A stretch of DNA of 64,000 bases from Salinivirga cyanobacteriivorans (GTDB lineage: Bacteria; Bacteroidota; Bacteroidia; Bacteroidales; Salinivirgaceae): the NCBI RefSeq assembly GCF_001443605.1, contig NZ_CP013118.1:1499501-1563500 (forward strand), given 5' to 3'. How positions within the stretch are numbered: the first letter of the stretch is position 1; the number at the start of each line of letters is the position of its first letter. This document shows, in pieces, positions 1 through 64,000 of this stretch. The position numbers and the translations under genes were made by a program. The notes under the pieces are model-generated. The model saw only the letters and a list, made by a program, of their open reading frames with translations, was not told the origin of the DNA and did no database searches.

Positions 1-944
1 TTGGATATCGGATGATAGCTTTGGTATAATGCAGGTCGTATTAACTCCGTCATGCCCGCATCAACTATAGCCAATTCTTCACCGGGCGTTTCCTTCACAT
101 ACAGCACTTTAGTTATTAATGTACCGGAAGCAGCCACCAATGAGCGACCTGGTTCAAAATGAATCTGTTGGCCAGCCCTGCGATCCAGTGTTTGATAAAA
201 AACCTTAAAATAAGTCTCAAAATCAGGCATTTGTATTGCCTCATCGTCATAATTAATTCCCAGACCGCCACCCAAATTCAAATGGGGTATTTCGTATCCC
301 ATACTTTCAATTTCTTTCTGAATTATATTAACCCGCTGGCAAAGCTCCCTAAAAACACTCATTTGTGTTATTTGGGAACCAATATGGAAATGTAATCCCA
401 TGAATTGGACATACTTCATTCTTTCTATTTTAGACAATACACTTTTAAGCTCAGCATGTGGGATGCCAAATTTATTGCGACTTTGTCCGGTTGAGATGTA
501 TTCGTGGGTATATGGATTTACATCGGGATTTACCCGTATTGCTACACGCGCCTTTGTTCCTTCATCTTGCGCCAGCTTGTTGATCACATCCAGCTCCTGG
601 CATGACTCCACGTTAAAACTAAAAATCCGTGTTTTCAACGCCAGACTAATTTCCTCATCGGTCTTTCCCACACCGGCAAATACAACATCGTGACTATGGA
701 AACCACAATTGACAGCATGTTTTACCTCATTGCCACTTACGCAATCTGCTCCAATTCCATATTGGCGAATTACATTGAGCAACTCAGGATTGGCATTGGC
801 CTTGAGCGCATAATGCAATTTATAACCAAAGCGACTGCTCCATTTTGTTGCCTCAACTAAAACTTTGCGCAGCACGTTAAAATCATAAAGGTAAAAGGGG
901 GTTTCTTGGGTGCTAAACTGACGCCACAAGTTTTTGTTTTCCAT
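1..944 (-). CDS. lysA: Diaminopimelate decarboxylase, C-terminus beyond window
   Basis: PLP-dependent cytosolic enzyme for the last step of lysine synthesis, meso-diaminopimelate to L-lysine and CO2. About 314 codons are visible and the 3' end runs off the left edge. The minus-strand frame opens with ATG at 944 (MENKNLWRQFSTQETPFYL). It shows the PLP-lysine motif HYALKANAN (Lys at about residue 48), and later NLGGGLGINYDDEA and FEPGRSLVA, which are typical of fold-III decarboxylases. The start lies 32 bases inside the end of the aspartokinase gene, so the two are probably co-transcribed and translationally coupled: first and last enzymes of the lysine branch. Identification is firm; completeness cannot be judged. 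Confidence 0.93.
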   Translation of the reverse strand, partial: MENKNLWRQFSTQETPFYLYDFNVLRKVLVEATKWSSRFGYKLHYALKANANPELLNVIRQYGIGADCVSGNEVKHAVNCGFHSHDVVFAGVGKTDEEISLALKTRIFSFNVESCQELDVINKLAQDEGTKARVAIRVNPDVNPYTHEYISTGQSRNKFGIPHAELKSVLSKIERMKYVQFMGLHFHIGSQITQMSVFRELCQRVNIIQKEIESMGYEIPHLNLGGGLGINYDDEAIQMPDFETYFKVFYQTLDRRAGQQIHFEPGRSLVAASGTLITKVLYVKETPGEELAIVDAGMTELIRPALYQSYHPIS

Positions 945-2247
945 TTTGTGTATTTAATAATTGATTATGCAAATCGTTCATTGCCTGAATTTTGTATTCT
1001 GAATTCATTACCAGCGTCACATTGATGCTGCTGCCCCCGTATGAAATCATTCGTACAGGGATATGCTTAAGTGCATTGAGTACACTTGCCACAACGGCTT
1101 CTGCGTCGGGACTGAAATTACCCACCACACATACAATCGATTGGTTTTTGTAAAGTGCAACCTCGCCTAAAAGTGCCAAATCAACTACCAGCGATTCTTC
1201 CAGGCATTCAGCTTCTATGGTCACAGAAACAGCCACCTCAGATGTTGTAATCACATCAATAGGAACCCGGTGGTCTTCGAACACTGCAAATAGCCTACGG
1301 AGAAAGCCAAATGCGTTGAGCATGCGACCAGAAGTAACCCGTATCACCACAATATTGTCGCGGGCAGCAATAGCCCTGATTCCTTCAGGCCTTTTTGATC
1401 CGTGTATGATGGTGCCCTGGTCCGATGGATTGAGCGTATTTTTGAGAATCAGTGGTATACCTGCCCGGCTGGCGGGCTGTACGGCAGTGGGATGCATAAT
1501 TTTTGCACCAAAATAGGCCAGCTCTGCAGCTTCATTGTAACTGAGTTGCCTTACAGGTTGTGCTTCATTTACAAACCGTGGGTCATTGTTGTGAAACCCA
1601 TCCACATCTGACCAAATCTCAATCTGATCAGCACCTAAAACAGCTCCAATGATGGTGGCTGTATAGTCGCTGCCGCCTCGCTTCAGGTTTGTAATACGAC
1701 CCGATTGAGTGCGACAAATGAACCCTTCGGTAAGGTAAATATCCACATCGGGATTTTGCCGAAGGGTAACCTCCAGTTTTTTCCGAATTGAAGCCATATC
1801 TGGATCGCCATGTTCAGCAAGCCACATGTAACTTAATGCAGGAACTACCATCACACGAGCTCCTGCAGCCTTCAGATAACCATACATAAGCTGGGTAGTC
1901 ATAATCTCTCCATAGGCCACGAGCTCATAGGCCAGTAATTCGTCATCAGCACATTCTAAAAGGTGCATTACCGGTTCTTTGAATCGATCTGAGAAGGCCG
2001 TACCATGTTCTCCCATAAGCGTTGCCCATGCAGTATCCAGTTTAGTGAACAATTCTTTGAGCTTTTCTTCTGCGGTCCCCGCTACACCCTTTTGCTTGTG
2101 ATCTATTGCTTCATAAAGCAAATTGGTTATTCCTGCCATAGCAGACAACACCACAAATTTTGGTTCGCCATCCTGTACAATGCGGGCTACATCACGTATG
2201 CGCTGAGCATTACCCATTGATGTGCCGCCAAACTTTTGTATTTCCAT
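913..2247 (-). CDS. lysC: Aspartate kinase
   Basis: Phosphorylates L-aspartate with ATP, the entry to lysine, threonine, methionine and diaminopimelate synthesis. The 444-residue length fits a monofunctional aspartokinase. The N-terminus has the substrate motif KFGGTSMG (residues 5-12); RGGSDYTA (190-197) and WSDVDGF (212-218) belong to the amino-acid-kinase fold. From about residue 300 two ACT domains follow, the usual site of feedback inhibition by an amino acid. No homoserine dehydrogenase domain is attached. The gene overlaps lysA by 32 bases. A divergent ACT-like gene starts 123 bases away, so the short gap 2248-2370 must hold both promoters. Confidence 0.95.
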   Translation of the reverse strand: MEIQKFGGTSMGNAQRIRDVARIVQDGEPKFVVLSAMAGITNLLYEAIDHKQKGVAGTAEEKLKELFTKLDTAWATLMGEHGTAFSDRFKEPVMHLLECADDELLAYELVAYGEIMTTQLMYGYLKAAGARVMVVPALSYMWLAEHGDPDMASIRKKLEVTLRQNPDVDIYLTEGFICRTQSGRITNLKRGGSDYTATIIGAVLGADQIEIWSDVDGFHNNDPRFVNEAQPVRQLSYNEAAELAYFGAKIMHPTAVQPASRAGIPLILKNTLNPSDQGTIIHGSKRPEGIRAIAARDNIVVIRVTSGRMLNAFGFLRRLFAVFEDHRVPIDVITTSEVAVSVTIEAECLEESLVVDLALLGEVALYKNQSIVCVVGNFSPDAEAVVASVLNALKHIPVRMISYGGSSINVTLVMNSEYKIQAMNDLHNQLLNTQNGKQKLVASV

Positions 2248-2370
2248 CAGCTTCTGTTTTAATCAATTTTCGGATCAAAACTATCGCAAGGCCTCATAAC
2301 GACAAAAAAAACACTCATAATAAACAAAAAAACAACAAAATGTTATAATTTTAACATCAAAGTACAGAAT

Positions 2371-3030
2371 ATGATCAAAATTGCCGAGATTGTAGAAGAA
2401 ATTGTCAGACAGAAGCCATTTTTGGAGCAATCAATTTCAGAGGGATTGATTAATGCTACAGCCCTGGCAAGGCAAATACAGCCCCAAATTGAGCACAGGT
2501 TAGGCAAACCGGTCCAGACCGGCGCTATCGTTATGGCCATTAAACGCATGCCGCTGCATCCCTCAATACACTTACAAAAGAACATCAATGCGCTCAGGGA
2601 CAATCTGCATGACTTCACGATACGTTCCAGATTGGCCATTTTCAGTTATCGCAACGCCCCGACCCTGATGGCAAAACAAGCTCGTTTGGCACAACAAGCC
2701 CGTGCCGATGAAGACATTTTTTACACCTTCTCCCGCGGTTTGCAGGAATCGACCCTGGTAATCAGTCAGCATATGCAACCAACAGTGGAGCATATTTTTG
2801 AGGGGGAAAAGCTCAAATGGCATGGCACACAAATGTCGGCCATCACTATCAAGCTGAAAGCAGAAAACACCACAACGCCGGGTCTGTATTACCATATACT
2901 TAAACTCATTGCCTGGCACAACATTAATTTATCGGAGGTAATCTCCACCACCAATGAATTCACCCTGATCATGAAGCAGAATTATATCAACGATGCGTTC
3001 AGGGCCTTTTCAGGGTTTATGGATACGTAG
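2371..3030 (+). CDS. ACT-like domain protein divergent from lysC
   Basis: A 219-residue soluble protein I cannot name. Residues 1-60 are helical, with a lysine/arginine-rich end (VQTGAIVMAIKRM), and look like a small helix-turn-helix-type domain. Residues about 165-219 (LYYHILKLIAWHNINLSEV, then TNEFTLIM) have the beta-alpha-beta pattern of an ACT domain. No catalytic motif is visible. It is transcribed away from lysC, so a role in sensing an amino acid of the aspartate family and regulating lysC-lysA is reasonable, but that is inference from domain pattern and position. The protein contains no signal peptide or membrane segment. Confidence 0.7.
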   Translation: MIKIAEIVEEIVRQKPFLEQSISEGLINATALARQIQPQIEHRLGKPVQTGAIVMAIKRMPLHPSIHLQKNINALRDNLHDFTIRSRLAIFSYRNAPTLMAKQARLAQQARADEDIFYTFSRGLQESTLVISQHMQPTVEHIFEGEKLKWHGTQMSAITIKLKAENTTTPGLYYHILKLIAWHNINLSEVISTTNEFTLIMKQNYINDAFRAFSGFMDT

Positions 3031-3052
3031 ACGGACACAAGAAATCCGTTCG

Positions 3053-3502
3053 TTTCGATTCGCGCAATTCCAACCCAAAGATCTACTCAACGAACTGCCG
3101 GAAAGACAAAACAGTTTTTTTTACCCAAAATGTTTCTTTGCTAAACCAGGAATATCGCTATACCTACCTTCAATAAGAGCTTCTTTCTTTTTTCTACCCC
3201 AACCCTGAACCTGTTTTTCACGATAAAAAGCTTCATCAATTCGATCATATTCTTCATAATAAACCAACTCCACTGGCAAATACTTTCTGGTGAAGTTCGC
3301 ACCTTTACCGCACTGGTGTTGTTCAATTCTTTTGTCAAGAAACTTTGTGCTTCCAGTATAATATTGTCCATTAGCACATTTAAGGATGTACATATAGCCT
3401 TTCATGATTCTATTATTTATAGACAAGATAGCAATAAAATGCAAAATAGAGAAATCAAAGAAGTTGCTGAGTGGACCGTGGGATAGCTCGTGGGAATCGA
3501 AA
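3053..3502. mobile_element. 450-bp element with ~40-bp imperfect terminal inverted repeats around a GIY-YIG gene
   Basis: The left end (3053-3092) starts TTTCGATTCGCGC and runs to CTACTCAACGA. The right end (3463-3502), read on the other strand, starts TTTCGATTCCCACG and contains CCACTCAGCAAC. The two ends are imperfect inverted repeats over about 40 bases and match both ends of the five short elements listed separately. Only this copy has a gene between the ends (GIY-YIG nuclease, 3121-3405). The right end abuts the next short element within about 10 bases. That this is a mobile unit is inferred from the inverted ends, the nuclease and the gene-less relatives; no target-site duplication could be confirmed. 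Confidence 0.55.
3121..3405 (-). CDS. Small GIY-YIG nuclease domain protein
   Basis: A stand-alone GIY-YIG domain of 94 residues (UPF0213/YhbQ-like group), expected to bind DNA and cut it with a metal ion. The motif pair appears as YMYILKC and YYTGST near the N-terminus, followed by the conserved arginine in DKRIEQH and the glutamate in FYREKQVQGW. An in-frame upstream ATG at 3444 exists, but the domain begins directly at MKGYMYIL, so the ATG at 3405 is preferred. There is no extra DNA-binding domain. The gene lies wholly inside the inverted-repeat element 3053-3502. The cellular role of this group is not settled. Confidence 0.85.
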   Translation of the reverse strand: MKGYMYILKCANGQYYTGSTKFLDKRIEQHQCGKGANFTRKYLPVELVYYEEYDRIDEAFYREKQVQGWGRKKKEALIEGRYSDIPGLAKKHFG

Positions 3503-3512
3503 TGGCCGGTGG

Positions 3513-3647
3513 TTTCGATTCGCGCTATTCCATCCCAAAAAGCTACTCAACGAACTAACGTAGCTCTATAAATCTCTGATTACAGAAAATTACAGTAAAA
3601 ACGAGAGGCCATTGAGTGGCTTGTGAGATGGCCAGCGGGAATCGAAA
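3513..3647. repeat. 135-bp inverted-repeat element, copy A
   Basis: Begins TTTCGATTCGCGCT and ends AGCGGGAATCGAAA. The outer 40 bases of each end pair imperfectly. Inside are a short palindrome (AGCTAC...GTAGCT) and a second one (GGCCAT...ATGGCC). No coding capacity. It lies just downstream of the stop of the first T9SS gene and directly follows the GIY-YIG element. Confidence 0.8.
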
Positions 3648-3680
3648 TGGCCGGGGTCAATTCATCCCTAAAGAAAAAAT

Positions 3681-5057
3681 TCATTTCTTAATCCATTTAC
3701 CGCTGTATATATTTCCGCTGTTTGAAACAATCTTATAAATGTATATGCCGGTTTGCATGGCCGATGTGTTTAGACGGTATTTTTTTCTAAAACTACCCTT
3801 TTGCACCATTTTACCCTGTAAATTATACACATACAGTTTGGCTGCTGAAACTTCTGGAATCTCAACATTCAGGTAATTCGTTCCCGGGTTTGGGTATGCA
3901 CGGTGCTTTCTCTGCATTGAAACCTCTTCGTTGTTGCCCACCAACATATCACCTTCCGCATTAAATTTAAATATTACAGCATCGGAGTAATCCGGTTGGT
4001 TGGAGACATTGTAACGCGAACTGGCTAAATATAATGACCCGTCTGGCCCAAGTGTCATATTTGTTAAAAAATAGTAGTAAGTACTATCAGCATAAAATTG
4101 ATGCCACAGCATAGAATCCGGAGTCAGGTATGAAACCCATAGTTCATTGGTATTGTAACTGCCAAGATGCACAGGATGTGGAGCCTGATTTGCCGGCAAG
4201 TAACCGGATGCAAATATTCTTGAGGTATCCGGATTAGGCGCCATAGATCGAAAATAGGTATAACGAGGCTCATCGTCACTGTGCCCAAAATACGGATAGT
4301 TCTGCACAACCTGGTAAGTTGAATCTCTAAAATCGATTGAGGTGTAGTTATCAAGTGTTTCTGAGGTGACTATATAACCGTCTTTTCCATTTGACATAAT
4401 ATTTCCACTCAAAGTAAGCAATCCAAATCCATGATATAAAGTATCTATTTCATTAAAAGATGTATCAAGCTCAACGATAAAACCTCCATTTTTTGCAAAG
4501 TGAAAGCTGTGATCGGTATATTTAATGGGTTCATAATTCAGTTGTGTTACAGTTTTATGCTGCTCCACAAAATTAAAATCCTCATCAAATTTAAAAAACT
4601 GTGTAGCAGGAGTCTGAATTGCCACAAACCTGCGTTGAAAATGCTCAAAGTACCTGAACCCTAATATCACAGGATTAAAATCATAAGATACATACCTGGT
4701 CCAAACCAGGTCTAAATTCCTGTCAAGGCAATGCAGAACTAATTTGCCTTTGTCATTATTGCCAGCTTGTACACCTATAACCACTACAGAATCGCCAAAA
4801 GGTACAAAATTGTATAACGTACCTCCATACAGGTGAAAAACCGTACTGTCTAATATAACTCCATTTTCATCATATTTCCAGATTATATTATCACCATTAT
4901 CGCGATGCAAACCGGAAACCCAAAGGGTATCATCAATAAATTGCATGCCAATAATAGTTACAGACCCTCCATGACCGACAGATATGAGCGGCTCCAAGGG
5001 CTGAGCCTTACTTGCCATGAATGATAATGCAAAAAAAAGAACAAATAAAATACGCAT
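3681..5057 (-). CDS. Secreted T9SS type A sorting-domain protein, copy 1
   Basis: A 458-residue exported protein. An N-terminal signal peptide (MRILFVLFFALSFMASKAQ) takes it to the periplasm. The last ~75 residues (from AYPNPGTNYLNVEI to NIYSGKWIKK) are a T9SS type A sorting domain, so it should cross the outer membrane and be released or anchored at the surface. The middle has repeated aromatic beta-strand-like stretches ending in a segment such as GPDGSLYLASSRY, suggestive of a propeller-type fold; no enzyme motif is seen. It follows its lipoprotein partner (5113-6087) by 55 bases. Its centre (DDEPRYTYFRSMAPNP) is closer to copy 3 than to copy 2. Function unknown. Confidence 0.88.
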   Translation of the reverse strand: MRILFVLFFALSFMASKAQPLEPLISVGHGGSVTIIGMQFIDDTLWVSGLHRDNGDNIIWKYDENGVILDSTVFHLYGGTLYNFVPFGDSVVVIGVQAGNNDKGKLVLHCLDRNLDLVWTRYVSYDFNPVILGFRYFEHFQRRFVAIQTPATQFFKFDEDFNFVEQHKTVTQLNYEPIKYTDHSFHFAKNGGFIVELDTSFNEIDTLYHGFGLLTLSGNIMSNGKDGYIVTSETLDNYTSIDFRDSTYQVVQNYPYFGHSDDEPRYTYFRSMAPNPDTSRIFASGYLPANQAPHPVHLGSYNTNELWVSYLTPDSMLWHQFYADSTYYYFLTNMTLGPDGSLYLASSRYNVSNQPDYSDAVIFKFNAEGDMLVGNNEEVSMQRKHRAYPNPGTNYLNVEIPEVSAAKLYVYNLQGKMVQKGSFRKKYRLNTSAMQTGIYIYKIVSNSGNIYSGKWIKK

Positions 5058-5073
5058 ATAAAAAAAGATTAAG

Positions 5074-5098
5074 GCAGGTTGCCCTTAAAGCAACCTGC
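5074..5098 (-). terminator. Hairpin between lipoprotein and T9SS genes, unit 1
   Basis: Read on the minus strand, GCAGGTTGC pairs perfectly with GCAACCTGC (9 bp) around a 7-base loop. The sequence CTTAATC and a run of seven T follow just before the ATG of the T9SS gene. It has the form of an intrinsic terminator placed inside the operon, so it may reduce read-through or act as an RNA processing or stability element. The same hairpin is kept in all three units. Confidence 0.55.
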
Positions 5099-5112
5099 TT
5101 ATAAAACAATAA

Positions 5113-6087
5113 TTACCACATTGGTTCAGGATTCACCGGGGCATAAATTTTTCTCTCATGGTATATTCCTGCATGAACCTCATACTTGTGTGTTATGGTT
5201 GTGGGAAAACCCGGTATATATTCAACCAAAACTTCTAAATCAAAAGGTGTCGCATTAACAGGTAAGTGATCAATGACAACTTCATCAATATGTTGCAAAA
5301 AATAGTTCATTTGGTCGGGTGAAATGCATTCGTCATAGTTATGACTATCCCAAATATAGGTCTCAAAAGCAACGAGATCAGCATATCCATAAAAATGATA
5401 AGGTCCGTCCACATCGGTAAACCAGAGTTCCTGATATTCCGGATTCAGATAATCAAAGGCATCATTGTGTGTAATGTAATAACGTTCCAGCTGGTCGCCC
5501 GAATATTCAGTGCTTGGATAATCATCATTGTATCCATTACACCTGCCTGTTAGCCAACCATGCCACCAGTCATAAAACTGAAATGGGTTACTGCTCTTTA
5601 GGTTATCACCTTCAAAAAGTTTTCCGGTTGTAGTATAAACCCATATCCCTGCACTATCCTCATTGCGTCCCTCCAATTCAAGATTCACTACCACCACATG
5701 CTTTGAGTCATATTTAAAATTATCATAAAACTCATAAATGCGATTATTAATTTCTACAAATGTGGCATTCACATCTTCGGCAGAAACCATACAACCATCA
5801 ATTAAATCTACTGTTATTAAAGCAGAATCTTTTCGTTTTTCGTCATAGTATAAATTTGGGAACCCATAGCTGTAATTCAGGGTTGCTTCGGTATACCAAA
5901 TCAGCGAATCGAGCAGCATTGATTGACCTCCTACGTTTTTTTGAAGCATATTGTCTTTAAAACTAATAACGCGTTGCTCTGGTCCATTATTATCAATGGA
6001 TTGTTTTATTTCAATTTCATCTTTCTCGCAACTCAAGAAAGCAATTGTAATTACTCCAAGCAGGGTAATTCCTAAAAATTTTCTCAT
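5113..6087 (-). CDS. Lipoprotein of unknown function, copy 1
   Basis: 324 residues with a lipoprotein signal (MRKFLGITLLGVITIAFLSC, lipobox LLSC-like at LSC-E), so it should be lipid-anchored after export. The mature part is acidic and aromatic-rich (for example FYDWWHGWLTGRCNGYNDDY) with no recognised family. It precedes the T9SS gene and shares an operon with it. Compared with the other copies, the N-terminal part differs (KQSIDNNGPEQRVISF, TLNYSYG, EDSAGIW), whereas the C-terminal ~90 residues (YADLVAFETYIWDSHNYDE onward) are the same as copy 3. Partner or surface-anchor role for the T9SS protein is inference. Confidence 0.85.
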   Translation of the reverse strand: MRKFLGITLLGVITIAFLSCEKDEIEIKQSIDNNGPEQRVISFKDNMLQKNVGGQSMLLDSLIWYTEATLNYSYGFPNLYYDEKRKDSALITVDLIDGCMVSAEDVNATFVEINNRIYEFYDNFKYDSKHVVVVNLELEGRNEDSAGIWVYTTTGKLFEGDNLKSSNPFQFYDWWHGWLTGRCNGYNDDYPSTEYSGDQLERYYITHNDAFDYLNPEYQELWFTDVDGPYHFYGYADLVAFETYIWDSHNYDECISPDQMNYFLQHIDEVVIDHLPVNATPFDLEVLVEYIPGFPTTITHKYEVHAGIYHERKIYAPVNPEPMW

Positions 6088-6187
6088 AATACAATAATTT
6101 AAGTTAGTGAATACCCTGCGATAATAATAATACAGCGCAAATAAATCTATATATTTCTTTGTTATTTATTATGTTTATTTACAAAAT

Positions 6188-6219
6188 TAACGCGATTTGC
6201 GAGTTCCTTATTGTGTTCG
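6188..6219 (+). repeat. Short palindromic repeat, copy 1
   Basis: TAACGCGATTTGCGAG followed by TTCCTTATTGTGTTCG. The same block stands in front of the short inverted-repeat elements at 8894 and 11781, at 12019 inside a broken tRNA copy, and inverted at 29968-30000. Better-preserved copies pair GTGAG with CTCAC and CGC with GCG. Confidence 0.6.
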
Positions 6220-6353
6220 TTTTGATTCGCACCACCCTTTCGCAAAGAGCTACTCAACGAACTTGCGTAGCTCTAAAAATCTCTGATTACAGAAAATTAC
6301 AGTAAAACCGGAGGCCATTGAGTGGCTTGTGAGATGGCCAGCGGGAATCGAAA
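6220..6353. repeat. 134-bp inverted-repeat element, copy B
   Basis: Ends with AGCGGGAATCGAAA. Its left end is more diverged (TTTTGATTCGCACC) than in the other copies. The internal AGCTAC/GTAGCT region is kept in altered form (AGCTACTCAACGAACTTGCG). It separates unit 1 from unit 2 of the tandem gene pairs; together with the leader of the unit-1 lipoprotein gene it fills the 299-base gap 6088-6386. Confidence 0.75.
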
Positions 6354-6386
6354 TGGCCGGGGTCAATTCATCCCTAAAGAAAAAAT

Positions 6387-7763
6387 TCATTTCTTAATCC
6401 ATTTACCGCTGTATATATTTCCGCTGTTTGAAACAATCTTATAAATGTATATGCCGGTTTGCATGGCCGATGTATTTAGACGGTATTTTTTTCTAAAACT
6501 ACCCTTTTGCACCATTTTACCCTGTAAATTATACACATACAGTTTGGCTGCTGAAACTTCTGGAATCTCAACATTCAGGTAATTCGTTCCCGGGTTTGGG
6601 TATGCACGGTGCTTTCTCTGCATTGAAACCTCTTCGTTGTTGCCCACCAACATATCACCTTCCGCATTAAACTTAAATATTACAGCATCGGAGTAATCAG
6701 GCTGATTGGTTACATCGTAACGCGAACTGGCTAAATATAACGACCCGTCTGGGCCCATAGTCATATTTGTTAAAAAATAGTAGTAAGTACTATCAGCATA
6801 AAATTGATGCCACAGCATAGAATCCGGTGTTAGGTATGAAACCCATAGCTCATTGGTATTGTAACTACCAAGATATACAGGATGTGGGGATTGGTTCAGC
6901 GGCAGGTATCCTGATGCAAATATTCTGGAGGTATCCGGATTAGGCGCCAAAGATCTAAAATCAGTATAATGTGGATATTCGTCACTATGCCCAAAATACG
7001 GATAGTTCTGAACAACCTGGTAAGTTGAATCCCTGAAATTGATTGTATTAAAATGGTCAAGAGTGAGAGAAGTGGCTATATATCCATCTTTACCATTCGA
7101 CATGATATTACCACTAGAAGAAAACACTCCAAATCCATGATATAAAGTATCTATTTCATTAAACGATGTATCAAGCTCAACTATAAAACCGCCATTTTTA
7201 GCAAAATGAAAGCTATGGTCGGTATATTTAATAGGTTCAAAATTTAAAAAAGTGGAGGTTCTGTGCTGCTCCACAAAATTAAAATCCTCATCAAATTTAA
7301 AAAACTGTGTAGCAGGAGTCTGAATTGCCACAAACCTGCGTTGAAAATGTTCAAAATACCTAAAACCCAAAATTACAGGGTCAAAGTCATAAGGCACATA
7401 ACTGGTCCAAACCAAATCTAAATTCCTGTCCAGGCAATGCAGCACTAACCTGCCTTTATCGTTATCTTCGCTTTGCACACCTATAACCACCACAGAATCG
7501 CCATAAGGCACAAAATTGTATAGCGTACCTCCGGGCAGATGAAATACCGTACTGTCTAATAAAGCTCCATTTTCATCATATTTCCAGATTATATCATCAC
7601 CATTATCGCGATGCCAACCTGAAACCCAAAGGGTATCATCAATAAACTGCATTCCGATAAAGGTTACAGAACCACTGTGCCCGACAGATATGAGCGGCTC
7701 GAGGGGCTGGGCCTTACTCACCATAAACGATAATACAAAAAACAAAACAAATAAAAAACGCAT
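6387..7763 (-). CDS. Secreted T9SS type A sorting-domain protein, copy 2
   Basis: 458 residues with signal peptide (MRFLFVLFFVLSFMVSKAQ) and the same C-terminal sorting domain as copy 1. It differs from copies 1 and 3 in the central third (for example DEYPHYTDFRSLAPNP and GYLPLNQSPHPVYLG), while the first ~80 and last ~120 residues are almost unchanged. It shares with copy 1, against copy 3, the stretch EIDTLYHGFG and the FEHFQRRFVAIQTPATQ segment. The 3' flank is identical to those of copies 1 and 3. It lies 55 bases downstream of its lipoprotein partner. Confidence 0.88.
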   Translation of the reverse strand: MRFLFVLFFVLSFMVSKAQPLEPLISVGHSGSVTFIGMQFIDDTLWVSGWHRDNGDDIIWKYDENGALLDSTVFHLPGGTLYNFVPYGDSVVVIGVQSEDNDKGRLVLHCLDRNLDLVWTSYVPYDFDPVILGFRYFEHFQRRFVAIQTPATQFFKFDEDFNFVEQHRTSTFLNFEPIKYTDHSFHFAKNGGFIVELDTSFNEIDTLYHGFGVFSSSGNIMSNGKDGYIATSLTLDHFNTINFRDSTYQVVQNYPYFGHSDEYPHYTDFRSLAPNPDTSRIFASGYLPLNQSPHPVYLGSYNTNELWVSYLTPDSMLWHQFYADSTYYYFLTNMTMGPDGSLYLASSRYDVTNQPDYSDAVIFKFNAEGDMLVGNNEEVSMQRKHRAYPNPGTNYLNVEIPEVSAAKLYVYNLQGKMVQKGSFRKKYRLNTSAMQTGIYIYKIVSNSGNIYSGKWIKK

Positions 7764-7779
7764 ATATTTAAAGATTAAG

Positions 7780-7804
7780 GCAGGTTGCCCTTAAAGCAAC
7801 CTGC
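7780..7804 (-). terminator. Hairpin between lipoprotein and T9SS genes, unit 2
   Basis: Same 9-bp stem GCAGGTTGC/GCAACCTGC and 7-base loop as in unit 1, but here the trailing T-run is interrupted (CTTAATCTTTAAATATATG), so termination should be weaker than in units 1 and 3. Confidence 0.5.
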
Positions 7805-7818
7805 ATATAAAACAATAA

Positions 7819-8793
7819 TTACCACATTGGCTCGGGGTTGACCGGGGCATAAATTTTTCTCTCATGGTATGTTCCGGCATGAACTCGATATTCATGCAAA
7901 ATAGTTGTGCGAGTACCAGATATATATTCAACTAACACCTCTAAATCAAACGGTGTAGCATCAACAGGTAGATCATCAATGACAACCTCATCTATATGTT
8001 GCAAAAAATAGTTCATTTGGTCGGGTGAAATGCATTCGTCATAGGTATAACTATCCCACATGTATTCAGTCCAGGTATCGTCAGCATAGTACCCATAAAA
8101 ATGATAAGGTCCATCCACATCGGTAAACCAGAGTTCCTGATATTCCGGATTCAGATAATCAAAGGCATCATTGTGTGTAATGTAATAACGTTCCAGCTGG
8201 TCGCCCGAATATTCAGTGCTTGGATAATCATCATTGTATCCATTACACCTGCCTGTTAGCCAACCATGCCACCAGTCATAAAACTGAAATGGGTTACTGC
8301 TCTTCAGGTTATCACCTTCAAAAAGCTTTCCGGTTGTAGTATAAACCCATATTCCTGCACCATCCTCATTGCGTCCCTCCAATTCAAGATTCACTACCAC
8401 CACATGCTTTGAGTCATATTTAAAATTATCATAAAACTCATATATGCGATTATTAATTTCTACAAATGTGGCATTCACATCTTCGGCAGAAACCATACAA
8501 CCATCAATTAAATCTACTGTTATTAAAGCAGAATCTTTTCGTTTTTCGTCATAGTATAAATTTGGGAACCCATAGCTGTAATTTAGGGATGCTTCGGTAT
8601 ACCAAATGAGTGAATCGAGTAGCATTGATTGACCTCCTACGTTTTTTTGAAGCATATTATCTTTAAAATTAATAACGCGTTGCTCTGGTCCATTATTCTC
8701 AAAGGATTGTTTTATTTCAATTTCATCTTTCTCGCAACTTAAAAAAGCAATTGTAATTACTCCAAGCAGGGTAATTCCTAAAAATTTTCTCAT
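7819..8793 (-). CDS. Lipoprotein of unknown function, copy 2
   Basis: 324 residues, with the same lipobox signal as copy 1. The N-terminal two-thirds are almost identical to copy 3 (KQSFENNGPEQRVINF, SLNYSYG, EDGAGIW). The last ~90 residues are the most divergent of the three (YYADDTWTEYMWDSYTYDE, VEYISGTRTTILHEYRVHAG). This C-terminal change is clustered rather than scattered, as expected if a cassette had been exchanged. It is the first gene of the second tandem unit. Confidence 0.85.
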   Translation of the reverse strand: MRKFLGITLLGVITIAFLSCEKDEIEIKQSFENNGPEQRVINFKDNMLQKNVGGQSMLLDSLIWYTEASLNYSYGFPNLYYDEKRKDSALITVDLIDGCMVSAEDVNATFVEINNRIYEFYDNFKYDSKHVVVVNLELEGRNEDGAGIWVYTTTGKLFEGDNLKSSNPFQFYDWWHGWLTGRCNGYNDDYPSTEYSGDQLERYYITHNDAFDYLNPEYQELWFTDVDGPYHFYGYYADDTWTEYMWDSYTYDECISPDQMNYFLQHIDEVVIDDLPVDATPFDLEVLVEYISGTRTTILHEYRVHAGTYHERKIYAPVNPEPMW

Positions 8794-8893
8794 AATACAA
8801 TAATTTAAGTTAGTGAATACCCTGCGATAATAATAATACAGCGCAAATAAACCTATATATTTCTTTGTTATTTATTATGTTTATTTACAAAAT

Positions 8894-8925
8894 TAACGCG
8901 ATTTGCGAGTTCCTTATTGTGTTCG
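8894..8925 (+). repeat. Short palindromic repeat, copy 2
   Basis: Same sequence as the copies at 6188 and 11781, placed immediately left of an inverted-repeat element. Confidence 0.6.
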
Positions 8926-9060
8926 TTTCGATTCCCGCTATTCCATCCCAAAAAGCTACTCAACGAACTAACGTAGCTCTGGAAATTTCTTATTACAAAA
9001 AATTACAGTAAAAACGAGAGGCCATTGAGTGGCTTGTGAGATGGCCAGCGGGAATCGAAA
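8926..9060. repeat. 135-bp inverted-repeat element, copy C
   Basis: TTTCGATTCCCGCT ... AGCGGGAATCGAAA, perfect 14-bp ends. The whole element appears identical to copy E (11813-11947), so one arose recently from the other together with the neighbouring gene unit. Confidence 0.82.
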
Positions 9061-9094
9061 TGGCCGGGCCAACAGGAATCGAAGCAACTGTCCG

Positions 9095-9229
9095 TTTCGT
9101 TTCCCGCTATTCCATCCTAAAGAGCTACTCAACGAACTTGCGTAGCTCTAGAAAAATTTTGATTACAGAAAATTACAGTAAAACCGGAGGGCATTGAGTG
9201 GCTGGTAATAAAGCCAGCGGGAATCGAAA
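9095..9229. repeat. 135-bp inverted-repeat element, copy D
   Basis: Left end TTTCGTTTCCCGCT, right end AGCGGGAATCGAAA. The right interior differs from the other copies (GCTGGTAATAAAGCC). A single base pair in the stem and several loop bases differ from copy C, which lies 34 bases away in the same orientation. Confidence 0.8.
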
Positions 9230-9262
9230 TGGCCGGGGTCAATTCATCCCTAAAGAAAAAAT

Positions 9263-10648
9263 TCATTTCTTAATCCATTTACCGCTGTATATATTTCCGC
9301 TGTTTGAAACAATCTTATAAATGTATATGCCGTTTGGCATGGCCGATGTATTCAAACGGTGTTTTTTTCTAAAACTAGTCATTTGTAACATTTTACCCTG
9401 TAAATTATACACATACAGTTTGGCCGCTGAAACTTCAGGAATCTCAACATTCAGGTAATTCGTTCCCGGGTTTGGGTATGCACGGTGCTTTCTCTGCATT
9501 GAAACCTCTTCGTTGTTGCCCACCAACATATCACCTTCCGCATTAAATTTAAATATTACAGCATCGGAGTAATCCGGTTGGTTGGAGACATTGTAACGCG
9601 AACTGGCTAAATATAATGACCCGTCTGGCCCCATTGTCATATTTGTTAAAAAATAGTAATAAGTACTATCAGCATAAAACTGGTGCCACAACATAGAATC
9701 CGGCGTTAGGTATGAAACCCATATCTCATTTGTATTGTAACTGCCAAGATGCACAGGATGTGGAGCCTGATTTGCCGGCAAGTAACCGGATGCAAATATT
9801 CTTGAGGTATCCGGATTAGGCGCCATAGATCGAAAATAGGTATAACGTGGATCATCGTCACTGTGCCCAAAATACGGATAGTTCTGCACAACCTGGTAAG
9901 TTGAATCCCTGAAATGAATTTCATAATACACCTCATTATTAATCATAGTTGAAGAGGTCGCCACATAAACGCCTTTACCATTCGACATAATATTCCCACT
10001 ATGAGAAAATACTCCAAGCCCCAAATATAAAGTATCTATCACATTGAAAGTTGTATCCAGCTCAAAAATAAATGCCCCTCCTTTGCCAAAATGAAAGCTA
10101 TGATCGGTATATTTAATGGGTTCAAAATTTAAATGGGCTGCGATTTTATATTGTTCTATAAAATTAAAATCTTTATCAAACTTAAAAAACTGTGTAGCAC
10201 CAGTTTGAATTTCCACAAACCTTCGCTGAAAGCCCCTAAAGTGTCTGAACCCCATAATATATGGATCAAAATCATAAGTGACAAATTTCGACCAAACAAG
10301 GTCTAAATTCCTGTCAAGGCAATGCAGAACTAACTTGCCTTTGTCGTTATCACCGGCCTGCACACCTATAACCACCACAGAGTCGCCATAAGGCACAAAA
10401 TTATATAACGTACCTCCATACAGGGGAAAAACTGTACTGTCTAATAAAGTTCCATTTTCATTATATTTCCATATTATATTATCACCATTATCGCGATGCA
10501 AACCCGATACCCAAAGGGTATCATCAATAAATTGCATGCCAATAATAGTTACAGACCCTCCATGACCGACAGATATGAGCGGCTCCAAGGGCTGAGCCTT
10601 ACTTGCCATGAATGATAATGCAAAAAAAAGAACAAATAAAATACGCAT
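9263..10648 (-). CDS. Secreted T9SS type A sorting-domain protein, copy 3
   Basis: 461 residues, three longer than the other two. It has the same signal peptide as copy 1 and the same sorting-domain end apart from a small change (MLQMTSFRKKHRLNTSAMPN). The central third is the most divergent of the family (WSKFVTYDFDPYIMGFRHF, GKGGAFIFELDTTFNVID, STMINNEVYYEIHF), whereas the following segment DDDPRYTYFRSMAPNP returns to near identity with copy 1. The abrupt change of similarity argues for recombination among copies. Confidence 0.88.
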   Translation of the reverse strand: MRILFVLFFALSFMASKAQPLEPLISVGHGGSVTIIGMQFIDDTLWVSGLHRDNGDNIIWKYNENGTLLDSTVFPLYGGTLYNFVPYGDSVVVIGVQAGDNDKGKLVLHCLDRNLDLVWSKFVTYDFDPYIMGFRHFRGFQRRFVEIQTGATQFFKFDKDFNFIEQYKIAAHLNFEPIKYTDHSFHFGKGGAFIFELDTTFNVIDTLYLGLGVFSHSGNIMSNGKGVYVATSSTMINNEVYYEIHFRDSTYQVVQNYPYFGHSDDDPRYTYFRSMAPNPDTSRIFASGYLPANQAPHPVHLGSYNTNEIWVSYLTPDSMLWHQFYADSTYYYFLTNMTMGPDGSLYLASSRYNVSNQPDYSDAVIFKFNAEGDMLVGNNEEVSMQRKHRAYPNPGTNYLNVEIPEVSAAKLYVYNLQGKMLQMTSFRKKHRLNTSAMPNGIYIYKIVSNSGNIYSGKWIKK

Positions 10649-10664
10649 ATAAAAAAAGATTAAG

Positions 10665-10689
10665 GCAGGTTGCCCTTAAAGCAACCTGC
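10665..10689 (-). terminator. Hairpin between lipoprotein and T9SS genes, unit 3
   Basis: Same perfect 9-bp stem and 7-base loop as in the other units, followed by CTTAATC and seven T, as in unit 1. Confidence 0.55.
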
Positions 10690-10705
10690 TTTTATAAAAC
10701 AATAA

Positions 10706-11680
10706 TTACCACATTGGTTCAGGATTCACCGGGGCATAAATTTTTCTCTCATGGTATATTCCTGCATGAACCTCATACTTGTGTGTTATGGTTGTGGGAA
10801 AACCCGGTATATATTCAACCAAAACTTCTAAATCAAAAGGTGTCGCATTAACAGGTAAGTGATCAATGACAACTTCATCAATATGTTGCAAAAAATAGTT
10901 CATTTGGTCGGGTGAAATGCATTCGTCATAGTTATGACTATCCCAAATATAGGTCTCAAAAGCAACGAGATCAGCATATCCATAAAAATGATAAGGTCCG
11001 TCCACATCGGTAAACCAGAGTTCCTGATATTCCGGATTCAGATAATCAAAGGCATCATTGTGTGTAATGTAATAACGTTCCAGCTGGTCGCCCGAATATT
11101 CAGTGCTTGGATAATCATCATTGTATCCATTACACCTGCCTGTTAGCCAACCATGCCACCAGTCATAAAACTGAAATGGGTTACTGCTCTTCAGGTTATC
11201 ACCTTCAAAAAGCTTTCCGGTTGTAGTATAAACCCATATTCCTGCACCATCCTCATTGCGTCCCTCCAATTCAAGATTCACTACCACCACATGCTTTGAG
11301 TCATATTTAAAATTATCATAAAACTCATATATGCGATTATTAATTTCTACAAATGTGGCATTCACATCTTCGGCAGAAACCATACAACCATCAATTAAAT
11401 CTACTGTTATTAAAGCAGAATCTTTTCGTTTTTCGTCATAGTATAAATTTGGGAACCCATAGCTGTAATTTAGGGATGCTTCGGTATACCAAATGAGTGA
11501 ATCGAGCAGCATTGATTGACCTCCTACGTTTTTTTGAAGCATATTATCTTTAAAATTAATAACGCGTTGCTCTGGTCCATTATTCTCAAAGGATTGTTTT
11601 ATTTCAATTTCATCTTTCTCGCAACTTAAAAAAGCAATTGTAATTACTCCAAGCAGGGTAATTCCTAAAAATTTTCTCAT
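10706..11680 (-). CDS. Lipoprotein of unknown function, copy 3
   Basis: 324 residues and a clear mosaic. Residues 1 to about 230 match copy 2 (KQSFENNG, NFKDNML, SLNYSYG, EDGAGIW). From YADLVAFETYIWDSHNYDE to the end it matches copy 1 (VNATPFDLEVLVEYIPGFP). Signal and lipobox are the same as in the others. It is the first gene of the third unit and lies next to the tRNA-Thr region. Function unknown. Confidence 0.85.
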   Translation of the reverse strand: MRKFLGITLLGVITIAFLSCEKDEIEIKQSFENNGPEQRVINFKDNMLQKNVGGQSMLLDSLIWYTEASLNYSYGFPNLYYDEKRKDSALITVDLIDGCMVSAEDVNATFVEINNRIYEFYDNFKYDSKHVVVVNLELEGRNEDGAGIWVYTTTGKLFEGDNLKSSNPFQFYDWWHGWLTGRCNGYNDDYPSTEYSGDQLERYYITHNDAFDYLNPEYQELWFTDVDGPYHFYGYADLVAFETYIWDSHNYDECISPDQMNYFLQHIDEVVIDHLPVNATPFDLEVLVEYIPGFPTTITHKYEVHAGIYHERKIYAPVNPEPMW

Positions 11681-11780
11681 AATACAATAATTTAAGTTAG
11701 TGAATACCCTGCGATAATAATAATACAGCGCAAATAAACCTATATATTTCTTTGTTATTTATTATGTTTATTTACAAAAT

Positions 11781-11812
11781 TAACGCGATTTGCGAGTTCC
11801 TTATTGTGTTCG
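11781..11812 (+). repeat. Short palindromic repeat, copy 3
   Basis: Identical to the block at 8894-8925 and again directly in front of an inverted-repeat element. Confidence 0.6.
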
Positions 11813-11947
11813 TTTCGATTCCCGCTATTCCATCCCAAAAAGCTACTCAACGAACTAACGTAGCTCTGGAAATTTCTTATTACAAAAAATTACAGTAAAA
11901 ACGAGAGGCCATTGAGTGGCTTGTGAGATGGCCAGCGGGAATCGAAA
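11813..11947. repeat. 135-bp inverted-repeat element, copy E
   Basis: Perfect ends TTTCGATTCCCGCT/AGCGGGAATCGAAA; whole sequence appears identical to copy C. It is the outermost element on the tRNA side of the tandem array. Confidence 0.82.
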
Positions 11948-11965
11948 TGGCCGGGGTCAAATAAA

Positions 11966-11990
11966 ACTGGCCTCCCTTGGGGAGACCAGT
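11966..11990. terminator. Hairpin paired with the tRNA-Thr remnant
   Basis: ACTGGCCTCCC / GGAGACCAGT with loop TTGG. It corresponds by position and sequence to the terminator hairpin of the intact tRNA-Thr gene at 12103-12132, so the duplicated segment included the terminator. Confidence 0.6.
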
Positions 11991-11993
11991 TTG

Positions 11994-12078
11994 AGCCGAT
12001 GGAGGGATTACGCATCGCTAACGCGATTTGTGAGCTCCTCACTGCGTTCGTCGGTTCGAACCACACGACCTGCTGATT
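11994..12078 (-). pseudogene. Broken duplicate of the tRNA-Thr 3' half with a 45-base insert
   Basis: Plus-strand GCCGATGGAGGGATT (3' end of the tRNA-Thr gene, 11995-12009) and TTCGAACC...ACGACCTGCTGATT (12055-12078) match the intact gene, but 45 bases (12010-12054) are inserted between them, inside the T-arm. The insert is the short palindromic repeat also seen at 6188, 8894, 11781 and 29968. The TT at both junctions could be a two-base target duplication. The 5' half of the tRNA is missing, so no functional tRNA is expected. Confidence 0.75.
12019..12050 (+). repeat. Short palindromic repeat, copy 4 (inside tRNA remnant)
   Basis: TAACGCGATTTGTGAG then CTCCTCACTGCGTTCG. The best-formed copy: GTGAG pairs with CTCAC and CGC with GCG. 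Followed by GGTTCGAACC of the tRNA T-arm. Confidence 0.65.
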
Positions 12079-12102
12079 GATTTAAGTAAAGATCGGGTAA
12101 AA

Positions 12103-12132
12103 TAAAAATGGCCTCCTTTTCAGGGAGGCCAG
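12103..12132 (-). terminator. Intrinsic terminator of tRNA-Thr
   Basis: On the minus strand GGCCTCC, loop CTGAAAA, GGAGGCC, then ATTTTTATTTT. Stem of 7 GC-rich pairs and a U-tract, six bases after the mature 3' end. Confidence 0.8.
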
Positions 12133-12137
12133 TTTTG

Positions 12138-12211
12138 AGCCGATGGAGGGATTCGAACCCACGACCTGCTGATTACAAATCAGCTGCTCTGACCAACTGA
12201 GCTACATCGGC
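12138..12211 (-). tRNA. tRNA-Thr (anticodon TGT)
   Basis: 74 bases read on the minus strand. Acceptor GCCGATG pairs with CATCGGC. The D-arm (GCTCAGTTGGTCAGAGC), the anticodon stem-loop with loop TTTGTAA, giving anticodon TGT for ACA codons, and the T-arm GTGGGTTCGAATCCC are all complete. The 3' CCA is not encoded. Followed by a good terminator and by a broken copy of its own 3' half. Confidence 0.95.
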
Positions 12212-12309
12212 GTTACAGGGCGACAAAAATATACGGCATTTTTAAATTCACCAAACTTTTTAGTGAAAAAATTTACCGAAACCCGCATCTATACTGAACC
12301 TCAGACACT

Positions 12310-12996
12310 TTAATGATCGCACCGATTATCACCGCCGGTTAGCTTACCGCTAACATATTGTTGAGCAAGCTCTTCAACACCGATAGCGGGCGCTCCGGTA
12401 ACTACATCAATATTGTTTTGGCGAAACAACTCGATAGCCTTATTCCCCATACCACCGGCAATAACAGTATTTCCACCCTGCTCGGATACCCAACGCGGCA
12501 ATAATCCGGGTTGATGTGGTGGTGCTTGTTTCATACTAACTGATTTTACCTCTTCTCCTTCGCATTGGACAAAGGCAAATTCTGCCGCGTGCCCAAAATG
12601 GGTCGACAATGTTCCATTTTCGCATGGAATAGCAATTATTTTCTCCATAGTTGTCATTTTTTTATTGTTAATACCTTCACTTGTTACAATTTGGTTTGTA
12701 TCACACGAAAAATAAGCACACCCCGCATCAAATTTTATGGAACGAGACTCTACAAAAGCTTTTGCAATTTTCTTTCTCACATTTTCATAAATACGTGCAA
12801 ATGTAGGTCGTGAAACGCTCATGCGTTCAGCCGCTTCATCGTGCTTCAGGGCATCATAATCGGCCAATCTCAGAGCTTCGTACTCTTCATATAATAAAAC
12901 CACAGGCTCCACTGAAGCTCTTGCTTCCCGGGCCACATATCCAGAAAAACCGGGTGGCTCATGAATATGTCTGCATCGTTTTTTGCGTGGTGCCAT
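12310..12996 (-). CDS. DUF134 (UPF0251) DNA-binding domain fused to a NifX/NifB-type domain
   Basis: 228 residues. Residues 1 to about 100 (start MAPRKKRCRHI; then EEYEALRLADY, and ERMSVSRPTFARIYE as a helix-turn-helix) match the UPF0251/DUF134 family. Residues about 117-228 (IIAIPCENGTLSTHFGHA, NTVIAGGMGNKAIELF) match the dinitrogenase iron-molybdenum cofactor (NifX/NafY) fold, known to bind metal clusters. No nitrogenase genes are nearby. Co-directional with and 59 bases after the nickel-transporter candidate, so it is probably the last gene of the hydrogenase operon. A metal-responsive regulator is a fair guess but unproven. Confidence 0.85.
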   Translation of the reverse strand: MAPRKKRCRHIHEPPGFSGYVAREARASVEPVVLLYEEYEALRLADYDALKHDEAAERMSVSRPTFARIYENVRKKIAKAFVESRSIKFDAGCAYFSCDTNQIVTSEGINNKKMTTMEKIIAIPCENGTLSTHFGHAAEFAFVQCEGEEVKSVSMKQAPPHQPGLLPRWVSEQGGNTVIAGGMGNKAIELFRQNNIDVVTGAPAIGVEELAQQYVSGKLTGGDNRCDH

Positions 12997-13055
12997 GATG
13001 CAAATATAATGAGAATATTCTCACTACAAGAAAAGATATTAAAGTTTCTTAAGTA

Positions 13056-13700
13056 TTATATTCCCAGGAACTGTATACCCAAACCGCAAATTAGTATTGT
13101 AAAGCCGGCTATTGCATGTACGTATTTCTCCATGTTCATTTTAGGCAACACACGAATGCCATAAAAGGAGAGAATTACGATGGTGAGCATTGTACCAACG
13201 GTAACAAGAGCAAAAGTGAGCGTGACAAGGGTAAGTGCCAACACGCTATTGTTTGCAGCGGGAAACATGAGAATAGGAATAAGTGGTTCACAGGGCCCCA
13301 GAAGGAAAATAATCATTAGTATCCAGGGTGTCAGCTTCTTTACCGGGCCTTTTTCTGGATGTTGATGCTGCTTAAAATATTTCGACCTGTAGATTCCCCA
13401 TAGCATATACGCAGCACCAAATATAATCAGAATCCAGGCGGCTACGTTGCCACGGTAGGCCTCAACAAACTCAAGCTTATTGAGGGCAAAGCCAACACCA
13501 ATACCGATCAGCCCCAAAAAAACCGAACTCAGCACATGCAAAACACCACAAAGCGTAGTAAAAGAAATAGTTCGGCGAATACTCCATGAACGCGCTTTTG
13601 AGATGGCTATAAAAGGCAAATAATGGTCGGGCCCCATTAAGGTGTGAAAAAAACCAATAGAGGCGGCTGTCAGCAATAATAAACCAGTTTGATATTCCAT
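13056..13700 (-). CDS. UreH/SafE-like membrane protein, candidate nickel transporter
   Basis: 214 residues, about six membrane segments. The first helix carries FFHTLMGPDHYLPF (His19, Asp25, His26), close to the H-T-L-x-G-P-D-H signature of UreH-like proteins related to the NicO nickel/cobalt transporters. The last helices are hydrophobic with a short lysine-rich loop between (FKQHQHPEKGPVKK), which could bind metal. The gene follows the hydrogenase structural genes and maturation protease in the same direction, so nickel supply for the [NiFe] site is the likely job. The family also includes proteins of other function; direction of transport is not visible. Confidence 0.75.
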   Translation of the reverse strand: MEYQTGLLLLTAASIGFFHTLMGPDHYLPFIAISKARSWSIRRTISFTTLCGVLHVLSSVFLGLIGIGVGFALNKLEFVEAYRGNVAAWILIIFGAAYMLWGIYRSKYFKQHQHPEKGPVKKLTPWILMIIFLLGPCEPLIPILMFPAANNSVLALTLVTLTFALVTVGTMLTIVILSFYGIRVLPKMNMEKYVHAIAGFTILICGLGIQFLGI

Positions 13701-13775
13701 AGCGAAGAAAATTGTTTAAAAATTAAGGTGGGGATATTACACCCTCACCTTTGAAAACAACAATGGTTCAACAGT

Positions 13776-14186
13776 CTATAAGTACTTCTTGTATTTATCA
13801 TCAAGCTCAAAATACTTTTCATACCTGGCTTTGTTGATTCCTGCGATCAGGGCGTTTTTATCACGCTTATCTACCTTGTAAGTGGCTTTCTCACCTGCCA
13901 GGTTTGAAAAGTAGACTTCATAATCTTTACCATCCTCCGTCATGAACACCTTTACCAGGTCCTCCTTCTCTTTGTCGTTTAATTCCACATGACATGCAGG
14001 ACAATAGAACTGATATTTTTTCCCTTCTTCAATTTCAAACTCCGGGTTGGTTGAAATGTCATAGTTTCCAATTTCAGGATTCAGGAAAATAATACCTTTT
14101 TCATTTCTTTCGCTTTTAACCGCCAGAACCAGATTGTTGTCTACAACCAGTTTGGCCTTACATACCGGACAATAATAGCTACTCAT
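13776..14186 (-). CDS. Zinc-ribbon protein of unknown function in the hydrogenase operon
   Basis: 136 residues, soluble. Two Cys pairs, CPVC (residues 6-9) and CPAC (about 58-61), should make one zinc ribbon. The rest is charged and lysine-rich, ending in DDKYKKYL. No family recognised. It has one of the few clear Shine-Dalgarno sites in the window (AGGAGG, seven bases before the ATG at 14186). It sits 14 bases after the maturation protease gene, so an accessory role in hydrogenase assembly or regulation is possible. Confidence 0.75.
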   Translation of the reverse strand: MSSYYCPVCKAKLVVDNNLVLAVKSERNEKGIIFLNPEIGNYDISTNPEFEIEEGKKYQFYCPACHVELNDKEKEDLVKVFMTEDGKDYEVYFSNLAGEKATYKVDKRDKNALIAGINKARYEKYFELDDKYKKYL

Positions 14187-14200
14187 AAAAACCTCCTATT

Positions 14201-14662
14201 TTAATTATTTTTATGCTGTAGTTGTTGGGTGATGATACGCAATACTTCAAATGCTGTCTTCTCCACGTCCTGTGTCAAACCTTCTCCAAAACTGACATCA
14301 CCGGGTTGAATACCCAAAACTTTTATATCGTCTACCACAAACAAATCCTTCAGTCTCCCGAGCGAAATATTATGGGTGTTTGTGGTAAAATCTCTCATTG
14401 TGTTTAAATCTGTAAGCTTATAATAACCCGCATCCTTTCCAAAGTCAACACAATCAATTAAAATCAGCTTTTCGGGTGCTAAACTATTAATTTTCCCGAT
14501 ATAGTTTTCAATGCTAACCTCTACTGTCAATGCATCGACCGATGCATTTTTCTCCAGATTTTGGCTGATAAAAACACCCACTCCGTCATCTCTTTTCAGC
14601 ACATTCCCAATGCCTACAAAGAGCATTTTACTACGAGTATTCAGTAATTTAGTTAAATTCAA
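14201..14662 (-). CDS. Hydrogenase maturation protease (HycI/HyaD family)
   Basis: Endopeptidase that removes the C-terminal peptide of the [NiFe] large subunit after nickel insertion. MLFVGIGNVLKRDDGVGVFI holds the family's GxGN and D-D-G-V-G motifs. The second conserved acidic site is in LILIDCVDFG; His is in THNISL. The frame given starts with TTG at 14662, six bases after the ferredoxin stop and 153 residues long; ATG at 14626 (141 residues, starting MLFVGIGN) is an equally good alternative. The target is presumably the large subunit encoded at 21102-22295, which has a matching C-terminal extension. Confidence 0.9.
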   Translation of the reverse strand: MNLTKLLNTRSKMLFVGIGNVLKRDDGVGVFISQNLEKNASVDALTVEVSIENYIGKINSLAPEKLILIDCVDFGKDAGYYKLTDLNTMRDFTTNTHNISLGRLKDLFVVDDIKVLGIQPGDVSFGEGLTQDVEKTAFEVLRIITQQLQHKNN

Positions 14663-14668
14663 TGAGAA

Positions 14669-15277
14669 TTAAAAATTTTTCTTTTGTGCTTCATGCAAAC
14701 AATTAGGACAAAGCACATTGAACATATCTTTTCGCTTTAGTTCATCATGAATATCTACCTCGGCTTCATCTTTTGCGGATAGCTTTAGTTTATCATTGAG
14801 CACATTCAGGTTAAGGATCGACGAATAGGCTTTTGGACCAAGTTTTTTGTGCATAAATACATAGTGCTCTTTTGTGGTGATAATGGCGCCGCAGTTTTTA
14901 CATAGTAATAACTCTTTTTCCTGGTATTCCACGTTATCCGTTCTGTCGTAAGAAGCCATATCATAAATTTCATCAGAGAGCTTCACGCCTTTCCCTGTAA
15001 TACAGTGTTCCTGGCACTGACCGCAAAATATGCATTTTCCATAATCGCGCCTTATTGTTCGTATTCCTTTTTCCCGGTCATCTTCAAATGTAATTGCCAG
15101 TGGTGGACATACATTGGCGCATGTTTCGCAGCCCACACAGTTGTCATTATCAACTACGGGTTTGCCGCGGTAATCCTTGTAAGGTTTGTGCGGCTTTTTG
15201 GGAAAACTTGTGGTGTAAGCCGGACTAACCAGGGAGATAACCGCCTCTTTTATTTCACGTATTTTAGGATACTTCAT
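14669..15277 (-). CDS. Hydrogenase iron-sulfur subunit, NuoI/HycF-like, with extra C-terminal Cys site
   Basis: 202 residues. Two [4Fe-4S] motifs: CVGCETCANVCPP (about residues 47-59) and CIFCGQCQEHC (81-91), the latter lacking the usual following proline. This equals MbhN/HycF/NuoI, which passes electrons toward the hydrogenase small subunit. The C-terminal half, absent in plain NuoI, has CKNCG and CPNC pairs about 60 residues apart and may hold a zinc or another cluster. A good Shine-Dalgarno (GGAGGAG) precedes the ATG. It overlaps the mrpG stop by four bases and is placed after the Mrp genes rather than beside the other hydrogenase subunits. Confidence 0.88.
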   Translation of the reverse strand: MKYPKIREIKEAVISLVSPAYTTSFPKKPHKPYKDYRGKPVVDNDNCVGCETCANVCPPLAITFEDDREKGIRTIRRDYGKCIFCGQCQEHCITGKGVKLSDEIYDMASYDRTDNVEYQEKELLLCKNCGAIITTKEHYVFMHKKLGPKAYSSILNLNVLNDKLKLSAKDEAEVDIHDELKRKDMFNVLCPNCLHEAQKKNF

Positions 15278-15597
15278 TTTTTCTCCTCCTTATAGTCATC
15301 TCTCACACTTTTATCGCCAAGTGGAACACCAAACTTATAAGCTCCTTTGACCAGCGCATGCGCCGCCACTGTAGCAGCAAAAAACAGTATTGGGATAGCA
15401 ACAAGTGCTTTTACACCAATATCAATAAAGCCAAAATAAAACAGCACACCCAGCAAAATACTACAGGTGCCCAGGGTCACACATTTGGTGGCAGATTGCA
15501 ACCGGTTGTAAACATCAGGTAAACGCACCAGTCCAATGCATCCAAACAAGTTGAATAAAATTCCGGTAATGATCAATATGACACTTACAGTTTCCAT
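15274..15597 (-). CDS. mrpG: Mrp antiporter subunit G
   Basis: 107 residues with three membrane helices, matching MnhG/MrpG (also MbhC). Starts METVSVILIITGILFNLFGC; the conserved segment VRLPDVYNRLQSATKC is the family hallmark. Small structural subunit of the Mrp cation/proton antiporter. Three bases after mrpF. Confidence 0.92.
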   Translation of the reverse strand: METVSVILIITGILFNLFGCIGLVRLPDVYNRLQSATKCVTLGTCSILLGVLFYFGFIDIGVKALVAIPILFFAATVAAHALVKGAYKFGVPLGDKSVRDDYKEEKK

Positions 15598-15600
15598 AAA

Positions 15601-15867
15601 TTACTCATTTAAGCTCTTTCCGCCCAAATACTTGGCCAGGGTCAATGTACCTATAAAACTCAGAATGATCCATGCAATACCAATGTCGATAATAAATGTT
15701 TTCCCGGTGATAATGCTCAAGATGGCACAAATGCCCACAACTAAAATTCCGAAAATATCAACACCTACCATCCTGTCGGCAATGGAAGGACCTCTGATGA
15801 TGCGATAAAGGCAAAACACGCATAACCCGATTTGGATATAAAGCAGTATGTGCAACAAATCATTCAT
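15601..15867 (-). CDS. mrpF: Mrp antiporter subunit F
   Basis: 88 residues, three helices, MnhF/MrpF (MbhB). The hallmark YRIIRGPSIADRMVGVD is complete. Overlaps mrpE by four bases (ATGA type), so translation is coupled. Confidence 0.92.
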   Translation of the reverse strand: MNDLLHILLYIQIGLCVFCLYRIIRGPSIADRMVGVDIFGILVVGICAILSIITGKTFIIDIGIAWIILSFIGTLTLAKYLGGKSLNE

Positions 15868-16349
15868 TCGAATATCTTTTTTATATATTTCTCAAAACGT
15901 CCGGCAACTATGCGACTATACTCCTCAGGATTTTCAGTCTGCACATAAATCCAGTGTACGTAAAGATAATCTCCCACGATATCAACGGAGATGGTCCCCG
16001 GGGTCATTGTAATAGAATTGGCCAAAATGGTGCGAGCAATGCCGGTTTTTACATTTAACTTTACTTTTACAATACCAGGTTTAATTGGCATCTTAGGATG
16101 AAGTACACGGTAGGCCACATCGAAATTGGCTTTTATACACTCCCAAATAAAAATAAACAGGTACACCACAAGGTGAAAATAGCGCTGCGGCTGCACAAAT
16201 TTTCTAATATTTCTGACATAAAAGCGTCCGAAAAACAGTACCGTGAGTAAAGCAGCCAGAGCACCCACAAGAATATTGTATACATCCAGGCTGAATGTAA
16301 TCAACAGCCAAAACAACAAAGCCAATATGAACATAACTAAATAGCGCAT
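15864..16349 (-). CDS. mrpE: Mrp antiporter subunit E
   Basis: 161 residues, MnhE/MrpE (MbhA). Two to three N-terminal helices, then a soluble domain with KIMPI-like and SITMTPGTISVD motifs; the latter is diagnostic. A TTG four codons upstream could extend it, but ATG at 16349, one base after the mrpD stop, is the better start. Confidence 0.92.
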   Translation of the reverse strand: MRYLVMFILALLFWLLITFSLDVYNILVGALAALLTVLFFGRFYVRNIRKFVQPQRYFHLVVYLFIFIWECIKANFDVAYRVLHPKMPIKPGIVKVKLNVKTGIARTILANSITMTPGTISVDIVGDYLYVHWIYVQTENPEEYSRIVAGRFEKYIKKIFE

Positions 16350-16350
16350 A

Positions 16351-17889
16351 TCAAAAACCAATTACAGTTGTAGAATAATTCATGCTATTAACCAGAACTT
16401 CCACAGCCGGGGTAAGAAATACTTCCCGCGCCCCGGGAAAAATCATAAGGCTCATAACCAAACACAACACAGCCATTACTACCATTGAAAATGTCATGGT
16501 AAATGGAATCTTTTGAGCTAACAGACGACCCTCAAAGTTCATCTTATTAAAAAACGCGTAGCGCTGAAATTTAAGAAACGAACCGAGCGTAATAATACTG
16601 ACAAAAACAGCCAGTAATGCGAGCAGATAAAAATGTCCTTTAACCGCTGCTATAATGATCAACAATTTACTAAAGAACCCATTAAAAGGCGGTATGCCTG
16701 AGATTGCCATAGAAGCACTGAACGAGGAAGCTGAGGTTATCGGTGTGTTTTTTCCTAAACCACCCATCTTTTTCAAATTCCGGGTTCCCAGCAGGTATTC
16801 GATTGCTCCAGCATTTAGAAACAACAAACCCTTAAATACAGCGTGATTCATGAGATGGAATAAACCACCGGCAATGGCCAATGCAGCCACTCCTTTTTCA
16901 CCTCCTTTGGTCAATATCATCATACCCATGCCCACACCTATCACCACGTAGCCCATCTGGCTGATGCTATGATAGGCCAAAAGTCGCTTCAGATCCCACT
17001 GACCAATGGCCAGCAGCACGCCAATTACCATAGAAAGTGTACCAATTACGGTAATAATGAGTGCCAGTTCATAACTAATTGTAAACATATTGAAGAAAAG
17101 CCTTAAAATGGCGTAAATACCAATAGCTTTAATGAGCACACCTGAAAGCATTGCAGAAATTGGTGAAGGGGCAGATGAGTGTGCATCGGGCAACCAGGCA
17201 TGAAAAGGTATCATGGCACCTTTTAGACCGAAACCAGCTATTAATACTATTTGTGTAAATTGCACTGCTGAGGTATTGGAACTTCCCTTCAAAAGCTGCG
17301 CCACATCAGCAATATTCAAGGTTTTTGTCAGCCAGTATATCATTCCTATCCCAAATAAAATCAAAAGGGAAGCCATACCACCCAGCACCTGGTATTTGAA
17401 TGATGCTTCCAACTCATTTTTCTCGATTCCAAAGGCTACCAGTGCATAAGAAGCAATCACGGCAATTTCCAAAAAGACGTATAGGTTAAACAAATCGCCG
17501 GTGAGCACGACCCCATTCATACCGGCCACCATTAAGCAGAGCAATGCATAGAAGTTATTCTCTGCGGTATATCTTCGCATATATCCCACAGCGTAGAATG
17601 CAGCAAGCAAGCCAATGAAATTTATCACAAGCAGGAGTATGGCACTTAAACCATCGAGCACCAGGTAAATTCCAATCGGAATATTTTCAACGGCTTCCCA
17701 TCCACCCACTTTGTAAATGAGTGTAGCTTCTGAACCGGAGAAAAGGTAACTGAAAATTAAAATGGTTAGTGCAAGCAAAACCATAGAGGTCAGTACTTTT
17801 TGGAAATACGGAACCAGCCTTCCGACAACGGGTATCAGAAATGCACTTGCCAGTGGAATTATGACGAACAAAACGATGAGCTGTTCCAT
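16351..17889 (-). CDS. mrpD: Mrp antiporter subunit D (proton-conducting, NuoN/NuoM-like)
   Basis: 512 residues, about 14 helices. One of two large antiporter-type subunits of the operon. The conserved glutamate of helix 5 is in LYVFLEIAVIASYALVAFG. The lysine of helix 7 is in GFGLKGAMIPFHAWLPDAHS, and another lysine in MLSGVLIKAIGIYAILR. The set needed for proton movement is therefore complete, unlike in the partner at 19225-21090. Three bases after mrpC. Confidence 0.93.
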   Translation of the reverse strand: MEQLIVLFVIIPLASAFLIPVVGRLVPYFQKVLTSMVLLALTILIFSYLFSGSEATLIYKVGGWEAVENIPIGIYLVLDGLSAILLLVINFIGLLAAFYAVGYMRRYTAENNFYALLCLMVAGMNGVVLTGDLFNLYVFLEIAVIASYALVAFGIEKNELEASFKYQVLGGMASLLILFGIGMIYWLTKTLNIADVAQLLKGSSNTSAVQFTQIVLIAGFGLKGAMIPFHAWLPDAHSSAPSPISAMLSGVLIKAIGIYAILRLFFNMFTISYELALIITVIGTLSMVIGVLLAIGQWDLKRLLAYHSISQMGYVVIGVGMGMMILTKGGEKGVAALAIAGGLFHLMNHAVFKGLLFLNAGAIEYLLGTRNLKKMGGLGKNTPITSASSFSASMAISGIPPFNGFFSKLLIIIAAVKGHFYLLALLAVFVSIITLGSFLKFQRYAFFNKMNFEGRLLAQKIPFTMTFSMVVMAVLCLVMSLMIFPGAREVFLTPAVEVLVNSMNYSTTVIGF

Positions 17890-17892
17890 AAT

Positions 17893-18231
17893 TTATCCTC
17901 TTAGGTTTTTAATTTCCCGTATATCCCACGTACCATACTTTTTATAAATCCGTATGGCAATGGATAATAGCATAGCGGTAGTTGCCAGTCCAATCACAAT
18001 TGCAGTAAGCACCATGGCCTGGGGTAACGGATCTACAAAAACAGGCGCTTTAATGCCCGGCACTATTATTGGTGCCTCACCGTTAGCTATGTATCCAATC
18101 AGCACAAGAAAAAGAAATACACTGAACTCCATCACCGTAAGTCCGATCACTATTTTGATCAGATTCCTTCTGGTGAGTACACCATAAAGACCAACTAAAA
18201 ACAATATGAAGCACATGATAAATACCATCAT
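17893..18231 (-). CDS. mrpC: Mrp antiporter subunit C (NuoK-like)
   Basis: 112 residues, three helices. The NuoK-type acidic residue lies in VIGLTVMEFSVFLFLV, and the family signature DPLPQAMVLTAIVIGLA is complete. The ATG overlaps the mrpB stop (ATGA). Confidence 0.92.
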   Translation of the reverse strand: MMVFIMCFILFLVGLYGVLTRRNLIKIVIGLTVMEFSVFLFLVLIGYIANGEAPIIVPGIKAPVFVDPLPQAMVLTAIVIGLATTAMLLSIAIRIYKKYGTWDIREIKNLRG

Positions 18232-18665
18232 TTCAACACCTCTTCTTTATAAATTACAAATGCCAGGAATATGGTGAGCAGGGCCGCTGCCACCTCCATT
18301 CCAATAAAAATATTGTACAGCGGAATTACTCCTGCGCTAATAAGTTCACCTACCCGGCCCAATGGCAAATAGTTATTGAAGAACACAGCAGCACCAGCTG
18401 CCATTCCAATGGCGGCAAGTATAAGTACGATAAGGATGGCACTACTTTCAGTAACGGACGTAGCATTTTCTTCTTTTTTCAGACTCAAAGCCTTACTACC
18501 AAAAGCCAATATTAGTATGATGAATGCCCCGGCCACGATAGCTCCGCCGGCAAAACCACCTCCCGGTGTCAAATGCCCGTGTGTAATAATGTACAGGCCA
18601 TACATAAATATGAGACCCGACATTAACTGGGTTACTTTTTTCACAATATTTGACATTCCTTCCAT
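18228..18665 (-). CDS. mrpB: Mrp antiporter subunit B
   Basis: 145 residues, MnhB/MrpB (MbhF) domain, four helices. Diagnostic HGHLTPGGGFAGGAIVAGA near residues 28-46. Three bases after the MbhD/E-like gene. Confidence 0.92.
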   Translation of the reverse strand: MEGMSNIVKKVTQLMSGLIFMYGLYIITHGHLTPGGGFAGGAIVAGAFIILILAFGSKALSLKKEENATSVTESSAILIVLILAAIGMAAGAAVFFNNYLPLGRVGELISAGVIPLYNIFIGMEVAAALLTIFLAFVIYKEEVLK

Positions 18666-18668
18666 ATT

Positions 18669-19205
18669 TCAGGCTTTTTCTTTTCTTCCTTTAATGCGTA
18701 AAATAGTAAGTACCCCAACGGCGGCTGTAAAGAGTATTGTTGCTTCTCCCAGGGTATCGTATCCACGAAAATCGAACAGTACACCTGTGACCAGGTTGGC
18801 ACTACCGGTTTTTTCGGCTGCACCATCCATATAAGCTTTTGCCATGCGTGGAGCGTGTTCTCCAAGCACATCAAGATTAACAATGGCCAATTGAAAATAG
18901 TACACCAATGCAAAAGCTACGAGTACTGCAATGGAAATATTCAAAAATGCATTTCGCCGTTTGCCCTTATCAAGCTCTTTCCGTGAACTATTAAGCACAA
19001 TAGCTACCATGTATATCAATGTAATGGTTTCCACCACAATTTGCACAATGGCCAAATCCGGTGCTTTGAGCAACAAAAAACATATCACAAGGCTGTACCC
19101 CACGATACCTGCTGCCATCAGTGCAGACAATAGGTCGTTGGCATGGAGCGCATAAATGGCACCGATGATCATAAATCCGATTATTATGGAAAGCAACAAT
19201 TCCAT
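18669..19205 (-). CDS. MrpA C-terminal half: fused MbhD (DUF4040) and MbhE domains
   Basis: 178 residues. Residues 1 to about 75 are the DUF4040/MbhD domain (LKAPDLAIVQIVVETITLIY, with the acidic residue used in ion transfer). Residues about 100-178 are the MbhE domain (NLVTGVLFDFRGYDTLGEAT). In standard Mrp antiporters both domains form the C-terminal end of MrpA; here they are a separate gene directly after the NuoL-like one, so MrpA is split. In archaeal Mbh they are two genes, so this is an intermediate arrangement. Confidence 0.88.
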   Translation of the reverse strand: MELLLSIIIGFMIIGAIYALHANDLLSALMAAGIVGYSLVICFLLLKAPDLAIVQIVVETITLIYMVAIVLNSSRKELDKGKRRNAFLNISIAVLVAFALVYYFQLAIVNLDVLGEHAPRMAKAYMDGAAEKTGSANLVTGVLFDFRGYDTLGEATILFTAAVGVLTILRIKGRKEKA

Positions 19206-19224
19206 ATCAACATATCTAATTCAT

Positions 19225-21090
19225 TTACAACAAAATAATCAACATTGCCACAAGACCTACAATAAACCATGTGGCGTAGCGTGACAAAATACCGGTATGA
19301 GCCATGCTAAATAAATTATTGAAAAACAACACAATACCAGCCGTCAAATCATATAAGTCAAAATGCCGTTTCTCAGCATGCCTGAACATAAATTTCAACC
19401 CAGCTGCATGGCGTATGGTATCATAAAATCCGGTCACTTTAAAGTCAGCCTGATCGCCCCATTTCTCCCCACCTACAAAGCTTTCGGCTGTTCTGAAATT
19501 TCCAATTTTCCCAATCCAATAGATAATTAAACCTAACACGATGGATAAAATGACCAGTAATGAGATAAAGGAAGATTGCCATGCTCCGATCATTTCAAAA
19601 TCGCCCACGACCGGGTCAAATAGCTTTGGAACCACATAATTGGTTGCAAAAACACCAAAAACCACGCACACAAGTGCAAGTAAAACTTTTGGCATCCACA
19701 TGAGAATACTGACTTCTTTCACGTGTTTTAATTCTGCGCGCTGAGGCCCTAAAAATATTCCACTGAGGAACTTTACAAAACTAGCCAGCGTAAGGGCAGA
19801 ACCGAAAACGGTAAGTGCCAGCCATACAATCCATAATTGGCTGGCCAGCCCAGTACCAGTTGACCCGAAATCAATAATACCCTGATAAATCATCCACTTG
19901 GAAGCGAACCCATTGAGAGGTGGAATACCGGAAATGGAGAGCGCAAAAACCAGTGCAGCAATAAATGTCAATGGCATAGCCCGGGACAAACCTCCCAAGT
20001 GAGCTATATCTTCCTGTTCTGTTTGTTGAGAAATACTTCCGGCCGAAAGAAACAACCCACTTTTGTAAAGTGCATTATTCACCATGTGAAATAATCCGGC
20101 AGCAATACCCAATGGCGTACCGAGCCCAAACCCCACAACCATGTAACCCACCTGCGAAACGGCATGAAACCCAAGCAATCGCTTGTAATTGTGCTGAATC
20201 AGGGCCATCAAAACTGCCGTAATTATTGTAAGCACACCCAATGTAAGTAAAATAAACTGCAACCACTCATTGATTATGAACATATCGTTGCAGATGCGGG
20301 CCAGGAAGTAAATACCCAGTAATTTATCCAACGATGCCGGCAGGTAAGCCGACGAAACTGCCGGGGCTTTCTTAGTATAATCAGGAATCCATGTATGGAA
20401 AGGGAATGCTCCGGCTTTTGTGAAACTGCCAATAAGCATAGCTACAAAAGCCACAATAGCCGCAGATGAAGTGGTACTGATACTCACCTCCGACATATTC
20501 AAATTTCCGGCAATGTTCCAAATCAATGCAATACCCAAGATCATAATACCATCGGAGGTACCAATCAGAATAAGCGTTTTCTTGGCCGCGGCAGAGCTTT
20601 CCTCATCATATGCCCTGATTAGTTTATAAAGGGTCAGCCCGAGAATTCCCCAGAAAAAGATAAACAGCAATAAATTATCAGCCAAAACAGCACCATTGGC
20701 ACATCCCAGTGTAATGAGAAAATATGAATAAAATGACCTGGGTTTGTTTTTACTACTAATACTTTTCAATGTGTAAATTAAAATGACAACAGAAAAGAAA
20801 TTCACACCAGTTACTATAAGCTGGCTCAGCCCATCAATATTTACATAAAAATATTTGCTGGCCCCGTTTAACACATCGTACATCCATGAACCTTCCGGAC
20901 ATAGACTGGCAAAACAATCAAACTGGAGTGTTTGCGGATCAATGCCGTAAACCTGCAGACTGAGAAATCCTGTTACAACAGCAATGGCCAGTGCCACGAG
21001 ACTACTCAGCAAATTCAGCCTTCGTGGAACGGTAAAGAGCATTACACCTGCCAGAATGGGTAAAAATATGATATAACCTAATTCAGCCAT
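19225..21090 (-). CDS. NuoL/MrpA-like large antiporter subunit lacking the helix-5 glutamate
   Basis: 621 residues with about 15 helices, equal to the N-terminal part of MrpA (also HycC/HyfB/NuoL). The helix-7 lysine is kept in GSFTKAGAFPFHTWIPDY and a further lysine in YLPASLDKLLGIYFLAR. The helix-5 motif normally reading W-E-x-x-G/S-L is FFWGILGLTLYKLI: Gly148 replaces the glutamate. The C-terminal ~120 residues hold an amphipathic stretch and a last helix. It stands between the large subunit gene (11 bases away) and the MbhD/E gene. Ion pumping by this subunit may be altered; it may serve more as a coupling piece. Confidence 0.9.
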   Translation of the reverse strand: MAELGYIIFLPILAGVMLFTVPRRLNLLSSLVALAIAVVTGFLSLQVYGIDPQTLQFDCFASLCPEGSWMYDVLNGASKYFYVNIDGLSQLIVTGVNFFSVVILIYTLKSISSKNKPRSFYSYFLITLGCANGAVLADNLLLFIFFWGILGLTLYKLIRAYDEESSAAAKKTLILIGTSDGIMILGIALIWNIAGNLNMSEVSISTTSSAAIVAFVAMLIGSFTKAGAFPFHTWIPDYTKKAPAVSSAYLPASLDKLLGIYFLARICNDMFIINEWLQFILLTLGVLTIITAVLMALIQHNYKRLLGFHAVSQVGYMVVGFGLGTPLGIAAGLFHMVNNALYKSGLFLSAGSISQQTEQEDIAHLGGLSRAMPLTFIAALVFALSISGIPPLNGFASKWMIYQGIIDFGSTGTGLASQLWIVWLALTVFGSALTLASFVKFLSGIFLGPQRAELKHVKEVSILMWMPKVLLALVCVVFGVFATNYVVPKLFDPVVGDFEMIGAWQSSFISLLVILSIVLGLIIYWIGKIGNFRTAESFVGGEKWGDQADFKVTGFYDTIRHAAGLKFMFRHAEKRHFDLYDLTAGIVLFFNNLFSMAHTGILSRYATWFIVGLVAMLIILL

Positions 21091-21101
21091 AGCTATTCAG
21101 C

Positions 21102-22295
21102 TTAAATATTGCGTTTTATGTAATTTGTTCTTTTCTGCGATTGTTTAATCAACTCATTGGCAGACAACACTTTTTTCCCCGTACTATAATCGTATGCCAC
21201 AGCCATACGTTCAGTGCAGCAATAGCATGGATCAACTGCAGCCAGCGATATAGTGGCATCTGAAATGGTTTGTCCAACACATGCTTTTTTAAACGTGGCA
21301 ATATTCACATAACTTGGGGCCCTGATCTTGTGCCGGGCCGGGGAATTGGTTCCGATAGTTTTCACGAAATGAAATACTTCGCCACGTGGAGCTTCGTAAT
21401 GTCCTGTGCCTATTCCTGCGGGCACATTTTTCACTACAGTTTCAATGTCCCCTTCCTTTAATTTCTCAAGGCCGTCGCAGCATTGTTCAATAATTTTTAT
21501 GGATTCAAACATTTCGAGTAACCGCACCTTAGCTTTTGCAAATACATCGCCTTCAGGTGAAGTTATCACCTTCCAGTCAACCATGCCGTAAGCTGCATGC
21601 GGATCGTCCCTCCGCACATCGATATCGACACCTGAAGCACGGGCTGTTGGGCCCACTGCAGCATATTCCAGAATATCTTCCCGGGTAAGTATACCAACGC
21701 CTTTTGTGCGGGCATGAATCACGGGATCATCCATCACTGCACCGGTAAGCAAGTCGGTTTTCTTTTTCAGAAACTTCATGGTTTCCCGGATTTTAGGCAG
21801 CTTATCGTTTTGTATATCCCTGCGTACGCCGCCAATTTTAAACATGGCGTAACTATTTCGGTTACCAGAAATCATCTCAAAAAGATCAAGAACAGGCTCA
21901 CGATATTTCCAGGCCCACATGAACACGGTATCGTAACCCAGAAAGTGACCGGCCAACCCCACCCAGAGCAAATGACTATGAATGCGTTCCAACTCACCTA
22001 CGATGCTTCGAATGTATTTGGCGCGATCAGGGATATCTACCTCAACAATTTCCTCCATAGCATTGGCAAATGCAAAGGGATGTGATGTAGAGCAAATACC
22101 GCAAATGCGTTCCACCAGGAAAAACGATTGATCGAAAGATTTACTCTCGCTGAGCTTTTCAATACCCCTGTGGTTGTAACCGGTCTCCCACTTGATATCT
22201 CTCACAATTTCGCCCTCGCAATACAGTTTAAACAACTCAGGCTCTTCCTGCAGTGGGTGATATGGTCCAATCGGTATGATCTTTTGTTCGCTCAT
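21102..22295 (-). CDS. Group 4 [NiFe]-hydrogenase large subunit
   Basis: 397 residues, catalytic subunit carrying the Ni-Fe(CN)2CO site; NuoD/HycE/MbhL/EchE family. Nickel ligands are complete: RICGIC (Cys65, Cys68) and DPCYCC (Cys357, Cys360), so it is a hydrogenase and not a complex I or Mbx/Mbs subunit. After CTER at 363 a 34-residue tail starting MAVAY remains; cleavage between Arg and Met is the known HycI/HycE pattern, and a protease gene is in the operon. The hydrogenase is membrane-bound through the NuoH- and Mrp-like subunits. Reversible H2 evolution or oxidation. Confidence 0.95.
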   Translation of the reverse strand: MSEQKIIPIGPYHPLQEEPELFKLYCEGEIVRDIKWETGYNHRGIEKLSESKSFDQSFFLVERICGICSTSHPFAFANAMEEIVEVDIPDRAKYIRSIVGELERIHSHLLWVGLAGHFLGYDTVFMWAWKYREPVLDLFEMISGNRNSYAMFKIGGVRRDIQNDKLPKIRETMKFLKKKTDLLTGAVMDDPVIHARTKGVGILTREDILEYAAVGPTARASGVDIDVRRDDPHAAYGMVDWKVITSPEGDVFAKAKVRLLEMFESIKIIEQCCDGLEKLKEGDIETVVKNVPAGIGTGHYEAPRGEVFHFVKTIGTNSPARHKIRAPSYVNIATFKKACVGQTISDATISLAAVDPCYCCTERMAVAYDYSTGKKVLSANELIKQSQKRTNYIKRNI

Positions 22296-22308
22296 GACTG
22301 GTACTTGG

Positions 22309-22746
22309 TTAATTAAAATCTTTCCGGTACGGATACACCCCTTCAGCCCAGTTACCCTCAGAAATCAATTTTTCGGGATTGGGGTGATTCAGGAATGTAA
22401 CACCAAACAGCTCGTGCATTTCGCGCTCAATCCAGTCGGCAGCAACCAGGAACTGGGCCAACGACTGTATTTCAGGTTTCTCATGTGGCAATAAAACATG
22501 TATGTTGTAAATATTGCCATTCGAATCGTCACTAAAATGGTACAGTATTTCAAAACCAGCCTTTGTATGATAGGCCGAAGCTATAATAAACCGAAGCCTG
22601 ATCTTTTGATGCAAAAATTTGGCAATATCCAGTATAAAATCAGGATCCACATTAACAGTCACCCTGTTTGCCCGTAAATATTCCGTTCCCAGAATATGGT
22701 CGGCAAATTCCGACTTAATTTTTTCTATGAACTCCTCCCTTCTCAT
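22309..22746 (-). CDS. Hydrogenase subunit, NuoC-like (MbhK)
   Basis: 145 residues, the 30-kDa-subunit fold. Conserved end EREMHELFGVTFLNHPNPEK with the family's E-R-E-x-x-D/E-L-F-G motif, and YHFSDDSNGNIYNIHVLL. It has no cofactor and bridges the NuoB- and NuoD-like subunits. ATG at 22746, four bases after the small-subunit stop, is preferred over an in-frame TTG at 22764. Confidence 0.9.
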   Translation of the reverse strand: MRREEFIEKIKSEFADHILGTEYLRANRVTVNVDPDFILDIAKFLHQKIRLRFIIASAYHTKAGFEILYHFSDDSNGNIYNIHVLLPHEKPEIQSLAQFLVAADWIEREMHELFGVTFLNHPNPEKLISEGNWAEGVYPYRKDFN

Positions 22747-22750
22747 ACTG

Positions 22751-23164
22751 CTATATGGTTTCAATTAACTTTACAATTCCGGCAATTATAGCTTCCGGTT
22801 TTGGCGGGCACCCAGGTATGTAAGCATCTACAGGAATAATTTTATCTACGGGTCCGGCAAAAGGTATTCCTTCGGCAAATATGCCGCCCGTGCAGCCACA
22901 AGCGCCAACGGCCACTACTTTAACAGGCTTGGCCATTTGATCATAAACCTCCAACAACCGGTCTTTGTCCCGCTTATTGATGGAACCATTGACCAACAGC
23001 ACATCGGCATGCCTGGGGCTCCCCACGAGCTTCATTCCAAAACGTTCTACATCGTACCGTGGAGTAAGGCAATCAAGTATTTCAATATCGCAGTTATTGC
23101 ACGAGGCACCACCATAATGAAACAGCCACAATGACTTTTTAAAGCAAAAATCTTTAAATCCCAC
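22751..23164 (-). CDS. Hydrogenase small subunit, NuoB-like (MbhJ), GTG start
   Basis: About 137 residues. Holds the proximal [4Fe-4S] cluster next to the [NiFe] site; ligands appear in GGASCNNCDIEILDC, VGACGCTGG and PGCPPKPE. The frame is open further upstream into the NuoH-like gene, but the family begins near FKDFCFKKSLWLFHYGG, so GTG at 23164 is the natural start; it overlaps no coding sequence by much (the upstream gene stops at 23176). No good ribosome site is visible, as is common here. Confidence 0.88.
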   Translation of the reverse strand: MGFKDFCFKKSLWLFHYGGASCNNCDIEILDCLTPRYDVERFGMKLVGSPRHADVLLVNGSINKRDKDRLLEVYDQMAKPVKVVAVGACGCTGGIFAEGIPFAGPVDKIIPVDAYIPGCPPKPEAIIAGIVKLIETI

Positions 23165-23175
23165 GGCTACGATTT

Positions 23176-24108
23176 TTAATATCCAAAATAGCTCAGCACA
23201 ATGGCGATTACTACCAATGCATTCATCCAAACGAAGAAAAACCGCATGGCCTGGTTTATCTTCAGTCGGGGGTTCGTATTCCTGATGAGAGTGATCAGCA
23301 AAACAACGGCAACCAACTTTAAAATGGCCCATAAAACATGGATACCGGTAAGTTGAACTCCCCCCATAAATAGCAGAATAATTAGAGCTGGCAACGTAAA
23401 AAACAGCATGTACTTACTCAGTTTGATCAAGGCAAAAGCGCTTCCGGAATACTCGATGAATGCACCTTCAGCAATTTCAGTTTCAGCTTCTCCCATATCG
23501 AAAGGAACCAGCCCTAATTTGGCCTGTGTACAAAACATGCCTGCAATAAAAAGTAAAACACCCGAGATACTGCCAATATGTACAGATCCTGCTTGTTGCG
23601 TTTGTATTATCTGGTATAAACTTGTTTCTGCGCCGGATTTATAAATGATGGCTGCAATAACCAACAAAAACGTAAGTTCATACCCAATGATGAGTTTCAT
23701 TTCCCGCGATGCACCAACCGATGCCAGGGGATTACCGGAAGCCATGGCTCCTATAATATAAGTCAGTGATGGAATGGTTAAGAGATAAAAAATCACGATG
23801 ATATCTCCCTCAAAACCAGTATTTATCCCAAGTAAGGGCATCATGACCAATACAGCAGCAATACTAATTCCGGACAAAGCAAAAACGGGTGCCAACAAAA
23901 ATGTGATTTTAGATCCACTAGCCGGCAAAATTGTCTCTTTAACCAGTAGAAGTTTAAAAAAATCGTAAAATGGTTGCAAAACAGGAGGTCCTTTACGGAA
24001 TTGCACCGCAGCAGTCAGCTTTCTGTCCACACCGGCAATTAAGCCGCCCACGATTGCTGTGAACAGGAATCCTGGATAAACTAAAAAGTATAAAATATGT
24101 GCTCCCAT
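23176..24108 (-). CDS. Hydrogenase membrane anchor, NuoH-like (MbhM/HycD)
   Basis: 310 residues with about eight helices. The conserved cytosolic loops are present: DRKLTAAVQFRKGPPVLQPF near residue 30, and FDMGEAETEIAEGAFIEYSG (the E-rich loop that shapes the quinone/ion channel in NuoH). It anchors the catalytic module and links it to the antiporter arm. ATG at 24108 is preferred to GTG at 24111. Confidence 0.93.
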   Translation of the reverse strand: MGAHILYFLVYPGFLFTAIVGGLIAGVDRKLTAAVQFRKGPPVLQPFYDFFKLLLVKETILPASGSKITFLLAPVFALSGISIAAVLVMMPLLGINTGFEGDIIVIFYLLTIPSLTYIIGAMASGNPLASVGASREMKLIIGYELTFLLVIAAIIYKSGAETSLYQIIQTQQAGSVHIGSISGVLLFIAGMFCTQAKLGLVPFDMGEAETEIAEGAFIEYSGSAFALIKLSKYMLFFTLPALIILLFMGGVQLTGIHVLWAILKLVAVVLLITLIRNTNPRLKINQAMRFFFVWMNALVVIAIVLSYFGY

Positions 24109-24124
24109 CACTTTTATGATTATT

Positions 24125-24631
24125 TTATTCTGCTTCTTTAAGTGCTTCCCACGGAACCTCGCGTATATAAATATTCTTCATCAATTCAAATACATCCTGC
24201 TCTTTTGTCAAATCCTCATCTGTTATGCGCACCGCTCCCCCGGGAGATTCTCTCATAAACTTTCTAAGGTCTTTCTCATCTTCCAGATCAAGATATTGAT
24301 CGCATTCGAGTTTAAACTGAAAAAAGTCGCTCATCATCGTACCAAAAGGGCAAATTGTAACACATGATTTGCATGCAATACAAAGATTGAGCGCCCTGGT
24401 AATCATACCCGACTCATCTTTCTCCAGGGCATCGCAAGGGCATACCTCCACACATGGCGCATCCTCACACCTTCGACATGTATACTGAAATACAGCCAGT
24501 TCACGTATCGTCTTCAAACCATCTGTTCCGAGCAAATCAAACATAACTCCTGCTGGCTGAGCTTTATCGCAAGGCTGAGCAGGACTGCATTCCCGGAACT
24601 TCGACAAATCGATGACAATCTTTTTATTCAT
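24125..24631 (-). CDS. Two-cluster ferredoxin-like electron-transfer subunit
   Basis: 168 residues, soluble. Motifs CRRCEDAPCVEVCPC (about residues 52-66) and CIACKSCVTICPFG (about 83-96) bind two [4Fe-4S] clusters, in the HycB/CooF style. The N-terminal ~45 residues have two further Cys (RECSPAQPCDKAQ). The gene lies between the HydG-like reductase and the NuoH-like subunit, so it probably wires the NAD(P)H module to the hydrogenase. The final ~50 residues are acidic and unrecognised. Confidence 0.85.
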   Translation of the reverse strand: MNKKIVIDLSKFRECSPAQPCDKAQPAGVMFDLLGTDGLKTIRELAVFQYTCRRCEDAPCVEVCPCDALEKDESGMITRALNLCIACKSCVTICPFGTMMSDFFQFKLECDQYLDLEDEKDLRKFMRESPGGAVRITDEDLTKEQDVFELMKNIYIREVPWEALKEAE

Positions 24632-24641
24632 GCGTTGCGTG

Positions 24642-25466
24642 TTATTTCCAAATATCAGGTTCGTTCTTTATTTCTTCATAAGTAAAAACAGGACCATCCT
24701 TACATACAAAGTATTTACCCATCATGCAATGCCCACATTTACCAAAACCACATGACATATTTTTCTCCATCGACAAATAAATTTTGTTATCCGGAAAACC
24801 CATATCAAGCAGCTTAAAAGTGCCGAACTTCATCATGATGGGTGGCCCGCAAACCACTGAAATTGAGTTCTTAATATTGATATCCACCTTATCGAGAAGT
24901 TTGGTAACCACACCAACTTCTTCTGCCCAGGTATCGTCAGGCTCATCCACACTGCGCATCACTTCAAATTTTTTCACGGCCCTCAGCTCATCAATATACG
25001 GTTTATAAATACACTCCTGTGGAGTTTTGGAGCCGTAGCAAAAAATCAATTTCTTTATTTTATCCTCCTCAGCTTTCAAATTATAAAGAAGCGACCTCAA
25101 TGGTGCAAAACCACATCCTCCACCAAGAATAAGCACCTCCTTGTTATAAAATTCCTCCACCGGATAGCCACGACCATAAGGCCCGCGAATTCCCATTGTA
25201 ACACCCGGCTTAAGCTTATGTATACGCTCTGTTACATAACCGGCTTTCATAATCGTAATTTGCATTTCATCATCTATCAACGGTGATGAAGATGGGGTGA
25301 ACGGGGCTTCGCCCAATCCGTCGAGCGTAAGTTCCACAAACTGACCGGTTTTAAAGGGGAAAGCACGTTCTGGCCGCAACACAAATGATTTGATGGTTGG
25401 CGATTCCTCAATCACTTCCGTCAATTTGGCCTTAACAGGCTTGTATATGTTTTGAAATTTATACAC
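24642..25466 (-). CDS. hydG: HydG-like FAD/NAD(P)-binding subunit with [2Fe-2S] centre
   Basis: 274 residues, ferredoxin-NADP reductase fold as in the gamma subunit of archaeal sulfhydrogenase. FAD-binding segment with PFTPSSSP (residues about 55-62), NAD(P)-binding LGGGCGFAPLRSLLYNLK (about 112-129), and at the C-terminus CGFGKCGHCMMG...YFVC for a [2Fe-2S] cluster. GTG start at 25466, overlapping the hydB stop by eight bases. It should exchange electrons between NAD(P)H and the iron-sulfur chain. Which nucleotide it prefers is not evident from the sequence. Confidence 0.9.
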   Translation of the reverse strand: MYKFQNIYKPVKAKLTEVIEESPTIKSFVLRPERAFPFKTGQFVELTLDGLGEAPFTPSSSPLIDDEMQITIMKAGYVTERIHKLKPGVTMGIRGPYGRGYPVEEFYNKEVLILGGGCGFAPLRSLLYNLKAEEDKIKKLIFCYGSKTPQECIYKPYIDELRAVKKFEVMRSVDEPDDTWAEEVGVVTKLLDKVDINIKNSISVVCGPPIMMKFGTFKLLDMGFPDNKIYLSMEKNMSCGFGKCGHCMMGKYFVCKDGPVFTYEEIKNEPDIWK

Positions 25467-26475
25467 TTAAAACCGTTGAGTTAAGTTCAACGAACATTTC
25501 ATTTTTACTAATCTTGCCAATACAAGCTTCAATGCAGCGTCCACAGCCGGTACAGGCGATGGAATTAAATTTTTCGGGTTTCCACACATACTTGCAGAAA
25601 TACCGATTTCTAAACCGTTTACTCAGTGCGCCGAGCGGGTCTTCGCCTGCAGCTACCCGTTCAAAGCCGGGATATTGACAGGCATCCAGGTGCCGAACCT
25701 TTTCAAATCCGGGTCTGTCGATAAGTAAAAAGCAGGTACACGTAGGACAAATCGTAGCACATGCTCCACATGACACGCATTTATGTGCATATTTCTTCCA
25801 TACTTCTTCATCAGCCTGAAGCATCAATTGCCTGGTGCTTTCATAGTCAGGCAGATCGGCATTCCTACGATTCAACTCTCCAATTACCTCATCTTGTTTT
25901 ATTTTAACTGCATCGAGCTCACTCCTGCCGGCTGATTCTAAATTAATAAATGAATGAATCTCGGTCATGATGCGATCTCCTTTGTCTGTTATGGGTGTGA
26001 GTATGACCCATTTCTCCAGAGCAGACAGGCTAAGATCGGCGTTTTCAACAGGTACTGGATCAATGCCATAAGATGTGCAATGACAATGCTCCTGAATCGA
26101 GAAACAATCTGTACCCACCAGGACTGTATTGTTTAATCTGTGCTTAAAAACTGTATCAGGATATTCGGCATCCAAATATATTTCCTTCAGAATGCTTAGC
26201 CCTTTCAGATCGCAGGAAGGCATACCAATTATCATTACCGGATCGGCTTCAGCTGCCGTCGCGGTAAGGTTTTCTTTTACAGGCAAAAAAAATGACTTGA
26301 GGGGTGTAATGGGTTTGGCCTTATTGTAAACAACCTCTTTGAAATTATCCTCATCAATGATTTCATAATCCATATGCACGCCATAATCCAGCGGAGCATA
26401 AACACGGTAATCTGCAATGAACTTCTTCATTACCCTGAACCAATCCTCCCAGCTTATTTTCTGTGCTTTTGTCAT
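25459..26475 (-). CDS. hydB: HydB-like iron-sulfur subunit
   Basis: 338 residues, beta subunit of the sulfhydrogenase type. Two [4Fe-4S] motifs: CVSCGACATICPTCTC (about residues 234-249) and CTGCGRCIEACIG (about 310-322). In the known enzyme it couples HydG to the catalytic subunits. It is the first gene of the 14-kb operon and the pair HydB/HydG is normally found with soluble group 3b hydrogenases, so its joining to a membrane group 4 enzyme is notable. The upstream gap holds a Rex-type operator. Confidence 0.9.
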   Translation of the reverse strand: MTKAQKISWEDWFRVMKKFIADYRVYAPLDYGVHMDYEIIDEDNFKEVVYNKAKPITPLKSFFLPVKENLTATAAEADPVMIIGMPSCDLKGLSILKEIYLDAEYPDTVFKHRLNNTVLVGTDCFSIQEHCHCTSYGIDPVPVENADLSLSALEKWVILTPITDKGDRIMTEIHSFINLESAGRSELDAVKIKQDEVIGELNRRNADLPDYESTRQLMLQADEEVWKKYAHKCVSCGACATICPTCTCFLLIDRPGFEKVRHLDACQYPGFERVAAGEDPLGALSKRFRNRYFCKYVWKPEKFNSIACTGCGRCIEACIGKISKNEMFVELNSTVLSV

Positions 26476-26601
26476 TGATTATGGGATAAATTTCACATAA
26501 CTAATCTACAAAAAATAAACCTGCGTGTCAATTTTTTTATTATATTATAGTCTATTTTAATTAAGTCCTAATACAAATAAATAACACTATATATCAAGAA
26601 A

Positions 26602-26617
26602 TTGTGTAATAACACAA
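26602..26617. promoter_or_regulatory. Rex-type operator between hydrogenase operon and rex-hyp operon
   Basis: A perfect 16-bp inverted repeat TTGTGT AATA ACACAA, matching the general form of known Rex boxes (TTGTGANNNNNNTCACAA-like). It stands 127 bases upstream of hydB and 58 bases upstream of rex, in the only gap between the divergent operons, so one site could control both and autoregulate rex. Half-sites resembling TTCACA occur near both start codons (about 26494 and 26669). Binding is inferred. Confidence 0.65.
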
Positions 26618-26674
26618 ATTTCGATATTTTCCACGTATATTTACATAAACAAAATATAGGAAATAGTTCACAAA

Positions 26675-27286
26675 ATGGTCTCAAGACACATTTCAAAAAG
26701 ATTACTTTACTACAGGTCTGCATTAGTACATTTGAAAAAAATGGGATTCGAATACGTATACTCCAAAACCATTGGTGAGGAAATCGGTGTAAGCCCTGAT
26801 GTGGTCCGCAAAGATTTTTCAAACATAGAAATCAGGGGTAAACGGAAGGTTGGCTACAAAGTAAGCGACCTCATCAGAAAACTGGATGAAATGTTTGGAA
26901 AAACATGCTGCTTCGAAATAATAGTGGTAGGCATAGGAAACATAGGGAGGGCACTAACGAAATATGAAAGTTACCTGGACGACCGGATAAAAATTTTAGG
27001 CGGGTTTGACATCAACCCAAGCCGTATAAAGAGTTTTAATGAGATCCCCATTATGCACATCAATGAGGCTGAATCTTTTATTACCCAAAACGACATTAAA
27101 GTGGCAGTAATGACGGTTCCTGAAATATCGGCACAATTAGTTTGCAACAAACTGGTTGAGTGTGGTATAAAGGGCATTCTAAATTTTGCTCCGGTTATAC
27201 TAAAAGTTCCCGACGATGTATTTGTAAAAAACATTAGTATTGCAGATGAAATTACAAGAGTATTTTACCATGCCAGAATAAATTAA
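26675..27286 (+). CDS. rex: Rex, NADH/NAD+-sensing repressor
   Basis: 203 residues, close to the family length. N-terminal winged helix (residues 1-80: FEYVYSKTIGEEIGVSPDVV, then RKDFSNIEIRGKRKVGYKV), Rossmann domain with VVGIGNIGRAL (about 88-98), and C-terminal helix FYHARIN for domain swapping. Rex leaves its operator when NADH rises. Rex commonly controls fermentation and hydrogenase genes; here it is the first gene of the hyp operon, 13 bases before hypF, and faces the hydrogenase operon. It probably sets both to the redox state. Confidence 0.95.
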   Translation: MVSRHISKRLLYYRSALVHLKKMGFEYVYSKTIGEEIGVSPDVVRKDFSNIEIRGKRKVGYKVSDLIRKLDEMFGKTCCFEIIVVGIGNIGRALTKYESYLDDRIKILGGFDINPSRIKSFNEIPIMHINEAESFITQNDIKVAVMTVPEISAQLVCNKLVECGIKGILNFAPVILKVPDDVFVKNISIADEITRVFYHARIN

Positions 27287-27299
27287 GCAGAAAGCAGAT

Positions 27300-29585
27300 T
27301 TGTACGGCACAAGCCCAACATATCGTGTCATTATAAAAGGGCTGGTACAGGGAGTTGGTTTCAGGCCTTTCGTTTATCGTATTGCCAAAAAATATAATAT
27401 CAGCGGGTGGGTGAGAAACACACCCCAGGGGGTAGAAATAGAAATGCAGGGAGCAGAATACGCTATTAAATTATTCATGGAAGCGATACATAAAGAAACT
27501 CCACCAGCAGCCAAAATAGACTACTCGGAAGTTCAAAACACAAACCCGCAACCAACACATAAAACATTTCGAATTATTAAAAGCTCGGGTGAAAGCAATG
27601 ATATTACAGAGCTATGTCCCGATATTGCTGTTTGCGAAGATTGCCTGAGTGACATACAATCACAACCACACCGAATCAACTACCCATTTATCAACTGCAC
27701 AAATTGCGGGCCTCGTTTCAGCATCATAAAAAACATACCATATGACCGCCCCAAAACCACCATGAATAGTTTTCAGATGTGCAGCCAATGCTATAATGAG
27801 TACACCAAAATCAATGACAGAAGGTTTCATGCTCAACCAATAGCCTGCAACAATTGTGGCCCGGTGTACACCTTACATTTTAACGGTTCAGAAAATTCAG
27901 AAACAGCGTCAATCTTAAAACAAACGGCACAAATTATAGACAATGGTGGCATTGTTTTAATTAAAGGGATTGGTGGTTTTTTCATTTGTGGAGATGCCTA
28001 CCGTGAAGAGGTTACGAGAAAAATCAGAAAAATCAAAAAGCGCGACAACAAGCCTTTTGCAGTTATGCTATCCGGGTTAAATGCCCTTAAAAAGCACACA
28101 CAACCTACTCAGCAGGAGCTAAAAAGCCTGAAATCATGGCGGCGCCCCGTTGTATTGCTTAAACAAAAAACAAAAGGGTTAGCCAAAAATATCAATGAAG
28201 GCTTGAAAAACCTGGGTTGTATTTTGCCCTATATGCCATTTCATTACCTGCTGTTCGAGCAACTAAAAACAGACACAATATTATACACCAGCGCCAACTT
28301 CTCTAACACTCCGATTATAAAAGAAAATCAATTTGCATTGGAATATTTTACGGGTAAGGTTGATGCCATATTAACTTATAACCGCACAATAGAAAACCGC
28401 GTAGACGATTCGGTAATTCAGGTTATTCAAGACAAACCCCAGCTTTTAAGAAGAGCACGTGGATATACTCCCAGATCCATACAACTTGCCGGGTCTGAGC
28501 ACAAGATAGTGGCTTTGGGGGCAGATCAAAAGGGCTGTTTTAGCCTGGGCATGCCCGGTAAAGCAATTATGAGTCAACACATCGGAGCATTAGACAATGC
28601 AGAAACCTTCAATTTTTTCCTAAACACTATTGATCATTTCCGGCAACTCTTCCACTTCGGTACTCCGGAAGCAATTGCTGTAGATGCTCACCCTGATTAT
28701 TTCAGCCGCCAGCATGGGTTACAACTCTCAAAAAACTTTAACGTGCCGCTATTAAGCACCTTTCACCATCATGCGCACATAGCCTCTGTATTGGCTGAAC
28801 ACCAAATTACAGAAAAAGTAATCGGCATAAGCATGGATGGCACCGGGTATGGAACAGACGGTCATATTTGGGGAAGTGAGTTCTTAATTGCTGATATCCG
28901 GGAGTTTGAAAGACGGTACCACTTTGAATACATGCCAATGCCGGGAGGCGAAAGCGCCATAAAACACCCATGGAAAATGGCAGTGGCAATCATAGTACAA
29001 ACATTCAAAAACGGCGATGACCTCGCCTTTCAATATTTTGGCAAATCTATTGGAAAACAACAGGTTAAACTCGTGATTGAAAGCATAAAGAAAAACATCA
29101 ATTGCCCACTCACCTGCGGTGCCGGCAGACTATTTGATGCTGTGGCAGCCTTACTGGGAATTTGTTTGATCTCTGGTTATGAAGCAGAAGCACCCATGAA
29201 ACTGGAATCGCTTGTAAAAAACAATTCGTCTGAGGCTTATACTTTCAAAATTGAAAAAAATCACGTATCTTTTAATGAAATGTTTCATCAAATCATTGAT
29301 GATATGCAAAACAACATTAGCCCATCAGAAATTGCCACCAGATTTCATCAAACGCTGGTTGAGGTTATTGTTGAAACAGCACTGATCCTACGAAAGCAAT
29401 ACGACATACACACTGTCGCACTTTCAGGAGGATTATTTCAGAACCGTTTCGTTATGCGAAACACTGTAAAAAAACTGAAAGAAAAGCACTTCAAGTGCCT
29501 GGTAAACGAAAACGTACCGCCAAATGATGGTGGAATAGCCCTGGGCCAGTTAGCTATTGCCAATGCCCGCATGCGTAGCATTTAA
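27300..29585 (+). CDS. hypF: HypF carbamoyltransferase
   Basis: 761 residues. Makes the carbamoyl group that becomes the CN ligand of the [NiFe] site. Domains in order: acylphosphatase (VIIKGLVQGVGFRPFVYRIA, residues 8-27), zinc-finger pairs (CEDCLSDI, CTNCGPRFS, CSQCYNEY, CNNCGP), YrdC-like domain (DNKPFAVMLSGL), and Kae1/HypF C-terminal domain (HHHAHIASVLAEH, SMDGTGYGTDG, GGLFQNRF). The start is TTG at 27300, required for the acylphosphatase domain. Confidence 0.95.
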   Translation: MYGTSPTYRVIIKGLVQGVGFRPFVYRIAKKYNISGWVRNTPQGVEIEMQGAEYAIKLFMEAIHKETPPAAKIDYSEVQNTNPQPTHKTFRIIKSSGESNDITELCPDIAVCEDCLSDIQSQPHRINYPFINCTNCGPRFSIIKNIPYDRPKTTMNSFQMCSQCYNEYTKINDRRFHAQPIACNNCGPVYTLHFNGSENSETASILKQTAQIIDNGGIVLIKGIGGFFICGDAYREEVTRKIRKIKKRDNKPFAVMLSGLNALKKHTQPTQQELKSLKSWRRPVVLLKQKTKGLAKNINEGLKNLGCILPYMPFHYLLFEQLKTDTILYTSANFSNTPIIKENQFALEYFTGKVDAILTYNRTIENRVDDSVIQVIQDKPQLLRRARGYTPRSIQLAGSEHKIVALGADQKGCFSLGMPGKAIMSQHIGALDNAETFNFFLNTIDHFRQLFHFGTPEAIAVDAHPDYFSRQHGLQLSKNFNVPLLSTFHHHAHIASVLAEHQITEKVIGISMDGTGYGTDGHIWGSEFLIADIREFERRYHFEYMPMPGGESAIKHPWKMAVAIIVQTFKNGDDLAFQYFGKSIGKQQVKLVIESIKKNINCPLTCGAGRLFDAVAALLGICLISGYEAEAPMKLESLVKNNSSEAYTFKIEKNHVSFNEMFHQIIDDMQNNISPSEIATRFHQTLVEVIVETALILRKQYDIHTVALSGGLFQNRFVMRNTVKKLKEKHFKCLVNENVPPNDGGIALGQLAIANARMRSI

Positions 29586-29619
29586 TCCGGAATGCATTTA
29601 GCAAAACAAACTCAGATCC

Positions 29620-29838
29620 ATGTGTTTAAGCATACCAGTCCGCATAGAAAGCATCGAAGGAAGTGAAGCTGTAGTTTCAATTAATGGAGCAGCTTACAAA
29701 GCCGGCATTCACCTCATCGACAATCCCCAAGTTGGTGATTACGTGCTTTTACACGCCGGATTTGCCATTCAAAAAATCAGTGATCATGAAGCCAGAGAGA
29801 CCCTGGAACTCATCAAACAGATGAAATCTCCATTTTAA
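29620..29838 (+). CDS. hypC: HypC chaperone
   Basis: 72 residues. Shuttles Fe(CN)2CO from HypD to the large subunit. The N-terminal MCLSIPVRI has the essential Cys2; GDYVLLHAGFAIQKI is the second hallmark. 34 bases after hypF. Confidence 0.93.
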   Translation: MCLSIPVRIESIEGSEAVVSINGAAYKAGIHLIDNPQVGDYVLLHAGFAIQKISDHEARETLELIKQMKSPF

Positions 29839-30042
29839 AACGTTTAACACACTTCGCCTTTGCGAAGCAATGGCGGAGCATGTTTAAATGCAAGATCAGA
29901 AATAAAAAAACTGTAAAACACACATTAGGAGGCCCCCGATTGCAGCGGGGCAGGCTATGTGACCATTGAAACGAACGAAGTGAGTTCCTGAGCTTGCGAA
30001 TAAAATCAAATTTAAACACATGAAAAATGTTAGTCGAGCCCC
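29839..30042. other. 204-base spacer in the hyp operon with degenerate repeats
   Basis: The other hyp genes are 0-34 bases apart, but hypC and hypD are separated by 204 bases. The spacer contains an inverted copy of the short palindromic repeat (29968-30000) and a GGAGGCCCCCGATTGCAGC stretch partly resembling repeats after hypB. No gene. Confidence 0.6.
29968..30000 (-). repeat. Short palindromic repeat, copy 5, inside the hyp operon
   Basis: Read on the minus strand TTCGCAAGCTCAGGAACTCA then CTTCGTTCGTTTC; it matches the copies at 12019-12050 with several changes, in opposite orientation. Confidence 0.45.
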
Positions 30043-31137
30043 ATGAAGTATGTACATGAATACAGAAACAAAGAGCTCTCACAAAAGCTCATCAATAAAA
30101 TTCACCACTCAGCCAAAGGAAAATACACCTTTATGGAGGTTTGTGGCGGGCATACCATGGCCATACAAAAATTTGGAATTCCTTCGCTCCTGCCCCCGAA
30201 AATAAAGCTACTCTCTGGTCCGGGCTGTCCGGTTTGTGTAACCGAAAAATCCTATATCGATACAGCCATAGCCTACGCAAGGCTTTCAAACACCATTATC
30301 GCCACTTTTGGTGATCTGATGCGCATACCCGGCTCCACCTCATCGCTGGAACTGGAAAAAGCCCGGGGAAGTGATGTCACCATTGTATTATCAGCGCTGG
30401 AAGCTCTAAAGATCGCACAAAACAAGCCGGACAAAAAAATTATTTTTTTAGCCATCGGTTTTGAAACCACTGCTCCGGGCTCTGCGGTAGCTGTGGTCCA
30501 GGCCAGCAAAGCAAGAGTGAAAAATTTCTTCATTCTCAGCGCCCATAAATTGATGCCCCCCGCAATGAAAGCCATTGTCGATGAAGGTGTCAAGATTGAT
30601 GGCTACATCTGCCCGGGCCATGTGAGCACCATTACCGGATCAGCAATTTATGATGATATTGCCAGAAAATACAGCCTACCATGTGTCATCTCAGGCTTTG
30701 AACCCCTTGACTTGCTTCAAACCATTTTAGCACTGGTACACCAGGTTAATGAAAAGCATTCAACTGTGGAAATTCAATATGCACGTGCAGTGCAACCCAA
30801 TGGGAACCCCAAAGCAAAAGCAATAATGAAGCAGATTTTCTGTGAAACTGACAGCGAATGGCGAGGAATGGGCAACATCCCAAAAAGTAAATTGGTGCTC
30901 AGCGAGAAATACCAGCAATATGACGCGGAAAAAATGATACCCGTTGATGTGGAACCCACAATCAGCGATAAAGGATGCATTTGTGGCGAAATACTAAAAG
31001 GCCTGAAAACACCTCTTGATTGTAAACTATTTGGAAGTGGATGCACACCTGAAAATCCGGAGGGTGCATGCATGGTCTCGGGTGAAGGAGCTTGCCAGGC
31101 ATATTACAGATACCAATCACAAACCGAAATAACATGA
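30043..31137 (+). CDS. hypD: HypD, assembly of the Fe(CN)2CO unit
   Basis: 364 residues. Iron-sulfur scaffold on which CN and CO are attached to iron with HypC. Motifs: CGGHTMAI (about residue 37), GPGCPVC (about 65), and the C-terminal CICGEILKG, CKLFGSGCTPENPEGACMVS cysteine set. Its stop overlaps the hypE start (ATGA). Confidence 0.95.
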   Translation: MKYVHEYRNKELSQKLINKIHHSAKGKYTFMEVCGGHTMAIQKFGIPSLLPPKIKLLSGPGCPVCVTEKSYIDTAIAYARLSNTIIATFGDLMRIPGSTSSLELEKARGSDVTIVLSALEALKIAQNKPDKKIIFLAIGFETTAPGSAVAVVQASKARVKNFFILSAHKLMPPAMKAIVDEGVKIDGYICPGHVSTITGSAIYDDIARKYSLPCVISGFEPLDLLQTILALVHQVNEKHSTVEIQYARAVQPNGNPKAKAIMKQIFCETDSEWRGMGNIPKSKLVLSEKYQQYDAEKMIPVDVEPTISDKGCICGEILKGLKTPLDCKLFGSGCTPENPEGACMVSGEGACQAYYRYQSQTEIT

Positions 31138-32147
31138 ATGATTACATAAGACCTGGACATGGTAGCGGTGGCAAGTTGATGCATGAACTGATTCATGACA
31201 TCTTTTTCCGCCACTTTGGGCATCATGAACTTAAAAAAGGTAGTGATTCAGCCTTGCTTCAGAGCAATGGACACAGGTTGGCCTTTACCACAGATTCATT
31301 TGTTGTAAATCCGCTTTTTTTCCCGGGCGGCGATATTGGCAAGCTCGCAGTTTGTGGCACAGTGAACGATCTTGCTGTTTGCGGAGCCATCCCACAATAC
31401 CTGAGTGCGGGTTTTATTCTTGAAGAAGGATTTTCAATAGCTGAATTGGAAAAAATTGTGATTTCTATGGCCCGTGAGGCCAAAAATTCAGGCGTAAATA
31501 TAGTCACCGGCGATACCAAGGTTGTGCACAAAGGCATGGCAGACAAACTTTTTATTAATACCAGCGGAATAGGGTACATCCCTGAATATGCCGGCAGTTT
31601 TGCAAATAATCGTAAAATCAAAAAAGGCGATGTACTTATCATTAATGGAACTTTAGGGGACCATGCCATTGCAGTACTCTCTGAACGTGAAGATCTGCCT
31701 TTCCAAAGTACTATAAAATCAGATTGCGCATGCCTGAACCACTTAATTCACAGCTTACTTGAAAAGAAACTACACATAAAATTCATGAGGGATCTCACCC
31801 GTGGAGGATTGGCCACCTGCCTGAATGAAATTGCACAAGCACAAGCTATCGACATTGAAATTAACGAAACCCGGATACCCGTCAAAGCTTCAGTTGAAGG
31901 GATTTGCGAGACACTGGGCTTTGATCCGTTATACCTGGCCAACGAAGGGAAAGTGGTCATCATTGTATCAGCTGAAGACGCCAGCGAAGTAATCGAAACA
32001 CTAAAAGCAGACGACCTTGGAAAGGAAAGCACTATAATTGGCAAGGTTACAAGTGAAAATGGTAAAAAAGTTATAGCAGAAAGTGCCATAGGTGGGAAAC
32101 GCCTATTACAAATGCGTACAGGAGAGCAACTTCCCAGAATTTGTTAA
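31134..32147 (+). CDS. hypE: HypE, carbamoyl dehydratase
   Basis: 337 residues. Converts the thiocarbamate on its C-terminal Cys to thiocyanate for the CN ligands. PurM-like fold with RPGHGSGGKLMHEL at the N-terminus, TTDSFVVNPLFFPGGDIG, and the C-terminal tail PRIC with the essential last cysteine. ATG at 31134 overlaps the hypD stop; an earlier in-frame ATG (31092) lies inside hypD and is not supported. Confidence 0.95.
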   Translation: MNDYIRPGHGSGGKLMHELIHDIFFRHFGHHELKKGSDSALLQSNGHRLAFTTDSFVVNPLFFPGGDIGKLAVCGTVNDLAVCGAIPQYLSAGFILEEGFSIAELEKIVISMAREAKNSGVNIVTGDTKVVHKGMADKLFINTSGIGYIPEYAGSFANNRKIKKGDVLIINGTLGDHAIAVLSEREDLPFQSTIKSDCACLNHLIHSLLEKKLHIKFMRDLTRGGLATCLNEIAQAQAIDIEINETRIPVKASVEGICETLGFDPLYLANEGKVVIIVSAEDASEVIETLKADDLGKESTIIGKVTSENGKKVIAESAIGGKRLLQMRTGEQLPRIC

Positions 32148-32162
32148 TCAAAATACACGGCC

Positions 32163-32504
32163 ATGCATGAAATAGCCATTGTAGAAAACACCTTTAAAAT
32201 AATACTTGAAGTTGCCCGGCGCGAAAAACTTTCAAAAATTAAACGGGTAAACTTTCTTATTGGAGAAATGCAGGCCATTGTACCGGGAATTTTCAAGCAT
32301 GCATTTGAAAGCGCTGCCCGTGGCACCATTGCCGAAAACGCTGAACTGAATTTAGAGATTGAACCCATTAAAATGAGATGCCGGCAATGTGGCCACGAGT
32401 TTATCATCAAAAACTCAGCGTATAAATGCAACGAATGTAAAAGTTACGATCTTGAGCTACAAAGCGGTAAAGAATTAACCATTAAAAGTATTGAAGGAGA
32501 ATAG
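32163..32504 (+). CDS. hypA: HypA nickel chaperone
   Basis: 113 residues. N-terminal MHEIAIVE with the nickel-binding His2, and a zinc site CRQCGHEF plus CNECKSYD. Delivers nickel to the large subunit with HypB. Confidence 0.93.
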   Translation: MHEIAIVENTFKIILEVARREKLSKIKRVNFLIGEMQAIVPGIFKHAFESAARGTIAENAELNLEIEPIKMRCRQCGHEFIIKNSAYKCNECKSYDLELQSGKELTIKSIEGE

Positions 32505-32506
32505 CC

Positions 32507-33166
32507 ATGGAAATAAAAATTATGCGCAACGTACTGGACAAAAACCAAAACAAAGCTGATGAAATTCGGCAATTATTGAAGGAAAAACAAATTACGATGT
32601 TCAACTTTATAAGCTCTCCCGGCTCTGGGAAAACAACCATCCTGGAGCTTATTTGCCAGGAATTTGCTAAAAAAATCCGCCTGGGAATCATTGAGGGTGA
32701 TGCCTATACAGATCGCGATGCAAAAAGGCTGGCAATATATGATGTACCAGTAGTACAAATCAACACAGAGGGTACATGTCACCTCGATTCCCACAGCATC
32801 AGTAAGGCTTTGGAACAACTTAATTTGGATGAGCTCGACGTCATTATTGTCGAAAATGTGGGCAATTTAATCTGCCCCACGGCTTTCGATTTGGGCGAGC
32901 ATTATCGCATTGCTGTGGTTAGCACCACTGAAGGTGACGACAAGCCGATAAAATACCCCATGTTGTTCAGAGAATCCCACGCTGTAATACTGAATAAAAC
33001 AGACCTCATCCCTTACACCAATTTCTCAATGGAGCAATTCAATAAAGATTTAAAATCTTTGAATGGCAGCATACCTGTTTTTAATATTTCGAGCACCAAA
33101 AAAAATGGTCTACATGAATTGATGGAGTGGTTTGGCAAGTGTTTTAAACGGGTTGCAGGAATATAG
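32507..33166 (+). CDS. hypB: HypB nickel-insertion GTPase
   Basis: 219 residues, G3E-type GTPase. P-loop SSPGSGKTT (about residues 36-44), EGDAYTDRDA, metal site in TEGTCHLDSH, and NKTDL. It lacks both the N-terminal CxxCGC nickel motif and a His-rich stretch, so nickel storage must be done elsewhere. Two bases after hypA. Its 3' end lies in the first of two 30-bp direct repeats. Confidence 0.94.
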   Translation: MEIKIMRNVLDKNQNKADEIRQLLKEKQITMFNFISSPGSGKTTILELICQEFAKKIRLGIIEGDAYTDRDAKRLAIYDVPVVQINTEGTCHLDSHSISKALEQLNLDELDVIIVENVGNLICPTAFDLGEHYRIAVVSTTEGDDKPIKYPMLFRESHAVILNKTDLIPYTNFSMEQFNKDLKSLNGSIPVFNISSTKKNGLHELMEWFGKCFKRVAGI

Positions 33167-33246
33167 GAGGCTTTATCAAACGCAATGGGGACATCATCGG
33201 GCGAGTAGGCTATGTCGTTGCAGGAATATAGGAGGCTTTATCAAAC
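33152..33246. repeat. 30-bp direct repeat spanning the hypB end
   Basis: GTTGCAGGAATATAGGAGGC plus TTTATCAAAC occurs exactly at 33152-33181 and 33217-33246, 65 bases apart. The first copy encodes the last five hypB codons (VAGI and stop), so the second is a duplicate of the gene end. The 35 bases between them include a stretch (TAGGCTATGT) similar to the hypC-hypD spacer. Confidence 0.8.
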
Positions 33247-33311
33247 CTACTGAACAAATTAGCCTAAAAGAACCTAAACTAATAAACAACCTGGCTATCA
33301 GTCAATTAATC

Positions 33312-35069
33312 ATGAAAAAATCAAAACTCAAATATATAATTGCAAGTAAAAAACATACCCGCTCTTTCCTGCTAATTTTGAGCATCCTGGCGGGGATAGG
33401 TGCTGGTATAACCGCACTTATACTTAAAACTGCAGTTTTTGAGTTACAGGAATACCTCACAAATTCGGTATGGCAAAAAAACTCATTTTACTTGCTATTT
33501 GTCTATCCTGTGGCAGGTATCCTCATGTTGGCCATATTACGTAAATACATTTTTCATGATCAGGGCAGGCACAACATCACCAGCCTGCTGTATGCCATTT
33601 CAAAACAAAACAGCAGGGTACCCGGCCACAAAATATACTCTTCAGTCTTCGGTGCCATAATTACAGCAGGTTTTGGCGGTTCAATTGGTCTGGAGTCGCC
33701 CATTATTTCTTCGGGTGCCTCAATTGGAAGTAACCTGGGAAAAAAATTCAACCTTGAATATAAAGAAGTAACGCTTTTACTGGCCTGTGGCGCATCAGGG
33801 GCCATTGCTGCAATTTTCAACACACCCATCGCCGGTATCGTTTTCTCTTTCGAAGTGTTGCTGCTCGACCTGAACCGTTTCTCACTTATTCCATTGCTTA
33901 TAGCATCAGTAACAGGAGCACTGACGACGTGGGCATTTTACCCGAATGAAATACCACTGCATTTCGAAATTTTACATCAATTTGAACTGAGCCAGCTACC
34001 GTGGTATCTTTTACTGGCCATTATAGGTGGACTTATCAGTTCTTACTTCACGCGCACCTTTCTCTATTTTGAGCAACAATTCGATAAATTTCGAAATCGC
34101 ATCACAGGTCGTTTAACAGGCGGATTGGCCCTTGGTGTGCTCATCACACTCTTTCCTCCGCTTTGGGGCGAAGGATTTAAAACCATAAAATTGCTGATAT
34201 CAGGAAGAATACTGGAACTATCCAGCGAAAATATCATTGGCACCATGATGAACGAATATGGAATTATGATATTTCTTTTGCTTTTAATCTTCCTGAAAGT
34301 AATAGCTACAGTAACAACCATACGTGGTGGTGGTATAGGCGGCATCTTTGCACCCTCACTTTTCACAGGCGCCATAATGGGTTTCTTGTTTGCCTACGGA
34401 CTAAATCACACCGGATTGTTTCACCTCTCCACAAGTAATTTCACCCTGGTAGGCATGGCCTCAGTACTGGGAGGCGTTTTGCATGCACCTCTGACCGGAA
34501 TTTTCCTTATAGCAGAAATCACCCAGGGCTACGAGCTAATAGTGCCGCTCATGCTCACAACAACGATTGCCTACATCACATCAAAAAAACTATCTCCCGA
34601 TTCCATCATAACCTATCAATTATCCCGAACAGGAGAATTAATCACACATCATAAAGATAAAGCTGTACTGCACTTTCTGGACAGGAAACGTATTATTGAA
34701 ACCGATTTTGATACCGTAAGAATTGACCAGAAACTGGGAGAACTTGTCGATCTGATATCGAAATCGCACCGAAATATTTTTCCCGTGGTCGATAAAGCAG
34801 GCTACCTGATCGGTCTTATCAGGCTTGATAAAGTTCGTAGAATCATGTTTAAAAAAGGAGCTTATACAATGCCCGTTTGGCACCTAATGGAAACTCCACC
34901 TGATGTAATTGAAGAAAAGGACACCATGGAAACCATTGTAAAAAAATTCAATCAGGCAAAAGCATGGAACCTTCCGGTAATAGACAATGGCATATATCAG
35001 GGCATGGTCTCACGATCGAAATTATTCAGTGTTTACAGGGAGGTACTGGTAAAAATAACTGATGATTAG
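33312..35069 (+). CDS. CLC-type chloride channel/transporter with CBS pair
   Basis: 585 residues. About ten membrane segments of the CLC fold: GGSIGLESP holds the gating glutamate in the filter region, and FNTPIAGIVFSFEVLLLD follows. At the position of E. coli CLC proton-glutamate 203 the sequence has Val (FEV), so it may behave as a channel or a fluoride-like transporter rather than a strict antiporter. A CBS domain pair covers about residues 450-585 (HRNIFPVVDKAGYLIGL and AWNLPVIDNGIYQGM). The ATG at 33312 is chosen, since an upstream extension reads through the direct repeats. Confidence 0.88.
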   Translation: MKKSKLKYIIASKKHTRSFLLILSILAGIGAGITALILKTAVFELQEYLTNSVWQKNSFYLLFVYPVAGILMLAILRKYIFHDQGRHNITSLLYAISKQNSRVPGHKIYSSVFGAIITAGFGGSIGLESPIISSGASIGSNLGKKFNLEYKEVTLLLACGASGAIAAIFNTPIAGIVFSFEVLLLDLNRFSLIPLLIASVTGALTTWAFYPNEIPLHFEILHQFELSQLPWYLLLAIIGGLISSYFTRTFLYFEQQFDKFRNRITGRLTGGLALGVLITLFPPLWGEGFKTIKLLISGRILELSSENIIGTMMNEYGIMIFLLLLIFLKVIATVTTIRGGGIGGIFAPSLFTGAIMGFLFAYGLNHTGLFHLSTSNFTLVGMASVLGGVLHAPLTGIFLIAEITQGYELIVPLMLTTTIAYITSKKLSPDSIITYQLSRTGELITHHKDKAVLHFLDRKRIIETDFDTVRIDQKLGELVDLISKSHRNIFPVVDKAGYLIGLIRLDKVRRIMFKKGAYTMPVWHLMETPPDVIEEKDTMETIVKKFNQAKAWNLPVIDNGIYQGMVSRSKLFSVYREVLVKITDD

Positions 35070-35237
35070 CCCCCCACAAGCAAAAATTCAAATTGCGTTA
35101 ACATTTCTGGTTTTAAAATAACACAATAAATTGTAACTTTACCGTTCTAATTACGTCGTATTGACGTATTTTAGCGATAAATTAACCCAAAAACCTATTT
35201 ATAAGCAAACGACATGTCGTTGTAAAACCCATTGAAC

Positions 35238-35933
35238 ATGATTAAAATTGAAAACTTACACAAATCTTACCAGATGGGGCTCAACAAGCTTCACGTACTA
35301 AAAGGGCTCAATTTCACAATTAACGATGGAGAATTGGTTTCAATAATGGGATCATCAGGATCCGGGAAATCAACACTCCTTAATATTTTAGGCCTGCTCG
35401 ACAATTACGATGAAGGTGCCTTTTATCTGGATGACCTGCTGATTCAAGACCTGAACGAAACAAAAGCTGCAGCTTACAGGAATAAGTATTTTGGTTTTGT
35501 ATTTCAGTCGTTCAACCTTATTACATTTAAAAATGCCCAGGAAAATGTGGCACTGCCACTCTACTATCAGGGAGTAAACCGCAAAAAAAGAAATCGCATA
35601 GCATTGGAGTACCTCGACAAAGTTGGGCTGAAAGATTGGGCCACGCACCTACCCAGCGAGCTTAGCGGAGGTCAAAAGCAACGCGTTGCCATAGCCCGCG
35701 CATTGGTTACAAACCCAAAGGTAATTCTGGCAGATGAACCCACCGGTGCACTTGACAGCCAGACATCTTACGATGTAATGGATATACTGAAAGATATCAA
35801 CAAAACCGGGATTTCGGTAATAATTGTAACGCATGAGCACGACATTGCAGAGATGACCAATAGAATCATTAAACTGCATGATGGACAAATAATGAAACCC
35901 GAAGAAGCCGAAAAATCTGCGTCTTATGTTTGA
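35238..35933 (+). CDS. ABC transporter ATPase, MacB/LolD type
   Basis: 231 residues with Walker A MGSSGSGKSTLLN (about 37-49), signature LSGGQKQRVAIARAL (about 141-155) and Walker B VILADEPTGALDS. ATG at 35238; an in-frame TTG lies two codons upstream. It powers the two permeases encoded directly downstream (the first overlaps by eight bases). Confidence 0.95.
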   Translation: MIKIENLHKSYQMGLNKLHVLKGLNFTINDGELVSIMGSSGSGKSTLLNILGLLDNYDEGAFYLDDLLIQDLNETKAAAYRNKYFGFVFQSFNLITFKNAQENVALPLYYQGVNRKKRNRIALEYLDKVGLKDWATHLPSELSGGQKQRVAIARALVTNPKVILADEPTGALDSQTSYDVMDILKDINKTGISVIIVTHEHDIAEMTNRIIKLHDGQIMKPEEAEKSASYV

Positions 35934-37158
35934 TATCGACAAATGGCAAGAAATTTTCTCGACCATCCGAAAAAATAAACTGCGTACGTTTCTAACTGCG
36001 TTCAGTGTAGCATGGGGTATTTTTATGCTTATAATTCTGCTTGGAGCCGGCAAAGGGATTCAAAATGCAGCCATGCATAACTTTAAATCTGATGCCGTTA
36101 ACAGTTTGTGGGTTTATACCGGAAAAACCAGCAAAGCCCATGAAGGGTACCAGCCTGGTCGCAATATTCGTTTCACAAATAAAGACTTTAATGAAACCAA
36201 CCGGTTAAACAAGGAAGTCATACAGAGCAGCTCGGCCCGGTTAAGTGTCTGGAGTACCGACATACAATACGGAGATGAACTAGTGGGACACAGGGTTTAT
36301 GGCGTACATCCGGGTACTGAAGAGCTGGAGCAATTAGCATTTGAACAAGGCCGCTTCATTAACAAACTCGACATGAAGCACTTTAAAAAGGTGGTATCTA
36401 TCTCCTACAAAACGAGAGATGCGCTTTTCAAGAAAAATGAAGATCCGATTGGCAAATACATTCGACTGGGCGACATGCCATTTAAAATTATTGGGGTATT
36501 TAAAGACCAGTCTGAGCGCGACAACGAGCGGGTATACGTGCCCATAGCCACAGCGCAAAAAGCTTTTGGCGAAGGCAACAGGATTCATAACCTGGCTTTT
36601 ACCTCAGAAAACATCTCTATTGAGCAGAGTGTAGCGCTTGAGAAAGATTTGCGAAAGCAATTTGCCAAACGCCACCACTTCGACCCGGAAGATGATCGTG
36701 CCATGTATGTAAACAACAATATTGAAAATGCCAAGGAGATCAGAAGCGTATTTACAGGTATTTCATTATTTGTATGGCTTATTGGTATTGGAACCATCAT
36801 TGCCGGCATTGTAGGGGTGAGCAATATTATGTTGATAGTTGTAAAGGAGCGGACCAAAGAAATTGGTGTACGCAAAGCCATTGGTGCCACGCCATGGTCG
36901 GTGATCAACCTGGTATTGCTCGAATCCATAACCATCACAACCCTTGCTGGTTATTTCGGACTGGTATTAGGCGTGGGCATTCTGGAATTACTTTCAGCGA
37001 ACATGCCCAATTCAGAATTTTTCAGAAACCCGGAAGCAGACTTTTCTGTGGCTGTAAGTGCAACCATATTATTGATTTTGAGCGGAGCCATCGCAGGATT
37101 GATCCCGGCCAGGAAAGCTGCAAAAATTAAACCCATTGTCGCACTGCGCGACGAATAA
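35926..37158 (+). CDS. MacB-like ABC permease 1
   Basis: 410 residues with an N-terminal helix, a large periplasmic MacB domain (about 40-270) and three C-terminal helices (FtsX fold, VGVSNIMLIVVKERTKEIGV). Starts with the amphipathic MFDIDKWQEIFSTIRKNK, shared with the next gene. Part of a mechanotransmission-type exporter or lipid/peptide extruder. Eight-base overlap with the ATPase gene. Confidence 0.92.
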   Translation: MFDIDKWQEIFSTIRKNKLRTFLTAFSVAWGIFMLIILLGAGKGIQNAAMHNFKSDAVNSLWVYTGKTSKAHEGYQPGRNIRFTNKDFNETNRLNKEVIQSSSARLSVWSTDIQYGDELVGHRVYGVHPGTEELEQLAFEQGRFINKLDMKHFKKVVSISYKTRDALFKKNEDPIGKYIRLGDMPFKIIGVFKDQSERDNERVYVPIATAQKAFGEGNRIHNLAFTSENISIEQSVALEKDLRKQFAKRHHFDPEDDRAMYVNNNIENAKEIRSVFTGISLFVWLIGIGTIIAGIVGVSNIMLIVVKERTKEIGVRKAIGATPWSVINLVLLESITITTLAGYFGLVLGVGILELLSANMPNSEFFRNPEADFSVAVSATILLILSGAIAGLIPARKAAKIKPIVALRDE

Positions 37159-37170
37159 AACCTTGACGAT

Positions 37171-38424
37171 ATGTTTGACATTGATCGTTGGCAGGAAATC
37201 ATTCATACACTCAAAAGCAATAAATTACGCACATTCCTAACAGCCTTTGGCGTATTTTGGGGCATTTTTATGCTTACCGTAATGCTTGGTTCAGGAACAG
37301 GCCTTGAGAATGGTATTTACCGTAACATGGGTGATTTTTCGACCAACTCTGCTTTTATGTGGACCCAGAAAACTACAGAACCTTACAAAGGATTTGAAGC
37401 AGGTAGAAACTGGAATTTTAATAATGGCGATACCAAAGCCATACTTGACAATGTAGCCGGTATAGACCGCCTCGCCCCACGCATACAGGGATATGGTGGC
37501 GACGGAGCTACAAATGCCGTGTACGGCGACAATACCGGCTCGTTTAGTATTTTTGGCGATTACCCCGACTGGAACGAAGTAGACCCTTTAACAATTACAG
37601 AAGGCCGCTTCATAAACGAAATGGACATTCAACGGCGACGAAAAGTAGTGGTAATTGGCAAGCGGGTTAAAGAAATACTTTTTGACAAAGGAGAAGAGCC
37701 TCTGAATAAATTTATTCGTATAAACGGGGTATACTTTCAGGTTGTTGGCGTATTTAAATCGAAAAAAACCGGCCAACAGGCAGATAACGAAAACCAAAAC
37801 GTACACATACCTTTCACAACCTTACAACGGCTTTACAATTATGGCGATAAGGTTTTCTGGTATGCAATGACAAGCCACAAAACCACCAGTGTTTCTGCTG
37901 TTGCAGAAGAAGTAATGGAAGTGGTAAAACGCCGGCATGATATTGCTCCATACGACGACCAGGCCATTGGGCATTTTAATGTTGAAGAGCAATTCATGAA
38001 AGTGCAGAATCTATTTACCGGCATCAACATCCTCATATGGCTGGTGGGTATCGGAACGCTTCTGGCAGGGGTAATTGGCGTTTCCAATATCATGCTTGTA
38101 GTAGTGCGCGAAAGGACAAAAGAAATTGGCATACGCCGTGCAATTGGCGCAAAACCCGTTAAAATCACGAATCAAATTCTGATGGAGTCGCTGGTACTGA
38201 CAGCTTCTGCTGGTTGGATGGGATTGGTTTTTGGCGTAGGACTAATCGAGCTGATAAACTCAGCCATGGGAGAAGGATCAGATTTCTTCAGCAATCCAAC
38301 TGTCAATTTCGGTGTGGCCATCACAGCATTAACAATATTAATTATTTCAGGAGTACTGGCGGGAATGCTGCCTGCCAAAAGAGCATTGAGAATAAAACCT
38401 ATTGAAGCATTAAGAACCGAATAA
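37171..38424 (+). CDS. MacB-like ABC permease 2
   Basis: 417 residues, paralogue of the preceding permease with the same plan and start (MFDIDRWQEIIHTLKSNK). The pair suggests a heterodimeric permease. FtsX motif VSNIMLVVVRERTKEIGIRR. 12 bases after permease 1. Confidence 0.92.
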   Translation: MFDIDRWQEIIHTLKSNKLRTFLTAFGVFWGIFMLTVMLGSGTGLENGIYRNMGDFSTNSAFMWTQKTTEPYKGFEAGRNWNFNNGDTKAILDNVAGIDRLAPRIQGYGGDGATNAVYGDNTGSFSIFGDYPDWNEVDPLTITEGRFINEMDIQRRRKVVVIGKRVKEILFDKGEEPLNKFIRINGVYFQVVGVFKSKKTGQQADNENQNVHIPFTTLQRLYNYGDKVFWYAMTSHKTTSVSAVAEEVMEVVKRRHDIAPYDDQAIGHFNVEEQFMKVQNLFTGINILIWLVGIGTLLAGVIGVSNIMLVVVRERTKEIGIRRAIGAKPVKITNQILMESLVLTASAGWMGLVFGVGLIELINSAMGEGSDFFSNPTVNFGVAITALTILIISGVLAGMLPAKRALRIKPIEALRTE

Positions 38425-38447
38425 AAAATCATTATAAACTTAAAACC

Positions 38448-39587
38448 ATGAAAAAGTTTTTTCGCATTTTATTGTATGTCATTATCGGTGTAGTTTTTAT
38501 TGGCACCATTGGCTTCCTTTATCAGAAATCGCAACCCAAAGAAAAAATATACGAAATAGAGAAGCCATTTATTACCGACATTGAAAACAAAACTGTTGCT
38601 ACCGGCACCATTATTCCCCGTAAAGAGGTAGAAATAAAACCACGCGTAAGTGGAATTGTGACAGAAATTTATGTTGAGCCGGGTAAGGTACTCAAAGAGG
38701 GCGACCTGATTGCTAAAGTTACGGTTGTCCCCGACATGGTTAGCCTCAACAATGCAGAAGCACGTTTAGAGCAAGCCAAAATAAGCAAAAAAGATGCTCA
38801 AAGAAAGTATGACCGGCAGAAGTCGCTTTTCGATAAAGGCGTGATACCGGTTGCCGATCTGGAGCAGGCAGAAATTGCTTTAAAAAATGCAGAAAGTGAA
38901 CTTGATGCAGCAGAAAACAATGTCAACCTCATTAAAGAAGGAGTATCGGCAAAGAAAGGTTCACTAACCAACACACTCATCAGAAGCACAATCGATGGAA
39001 TGGTACTCGACATCCCTGTTGAACAGGGAAATTCAGTAATTGAAAGTAACACCTTCAACGATGGAACAACCATTGCCGTAGTTGCCAATATGAACGAAAT
39101 GATTTTCGAAGGAAAAATTGACGAAAGCGAAGTGGGAAAAATACGCGAAGGGATGCCACTGAAACTCACTGTGGGTGCACTTGAAGACGTAACCTTCGAT
39201 GCCGTACTGGAATACATCGCTCCCAAGGGGGAAGAAGAAGAGGGTGCTGTAAAATTCAAGATCAAAGCAGCTGTGGAGCTCAAAAAAGATTACTTTATTC
39301 GTTCGGGTTATTCCGCAACAGCCGACATTGTGCTGGAACGCAAAGACAGCGTAATGGCCATAAAAGAGAGCCTCATAAAATTTGAAGATGAAGGAGACTC
39401 TGTGTATGTGGAAGTAGAAACTGAACCACAAAAATTCGAAAAACGCTATATCGACGTAGGCATAAGCGATGGGATTAACATAGAAGTGCTTAGCGGCCTT
39501 GAAAAAGATACCCGCCTAAAGTCAAAGCAATTGATTAAAAAGCAGAAAAAAGAAAAACAACAGGAAGAATCGGAAGAAAAAGCCTAA
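38448..39587 (+). CDS. Periplasmic adaptor of the efflux complex (HlyD/MacA type)
   Basis: 379 residues: N-terminal membrane anchor (VIIGVVFIGTIGFLYQ), biotinyl-lipoyl-like half motifs (TGTIIPRKEVEIKPRVSGIV), a coiled-coil hairpin (about 100-180, RLEQAKISKKDAQRKYDRQK), and beta-barrel domains. The lysine/glutamate-rich tail EKQQEESEEKA is unusual. It should link the permeases to an outer-membrane TolC protein, which is not encoded here. Confidence 0.92.
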   Translation: MKKFFRILLYVIIGVVFIGTIGFLYQKSQPKEKIYEIEKPFITDIENKTVATGTIIPRKEVEIKPRVSGIVTEIYVEPGKVLKEGDLIAKVTVVPDMVSLNNAEARLEQAKISKKDAQRKYDRQKSLFDKGVIPVADLEQAEIALKNAESELDAAENNVNLIKEGVSAKKGSLTNTLIRSTIDGMVLDIPVEQGNSVIESNTFNDGTTIAVVANMNEMIFEGKIDESEVGKIREGMPLKLTVGALEDVTFDAVLEYIAPKGEEEEGAVKFKIKAAVELKKDYFIRSGYSATADIVLERKDSVMAIKESLIKFEDEGDSVYVEVETEPQKFEKRYIDVGISDGINIEVLSGLEKDTRLKSKQLIKKQKKEKQQEESEEKA

Positions 39588-39607
39588 CTGAGCTAAATAA
39601 ACCATCA

Positions 39608-39636
39608 AAGCTGCCTCACCGGGGCAGCTTTTTTTT
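39608..39636 (+). terminator. Intrinsic terminator after the ABC exporter operon
   Basis: AAGCTGCC / GGCAGCTT (8 bp) with a 7-base loop and T8 tract. Confidence 0.85.
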
Positions 39637-39709
39637 GTGATAAAAAGGTCGTAACTTTCGTGTAGTATATGAAAAAACACTACTAGTTAGCTATCAAAAA
39701 AGAAAACAT

Positions 39710-40519
39710 ATGGAATTTTATAACAAAACCGACCAAAAAATTCACTGGCTGTGTCAACCCATTGCAAAGGCTAACCGTACATTTGTACGGGCAAAAAAAG
39801 ATGACAGCCACACAAACCTATATTTCGACCCCCTTTCCAATCGGATTCTTGGGCGGTGGATAGATACCGGTAAAGGCAAAGTAATACTTGGCCTTAATCT
39901 CACAAAACAAACCTACGAGTGGCTCAACGACAAACTGATTCCTATTGCAGCAGTAGCTTACGCCACAAAAAAAATGGACGAAATAGAAACTGAAATCGCC
40001 GAGTCACTGATGATACTCGGCATAAGCCCTGATGGATACAAAGACCCGATGCACTACAAAATACCAGAATATGACTTCATAAATGAAGCCGTGGAGCTGA
40101 TAAATGCTGAAAATATCTCACAATGGACACATTTCAGAAAACTGGCCAATGAAACCTGCCAGCTTGTGCTGGGACATCTCCAAATTGAAAAAGAAATCAG
40201 GATTTGGCCCCACCATTTTGATACCGGCATTTACATTGAGCCAAATGATGATCTGGGTATTGGATTTGGTCTTGCCATGGAAGATGATATGGTGGAAGCA
40301 CCATACTTTTACCTGACCGGATATTCAAAAACCGGCAAAATTAATTACCTCAACCTGCCTGACATCTCCCCTGCCCGCTGGGAATTAAACGAAAACTGGG
40401 AAGGTGCTGTCCTACCAATTAACACTCTGGAAGATACGCCCTACAAAAGCTTTCAGAAAACACTCATAGATTACCTCAACAAATCACTTGAGTGGTACCT
40501 GCAAATGAGAATTGAATAG
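39710..40519 (+). CDS. Uncharacterised protein with WPHHFD motif
   Basis: 269 residues, soluble, no signal peptide. I do not recognise the family with certainty. The segment EIRIWPHHFDTGIYI followed by a run of acidic and glycine residues (PNDDLGIGFGLAMEDDMVE) recalls the DUF5996 WPHHFD motif, which may bind a metal. Its own promoter region follows a terminator, and the next gene starts 45 bases on. Function unknown. Confidence 0.75.
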   Translation: MEFYNKTDQKIHWLCQPIAKANRTFVRAKKDDSHTNLYFDPLSNRILGRWIDTGKGKVILGLNLTKQTYEWLNDKLIPIAAVAYATKKMDEIETEIAESLMILGISPDGYKDPMHYKIPEYDFINEAVELINAENISQWTHFRKLANETCQLVLGHLQIEKEIRIWPHHFDTGIYIEPNDDLGIGFGLAMEDDMVEAPYFYLTGYSKTGKINYLNLPDISPARWELNENWEGAVLPINTLEDTPYKSFQKTLIDYLNKSLEWYLQMRIE

Positions 40520-40564
40520 AATCAACAAATATTTCTATGAGACGTTAATTGATAAAAATACTTT

Positions 40565-41890
40565 ATGCCAGAGATAAAAAACATTTCCACCAAAGAAGCT
40601 ATTCAGAAACAAAACAACAAAAAAACAATTTTCATAGACTCCAGACCGGTAGATGCTTTTAACGGATGGCGGCTTAAAAACGAATCCCGTGGCGGGCACA
40701 TACCCGGGGCCATCAGCCTTGACGCCAAATGGACCAAATACATCGACTGGATTGAAATCGTAAGACAAAAAGGTATCGTACCAGAGGATAACATTGTTAT
40801 TTATGGTTACAATGAATCAGCAAATAACGAAGTAGCCACCATGTTTGCCACTGCAGGATACCAAAACATTGCCATTTACCCGTACTTTACTACCGAATGG
40901 ATTCCAAATACTGACCTGCCCCTGAAAAAGCTGGCACGTTACAAAAATCTCGTCCCTGCCCAATGGCTTAAAGAGGCATTAGATGGGAAAAAAGTTGAGC
41001 ACTTCGAAGGCGGAAACCTGGTAGTTTGCCATGCGCATTACCAAAATCCAAAAGATTATGATTCGGGCCATATACCCGGAGCCATACCTATGGATACCAA
41101 CTGGCTGGAATCTATGGAAACATGGAACCGCAGGTCACCCGAAGAGATTAAAACTGTGCTCGAAAAATCGGGCATCACCCAAAACAGCACAGTAGTTGTT
41201 TACGGCCGTTTTGCCGCTCCCCGCAACGAAGACCCTTTTCCGGGCAGCAGCGCCGGTCACCTCGGAGCCATGCGCATCGCATTCATTCTGCTTTATGCTG
41301 GGGTAAAAGATGTCAAAATACTGAATGGTGGGTTGCAATCCTGGAAAGATGCCGGTTTTGATATTACATCCACACCCACAGAACCTCAGCCGGCGGTTGA
41401 TTTTGGAGCAGAAATTCCCGGTCGACCCGAACTTGCCGTAGATGTGCCCGAGGCCAAAACAATGCTGCAATCCGGTGATGCCAATTTGGTTTGCATACGC
41501 AGCTGGAAAGAATACATTGGTGAAGTAAGTGGTTACAATTACATTGAAAAAACCGGCCGCATACCCGGTGCCGTATTTGGCAATTGTGGTTCTGATGCCT
41601 ACCATATGGAAAACTACCGCCATTTGGACCACACCATGCGCGCTTTCCCTGAAACCGCTGAAATTTGGGAAGATGCCGGCATTACACCCGATAAGCACAA
41701 CGCTTTTTATTGTGGAACTGGGTGGCGTGGCAGCGAAGCATTCCTCAACGCCTGGCTCATGGGTTGGCCCCGCGTATCGGTTTACGACGGTGGCTGGTTC
41801 GAGTGGAGCAACGACCCCGCTAACCCAATTGAAACCGGCCACCCCAAAGATATCGACACCAACAAAAAAATCATGCAGAATTTGCTGTAG
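40565..41890 (+). CDS. Three-domain rhodanese, only the last domain with catalytic Cys
   Basis: 441 residues in three rhodanese repeats (about 1-135, 136-285, 286-441), each with a GHIPGAI- or GRIPGAV-type motif. The active-site loop of the third is CGTGWR (Cys383), typical of thiosulfate or mercaptopyruvate sulfurtransferases. The corresponding positions of domain 1 (VIYGYNESANN) and domain 2 (VVYGRFAAPRN) have no Cys and should be inactive. No signal peptide. Sulfur transfer is the likely activity. Confidence 0.88.
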   Translation: MPEIKNISTKEAIQKQNNKKTIFIDSRPVDAFNGWRLKNESRGGHIPGAISLDAKWTKYIDWIEIVRQKGIVPEDNIVIYGYNESANNEVATMFATAGYQNIAIYPYFTTEWIPNTDLPLKKLARYKNLVPAQWLKEALDGKKVEHFEGGNLVVCHAHYQNPKDYDSGHIPGAIPMDTNWLESMETWNRRSPEEIKTVLEKSGITQNSTVVVYGRFAAPRNEDPFPGSSAGHLGAMRIAFILLYAGVKDVKILNGGLQSWKDAGFDITSTPTEPQPAVDFGAEIPGRPELAVDVPEAKTMLQSGDANLVCIRSWKEYIGEVSGYNYIEKTGRIPGAVFGNCGSDAYHMENYRHLDHTMRAFPETAEIWEDAGITPDKHNAFYCGTGWRGSEAFLNAWLMGWPRVSVYDGGWFEWSNDPANPIETGHPKDIDTNKKIMQNLL

Positions 41891-42924
41891 GCTTTAGTTT
41901 GGTTCAAATCGAATCGGTCCCCCGGCAAGTCTTGAATACCTTTTTCACATAAAATTTACAAATATGTAAACCCTACGGGTTTAAGACATGCACCAAGTTG
42001 CCGCCGTTTTATCTTTCCTGACTTGTGCATTTTAGTGCGACAAATTATATTTTGTTTTAAAAAGAATCATACTTAAATTATTAATGTGTTGGTTGAGTTG
42101 GATTGGCCTAAGTGTTTTGAGCGGGCACCTTCTACTTGAAGATTTCGGCCGTAGGTAAATTAAAAACTGTTTGAGATGATGCACAATATCAGTGAGGTGA
42201 AAGAAATTCTTAAACAACATCATCGAGTTTTTTAATTTAGAAATCGAAAGAAAGAAGGTCGCTCAAAATACTAAGCCTTGAATTCCCGCCGGTAGTCGGA
42301 CTAGAGTTTTGCTTCGTTTTTGGGTCAAACCAAAAATGAAGAGCCCAGCCGGCTTTAGGCGAGGTAAAAAGGTTACTCTTACGTTAATATTCTGCATGTC
42401 TTTAATTTACTATACTTAATTTATTTTTTTAAATCTTAACTCTTGCATAAAAGCAATGTTTTAGTGCGACAAATTCAAGCTTTATTAAGTGTAATAAGTT
42501 GATTTACAGGGGTAAATACTTTTAATTCTTGAGGGGAGGACAAGTCAGGAGTTGCCGCCGTTTAATCTTTGTTTTGTTTGACTGGTCTGAAGTTCGCTTA
42601 AAATAGAACACGGATTAAGCGGTAAAATTCAAAAAAAATATCCGAAATAGAATAATCGCAACCATTTTAACGCTTCACAGTGGTTGTGCAATATCATAGA
42701 TATGCTGATTAAGACGGATACCGCTAATGCTCGTATTCACAGATTTAGCCGATCATTATAGTCCGTTTTGCTATTCCCGGAAAATCGCAGCGATTTTGGA
42801 TTGAGTTACCAAAACACCCGAATGAAACATCGTGCTAGTCGAATGTCTAGCCGGTTCAGCTATGATGTGATCGTTTAGCCATAGGTTATTTTATTTTTTA
42901 AATCAAAACTAGTATCTTACAAGT
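41891..42924. other. Gene-poor 1-kb stretch with paired broken repeats
   Basis: No reading frame of interest. GTTGCCGCCGTTT(T/A)ATCTTT occurs at 41997-42016 and 42551-42570. TTTTAGTGCGACAAATT occurs at 42030 and 42458. CCTGACTTGT (42017-42026) is an inverted match to ACAAGTCAGG (42540-42549). A plus-strand fragment from 42178 (MHNISEVKEILKQHH) is followed by stops and looks like a decayed reading frame. The whole looks like the remains of an inserted element about 570 bases long, but no transposase can be named. Confidence 0.55.
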
Positions 42925-43226
42925 ATGGGTTTTGGCAGACATGTACAGGATATGATTAACCGGGACAAGCAGAACCGGGCCATGCGGACAAGCAGAAAAG
43001 AGCGAATTAATCGATCTAAAAGGCTGAGTTCACAAAAAATAAACCTACACGCAGTACAATTCAACCAAATCAGCCGATAAATGCTGAAGCAAGCAGTGAA
43101 ATGAAGCACCGTATAAGCAAAAACCTCAAAAGAAATCGGATGAACCGCAATATGAAAGTGCTTTTCGTATTTACAATATTAGCAGGCCTCATAATCTGGT
43201 TACTTTATGGCATGATTTTCGCCTAA
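42925..43226 (+). pseudogene. Small membrane protein gene split by a one-base frameshift
   Basis: From ATG at 42925 a frame reads MGFGRHVQDMINRDKQNRAM and a basic stretch, ending at 43080. A second frame, offset by -1, continues from the A6 run at 43034-43039 as KPTRSTIQPN, then MKHRISKNLKRNRMNRNMKV and one membrane helix (LFVFTILAGLIIWLLYGMIF), ending at 43226. Joined, they give about 100 residues: a basic soluble part and a C-terminal anchor, a plan I recall from small Bacteroidota proteins starting MGFG-HVQDMI. Sequencing error, real inactivation or programmed slippage cannot be told apart. Function unknown. Confidence 0.6.
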
Positions 43227-43310
43227 TGCCTGAGTAAGAAAAATTTACTTTTCCAATTAAAATACATTAAATTTGATATAACTGTACTACACATTAAATA
43301 AGTTGCACTT

Positions 43311-43838
43311 ATGTCAAAACCAGGAAATAATAAAATTGAGGCCATACAGGGCGATATAACCCAAATAGAGACTGACGCAATAGTGAATGCGGCGAACTCT
43401 GCATTGAAAGGTGGAGGAGGGGTAGATGGCGCCATTCACCGTGCAGGAGGTCCTGAAATACTTGAAGAATGTAAAAGCATTGTAGCAAAAAATGGCAAAT
43501 TGCCAACCGGAGAAGCTGTTATTACAACCGGGGGAGCGCTCAAGGCAAAATATGTAATCCATACTCCGGGACCAGTCTGGCAGGGCGGTCATAAAAACGA
43601 ACCTGTTGAACTTGCCAATAGTTATCACAACTCACTTAAGGTAGCCGAAGAAAATAACTGTAAAACCGTTGCCTTTCCCAACATCAGCACTGGTATTTAT
43701 GGTTTCCCAAAAGACAGAGCAGCAGCAATTGCAGTAAAAACAATAAGGGAGTACATTCAGAAAACAACAAGCATTCAGAAAGTATACCTGGTTTGCTTCG
43801 ACAATGAAAATTACGATTGGGTTCAAAAGAACCTGTAA
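43311..43838 (+). CDS. Macro-domain protein, O-acetyl-ADP-ribose deacetylase type
   Basis: 175 residues, one macro domain. [20 protein letters not shown] (about 25-44) and the loop [15 protein letters not shown] match the YmdB/MacroD group, which removes acetyl from O-acetyl-ADP-ribose and ADP-ribose from proteins. Single gene; start ATG at 43311. Confidence 0.93.
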
Positions 43839-43879
43839 TAAGATAAAAATCAATAAGAATAATATTCCGAGCCAACTAA

Positions 43880-46012
43880 ATGCAACAACCAGCTTTGAAA
43901 AAATATCTGTTTTCACTTCTTCTTATATTGTCGGGTACAGTTCTATTTGCACAGCAAAACAACATAGACAGTCTTCAGCAATTGCTAAAAAAAGAGACCT
44001 CTGTAGAAACACGCATTGATGCGCTTAATCGGCTTGCACTAATACTGAGACGCTCCTACCCCGATTCGGCGCTTAAATATGGTGAGCAAGCAAACAAAAT
44101 TGCACTTAAAACCGGAGATTCATCAAGGCTTGCTGAGAACCATAAAAACATTGGCAACATTTACTACATTAAAAACCAGCTCGATACTGCAATTAAACAT
44201 TTCGAGCAGGCAATGGAAATATTTGAAAAGAAAAAAGACACCCTTGGACTTGCTAAAATTTATAATAATCTTGGTGTGGTAAACCGCGTAAAAGGCAATT
44301 ACCTAAAAACTTTAAAATACTACCAAAAGTCGCTTGAAAAACGCAAATTGCTTGGCGATAAAGAGGGAATGGGAAAAACCTATAACAATATCGGGAACCT
44401 GTATTTTTCACTGGAGGACCTTGATCTCGCAATGGAATACTACCAAAAATCGCTGGTTACAAGAAAACAATACAACGACAGTCTGGGTATGGGCGGATGC
44501 CTTAATAGCATGGGACTAATCCAGTTAGAAAAAGCACAATATGATTCAGCCATTATTATGTTGCAACAGGCAATGGAGATTTACAAAAGATACAACGATC
44601 GCCAGGGCATTGCCCATTGTCAATCGAGCATTGGACTGGCTTACATGAACCTAAACCAGTATAAGGTAGCATCACAGTACTTTGTAAGAGCACTCAATAT
44701 TTATGAAGATCTTGGCTCAAAACTCAACATTGCCAGAACACTTATTGAAATTGCAGAAACATACAATAAGCAAACCGAATACGAAAAAGCCGCAGAGTTA
44801 GCCGCAAGGGGACTTAGCATCGCGTTGGAAGCGGAAACAATCGGGCAGGCAAAAAATGCCTACAACCAGCTGGCAACAGCCTATGAAGGGCAAAAAAAGC
44901 CCACAAAAGCCCTCCATTATTATAAAAAATTTATTGAGGTAAAGGACAGCCTTTTCAGCATAGAAAAGATGCGTGAAATCGAATCTATCGAAAAAAAATA
45001 CCAGATTGAGAATCAGCGTCTTGAAATTGAGAACCTCGAAAATGAAAATATGCTGAATCAAGTTAAGCTTAAACAGATACGAAGTCAGCAAATTTTTACT
45101 ATAATAGCTTTTCTTATTGCTATTGGGTTCATTATTTTCTTATTGGTTACACGCAAGAAACTAAAACGTAAAAATGTTACCATTTTTGAGCAAAACAAAG
45201 AAATTACACGGCAGAAAAACATGCTCGAAAACCACAGGAAACATTTGGAGGAAGTAGTTCAGGAACGCACAAAAGATTTGCGCAATGCTAAAGAAAAGGC
45301 CGAAGAGAGCGACAGGCTGAAATCTGCATTCCTGGCCAACATGTCGCATGAAATAAGAACACCAATGAATGCTATTGTGGGTTTTACAGAGTTGCTTAAC
45401 TACACATCGCCCACAACAGAAGAAGCACAAACTTACAGAAAGCTGATCGAGGAAAACAGTAACCTGTTGCTCCATTTGATTGACGATATTATCGATATTG
45501 CAAAAATCGAGGCCGGCGAGCTTAAAGTGCAATTAAAAGAGACCCGACTTAATAAAATAATTGACAATACCATCAAGGTGTTCAATAATAAGAAAAAACA
45601 GATTGGCAAAGCACATATTAAAATAGAAAAAAACACAGATCCAAACCTGGAAAACCCGCTATTACAGACAGACCCTTTCAGGCTTCAGCAAATTATATCG
45701 AATCTGCTTGACAATGCCATAAAATTTACCGAAGAAGGCCACATAGAAATTGGCTTCCATATGGCCGATGAAGAGAACCGCCTGGTGGTTTATATTAAAG
45801 ACACAGGCATCGGAATGACAAAAGAGCAAAAACAATTTATATTTCAGCGGTTTGGCAAAGTTGAAGAACGCACAAAAAAACTATACCGGGGCGCAGGTTT
45901 AGGACTGGCTATCAGCAAAAACCTTACAGAGATGCTGGGTGGAAGAATCCGGGTCGAATCTGAATTTGGCGAGGGCTCTACTTTCCTCGTGGAACTCCCT
46001 TATTCCGCATAA
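43880..46012 (+). CDS. TPR-repeat sensor histidine kinase
   Basis: 710 residues. Signal peptide (LLILSGTVLFAQ), about six TPR repeats in the periplasm (roughly 40-380, for example HKNIGNIYYIKNQLDTAI), a helix near 405 (IFTIIAFLIAIGFIIFLLV), a coiled coil, HisKA with NMSHEIRTPMNAIVGF (His490), and HATPase (IISNLLDNAIKF, DTGIGM, GAGLGLAIS). No receiver domain and no adjacent response regulator, so its partner is encoded elsewhere. Confidence 0.92.
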   Translation: MQQPALKKYLFSLLLILSGTVLFAQQNNIDSLQQLLKKETSVETRIDALNRLALILRRSYPDSALKYGEQANKIALKTGDSSRLAENHKNIGNIYYIKNQLDTAIKHFEQAMEIFEKKKDTLGLAKIYNNLGVVNRVKGNYLKTLKYYQKSLEKRKLLGDKEGMGKTYNNIGNLYFSLEDLDLAMEYYQKSLVTRKQYNDSLGMGGCLNSMGLIQLEKAQYDSAIIMLQQAMEIYKRYNDRQGIAHCQSSIGLAYMNLNQYKVASQYFVRALNIYEDLGSKLNIARTLIEIAETYNKQTEYEKAAELAARGLSIALEAETIGQAKNAYNQLATAYEGQKKPTKALHYYKKFIEVKDSLFSIEKMREIESIEKKYQIENQRLEIENLENENMLNQVKLKQIRSQQIFTIIAFLIAIGFIIFLLVTRKKLKRKNVTIFEQNKEITRQKNMLENHRKHLEEVVQERTKDLRNAKEKAEESDRLKSAFLANMSHEIRTPMNAIVGFTELLNYTSPTTEEAQTYRKLIEENSNLLLHLIDDIIDIAKIEAGELKVQLKETRLNKIIDNTIKVFNNKKKQIGKAHIKIEKNTDPNLENPLLQTDPFRLQQIISNLLDNAIKFTEEGHIEIGFHMADEENRLVVYIKDTGIGMTKEQKQFIFQRFGKVEERTKKLYRGAGLGLAISKNLTEMLGGRIRVESEFGEGSTFLVELPYSA

Positions 46013-46034
46013 GCTGAAAATACACACAGCTTTT
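46011..46034 (+). terminator. Weak terminator-like hairpin after the histidine kinase
   Basis: AAGCTG pairs with CAGCTT around a 10-base loop with a short T-run. It begins on the stop codon. Confidence 0.4.
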
Positions 46035-46161
46035 CAATCGCTACCAGCCCCAATTCCCCAAAAAATATAATTTGTAAAAAATTAGCAAGAAAATTATCCG
46101 GGGTAAAGCTGCGAAAATCATATAACTTTTCGCTTTTTCTTAAATCAAATAAACATGCCGG

Positions 46162-47325
46162 CTATAGAAATCCCCAGAAAGCGATGAGTTTAAATACATA
46201 ATTGGCCACCACACCTGCTACAATACCTCCTACTGTGTGTGCCAAAAGCGCTTTAGAGGTGAGTGGTCTGTGACCAAGTGTATCGAGCATGGCTGTATGG
46301 GTACTCAAATAACCACTCCAGGTCATACCCATTGCCGTAAATACTGCAATAACATTACCGGTAATCAATCCCTCAGCCACAAAAGCCTTTACAAGTGACA
46401 ATGCTGCACCAACTGCACCAAGTGCGGTTATGGGAAAAGCAATTAATTCGGGGCTTTTAAAACCAAAGAGAAATTCAAATACACCATTGATATAACCTGC
46501 GAGTTTAGGTAAAATTGGCACGCCCTCGTATGCCAGGCCCTGATATCCAATTGCAGCATCTTTCGGGCCAAAGGTCACAATCATTACCATGGTACTAATA
46601 ATTAGTACGCCGGGAATAATGGCCAATCCTAAATCGACACCAGATTTTCCACCATCTAGCAACGCATTCAAAAACCTTAAAAAGGTACTACCCTCGCTCC
46701 GAAACCTGATCTTATCATCTTCGCCATGTTTTTCCTCTGTGGTTTTACATTCTATTTTATTGCAAATTAAACGCTGCATTAATCGTGTGCTTATTATTGC
46801 TCCTATCAATGCCCCAAATAATCCGACGAGTGCAGGACCGAAAAAGCCCAACCCGGCCATAAATGTCAGCACAATCAGCCCCATGCCGAATGCTGTCCCA
46901 AAATTGGCCAGCGAAACCAGTTCGTATTCATAAAAATATTTCTTGAAGTTTTTATCGTTTGCCAGGCTTATAATCGCCGGATTATCGGAAAAGAAAGTCA
47001 TCAATCCGGCCAAAGCCGAAACTCCGGGCAAATTAAATATCGGCCGCATAAAAGGACGCAAAATAAACTCAAGCAGGCGTACTACCCCAAACTCAATCAT
47101 TAACCTACCCAATGCACCACTTAGCACAGTAATACCCATGATGAAAAACACGGTATTCATAAGCAAGTCCCAGGCAGTATTCATAATGGTATTAAGCAAA
47201 TTGGCTGTACCCATTTTATGTCCGAGGAAACCGAAAAACACGAAAAATATTATTAAAAAAATAAAAGCTTCATAGCGTCTTTTCACTACAAAGCTTGTAT
47301 TCTTGAGTTTCAGGATAGGCTTCAT
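46162..47325 (-). CDS. Gate (nucleoside-recognition) domain membrane protein
   Basis: 387 residues, about ten helices. Two Gate-type halves (FFIMGITVLSGALGRLMIEF and SDNPAIISLANDKNF; GLAIIPGVLIISTMVMIVT). Related to YjiH and SpmA/SpmB proteins. The substrate is unknown. Confidence 0.85.
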   Translation of the reverse strand: MKPILKLKNTSFVVKRRYEAFIFLIIFFVFFGFLGHKMGTANLLNTIMNTAWDLLMNTVFFIMGITVLSGALGRLMIEFGVVRLLEFILRPFMRPIFNLPGVSALAGLMTFFSDNPAIISLANDKNFKKYFYEYELVSLANFGTAFGMGLIVLTFMAGLGFFGPALVGLFGALIGAIISTRLMQRLICNKIECKTTEEKHGEDDKIRFRSEGSTFLRFLNALLDGGKSGVDLGLAIIPGVLIISTMVMIVTFGPKDAAIGYQGLAYEGVPILPKLAGYINGVFEFLFGFKSPELIAFPITALGAVGAALSLVKAFVAEGLITGNVIAVFTAMGMTWSGYLSTHTAMLDTLGHRPLTSKALLAHTVGGIVAGVVANYVFKLIAFWGFL

Positions 47326-47434
47326 TGTTGGTTTATTTTCTGGTGTAATTAAAGTTTAAAAACATTAAATTTCAGCAGACAAATATAAGACCTTTGTAAG
47401 GTGATGAAATATGTTATTTGTCATGCTTTAAAAA

Positions 47435-47791
47435 TCAATTTTCAGAAGCCTCGGCTTCGAGTTCATCCCAAAACTCAACGGCTCTGCGCAAATGTGGAAT
47501 TACAATTGTACCCCCCACCACATTGGCAACACTAAAAATTTCAAACAGTTCAGCTTTGCTTACTCCCAATTTATGGCACTGTTCTACATGGTAACGAATA
47601 CAGTCGTCGCAACGCAGCACCATTGATGACACCAATCCAAGCATCTCTTTGGTCCTGGTATCCAAAGCTCCCTCCATATAAGTATTGGTATCAAGGTTAA
47701 ATATACGCTTGATTACCTTGTTATTTCCGGCCAGTATTCGCTCATTCATTTCTTGCCTGTATTCACGATAGTGCTTTAATGTTTCGCTCAT
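47435..47791 (-). CDS. Carboxymuconolactone decarboxylase/AhpD-like protein
   Basis: 118 residues of the CMD fold. CDDCIRYHVEQC holds the CxxC and His of the peroxidase-linked AhpD active site. Likely reduction of peroxides or thiol exchange; the partner is unknown. It lies 27 bases after miaB. Confidence 0.9.
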   Translation of the reverse strand: MSETLKHYREYRQEMNERILAGNNKVIKRIFNLDTNTYMEGALDTRTKEMLGLVSSMVLRCDDCIRYHVEQCHKLGVSKAELFEIFSVANVVGGTIVIPHLRRAVEFWDELEAEASEN

Positions 47792-47818
47792 AATTTGAGG
47801 TATTTAAGATTTATAAAT

Positions 47819-49141
47819 TTATTCTACTAAAGATCCTTTGAGAGTGGCAGACGAACAGTCAAACACCTTCACCTGAACATAATCGCCCGGGTTATAATTT
47901 CCTTTTGGAAATACAATTACCTTATTTTGTTCATTGCGACCAAAGAGCTCCTGATCTGATTTTTTTGAAACACCTTCAGCCAGAACGGCAAACTTTTTCC
48001 CGATGTCTGCCTTGTTACTTTTAATTGAAAGCTCCTGTTGCAGCGCAATAATCTCCTGTAAGCGCTTTGTTTTTGTCTCTTCCGGGACATTATCTTTCAA
48101 GTGTTTGGCCGCGTAGGTGCCTTCCCGCTCACTATATTTGAACATAAATGCCCAATCGAATCCCACTTCCTTCATCAACGACAGGGTTTGCTGGTGATCT
48201 ACTTCGGTTTCATCATGAAAACCACAAAAAATATCCGTAGTTATGCCGCAGTTCGGAATGAACTCATGTATTTTCTGAATCCGTTCCATATACCAGTCGC
48301 GATCATATTTCCGGTTCATCAGCTTAAGCATCCTTGAACTACCAGACTGTACCGGCAAATGAATATGGTTACAAATATTATCGTTTTCGGCAATTGTTTC
48401 GATAAGCTTGTCAGAGATATCTTTTGGGTGAGAAGTAGTGAAACGAATTCGGACAGTAGTGTCCAGTTTTGATACACTTTTTAATAGGTCAGGAAAATCA
48501 ATATCTGCCTCATCGGTTTTGTAATGATAAGAATTCACATTCTGTCCCAGCAAAGTAATTTCTTTATGGCCTGTATTAATAAGTTCCTGCACCTCACTCA
48601 TAACATCTTCTGGGTTTCGACTGCGCTCACGTCCCCTGGTATAAGGCACAATACAATATGTACAAAAATTGTTACACCCACGACTAATTGACACAAAACC
48701 CCCAAATGCATTTTCCTCAAGCCTCTTTGGCAAAATACCGGCATAAGTTTCTTCTTTCGAGAGCTCAGTATCAATAGCCGGATCACCCTTATCGGCCATG
48801 GTTAACATGCCGGGTAATTTCCGGTAGGAATCCGGTCCGGCCACCAAGCTAACCAGCTTATTTTCAGCTAACTTACCACCAAGCCTTTCGGCCATACATC
48901 CAATCACTCCAACTTTAAGCTCCGGATTTATTTTTTTATTATGTTTTAAAGCATCTAACCGGTTCCAAATGCGCTTCTCCGCATTATCTCTAATAGAACA
49001 GGTGTTGATTAACACAAGATCAGCCTCTGATTCGTCATTTGTAACTTCATAATGCTCTTCACCCAGCACAGATGCAACAACCTCACTGTCTGCCACATTC
49101 ATTTGGCATCCGTACGTTTCGATATATAACTTCTTCGCCAT
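47819..49141 (-). CDS. miaB: MiaB, tRNA methylthiotransferase
   Basis: 440 residues. Adds methylthio to N6-dimethylallyl-A37 of tRNAs. N-terminal UPF0004 domain with YGCQMNVADSE and NTCSIRDNA, radical-SAM motif CNNFCTYCIVPYTRG, and C-terminal TRAM domain (KGNYNPGDYVQVKV). Confidence 0.96.
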   Translation of the reverse strand: MAKKLYIETYGCQMNVADSEVVASVLGEEHYEVTNDESEADLVLINTCSIRDNAEKRIWNRLDALKHNKKINPELKVGVIGCMAERLGGKLAENKLVSLVAGPDSYRKLPGMLTMADKGDPAIDTELSKEETYAGILPKRLEENAFGGFVSISRGCNNFCTYCIVPYTRGRERSRNPEDVMSEVQELINTGHKEITLLGQNVNSYHYKTDEADIDFPDLLKSVSKLDTTVRIRFTTSHPKDISDKLIETIAENDNICNHIHLPVQSGSSRMLKLMNRKYDRDWYMERIQKIHEFIPNCGITTDIFCGFHDETEVDHQQTLSLMKEVGFDWAFMFKYSEREGTYAAKHLKDNVPEETKTKRLQEIIALQQELSIKSNKADIGKKFAVLAEGVSKKSDQELFGRNEQNKVIVFPKGNYNPGDYVQVKVFDCSSATLKGSLVE

Positions 49142-49359
49142 TTCTTAAAAATCATTTTGATTTGCCGCTGCAAAGATAATGCTTATCGCTATTGAATCTA
49201 TAAACTATTTAACTGAATTATAGAACTTATAATCAACTCACTCATAAACACAAGTGCAAAATCCTTTCAAATTAAGGGTTTTCGTATCTTTAAATCCATT
49301 TAAACAGACCACATTTTTTTATAATTTTGCAAATAAGACCTAAAACAAAACCAGATCAT

Positions 49360-50109
49360 ATGGCAGGACATAGTAAATGGGCAAACATTAAACACAGGAA
49401 AGGTGCACAGGACGCAAAAAGAGCAAAAATGTTCACCCGGATATCGAAAGAGATAATGATTGCTGTAAAGGAGGGCAATGATCCGGATCCAAATAACAAC
49501 CCCCGATTGCGGCTTGCCATACAGAATGCACGGGGAATAAACATGCCCAAAGACAACATTCAGCGGGCAATAGATAAAGCATCTGATAAATCAACCGACC
49601 AGCTGGCCGAAATGACCTTTGAGGGACATGGACCGGGTGGAGTTGGAATTTTTGTGGAGTGCATGACAGACAATAACAACCGCACAGTGAGCGATGTACG
49701 CTCGATATTTAACAAGCGGGGTGGCAGCCTGGGTAAAAATGGCTCACTCAGTTTTATTTTTGAACGAAAAGGCGTTTTTACCATACCTAAAAAAGCTGAC
49801 TTAAACCTAGAAGAACTTGAACTTGAGCTTATTGATGCTGGAGCAGAAGAGTTTGACAGCGAAGGAGAAATGCTCATCGTAACTACATCGATGGAGGACT
49901 TTGGCAACATGCAGAAAAAACTCGATGAACTGAATATAGAAGCTGAAAATGCAGGTTTGCAAAGAATACCCAACTCGACACAGGAAGTTGATTTAGCAAC
50001 AGCAAAAAAAGTACTGGCGATGGTGGAAGAATTCGAGGAAAACGATGATGTTCAGAACGTTTACCACAACCTCGAAATGACCCCGGAACTGGAAAAAGAG
50101 CTCTCTTAA
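49360..50109 (+). CDS. YebC/PmpR-family protein
   Basis: 249 residues. MAGHSKWANIKHRKGAQDA and EGHGPGGVGIFVECMTDN are family hallmarks. Members are DNA-binding regulators or, as found more recently, act on ribosomes stalled at proline runs. ATG at 49360 is preferred because it begins exactly at MAGHSKW. Confidence 0.93.
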   Translation: MAGHSKWANIKHRKGAQDAKRAKMFTRISKEIMIAVKEGNDPDPNNNPRLRLAIQNARGINMPKDNIQRAIDKASDKSTDQLAEMTFEGHGPGGVGIFVECMTDNNNRTVSDVRSIFNKRGGSLGKNGSLSFIFERKGVFTIPKKADLNLEELELELIDAGAEEFDSEGEMLIVTTSMEDFGNMQKKLDELNIEAENAGLQRIPNSTQEVDLATAKKVLAMVEEFEENDDVQNVYHNLEMTPELEKELS

Positions 50110-50209
50110 TCCTATTATACTGACTACAAGCCCATAGAATACTTTGGCTCCTTTTTTGATTAGTTTTCAAACAAGGAACGAACAGCAACTAATTAGGAAA
50201 ACTATTTGT

Positions 50210-52615
50210 ATGAACAGAATTTTATTGAGCCTTACGCTTATAATTATTCCCGTTATTTCTATATATGCACAAGAAAAGAAACAAGTTGAAGCAACCCGCA
50301 CATCAGAATTAATAACAATTGACGGAAAACTCCAGGAAACGGCATGGGACGAAACCCCGCAAGCTACAAATTTTACCCAGTACAGTCCGTACAACGGCAA
50401 AGCACCCAGCGAAGCTACGCATGTAAGATTTCTTTATGATGACAACGCTTTGTACGTCGGAGCTTTTTTAGAAGACCACCATCCGGACCAAATATCAAAA
50501 AACCTGGGGAAAAGAGATAATTTCAACCTGGCAGATTATTTCGGTGTATATATCGATCCATACAATGATGCAAGTAAGGCCTATGGCTTTTTCGTAACCT
50601 CTACCGGTGTGCAGGTCGATGTAAAATCTACCACATACAAAGATTACCGATGGGATGCTGTTTGGGAGTCGGCCGTCACACACACTCCAAATGGATGGAG
50701 CATTGAGATGCGCATCCCCTACTCAGCTCTGCGATTTTCCAAAGCTAAAAACCAGGAATGGGGATTAAACATCGAACGCGTAATACAGCGTAACAGGGAA
50801 GTAAGCACCTGGAACTACATCGATATCAATACAGAAGGCACCAATAAACAAGCAGGTGTTTTAACAGGCATTGTGGATGTAAAACCTCCCGTCAGGCTGG
50901 CATTCATTCCATACATGTCGGCATATGCAGAAAACGAAAGCAATGAAAACAGTTACTCCATTAAAGGAGGAATGGATGTAAAATATGGCATCAACGAAAG
51001 TTTCACGCTAGATATGATGCTCATACCCGATTTCGGGCAGGTAAAATCTGACAAGGAACGCCTAAATCTGAGCCCATTTGAGACTTATTACGGCGAAAAC
51101 CGGGAATTTTTCAAAGAAGGCATGGAGCTCTTTAACCGCGCCGGCATTTTTTATTCCAGGCGCATTGGCAGCAAACCGGTTAATGCCCATAAAGCATATG
51201 ACATGGAAGACACAGCCGGGGTTGAAGTTGTAGAAATGCCCAACAGCACCCAGTTAATCAATGCCACAAAAATAACAGGCAAAACCAGCAAAGGCCTGAA
51301 CATTGGGATTCTGAATGCCATGAGTCAGACTACGCACGCTACCGTAAAAGATACTATAACCGGCAAAGAAGAAAAAGTACAGGTACAACCATTCACCAAC
51401 TACAATGTAAGTGTTCTTGAACAGAGTCTGCCGGGAAACTCTTTCATAAGCTTAATCAACACAAACGTGCACAGGCCTTCCAGCAACTACACGGCCAACG
51501 TAACCGGGTCGGAGGTGCGTTATGAAATAAAAGAATCCATTGCCGTAAAAGGTTCAGCATCCTTAAGTCAGCGTTACACATTAGATAATCCTTATGGTTA
51601 CACATACTGGGGCGAAGTTGAGCGCATTACCGGAAGATTCCGGTTCTCATTAAGCCACAATACCGAAAGCCCAAAATTCGACCCGAATGACCTTGGTTAC
51701 CTGCAAAGCCCGGATGAAAGAAGTAACAGGGCTGAAGTTTCGTACAGCATCAGAGAACCTTTTTGGATGCTTTTGAACTGGCACAATGAAATAAGTGTTA
51801 ATTACAACACCATGTTCGATTACCATGATTTCATCAGCACTCGAATAAACTTCTCAACTCGTGCAACAACAAAAAACCACCTTTCATTTGGTTTAAGCTC
51901 GCAAATCAAGCCCATAATGGGTTATGATTACTATGAACCGCGGGTGGATGGCTACAAATTTAAAACAGCTTCATGGCAAAATGGTAGCTTCTGGATATCA
52001 TCAGATTACAGAAAAACATTTGCGCTTGACCTCAGATTTGGCGGTTGGGTTGCCAATGAATATGATCAATCTGGCCTATGGTACAGCGCTAGCCCAAGGT
52101 TACGTCTGGGTGACAAATTCCAACTTGTTTATGACTTCAATGGCGATAACAGTTTCAACTCCATTGGCTATATTGACAATAATTCTGCTGAAGATTCAGT
52201 TGTATTCGGACGCCGGAACTACCAGAAACTTGAAAATAACATCAACCTCGATTATATATTCACACCAAATGCTTCTTTAACATTCTACTTAAGGCATTAT
52301 TGGACCAAAGTGAATTACGACCAGTTCTACCTGCTTAATAGGGATGGTACTTTAACTGATTATCCGGCATATAACGAAAACGAAGACATTAACTACAATG
52401 CCTTCAATATCGATTTGGCCTATACATGGCAATTTGCTCCCGGAAGTGAAATGTCACTGGTTTGGAAAAACCAAATTCTTTCGGAAACAGACGAAGTAAT
52501 TAATGACTTTGGACGCAACCTGGAAAATACTTTTACAGATCTTGGGAAAAACAGCATTTCAATCAGGGTACTCTACTATTTAGATTACCTGCAAATAAAA
52601 AATGCGATATTGTAA
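50210..52615 (+). CDS. DUF5916 / CBM9-like outer-membrane protein
   Basis: 801 residues with signal peptide (MNRILLSLTLIIIPVISIYA). N-terminal carbohydrate-binding-module-9-like domain (about 30-220, DGKLQETAWDETPQATNF) and a long beta-barrel-like C-terminal part. Typical of Bacteroidota DUF5916 proteins. The ligand is not known. ATG at 50210 preferred over 50144 because of the signal peptide. Confidence 0.85.
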   Translation: MNRILLSLTLIIIPVISIYAQEKKQVEATRTSELITIDGKLQETAWDETPQATNFTQYSPYNGKAPSEATHVRFLYDDNALYVGAFLEDHHPDQISKNLGKRDNFNLADYFGVYIDPYNDASKAYGFFVTSTGVQVDVKSTTYKDYRWDAVWESAVTHTPNGWSIEMRIPYSALRFSKAKNQEWGLNIERVIQRNREVSTWNYIDINTEGTNKQAGVLTGIVDVKPPVRLAFIPYMSAYAENESNENSYSIKGGMDVKYGINESFTLDMMLIPDFGQVKSDKERLNLSPFETYYGENREFFKEGMELFNRAGIFYSRRIGSKPVNAHKAYDMEDTAGVEVVEMPNSTQLINATKITGKTSKGLNIGILNAMSQTTHATVKDTITGKEEKVQVQPFTNYNVSVLEQSLPGNSFISLINTNVHRPSSNYTANVTGSEVRYEIKESIAVKGSASLSQRYTLDNPYGYTYWGEVERITGRFRFSLSHNTESPKFDPNDLGYLQSPDERSNRAEVSYSIREPFWMLLNWHNEISVNYNTMFDYHDFISTRINFSTRATTKNHLSFGLSSQIKPIMGYDYYEPRVDGYKFKTASWQNGSFWISSDYRKTFALDLRFGGWVANEYDQSGLWYSASPRLRLGDKFQLVYDFNGDNSFNSIGYIDNNSAEDSVVFGRRNYQKLENNINLDYIFTPNASLTFYLRHYWTKVNYDQFYLLNRDGTLTDYPAYNENEDINYNAFNIDLAYTWQFAPGSEMSLVWKNQILSETDEVINDFGRNLENTFTDLGKNSISIRVLYYLDYLQIKNAIL

Positions 52616-52628
52616 ATTTCATGTAATT

Positions 52629-54458
52629 TTAAGTATTAGAATCGAGCCATGCATGCAATGCTGCCACTGCCCACAACCTGTTGTACAAAAATGCATATTT
52701 GGGGCTTTTGAATTTTTTCTGTAAGTCAGCCACATATTCAGGATTTACAACCCCATGCTTCATAAGCATTGATTTATCGAGGTAGGCATTGAACCAACCC
52801 TCAAGTGGCCCCTTCATCCATTGTTCGAGTGGCACTGAAAAGCCTTGCTTTGGCCTGTCGAAAAGTTCCTTTGGGACATATTTGTAAAGAAGCTGTTTCA
52901 ACAAATATTTACCCGACTTCCCTTTCAGGCGCAGCCCCGGATCAAGGTTAAAGGCCATTTCAACCATACGATAATCCAGCAATGGAACACGCGTTTCAAG
53001 TGCATATCGCATACTGGCACGGTCTACTTTTGTAAGCAGGTCATCAGGCAGGTAGTACTTAAAATCAAACAAAGCCTGACGCTCCTCTGGTGTCAGTTGC
53101 CGGCGAATATGTTCAAATTGTGGTTTAAAAACTTCACCCGGTTGTTTAACCAGCTGAAGCAGCTCTCTTTGGCTAAAAAAGTACTGTTCCTGCGAAAAAA
53201 TGTGAGGTTCGTGAACCTGTGATTTTTCAAACAGGCGGGCAACTCTTTTATAACGGCTACCACCCATTGCTAATGCCGTCCTGTAGAACGGAGCCATCAT
53301 CTGCACACCTGGTTTTGCAAGGCGCCCGGCCCAAACATGGGCTCCATAACCCATAAACAACTCATCGCCGCCATCTCCAGAAAGTGTTACGGTTACTTCA
53401 TCTTTAGCCAGCCTGGAAACAAGCATGGTAGGTATGGCACTTGTATCGGCAAAAGGCTCATCGTATTGTGAAATAATATCGGGCAGCAACTCTTCAGCCT
53501 CTTTTTCTGTAGCATAAAGCATTCGGTGCTCAGAACCAATATGTTTGGCGACTTTAGCGGCATACCCTGTTTCATCGTGCCGGGTATGCTCAAAACCTAT
53601 TGTGAATGTTTTAATACGACCAGGATAATGCCGGGCCGCCACAGCAGAAACCAGGCTACTATCAATGCCCCCACTCAAAAAAGTACCCACAGGCACATCG
53701 CTGATAAGCCTGCTTTGAACAGCACTGTTCAGCACCTTATCGAAGCGAACCAGTGCCTCTCTCTCACTTTTGATCTGCTCTTTTCCAATTTGTCGTTCCA
53801 CGCTCCACCACTTGCGCTTCACAACTCCATTGGCATCAATTATAGCCAACTCTCCTGGTAAAAGCTTATGCGTATTTTCATAAATTGTGTCGGGAGCAGG
53901 TATAAAACCCAAATGCAAGTAATTGAGTACAGCCTGATGGTTAAGCCTTAACCTATCGTGTGGTAAAGCACGTTGTAAAGCTTTAAGTTCTGATGCAAAA
54001 ATAAATGTACCCGGCTGCTCATAATAAAAAAGCGGTTTAATGCCCACGCGATCGCGAAACAAGAATAACCGCTCCTCTTTCCTGTCGTAAATGGCAATGG
54101 CAAACATACCGCTCATATAGTTTACAAACTCCACACCCTTCTTGACAAATAACTCAAGCACCACCTCACTATCGCTGGTAGTTTTAGTTTCAATACGAAA
54201 TTGGGTTGCAAGCTCATTAAAGTTATAAACTTCGCCATTATAAACCATTACAAACCTGCCATCATGCGAATGAATGGGTTGGTTGGACCTTTCGTTAAGA
54301 TCGATTATACTAAGGCGCTCGTGTATAAGCCCAGCCTTTCCTTCCACAAATCTGCCTGAATAATCAGGTCCTCTGTGCCTCAAGGCTGCAGCCATCACTT
54401 CAAGCGATTGCGCGTTAAAATCCACACCAGCGTTCCAGTAACCTGCAATACCACACAT
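52629..54458 (-). CDS. asnB: Asparagine synthase (glutamine-hydrolysing)
   Basis: 609 residues. MCGIAGYW gives the nucleophilic Cys2, so ATG at 54458 is the true start (an upstream ATG at 54512 would bury it). Glutaminase domain about 2-210; synthetase domain with the PP-loop LSGGIDSSLVSA near 258. AsnB family members also modify other amides, but with this length asparagine synthesis is likeliest. Confidence 0.92.
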   Translation of the reverse strand: MCGIAGYWNAGVDFNAQSLEVMAAALRHRGPDYSGRFVEGKAGLIHERLSIIDLNERSNQPIHSHDGRFVMVYNGEVYNFNELATQFRIETKTTSDSEVVLELFVKKGVEFVNYMSGMFAIAIYDRKEERLFLFRDRVGIKPLFYYEQPGTFIFASELKALQRALPHDRLRLNHQAVLNYLHLGFIPAPDTIYENTHKLLPGELAIIDANGVVKRKWWSVERQIGKEQIKSEREALVRFDKVLNSAVQSRLISDVPVGTFLSGGIDSSLVSAVAARHYPGRIKTFTIGFEHTRHDETGYAAKVAKHIGSEHRMLYATEKEAEELLPDIISQYDEPFADTSAIPTMLVSRLAKDEVTVTLSGDGGDELFMGYGAHVWAGRLAKPGVQMMAPFYRTALAMGGSRYKRVARLFEKSQVHEPHIFSQEQYFFSQRELLQLVKQPGEVFKPQFEHIRRQLTPEERQALFDFKYYLPDDLLTKVDRASMRYALETRVPLLDYRMVEMAFNLDPGLRLKGKSGKYLLKQLLYKYVPKELFDRPKQGFSVPLEQWMKGPLEGWFNAYLDKSMLMKHGVVNPEYVADLQKKFKSPKYAFLYNRLWAVAALHAWLDSNT

Positions 54459-54717
54459 AAGCGTTAAAATTTTAAACGAACTTAAACAAATTATTTCATT
54501 TTCGCTTCCCAAAGAAAGTGATATACCTGCATTTCCCCCGAGAAAATGTCTTAAATTTGTATGATGAAAGAAAAAAATTATCTATTTTTAGGTTTATCAA
54601 ATTGTGTTTTATAGTTTTATAGAGCATTAAACTCACTGAAAAAGACAACAGTATACAATTTGACATGACTCCGTAAATATAAAAGAGACACGGGCGTTAA
54701 TCTTTAAACTATTAAGT

Positions 54718-56886
54718 ATGAAGTACAGATTTACCATCGCAAACCGCTTATTTTTAGGCTTTGGTCTCATCATAATCACCCTTCTAGTTAGCAGTATACT
54801 TACTTATACAACGCTACAGCAAAACAAACAACTTAACGAAGAAGTTGCCAATGTTTATTCACCATCGGTTTCGCACCTTGGCGATATGTTACAGTTGGTA
54901 AACAATTCGAAAATGCTGATTAAAAACTGGGTACATATCGAACGTAAAAGCGGGACGCCCGATAAAAAAAGATTACGAGAACTACATACAGAAGAATTTC
55001 CGGCCCTTGTATCAAAAATAAAAGGAATCTACAACAACTGGACACCCGAAGAGCAGGCCATTTTTGATTCGCTGGAAATACTCATAAAAGACACACTCTT
55101 TGCACAGCACAAACAGATTATGGGTCGACTGAATACTTTTGAAAGTTATGATGACCCTATGGTAGTTTTTGAAATTTTCCCAATGGTAGAAGAAGGGGGC
55201 GAAGTCATCAACACTACAAACAAAGCGCTGGACAAGGTAAAAGAACTGACGAACCGTTTAGAGAAAAAAAGCGAGCAAAAAAACAAGGCCATGTTCGAAT
55301 CGCTGGATTCCTTCCAGCTGTTTATTGTATTCTCAGGTATCATCATGCTGCTCATATCGCTGGCCATTGCCATATTCATTTCACGTGCTACCATCAGGCC
55401 AATATTGCGACTCAAAGATTTTCTACTGATTATGACCAGAGGTGTGCTGCCCGACGAAAAAATGAAAGAGACCAATGATGAGATTGGCGACATGAGCAAA
55501 GCCCTTAACAAATACATTGATGGCATGCGTCGCACCTCCAGCTTTGCCATTGATATGGGTAAAGGTGAGTACGCCACTGACTTTAAACCGTTAAGTGAAG
55601 AAGACACACTGGGCAACGCCTTACTGGGCATGCGCGACGACCTTAAAAAAGCTGCTGAGGAAGAAGAACGCCGCAAAAAAGAGGACGAAATACGCAACTG
55701 GAGTGCACAGGGTATTGCCAAGTTTAGTGATATACTCAGACAAAACAACGACGATATTGAAAAACTTTCTTACAACATTGTCGATAACCTCATTAACTAC
55801 ATTGATGCCATACAGGGAGCCATCTATGTACTCAGCACCAACGAAGAGGATGAAGGTGAGCAGTATTTTGAAATGACAGCCGCAGTAGCCTACGGCCGGC
55901 AAAAAATGGTCAATCGGAAAATAGAGCTCGAAGAAGGTCTGGTAGGAAGATGCGCATTTGAGAAAGCAACTGTTTACCTTAAAGAAATACCCGAAGACTA
56001 CGTCCGTATCACAAGTGGTTTAGGCGACGATAACCCAACTGTATTGCTTCTGGTACCACTGAAATTGAACAATGAAATATTCGGAGTACTGGAAATTGTA
56101 TCATTTAAGGAATTTGCAGATTATCAAATTGAGTTTGTCGAAAAAGTTGGTGAAAACATCGCTTCCACCATTTCAACGGTACGTATCAATCAGCGCACGG
56201 CCAAACTACTGGAAGAGTCGAGACAAAAAGGAGAAGAACTGGCTTCGCAGGAAGAGGAAATGCGACAAAACATGGAAGAACTCCAGGCCACACAGGAGGA
56301 ATCGGCAAGGCGCGAAAACGAAATGCAGGATACCATTGATGCCATCAATAATACACTGGGTAACTTTGACATGGACATCAACGGATACATCATCAGCGCC
56401 AATGAACAATATGCCGAGTTAATTTATAAAAAGACAGGCGACCTTGTAGGAAAAGAGCACCGTACGCTTTTCGATCCCGAGCTAAACGATATTGAACATT
56501 ACAATGAAATTTGGGAAGGATTAAAAAACGGAATGCCATCAGAGATGGAAATTAAGTACAGCACACAAGATGGAGATGTTTGGCTCAAAGAATCATATAC
56601 ACCCGCCAAAAATATAGAGGGCGAATATGAAAAAATAGTAACCCTTGTAATGGATGTTACCGAAAAACGCAGTAAAGACAGTGCAATACGTGCATACCAG
56701 CGTGAACTCGAAGATCAGGGTGAAATAGTGCGCGACACCATGGAACAAATCAGTAATATTAAGGAAGAATATGACAAAAGATTAATTGAGATAGAGAAAG
56801 AAAAAGAAGTTATTGAAGAAGAATCAAGGGTTCAAATCGAAAGCCTGAAAATGCAGATAAAAGAATTATCGGGCGATGATGAATAA
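54718..56886 (+). CDS. HAMP-GAF-PAS sensory protein without a recognised output domain
   Basis: 722 residues. Helix 1 (LFLGFGLIIITLLVSSILTY), periplasmic part (about 35-195), helix 2 near 205 (FIVFSGIIMLLISLAIAIFI), HAMP (about 220-280), GAF (about 345-490, GLVGRCAFEKATVYLKEIP), coiled coil (490-540), PAS (about 545-660, MDVTEKRSKD) and a final coiled coil. No histidine kinase, GGDEF, EAL or chemotaxis signalling domain is present. It may act by protein contact with a separate partner. Confidence 0.88.
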   Translation: MKYRFTIANRLFLGFGLIIITLLVSSILTYTTLQQNKQLNEEVANVYSPSVSHLGDMLQLVNNSKMLIKNWVHIERKSGTPDKKRLRELHTEEFPALVSKIKGIYNNWTPEEQAIFDSLEILIKDTLFAQHKQIMGRLNTFESYDDPMVVFEIFPMVEEGGEVINTTNKALDKVKELTNRLEKKSEQKNKAMFESLDSFQLFIVFSGIIMLLISLAIAIFISRATIRPILRLKDFLLIMTRGVLPDEKMKETNDEIGDMSKALNKYIDGMRRTSSFAIDMGKGEYATDFKPLSEEDTLGNALLGMRDDLKKAAEEEERRKKEDEIRNWSAQGIAKFSDILRQNNDDIEKLSYNIVDNLINYIDAIQGAIYVLSTNEEDEGEQYFEMTAAVAYGRQKMVNRKIELEEGLVGRCAFEKATVYLKEIPEDYVRITSGLGDDNPTVLLLVPLKLNNEIFGVLEIVSFKEFADYQIEFVEKVGENIASTISTVRINQRTAKLLEESRQKGEELASQEEEMRQNMEELQATQEESARRENEMQDTIDAINNTLGNFDMDINGYIISANEQYAELIYKKTGDLVGKEHRTLFDPELNDIEHYNEIWEGLKNGMPSEMEIKYSTQDGDVWLKESYTPAKNIEGEYEKIVTLVMDVTEKRSKDSAIRAYQRELEDQGEIVRDTMEQISNIKEEYDKRLIEIEKEKEVIEEESRVQIESLKMQIKELSGDDE

Positions 56887-56908
56887 GCAATAATTATTTT
56901 CACATATG

Positions 56909-56939
56909 GCGGAAGCTCAAAACAACTTCCGCTTTTTTT
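56909..56939 (+). terminator. Intrinsic terminator after the HAMP-GAF-PAS gene
   Basis: GCGGAAG / CTTCCGC (7 bp) with a 10-base loop and T7 tract. Confidence 0.85.
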
Positions 56940-56959
56940 ATTGAAAAAAAAATCATACT

Positions 56960-58756
56960 ATGCAATTAGCAAACCTGGACTGGGTCATCCTGTCCATATT
57001 TTTTCTGATCGTTATAAGCATTGGCTGGGTTGCATCGCGCACTGCACGTAAAGACACTTCGCAATTTTTCCTGGGGGGACGTGGTATGCCCTGGTGGCTA
57101 CTTGGGGTCTCAATGGTGGCATGCACTTTCTCGGCTGATACACCAAACCTTGTAACAGATTTTGTGCGTACATCGGGTGTTGCTAAAAATTGGGCATGGT
57201 GGGCCTTCCTCATCACAGGCATGGTTACGGTTTTTATTTATGCCAAACTCTGGCGCAGATCTGACGTGCTCACTGACCTCGAGTTTTATGAGCTGCGCTA
57301 CTCAGGCAAAATGGCCTCTTTCCTCAGAATATTCAGATCGGTATACCTGGGCCTTTTCTTCAATGTACTCATAATGGCCAGTGTTAGTTTGGCTGCTATA
57401 AAAATTGGTGCTGTAATGTTTGGGCTTGCACCATGGGTAACCATTGTAATTGGATCCATTTCTGTGGCTATTTATGCTGGTATAGGAGGGTTAAAAGGTG
57501 TAATCTGGGCAGATTTCTTCCAGTACAGCATTGCCATGTTCGGAGCTATTTATGCCGCTGTTATTGCCTTGCAGCAACCGGAAGTCGGTGGTTTAGATGG
57601 GTTATTGTCTCACCCTGATATTCAGGATAAACTAAGTTTTATTCCTGACTTTAGCGACCCGGGAACATTGCTTACCTTGTTGATAATTCCCATTGCTGTG
57701 CAATGGTGGAGTGTTTGGTATCCGGGTGCAGAACCTGGTGGCGGAGGATACATTGCTCAACGCATGCTTTCGGCAAAAAATGAAAAAAATGCCATCGGAG
57801 CCACGCTCTTTTTTAATTTTATGCATTACGCGATTCGTCCCTGGCCATGGATAATTGTTGCGCTGGCATCCCTGATAATTTATCCTGATTTGGTATCTAT
57901 TCATCATGAGTTCCCGAATATCGATCCTGAATACTTAAAACACGATATTGCCTACCCGGCCATGATGTCGAAACTTGGCCCCGGGTGGCTCGGACTTGTG
58001 GTAGCCTCTTTAATTGCAGCCTATATGTCAACCATCGGCACCCATTTAAATTGGGGCTCATCTTACATCGTCAATGATTTCTATAAAAGGGTAATCAAAC
58101 CCGATGCGCCCGAAAAGGAGCTAGTACGCGTCGGACAATTGTCTACGCTATTACTTATGTTGTTTTCAGGCATAATTGCCCTCACTATTATGGAAAATGC
58201 CCAGGAAGCCTTTAACATACTTTTACTCTCTGGAGCAGGATCAGGAGCCATTTACCTTTTGAGATGGTTCTGGTGGAGAATTAATGCACTTACTGAAATT
58301 GTGGCGATGGTTAGTGCCACGCTCACAGCAATCATACTCATTTTTGCAATTGACGATCAGACGCTTACCACTCAATACCTGGATGCTTTTACAGTACGAT
58401 TGCTAATAGCTGTGGGGGTCACCACTATTGTATGGGTGAGTACAACACTGCTTTCAAAACCTGAAGACGAAGAAACCCTGGCTAACTTTTACCGCAAAAC
58501 ACGTCCGGGCGGGCCCGGTTGGAAAAAAATTGCCCGCAAAGTATTCCCCGACGAAACAAAGCCGCATGCATGGGCCATGCCTATACAAATTCTAAATGTG
58601 TTTATAGGCTCCATCACGGTCTACGCTGCCCTGTTTGGCATTGGAAGCCTGATTTATGGGGAATGGATTCAGGCTTCAGTACTATTATTCATGACCGTTG
58701 CAGGAAGTTTTACAATACTGAAGTTATTCCATAAACTTAGAGCAGATATAAAATAA
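56960..58756 (+). CDS. Sodium:solute symporter (SSS family)
   Basis: 598 residues, about 13-15 helices. Starts LDWVILSIFFLIVISIGWVA; FFLGGRGMPWWLLGVSMVAC is the family's N-terminal motif. Closest to the transporters of sugars or other organic solutes; substrate unknown. It would draw on a Na+ gradient of the type the Mrp complex maintains. Confidence 0.9.
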   Translation: MQLANLDWVILSIFFLIVISIGWVASRTARKDTSQFFLGGRGMPWWLLGVSMVACTFSADTPNLVTDFVRTSGVAKNWAWWAFLITGMVTVFIYAKLWRRSDVLTDLEFYELRYSGKMASFLRIFRSVYLGLFFNVLIMASVSLAAIKIGAVMFGLAPWVTIVIGSISVAIYAGIGGLKGVIWADFFQYSIAMFGAIYAAVIALQQPEVGGLDGLLSHPDIQDKLSFIPDFSDPGTLLTLLIIPIAVQWWSVWYPGAEPGGGGYIAQRMLSAKNEKNAIGATLFFNFMHYAIRPWPWIIVALASLIIYPDLVSIHHEFPNIDPEYLKHDIAYPAMMSKLGPGWLGLVVASLIAAYMSTIGTHLNWGSSYIVNDFYKRVIKPDAPEKELVRVGQLSTLLLMLFSGIIALTIMENAQEAFNILLLSGAGSGAIYLLRWFWWRINALTEIVAMVSATLTAIILIFAIDDQTLTTQYLDAFTVRLLIAVGVTTIVWVSTTLLSKPEDEETLANFYRKTRPGGPGWKKIARKVFPDETKPHAWAMPIQILNVFIGSITVYAALFGIGSLIYGEWIQASVLLFMTVAGSFTILKLFHKLRADIK

Positions 58757-58783
58757 AAGCCGCTGCTCAATGAGCAACGGCTT
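58757..58783. terminator. Hairpin between convergent genes
   Basis: AAGCCG and CGGCTT, with inner TGCTCA and TGAGCA, form a 27-base near-perfect stem-loop right after the symporter stop and before the ferredoxin stop, suited as a two-way terminator. Confidence 0.7.
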
Positions 58784-58812
58784 ATATTCCATTTCCTGTG
58801 ATATTATAATAT

Positions 58813-58980
58813 CTATTCAGGAATAATTGCTTCTGTAGGACATACGTCAGCACATGCACCACAATCAGTGCAAGTATCAGGATCAATTACATAAATATCA
58901 CCTTCTGATATAGCATCTACCGGGCATTCTGGTATGCAGCTTCCGCATGCAACGCAATCTTCAGTAATTTTGTAAGCCAT
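58813..58980 (-). CDS. Small 2[4Fe-4S] ferredoxin
   Basis: 55 residues. Two full motifs: CVACGSCIPECP and CTDCGACADVCP, starting MAYKITEDC. Low-potential electron carrier typical of anaerobes, and a possible partner of the pyruvate oxidoreductase or hydrogenase. The gene was below the size limit of automatic listing but is certain. Confidence 0.95.
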   Translation of the reverse strand: MAYKITEDCVACGSCIPECPVDAISEGDIYVIDPDTCTDCGACADVCPTEAIIPE

Positions 58981-59077
58981 TGTTGTTATATTTAAAGTTC
59001 AAAAATACACTACAAAAGTATAAGCCTTTCCCAAAAAAAAGAAGAAAAACAGAAAAAAATAAAACTATTCTTCAACA

Positions 59078-59755
59078 TCAACTAACATAAGCTATGTCAG
59101 GGATTTGAGCTATCCGGGTTACCTTTCCGCGAACCTTTTGTCCAATATTAATCTTCAAATCAGAATTAAGCGGAACAAATACATCCACCCTGGACCCAAA
59201 CTTTATAAAGCCCATCTCCTGCCCTACTGTAACCTTAGAATTTGCATCTTTTACATAATTTTCAATTCTACGCGCCACAATTCCGGCAATTTGTCTGATA
59301 ACCACCGGAACTTTTTCAGATGTTTCCATAAGTATGCTTGTGCGTTCATTAAGTACAGATGACTTAGGATGCCGTGCAACCAGAAATTTGCCAGGGTGGT
59401 ATCTGAATTCTTTCATAATACCGTTGGCCGGAAACCAATTGATATGGACGTTCCATACAGACATAAAAATAGAAATCTGAAGGGCCTTTTTTTGTAAAAA
59501 CTCTTCTTCGAAAACTTCTTCGATGGCCACAACTGTTCCATCGGCTGGCGCAACAAGCACATCTTTTTCAGTATTTACTAATCTGCCGGGAACCCTGAAA
59601 AACCTCAACACAAAAACCACGATACCAAGAGCTACAATTCCTGTGATTAATGTGGCATAAAAACTATTAAAAATAAAATGCATACCTGCTGTGAGCAATA
59701 GCAGTATTAATATTGTGATTATGATTATTTTATAACCTGCGCGATGAATTTTCAT
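59078..59755 (-). CDS. psd: Phosphatidylserine decarboxylase
   Basis: 225 residues. Makes phosphatidylethanolamine. N-terminal membrane helices, then FMSVWNVHINWFPANG and the pyruvoyl-forming site FGSRVD (self-cleavage at Gly-Ser, about residue 190), typical of the short bacterial Psd. Last gene of the ftsH-cdsA group, 71 bases after cdsA. Confidence 0.93.
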   Translation of the reverse strand: MKIHRAGYKIIIITILILLLLTAGMHFIFNSFYATLITGIVALGIVVFVLRFFRVPGRLVNTEKDVLVAPADGTVVAIEEVFEEEFLQKKALQISIFMSVWNVHINWFPANGIMKEFRYHPGKFLVARHPKSSVLNERTSILMETSEKVPVVIRQIAGIVARRIENYVKDANSKVTVGQEMGFIKFGSRVDVFVPLNSDLKINIGQKVRGKVTRIAQIPDIAYVS

Positions 59756-59826
59756 TTGCCTGGAGTTTTGAGTTTGTTAAAAATGAAGAACCCTTAAATT
59801 TTCTCACATTCAGAAACAGATAATTA

Positions 59827-60636
59827 TTAATTCAATAAATAAAGATAGCTAAAAACAAAAGGTATGGCAAAGAGAAAACCATCAAAACGATCAAAAACGC
59901 CTCCATGCCCCGGAAGAATCCTGCCTGAATCTTTCATACCAGCAGCGCGTTTCAATACAGACTCGACCAGGTCTCCAAAAGTTGCTCCGATACTGATTAA
60001 TACGCTAATAACGATCCATTTAACAGGATCAAATACAGCCCAGTAATGCGACAGTACAAGAGCCAGACCCGCTGATGCTACCAAACCACCAATAAAGCCT
60101 TCCCATGATTTTTTTGGTGAAATTTTTGGTGCAATTCTGTTCTTCCCTATCAGCACGCCTACAATGTATGCAAAAGTGTCAAATGTCCAGGTAAATAAAA
60201 CGATGGAGAGAATCATCCGGTAATCATATTCGCCAGAGAGGTAACCTATCGCAACCAGCAAAGCAAGGGGCAGGGCCACATGAATTACAGGTAAAAATGT
60301 CATGGACAGGTTTTGTGCAATGCGCCGCTTTCGTCTGTATAATTCAGTTATAAAAACCAGAAAAAACAGAGGAATCGTCAATGCCAGGGCTGAGAAAGGA
60401 ATAACTTTATTGACCACCAACCATCCACCAACATACATTAATATGGATAAAATAATTTGCCAGGCCATCAACGGATGCCCGTGGACTTTACGCAGCATGT
60501 GATGATACTCAATAAGAATTAGCAACATTACAACTCCATAAAAGAGTGTAAAGGTAACCTCATGCCACAAAATAGAGATTAATGTAACAATTGCAAATAA
60601 GAAACCTGTGAGCGAGCGCTGTACAAAATTCTTCAA
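59827..60636 (-). CDS. cdsA: CdsA, phosphatidate cytidylyltransferase
   Basis: 269 residues, about eight helices. Makes CDP-diacylglycerol from phosphatidate and CTP. Signature KDSGRILPGHGGVFDRFDGF (acidic metal site). Start TTG at 60636 overlaps the previous gene's stop (TTGA); no ATG of suitable position exists. Confidence 0.92.
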   Translation of the reverse strand: MKNFVQRSLTGFLFAIVTLISILWHEVTFTLFYGVVMLLILIEYHHMLRKVHGHPLMAWQIILSILMYVGGWLVVNKVIPFSALALTIPLFFLVFITELYRRKRRIAQNLSMTFLPVIHVALPLALLVAIGYLSGEYDYRMILSIVLFTWTFDTFAYIVGVLIGKNRIAPKISPKKSWEGFIGGLVASAGLALVLSHYWAVFDPVKWIVISVLISIGATFGDLVESVLKRAAGMKDSGRILPGHGGVFDRFDGFLFAIPFVFSYLYLLN

Positions 60637-60842
60637 AAGTCTGCTTTTTTTATTAGGTGTTTTGCTTTAATTACATTTTCGGCTTCTACGTAAACTTCAA
60701 TCTCACCCACTGTTACGTAAAAAGAATCTTGCTTATCGATTACTACAGCCTCTATTTCATGATCTTTCAGCAAGTCCTTTATAATATAAGCCTGGTAAGC
60801 CTGACCAGTAGAAAAAACCATCTGCCAATCATTAGCTGCCAT
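60633..60842 (-). CDS. DUF2007 small protein
   Basis: 69 residues. MAANDWQMVFSTGQAYQAYI, AVVIDKQDSFY and KHLIKKADF match the DUF2007 putative signal-transducing family, common between ftsH and cdsA in Bacteroidota. No catalytic motif. Confidence 0.85.
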   Translation of the reverse strand: MAANDWQMVFSTGQAYQAYIIKDLLKDHEIEAVVIDKQDSFYVTVGEIEVYVEAENVIKAKHLIKKADF

Positions 60843-62858
60843 CTATGCCTCCTGATTTTGCTCGTCTTTATTATTTTCCTTTGAAAAAGAATCGTATTCA
60901 TTTTTATCACCCGCCTCAATGATATCATTTTTTCTCTTTCCAAAAATATCTTCAAGATCGTCGGCAAAAATAACCTCTCGCTCCAGGAGCCGCTGGGCTA
61001 ATTGCTCGTGTCCATCACGATTGTCTCTCAGGACTTTTAGTGCGCGTTGATAGGAAGCCTCCACCAACTTACGGGTTTCTTTATCGATGAGTTTGGCAGT
61101 TTCTTCACTGTAAGGCTTTGTAAAACTATACTCATTTTGACCGGTAGAATCGAAAAAACTTATATTCCCAACCTCCGCACTCATACCGAAATAAGTAACC
61201 ATGGCATAAGCTTTTTTCGTAGCTCTTTCAAGGTCGTTAAGTGCACCGGTCGAGACTTTTCCGAATACAATCTCCTCAGCAGCGCGCCCACCCATAAGTG
61301 CAGCCATTTCATCAATCATTTGCTCTTTAGTGGTAATTTGACGCTCCTCCGGAAGGTACCATGCTGCGCCAAGGGCTTGCCCACGTGGCACTATGGTGAC
61401 TTTCACCAAAGGATTAGCATGCTCGAGCAGCCAACTTACAGTAGCATGACCCGACTCGTGGTAAGCAATGGTTTTCTTTTCTGACTTAGAAATTATTTTA
61501 TTTCGTTTCTCAAGTCCGCCAATAATTCTGTCAATAGCATCGAGGAAATCCTGCTTTTCAACTTTAGTCTTTTCCTTCCGTGCTGCTATTAATGCAGCTT
61601 CGTTCACAGCATTTGCAATATCTGCTCCGCTGAAACCCGGTGTTTGTTTGGCCAGAAAATCAGGGTTAAGTTCCGGATCCACCTTTTTTAAAGGTGAAAG
61701 ATGTACTTTAAATATCTCTTTTCGCTCATTCAAATCAGGTAATTCTACATGAATCTGTCGATCAAAACGTCCGGCCCTCATTAATGCCTTATCCAGCACA
61801 TCCACTCTGTTTGTTGCAGCCAGGATAATAACACCGGAATTGGTATCAAACCCGTCCATTTCACTCAATAATTGGTTCAGGGTATTTTCACGCTCATCAT
61901 TAGAACCCATATTTGGGTTTTTACCTCTTGCCCGCCCAATGGCATCAATCTCATCAATAAAAATTATACATGGCGATTTCTCTTTGGCTTGTTTAAAGAG
62001 GTCTCTAACTCTTGAGGCACCAACCCCTACAAACATTTCAACAAAGTCGGAACCCGAAATAGAGAAGAACGGAACCTCGGCCTCGCCTGCAACTGCTTTT
62101 GCAAGCAATGTTTTTCCGGTTCCCGGGGGGCCTATTAGCAGGGCGCCTTTGGGTATTTTTCCGCCCAATTCGGTATATCGTTCAGGTTTCTTTAAAAAAT
62201 CAACAATTTCTTTAACTTCAACTTTGGCCTCACTTAATCCCGCAACATTTGAAAAATCAACCTTTACTTTTGAACCTTCTCGATCAAAAAGTTTAGCTTT
62301 TGATTTTCCAATATTAAAAATTTGGCCACCACCAGCACCACCTCCGGTCATGCGTCGCATAATGAAAATCCATATAGCTACTATAATAGCAATGGGTAAG
62401 AGCCAGCCTATTAAATTTCCAATATGGTCTTCACGTGTTTCGTATTGTGGACTTATGCGTTGTTCTTCAGAAAAATCCTGTTGTGCTTCGTCCATCTGTT
62501 TTTCGAAATACTCTACTGAACCAATGGTGAAATAATACTGGGGACCTGAAGAGAATCCTCCTTCGCTAAACTCCTTATATCTTCCGCGTCCAAGCTCACC
62601 CGGTTTTATGTATACTTCAACTTTTTGCTTGTTAACAACGACCAGGCGCTCAACATGATGTTGCTGTAACATGTTGTTTTTAAAATCTTTCCATGTGATT
62701 TCGCGCGCACCATTACCCATGCTGCTAAAAAACTGCATGCCAATAAAGAGCAACAAAATTGCACCGTAAATCCAGTAAACATTAAATTTTGGTCGTTTCG
62801 GTGTTTTATTGGAATTATCGTTTTGCTGTTGTCTCTGCTGATTATTCTCTTTCTCCAT
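60843..62858 (-). CDS. ftsH: FtsH membrane AAA+ zinc protease
   Basis: 671 residues. Two N-terminal helices around a small periplasmic domain, Walker A GPPGTGKT (about 244-251), SRH-region [13 protein letters not shown], and zinc-site HESGH (about 465-469). Degrades membrane and regulatory proteins. A C-terminal acidic, lysine-rich tail is typical. Confidence 0.96.
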
Positions 62859-62860
62859 AT

Positions 62861-63238
62861 CTATTCTTGTTCTTTTAAATCGCTTATTCGTGTAAGTTCA
62901 CCATCACCCCACAACTCCTCCAGTTTATATGTATTTCGTACATCTTTTTTAAAAACATGCACTACAATATTGGCGTAATCAAGTAAAATCCATTCGGCCT
63001 GAGATGTACCTTCTTTATGTAAAACGTGCTCCTGATATTGTTTTCGCAAATTTTTCTCAACATGGTCTGCTATAGCATCTACCTGCCTGTTGGAATTTGC
63101 ATGACATATGATAAAATAATCGGTTACAGCCTGTTCTAAGTTCTTAAGGTCTAGTTTAACAATCTCTTCGCCCTTCTTTTCTTTAATACCTTCAATTATA
63201 CAATTTATAATATCACCTGGTTTGTTCTGTCCTTGCAT
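62861..63238 (-). CDS. rsfS: RsfS (RsfA/YbeB) ribosome silencing factor
   Basis: 125 residues. Binds large-subunit protein uL14 and blocks subunit joining in starvation. DYFIICHANSNRQVDAIA and WILLDYANIVVHVF are family motifs. ATG at 63238 preferred; an in-frame TTG at 63277 would add 13 polar residues. Two bases before ftsH. Confidence 0.93.
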   Translation of the reverse strand: MQGQNKPGDIINCIIEGIKEKKGEEIVKLDLKNLEQAVTDYFIICHANSNRQVDAIADHVEKNLRKQYQEHVLHKEGTSQAEWILLDYANIVVHVFKKDVRNTYKLEELWGDGELTRISDLKEQE

Positions 63239-63405
63239 ATATTCTTTATTCTTCTTTTCAGTTTCGTTGCTATTCAACCTATAACAATTTTGACGCCAAA
63301 AGCTAAAATCACTCTAACAAGAAGCCCCAAATGTATTTATTTGCTATCGGAGTACAAAATACTGACAATATAGCAGCAAAATGTAGTTTAACGGCAATTA
63401 TTTTA

Positions 63406-64000
63406 TCATCTCCTGAACTGGCTTGCATTTTTGTATTTGCGTCCTACCATAATTTGTATACATCCATTTCTTTTTTTCCGAAAAGGGGGTATAATTGATT
63501 CTATGATAATTAACCTGGTTTTGTGTATGCTGGCTTCCCAATAAGGCTCTTCTGCTTCGCGAGAATCGTAAACCACACTCTCTGAGGTTACCAAATCACG
63601 CCCCCATACAGTATCATTGGCAAAAATTGTCCCGGTTTTTATACGATCACCATTTTCATCATACAAAAAATTTCCATCTTTATCTTTTTCATATATCGGC
63701 ACCTGCTTTTTCTTAATCTCTTTAAAAGCTCTCTTAAAACGCTTTTCGGGGTATATAACCCTGAAAAACACATCTTTTAACCTTCGCTCGGCACATGTGA
63801 AAATCCGGTAGTTCTGTCCGCTATATACAACAACTTTAACACGCACAGTATCGCCGGTATATACCTGAGCATAATTCGACTGGCTGCGATAATCGTATTC
63901 ACCATAAAGATCTTTATCGCAAAAATCCTTATCATCGCATCGCTGGGCCCTTACTGTTAGAACTCCCAGAATTAAAAATAAAAATATTATGTAACTTCTC
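63406..64000 (-). CDS. Secreted protein of unknown function, 5' end beyond window
   Basis: About 198 visible codons; the start lies just past the right edge. The visible N-terminus (RSYIIFLFLILGVLTVRAQ) is the end of a signal peptide, followed by an acidic segment (CDDKDFCDKDLYGEYDY). Later parts have IYEKDKDGNFLYDENGDRIK, a repeat-like acidic stretch. No family recognised. Not obviously coupled to rsfS (167 bases downstream). Confidence 0.78.
   Translation of the reverse strand, partial: RSYIIFLFLILGVLTVRAQRCDDKDFCDKDLYGEYDYRSQSNYAQVYTGDTVRVKVVVYSGQNYRIFTCAERRLKDVFFRVIYPEKRFKRAFKEIKKKQVPIYEKDKDGNFLYDENGDRIKTGTIFANDTVWGRDLVTSESVVYDSREAEEPYWEASIHKTRLIIIESIIPPFRKKRNGCIQIMVGRKYKNASQFRR

Follow-up and report, generated by a model that had tools for sequence, protein, structure and literature searches.

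Few repeats are commoner in bacterial genomes than short palindromic ones, and to our knowledge the named enzyme partner of such repeats is the RAYT of GTAG REPs. Free-standing GIY-YIG homing endonucleases occur in phages, where the gene is copied into the break that the nuclease makes; phage Seg-type homing endonucleases are tied to a cognate insertion site and not to a dispersed palindrome family carried with the gene. The CGTC REPs are short, often paired palindromes of alpha-Proteobacteria, Bacteroidetes, Chlorobi and other groups, and this superfamily is reported to be without a transposase of its own (Di Nocera et al. 2013, PMC3733652). No nuclease or transposase partner is named in the RepRanger survey of 2025. 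In the open-access literature that we searched there is no report joining GIY-YIG proteins with REPs or palindromes, so an earlier report elsewhere is possible; the same literature holds no palindrome link for UPF0213/YhbQ proteins and nothing on the repeat sequence itself.

We analysed a stretch of 64,000 nucleotides (the window) in which a GIY-YIG gene lies between inverted repeats. In our reading (probability about 0.7), this locus belongs to a widespread partnership that joins small stand-alone GIY-YIG nucleases with REP-like palindromes, in which the nuclease would cut and would be the REP partner as in RAYT/REP, with an unrelated enzyme.

The GIY-YIG gene and the inverted-repeat units of the window

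The GIY-YIG nuclease gene (3121-3402, minus strand) encodes 93 amino acids from MKGYMYIL, and its open frame extends upstream to 3444, where there is a TTG start. PF01541 (E 2.2e-17) is the sole Pfam domain matched in the protein, and no NCBIfam family matches it. The closest solved structures are the UPF0213 protein 1zg2 (E 4e-20) and 1ywl; the AF2 model (pLDDT 92.7) matches 1zg2 and has UPF0213 and Slx1 as its nearest folds. Tyr6, Tyr16 (the motif Tyr), Arg26 and Glu63 are invariant in 17 sequences, so the catalytic residues of the GIY-YIG fold are in place. The median dN/dS of the gene is 0.07 (42 pairs), a low value that, at the level of coding sequence, shows strong purifying selection and points to an active gene.

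In order to locate the repeats, we used a covariance model (R1) of the unit of about 47 nt, which was built partly from window sequences themselves. It has 12 matches in the window, all in the 3048-11952 region, with E-values of 5.5e-17 to 7e-11 except at the right end of the GIY segment, where the match is partial (1.5e-4). The first-pass annotation had proposed that the ends of this segment are shared by five short elements, and the matches place these ends within a few bases of its coordinates. It had also described them as terminal inverted repeats of about 40 bp; the ends are real, but each is an inverted-repeat unit by itself, of the form stem-TTCGATTC...GCNACTCAA-stem', and what bounds the segment is REP-like, unlike the ends of a simple TIR transposon. 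The left unit of the segment (3048-3095, plus strand; 60.2 bits, E 1.7e-15) has the stem GTTCGTT/AACGAAC. The right unit (3463-3509, minus strand), defined by alignment and by a partial R1 match at 3468-3501 (23.4 bits), is a hybrid with two arms that do not match, ATGGCC on the outside and GTTGC on the inside (GTTGC/TGGCC).

The gene-less elements, with R1 scores for their plus- and minus-strand units, are E3513 (3508-3654; units 3508-3555, 44.6 bits, and 3607-3652, 59.9 bits), E6220 (6215-6360; units 6215-6262, 58.7 bits, and 6313-6358, 59.9 bits), E8926 (8921-9067; units 8921-8968, 65.2 bits, and 9020-9065, 59.9 bits), E9095 (9090-9236; units 9090-9137, 48.3 bits, and 9189-9234, 50.8 bits) and E11813 (11808-11954; units 11808-11855, 65.2 bits, and 11907-11952, 59.9 bits). 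The left unit of E3513 is also a hybrid, with the mismatched arms GGTGG/CGAAC. The elements at 3513, 6220, 8926/9095 and 11813 bound the three tandem copies of a two-gene unit of about 2.7 kb. This triplication (3598-11807) is recognised from direct repeats with spacings of 2706 and 2876-2887, from ORFs and from Pfam; the unit encodes a protein of 458-461 amino acids with a Por_Secre_tail domain and a protein of 324 amino acids. Most of the five are therefore segmental duplicates and not independent insertions, except for the extra copy E9095, which directly adjoins E8926.

At least three stem types occur among the units (GTTCG/CGAAC, GTTCTC/GAGAAC and GGCCA/TGGCC), and their arms covary: 98.3% of pair cells are complementary, and none of 500 shuffles reached the observed covariation. 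Rfam has no family for the window units, and these carry neither an unpaired GTAG tag at the foot, as in RAYT/REP, nor the CGTC tag at one end of CGTC REPs. Stems of 7 bp closing a 34-nt loop make weak hairpins in single-stranded DNA: GTTCG units reach -2.6 to -3.6 kcal/mol and fold little or no better than shuffles, so recognition may not be of a folded form. Transcript hairpins or terminators were rejected as the whole story, given this shuffle-like folding and the dispersal of copies in both orientations. An origin of the palindrome core from the tRNA T-loop sequence (TTCGATTCCCGC) is unsupported.

A genome-wide search for the ends, as the first-pass annotation had suggested, gave at least 48 unit matches in the window's genome, about 36 of them scattered outside the window. 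The genome has 14 GIY-YIG domains, and units lie beside the window gene only (1 of 14). The sister genome G004 lacks the whole 3053-11954 block, of which E11813 is the right edge, at the orthologous site. No target-site duplication was found, the intergenic sequence of this empty site in G004, the nearest comparison genome, being too diverged to read one; the site has no intact palindrome, and hybrid palindromes flank the gene in the window. The GIY-YIG copy of G004 is enclosed by the same ends and stands beside a TetR gene, whose counterpart in genome G000 has a gene-less pair.

Palindromes around GIY-YIG genes in other genomes

Close homologs of the window protein (clade A) in Bacteroidota, Ignavibacteria, Chlorobi, Calditrichota, Desulfobacterota and Planctomycetota are set among palindromes of one core, stem-GAG...TCGA-stem', and arm covariation is seen in these palindromes also. 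Around 31 GIY loci of the order, the strict detector, which was designed after reading these same loci, counts 41 palindromes in 92 kb versus 0 in 245 kb elsewhere in 20 of the same genomes; the relaxed count is 92 versus 1. The strict detector was fixed before it was applied to 80 loci of another collection from several phyla, although a few of them are from the same genomes. Here the density is 3.07/kb within 0-200 bp of the gene and then, with rising distance, 0.88, 0.10, 0.02 (0.8-1.5 kb) and 0.05 per kb; most of the 12 loci without a strict match have degenerate or long-loop palindromes by eye. Chance origin was rejected: the strict detector counts none in 444 kb of shuffled sequence, as in the 245 kb of other stretches. 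No palindromes were found near 17 small GIY-YIG genes of other clades or near 9 UvrC genes in palindrome-rich genomes, nor in 96 kb around 30 Y1_Tnp genes in genomes including that of the window. That the GIY-YIG gene is probably the active partner is supported by its enclosure in G004 and by relatives in several phyla among palindromes of the same core, a setting not shared by UvrC, other small GIY-YIG or Y1_Tnp genes.

Among 393 genomes of the order, palindrome matches occur in 45 of the 48 with a clade-A gene versus 87 of the 345 without a close one (Fisher p about 1e-20), counting the short-loop palindrome with at least one match per genome among the matches listed, up to 19 per genome. 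Orphan palindromes are thus common. The first-pass annotation had named two observations that would speak against it: ends widespread without a GIY-YIG gene, which these orphans bear out by half, and a gene never enclosed in relatives, which G004 contradicts. Its view of the short elements as MITEs stands in that gene-less and gene-bearing copies share both ends in alignment, and falls in that the five are not independent insertions and orphans are common. The gene-less pairs of about 135 bp are most likely REP/BIME-like copies, mobilisable in trans or persisting as orphans.

Palindrome loop type follows the GIY-YIG protein tree: it changes 28 times on the de-duplicated tree versus a mean of 44.6 and a minimum of 38 in 300 shuffles, on a tree with few columns and many open forks, where host relatedness may add to the clustering.

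The association is a general one, which the window alone does not show, and it takes in the CGTC REP superfamily. GIY-YIG clade B, whose loci include plasmid loci, sits among CGTC-type REPs: the repeats have the form GTCATTGCGA...GAAGCAATC and CGTCATCCTCGGGCTTGACCCGAGGATCCA with the CGTC tag present, and GTCATTGCGA is found at 22 of 30 loci, at 4.42/kb within 0-200 bp versus 0.14/kb at 0.8-1.4 kb. We lean slightly towards the view that stand-alone GIY-YIG nucleases serve bacterial palindromic repeats in general as an enzyme class, each clade with a DNA partner of its own: clade A tied to GAG...TCGA palindromes, clade B to CGTC REPs and a third group to tRNA genes.

Mobility and the proposed spread of the palindromes

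Two Chlorobiaceae have a palindrome-GIY segment of about 443 bp in common at otherwise unrelated sites, and nine further pairs have only 240-506 bp in common besides short repeat matches. The GIY-YIG protein of a planctomycete copy is 91% identical to that of a Bacteroidales copy. Hybrid palindromes occur in the window (3463-3555) and between two further loci (L174 versus L164); in the latter comparison the break falls inside the core. The partnership of the nuclease with the palindromes and its mobility are well supported.

The mobile unit would be palindrome, GIY-YIG gene, palindrome, about 440-510 bp in all. In the most probable mechanism, a UPF0213/Slx1-like nuclease of about 94 amino acids would bind the conserved core (TTCGA...CTCA) between complementary arms, presented as a folded hairpin, a cruciform or a symmetric duplex site, and would cut in or near it. 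If the break were then repaired with a second copy serving as donor, or if two cut sites were joined, the palindrome could be copied to new places, with or without the gene, and the process could leave hybrid palindromes, deletions and tandem amplifications as by-products; the 2.7-kb triplication of the window is probably one such amplification.

An unlikely but serious alternative is that the palindromes are REP-type repeats in their own right and the gene is a homing-endonuclease-like parasite, copied into cut palindromes without spreading them. The free-standing GIY-YIG homing endonucleases of phages move by this route, and the orphans in 87 of 345 genomes (among the matches listed) and the hybrid palindromes flanking the window gene would agree with it. 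However, palindromes cluster within 400 bp of the gene, in many cases as arrays, and are nearly absent from the stretches sampled elsewhere; the sister genome G005 has neither gene nor palindromes; and loop type tracks the protein tree.

It is very improbable that the protein is a Slx1/UPF0213-like structure-specific repair nuclease that resolves palindrome cruciforms, linked to them as protection from instability and not for spread. Its nearest folds include Slx1, a branched-DNA nuclease, and strong purifying selection would suit such a role, but the gene is patchily distributed (48 of 393 genomes), lies at unrelated sites and has passed between phyla, all of which is atypical of a repair gene, and a repair gene acting in trans need not adjoin the palindromes. 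That another enzyme such as a Y1/RAYT transposase moves the palindromes, with the GIY-YIG gene as passenger, is largely refuted: of 10 genomes tested, 9 have Y1_Tnp genes, and in 30 of 74 long-loop palindromes the core contains GAGTAG, which includes the GTAG of classical REPs, but the surroundings of the 30 Y1_Tnp loci are empty of palindromes, no convincing R1 match lies near Y1_Tnp genes of the window's genus, and palindrome type tracks the GIY protein.

Comparison with known systems

The partnership of nuclease and palindromes suggests that widespread bacterial palindromic repeats have their missing partner in the GIY-YIG type. If so, a family usually annotated only as "GIY-YIG nuclease family protein" would gain a function, the origin and spread of palindromic repeats would become directly testable, and the protein would be a minimal palindrome-recognising nuclease of about 94 amino acids. 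If the general-class reading holds, CGTC REPs would have their missing enzyme, and the REP/RAYT way of life would have a second solution, unrelated to the first.

As in MITEs and their parent insertion sequences, the ends of gene-less copies match those of the gene-bearing copy, but the window locus has no DDE or Y1 transposase, and its ends are self-complementary units with varying arms. With the Seg proteins of T4-like phages the locus has in common a GIY-YIG gene that apparently moves by itself, although Pfam finds no second domain in the window protein. Stand-alone UPF0213/YhbQ proteins have the same fold and size. CGTC REPs are likewise short, often paired palindromes, and GIY-YIG clade B sits among repeats of their type, whereas the window palindromes are without the CGTC tag and belong with clade A. 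The RAYT/REP system (REPtrons), with its IS200/IS605-like Y1 transposases and GTAG REPs, differs in its enzyme, that of the window being GIY-YIG (PF01541 only) and not HUH/Y1, and in its palindromes, since the window type has the core GAG...TCGA between varying arms and Y1_Tnp genes of the same genomes have no such palindromes nearby. Common to both are a small single-domain nuclease gene between inverted palindrome pairs and the dispersal through the genome of gene-less copies of the palindromes that flank it.

Units and elements in the window

The GIY-YIG gene (3121-3402, minus strand; PF01541, E 2.2e-17) lies among units of ~47 nt with the layout stem-TTCGATTC...GCNACTCAA-stem'. A covariance model applied to the whole window gave 12 unit matches, all inside 3048-11952, and none outside this interval. 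The stems are of three types (GTTCG, GTTCTC and GGCCA), 98.3% of pair cells are complementary with both arms varying in step, and this covariation was reached by 0 of 500 shuffles. The 40-bp ends described in the first-pass annotation are real and are shared by the gene segment and the elements, but each end is itself one such inverted-repeat unit; every gene-less element of ~135 bp pairs one GTTC-type unit with one GGCC-type unit in inverse orientation. The five elements it listed are present, but they are not five separate insertions: because elements 3513, 6220, 8926/9095 and 11813 border the copies of a 2.7-kb two-gene unit that is repeated three times in tandem (3598-11807; one gene for a Por_Secre_tail protein, the other for a lipoprotein-like protein of 324 aa; copies mutually 77-100% identical), they are largely segmental duplicates. 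Across the complete 4.81-Mb genome, 48 units are among the matches listed, for the most part as gene-less pairs, and units accompany one of 14 GIY-YIG domains, that of the window.

In one same-genus genome (G004), the ortholog of the window gene (71% identity) sits inside the same units at a different genomic place, so that the gene is enclosed by these ends in a relative as well. The G004 site orthologous to the window block, marked by an ACT-domain-like gene and then tRNA-Thr, lacks units, a GIY gene and the 2.7-kb copies, and three further unit sites of the window's genome are empty in G004. The G004 gene adjoins a TetR gene, at whose counterpart in the window's genome there is a gene-less pair. 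The protein of Salinivirgaceae bacterium BM715 (L122) equals the G004 protein over the compared columns. A search of another same-genus genome, G005, found neither ortholog nor units.

A partial tRNA-Thr copy, broken near its T-loop by the palindrome AACGCGATTTGTGAGCTCCTCACTGCGTTCG, adjoins an intact tRNA gene (11991-12075 and 12138-12211); a close 33-nt copy of this palindrome precedes elements 6220, 8926 and 11813, and a tRNA copy broken in a similar way occurs in G004 (L269). Elsewhere in the window is a perfect 30-nt direct repeat (33152-33181 and 33217-33246, 65 bp apart).

Palindromes near related GIY-YIG genes

Close homologs of the window gene in the order (clade A, mostly 55-72% identity) are set among palindromes with covarying arms and a common core, stem-GAG-N-TCGA-stem' (e.g. 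GGTGGTTGAGCCTGTCGAAACCACC), of which the window palindromes are a long-loop form. Under the strict rule, our detector picked up 41 palindromes in the 92 kb that surround 31 loci, the same loci on which it was built; a further 245 kb, taken from 20 of these genomes, gave 0. The detector was then used unchanged on 80 loci, drawn from named genomes in the Bacteroidota, Ignavibacteria, Chlorobi, Calditrichota, Kapaibacteria, Desulfobacterales, Planctomycetota and Melainabacteria. Density fell outward from 3.07 palindromes per kb (0-200 bp) to 0.88, 0.10, 0.02 (800-1500 bp) and 0.05 (1.5-3 kb), which upholds the proposed tie between the gene and palindromic ends in relatives. A palindrome lay within 800 bp of the gene at 56 of the 80 loci under the strict rule and at 68 under the relaxed one; most of the other 12 carry diverged palindromes, judged by eye. 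In 15 palindrome-rich genomes there was no palindrome near other small GIY-YIG genes (0/17) or UvrC genes (0/9). None occurred in 96 kb around 30 Y1_Tnp (RAYT-like) genes.

The gene-palindrome link across the order's 393 genomes is strong. Short-loop matches, scored among 19 candidates per genome with copy numbers left out, occur in 45 of 48 genomes with a clade-A gene versus 87 of 345 without; palindromes are thus common as orphans, a point the first-pass annotation would have counted against the link, but nearly all gene-bearing genomes have them.

When palindromes are classed by loop (CNNAG, CYTG, GNNC, long), 28 changes of class are needed on the protein tree (83 distinct rows), where shuffles average 44.6 and never go below 38. 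This suggests that nuclease and palindrome type vary jointly, on a poorly resolved tree where kinship of hosts could add to the clustering. The planctomycete locus L184 clusters with Bacteroidales L047 and L070, all GNNC, a loop-class match across phyla; this grouping and the 91% identity of the L047 and L184 proteins point to horizontal transfer.

A locus of a second GIY-YIG clade (L210, clade B) is set among CGTC-type REPs. The motif GTCATTGCGA, picked after viewing L210, occurs in 30 Bacteroidota clade-B loci gathered later at 4.42 per kb (<=200 bp), 2.0 (200-400), 0.39 (400-800) and 0.14 (800-1400), and within 400 bp of the gene in 22 of them. Twelve plasmid loci (Azospirillum, Sinorhizobium, Rhizobium, Shinella, Neorhizobium, Novosphingobium, Sphingobium, Planktothrix, Spirosoma, Photobacterium) carry CGTC-like palindromes by eye, e.g. 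CGTCATCCTCGGGCTTGACCCGAGGATCCA; generic palindromes reach 5.21/kb there at 0-200 bp versus 0.9/kb at 0.8-1.4 kb and flank the gene on both sides in eight. On Azospirillum lipoferum 4B plasmid p3, the clade-B gene (L300 2989-3282) separates sufB from sufC and is flanked on either side by CGTC-like palindromes. CGTC REPs are known in these groups and are said to "apparently lack a dedicated transposase" (Di Nocera et al. 2013, PMC3733652).

A third small GIY-YIG group has a tRNA gene within ~450 bp in all of eleven loci (L025, L030, L033, L206, L208, L211, L212, L213, L224, L234, L235; match from 1501). Several of these genes stand in tandem with partial tRNA copies, as in the window's genome (G000) at 2.8599-2.8612 Mb (tRNA-Leu) and 2.872-2.876 Mb (tRNA-Met); the scanned clade-B loci had no such tRNA gene nearby. 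By eye, the GIY-YIG genes L026 (G000:3598253) and L027 (G000:1784450) lie between perfect ~15-bp inverted repeats TTCACCCTGT(T/C)AAATA. L026 is in a repeat region with a reverse-transcriptase-like frame after it, an arrangement that resembles a diversity-generating retroelement. The frame that surrounds L027 is Y1_Tnp-like, and codons for TPNHFHLM stand next to the gene.

Shared segments, joints and the nuclease

Pairs of loci with 80-91% identical proteins mostly have just a gene-bearing segment of 240-506 bp in common, apart from short repeat matches, with mostly no other shared sequence within 1.5-3 kb. The clearest pair (L149 and L164, two Chlorobiaceae) shares 443 bp, running from a palindrome through the gene to a palindrome core. 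L164 and L174 have syntenic flanks and a ~344-bp difference that joins two palindromes within the core, leaving a hybrid in L174; the window holds two hybrid units (3463-3509 and 3508-3555). Because of these joints, the nuclease would be expected to cut in or near the core. The recognition site could be a hairpin, a cruciform or a symmetric duplex, given that single-strand folding of GTTCG units is weak. A median dN/dS of 0.07 shows purifying selection on the gene, and the predicted structure of its product (pLDDT 92.7) is nearest to UPF0213 proteins and next to Slx1, a branched-DNA nuclease.

Comparison with RAYT/REP systems

We found no earlier report of a GIY-YIG/palindrome partnership in open-access papers. 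The best explanation of our analysis is probably (at roughly 0.72) a nuclease-palindrome partnership that works in the manner of RAYT/REP with a GIY-YIG enzyme instead; the partnership is more certain than the predicted mode of cutting. Identity with a REPtron, a Y1 transposase gene with GTAG REP palindromes, is rejected, as the Y1 domain and the GTAG foot are both absent. The likeness to RAYT/REP lies in the pairing of a nuclease with palindromes, whereas the enzyme here is GIY-YIG rather than Y1.
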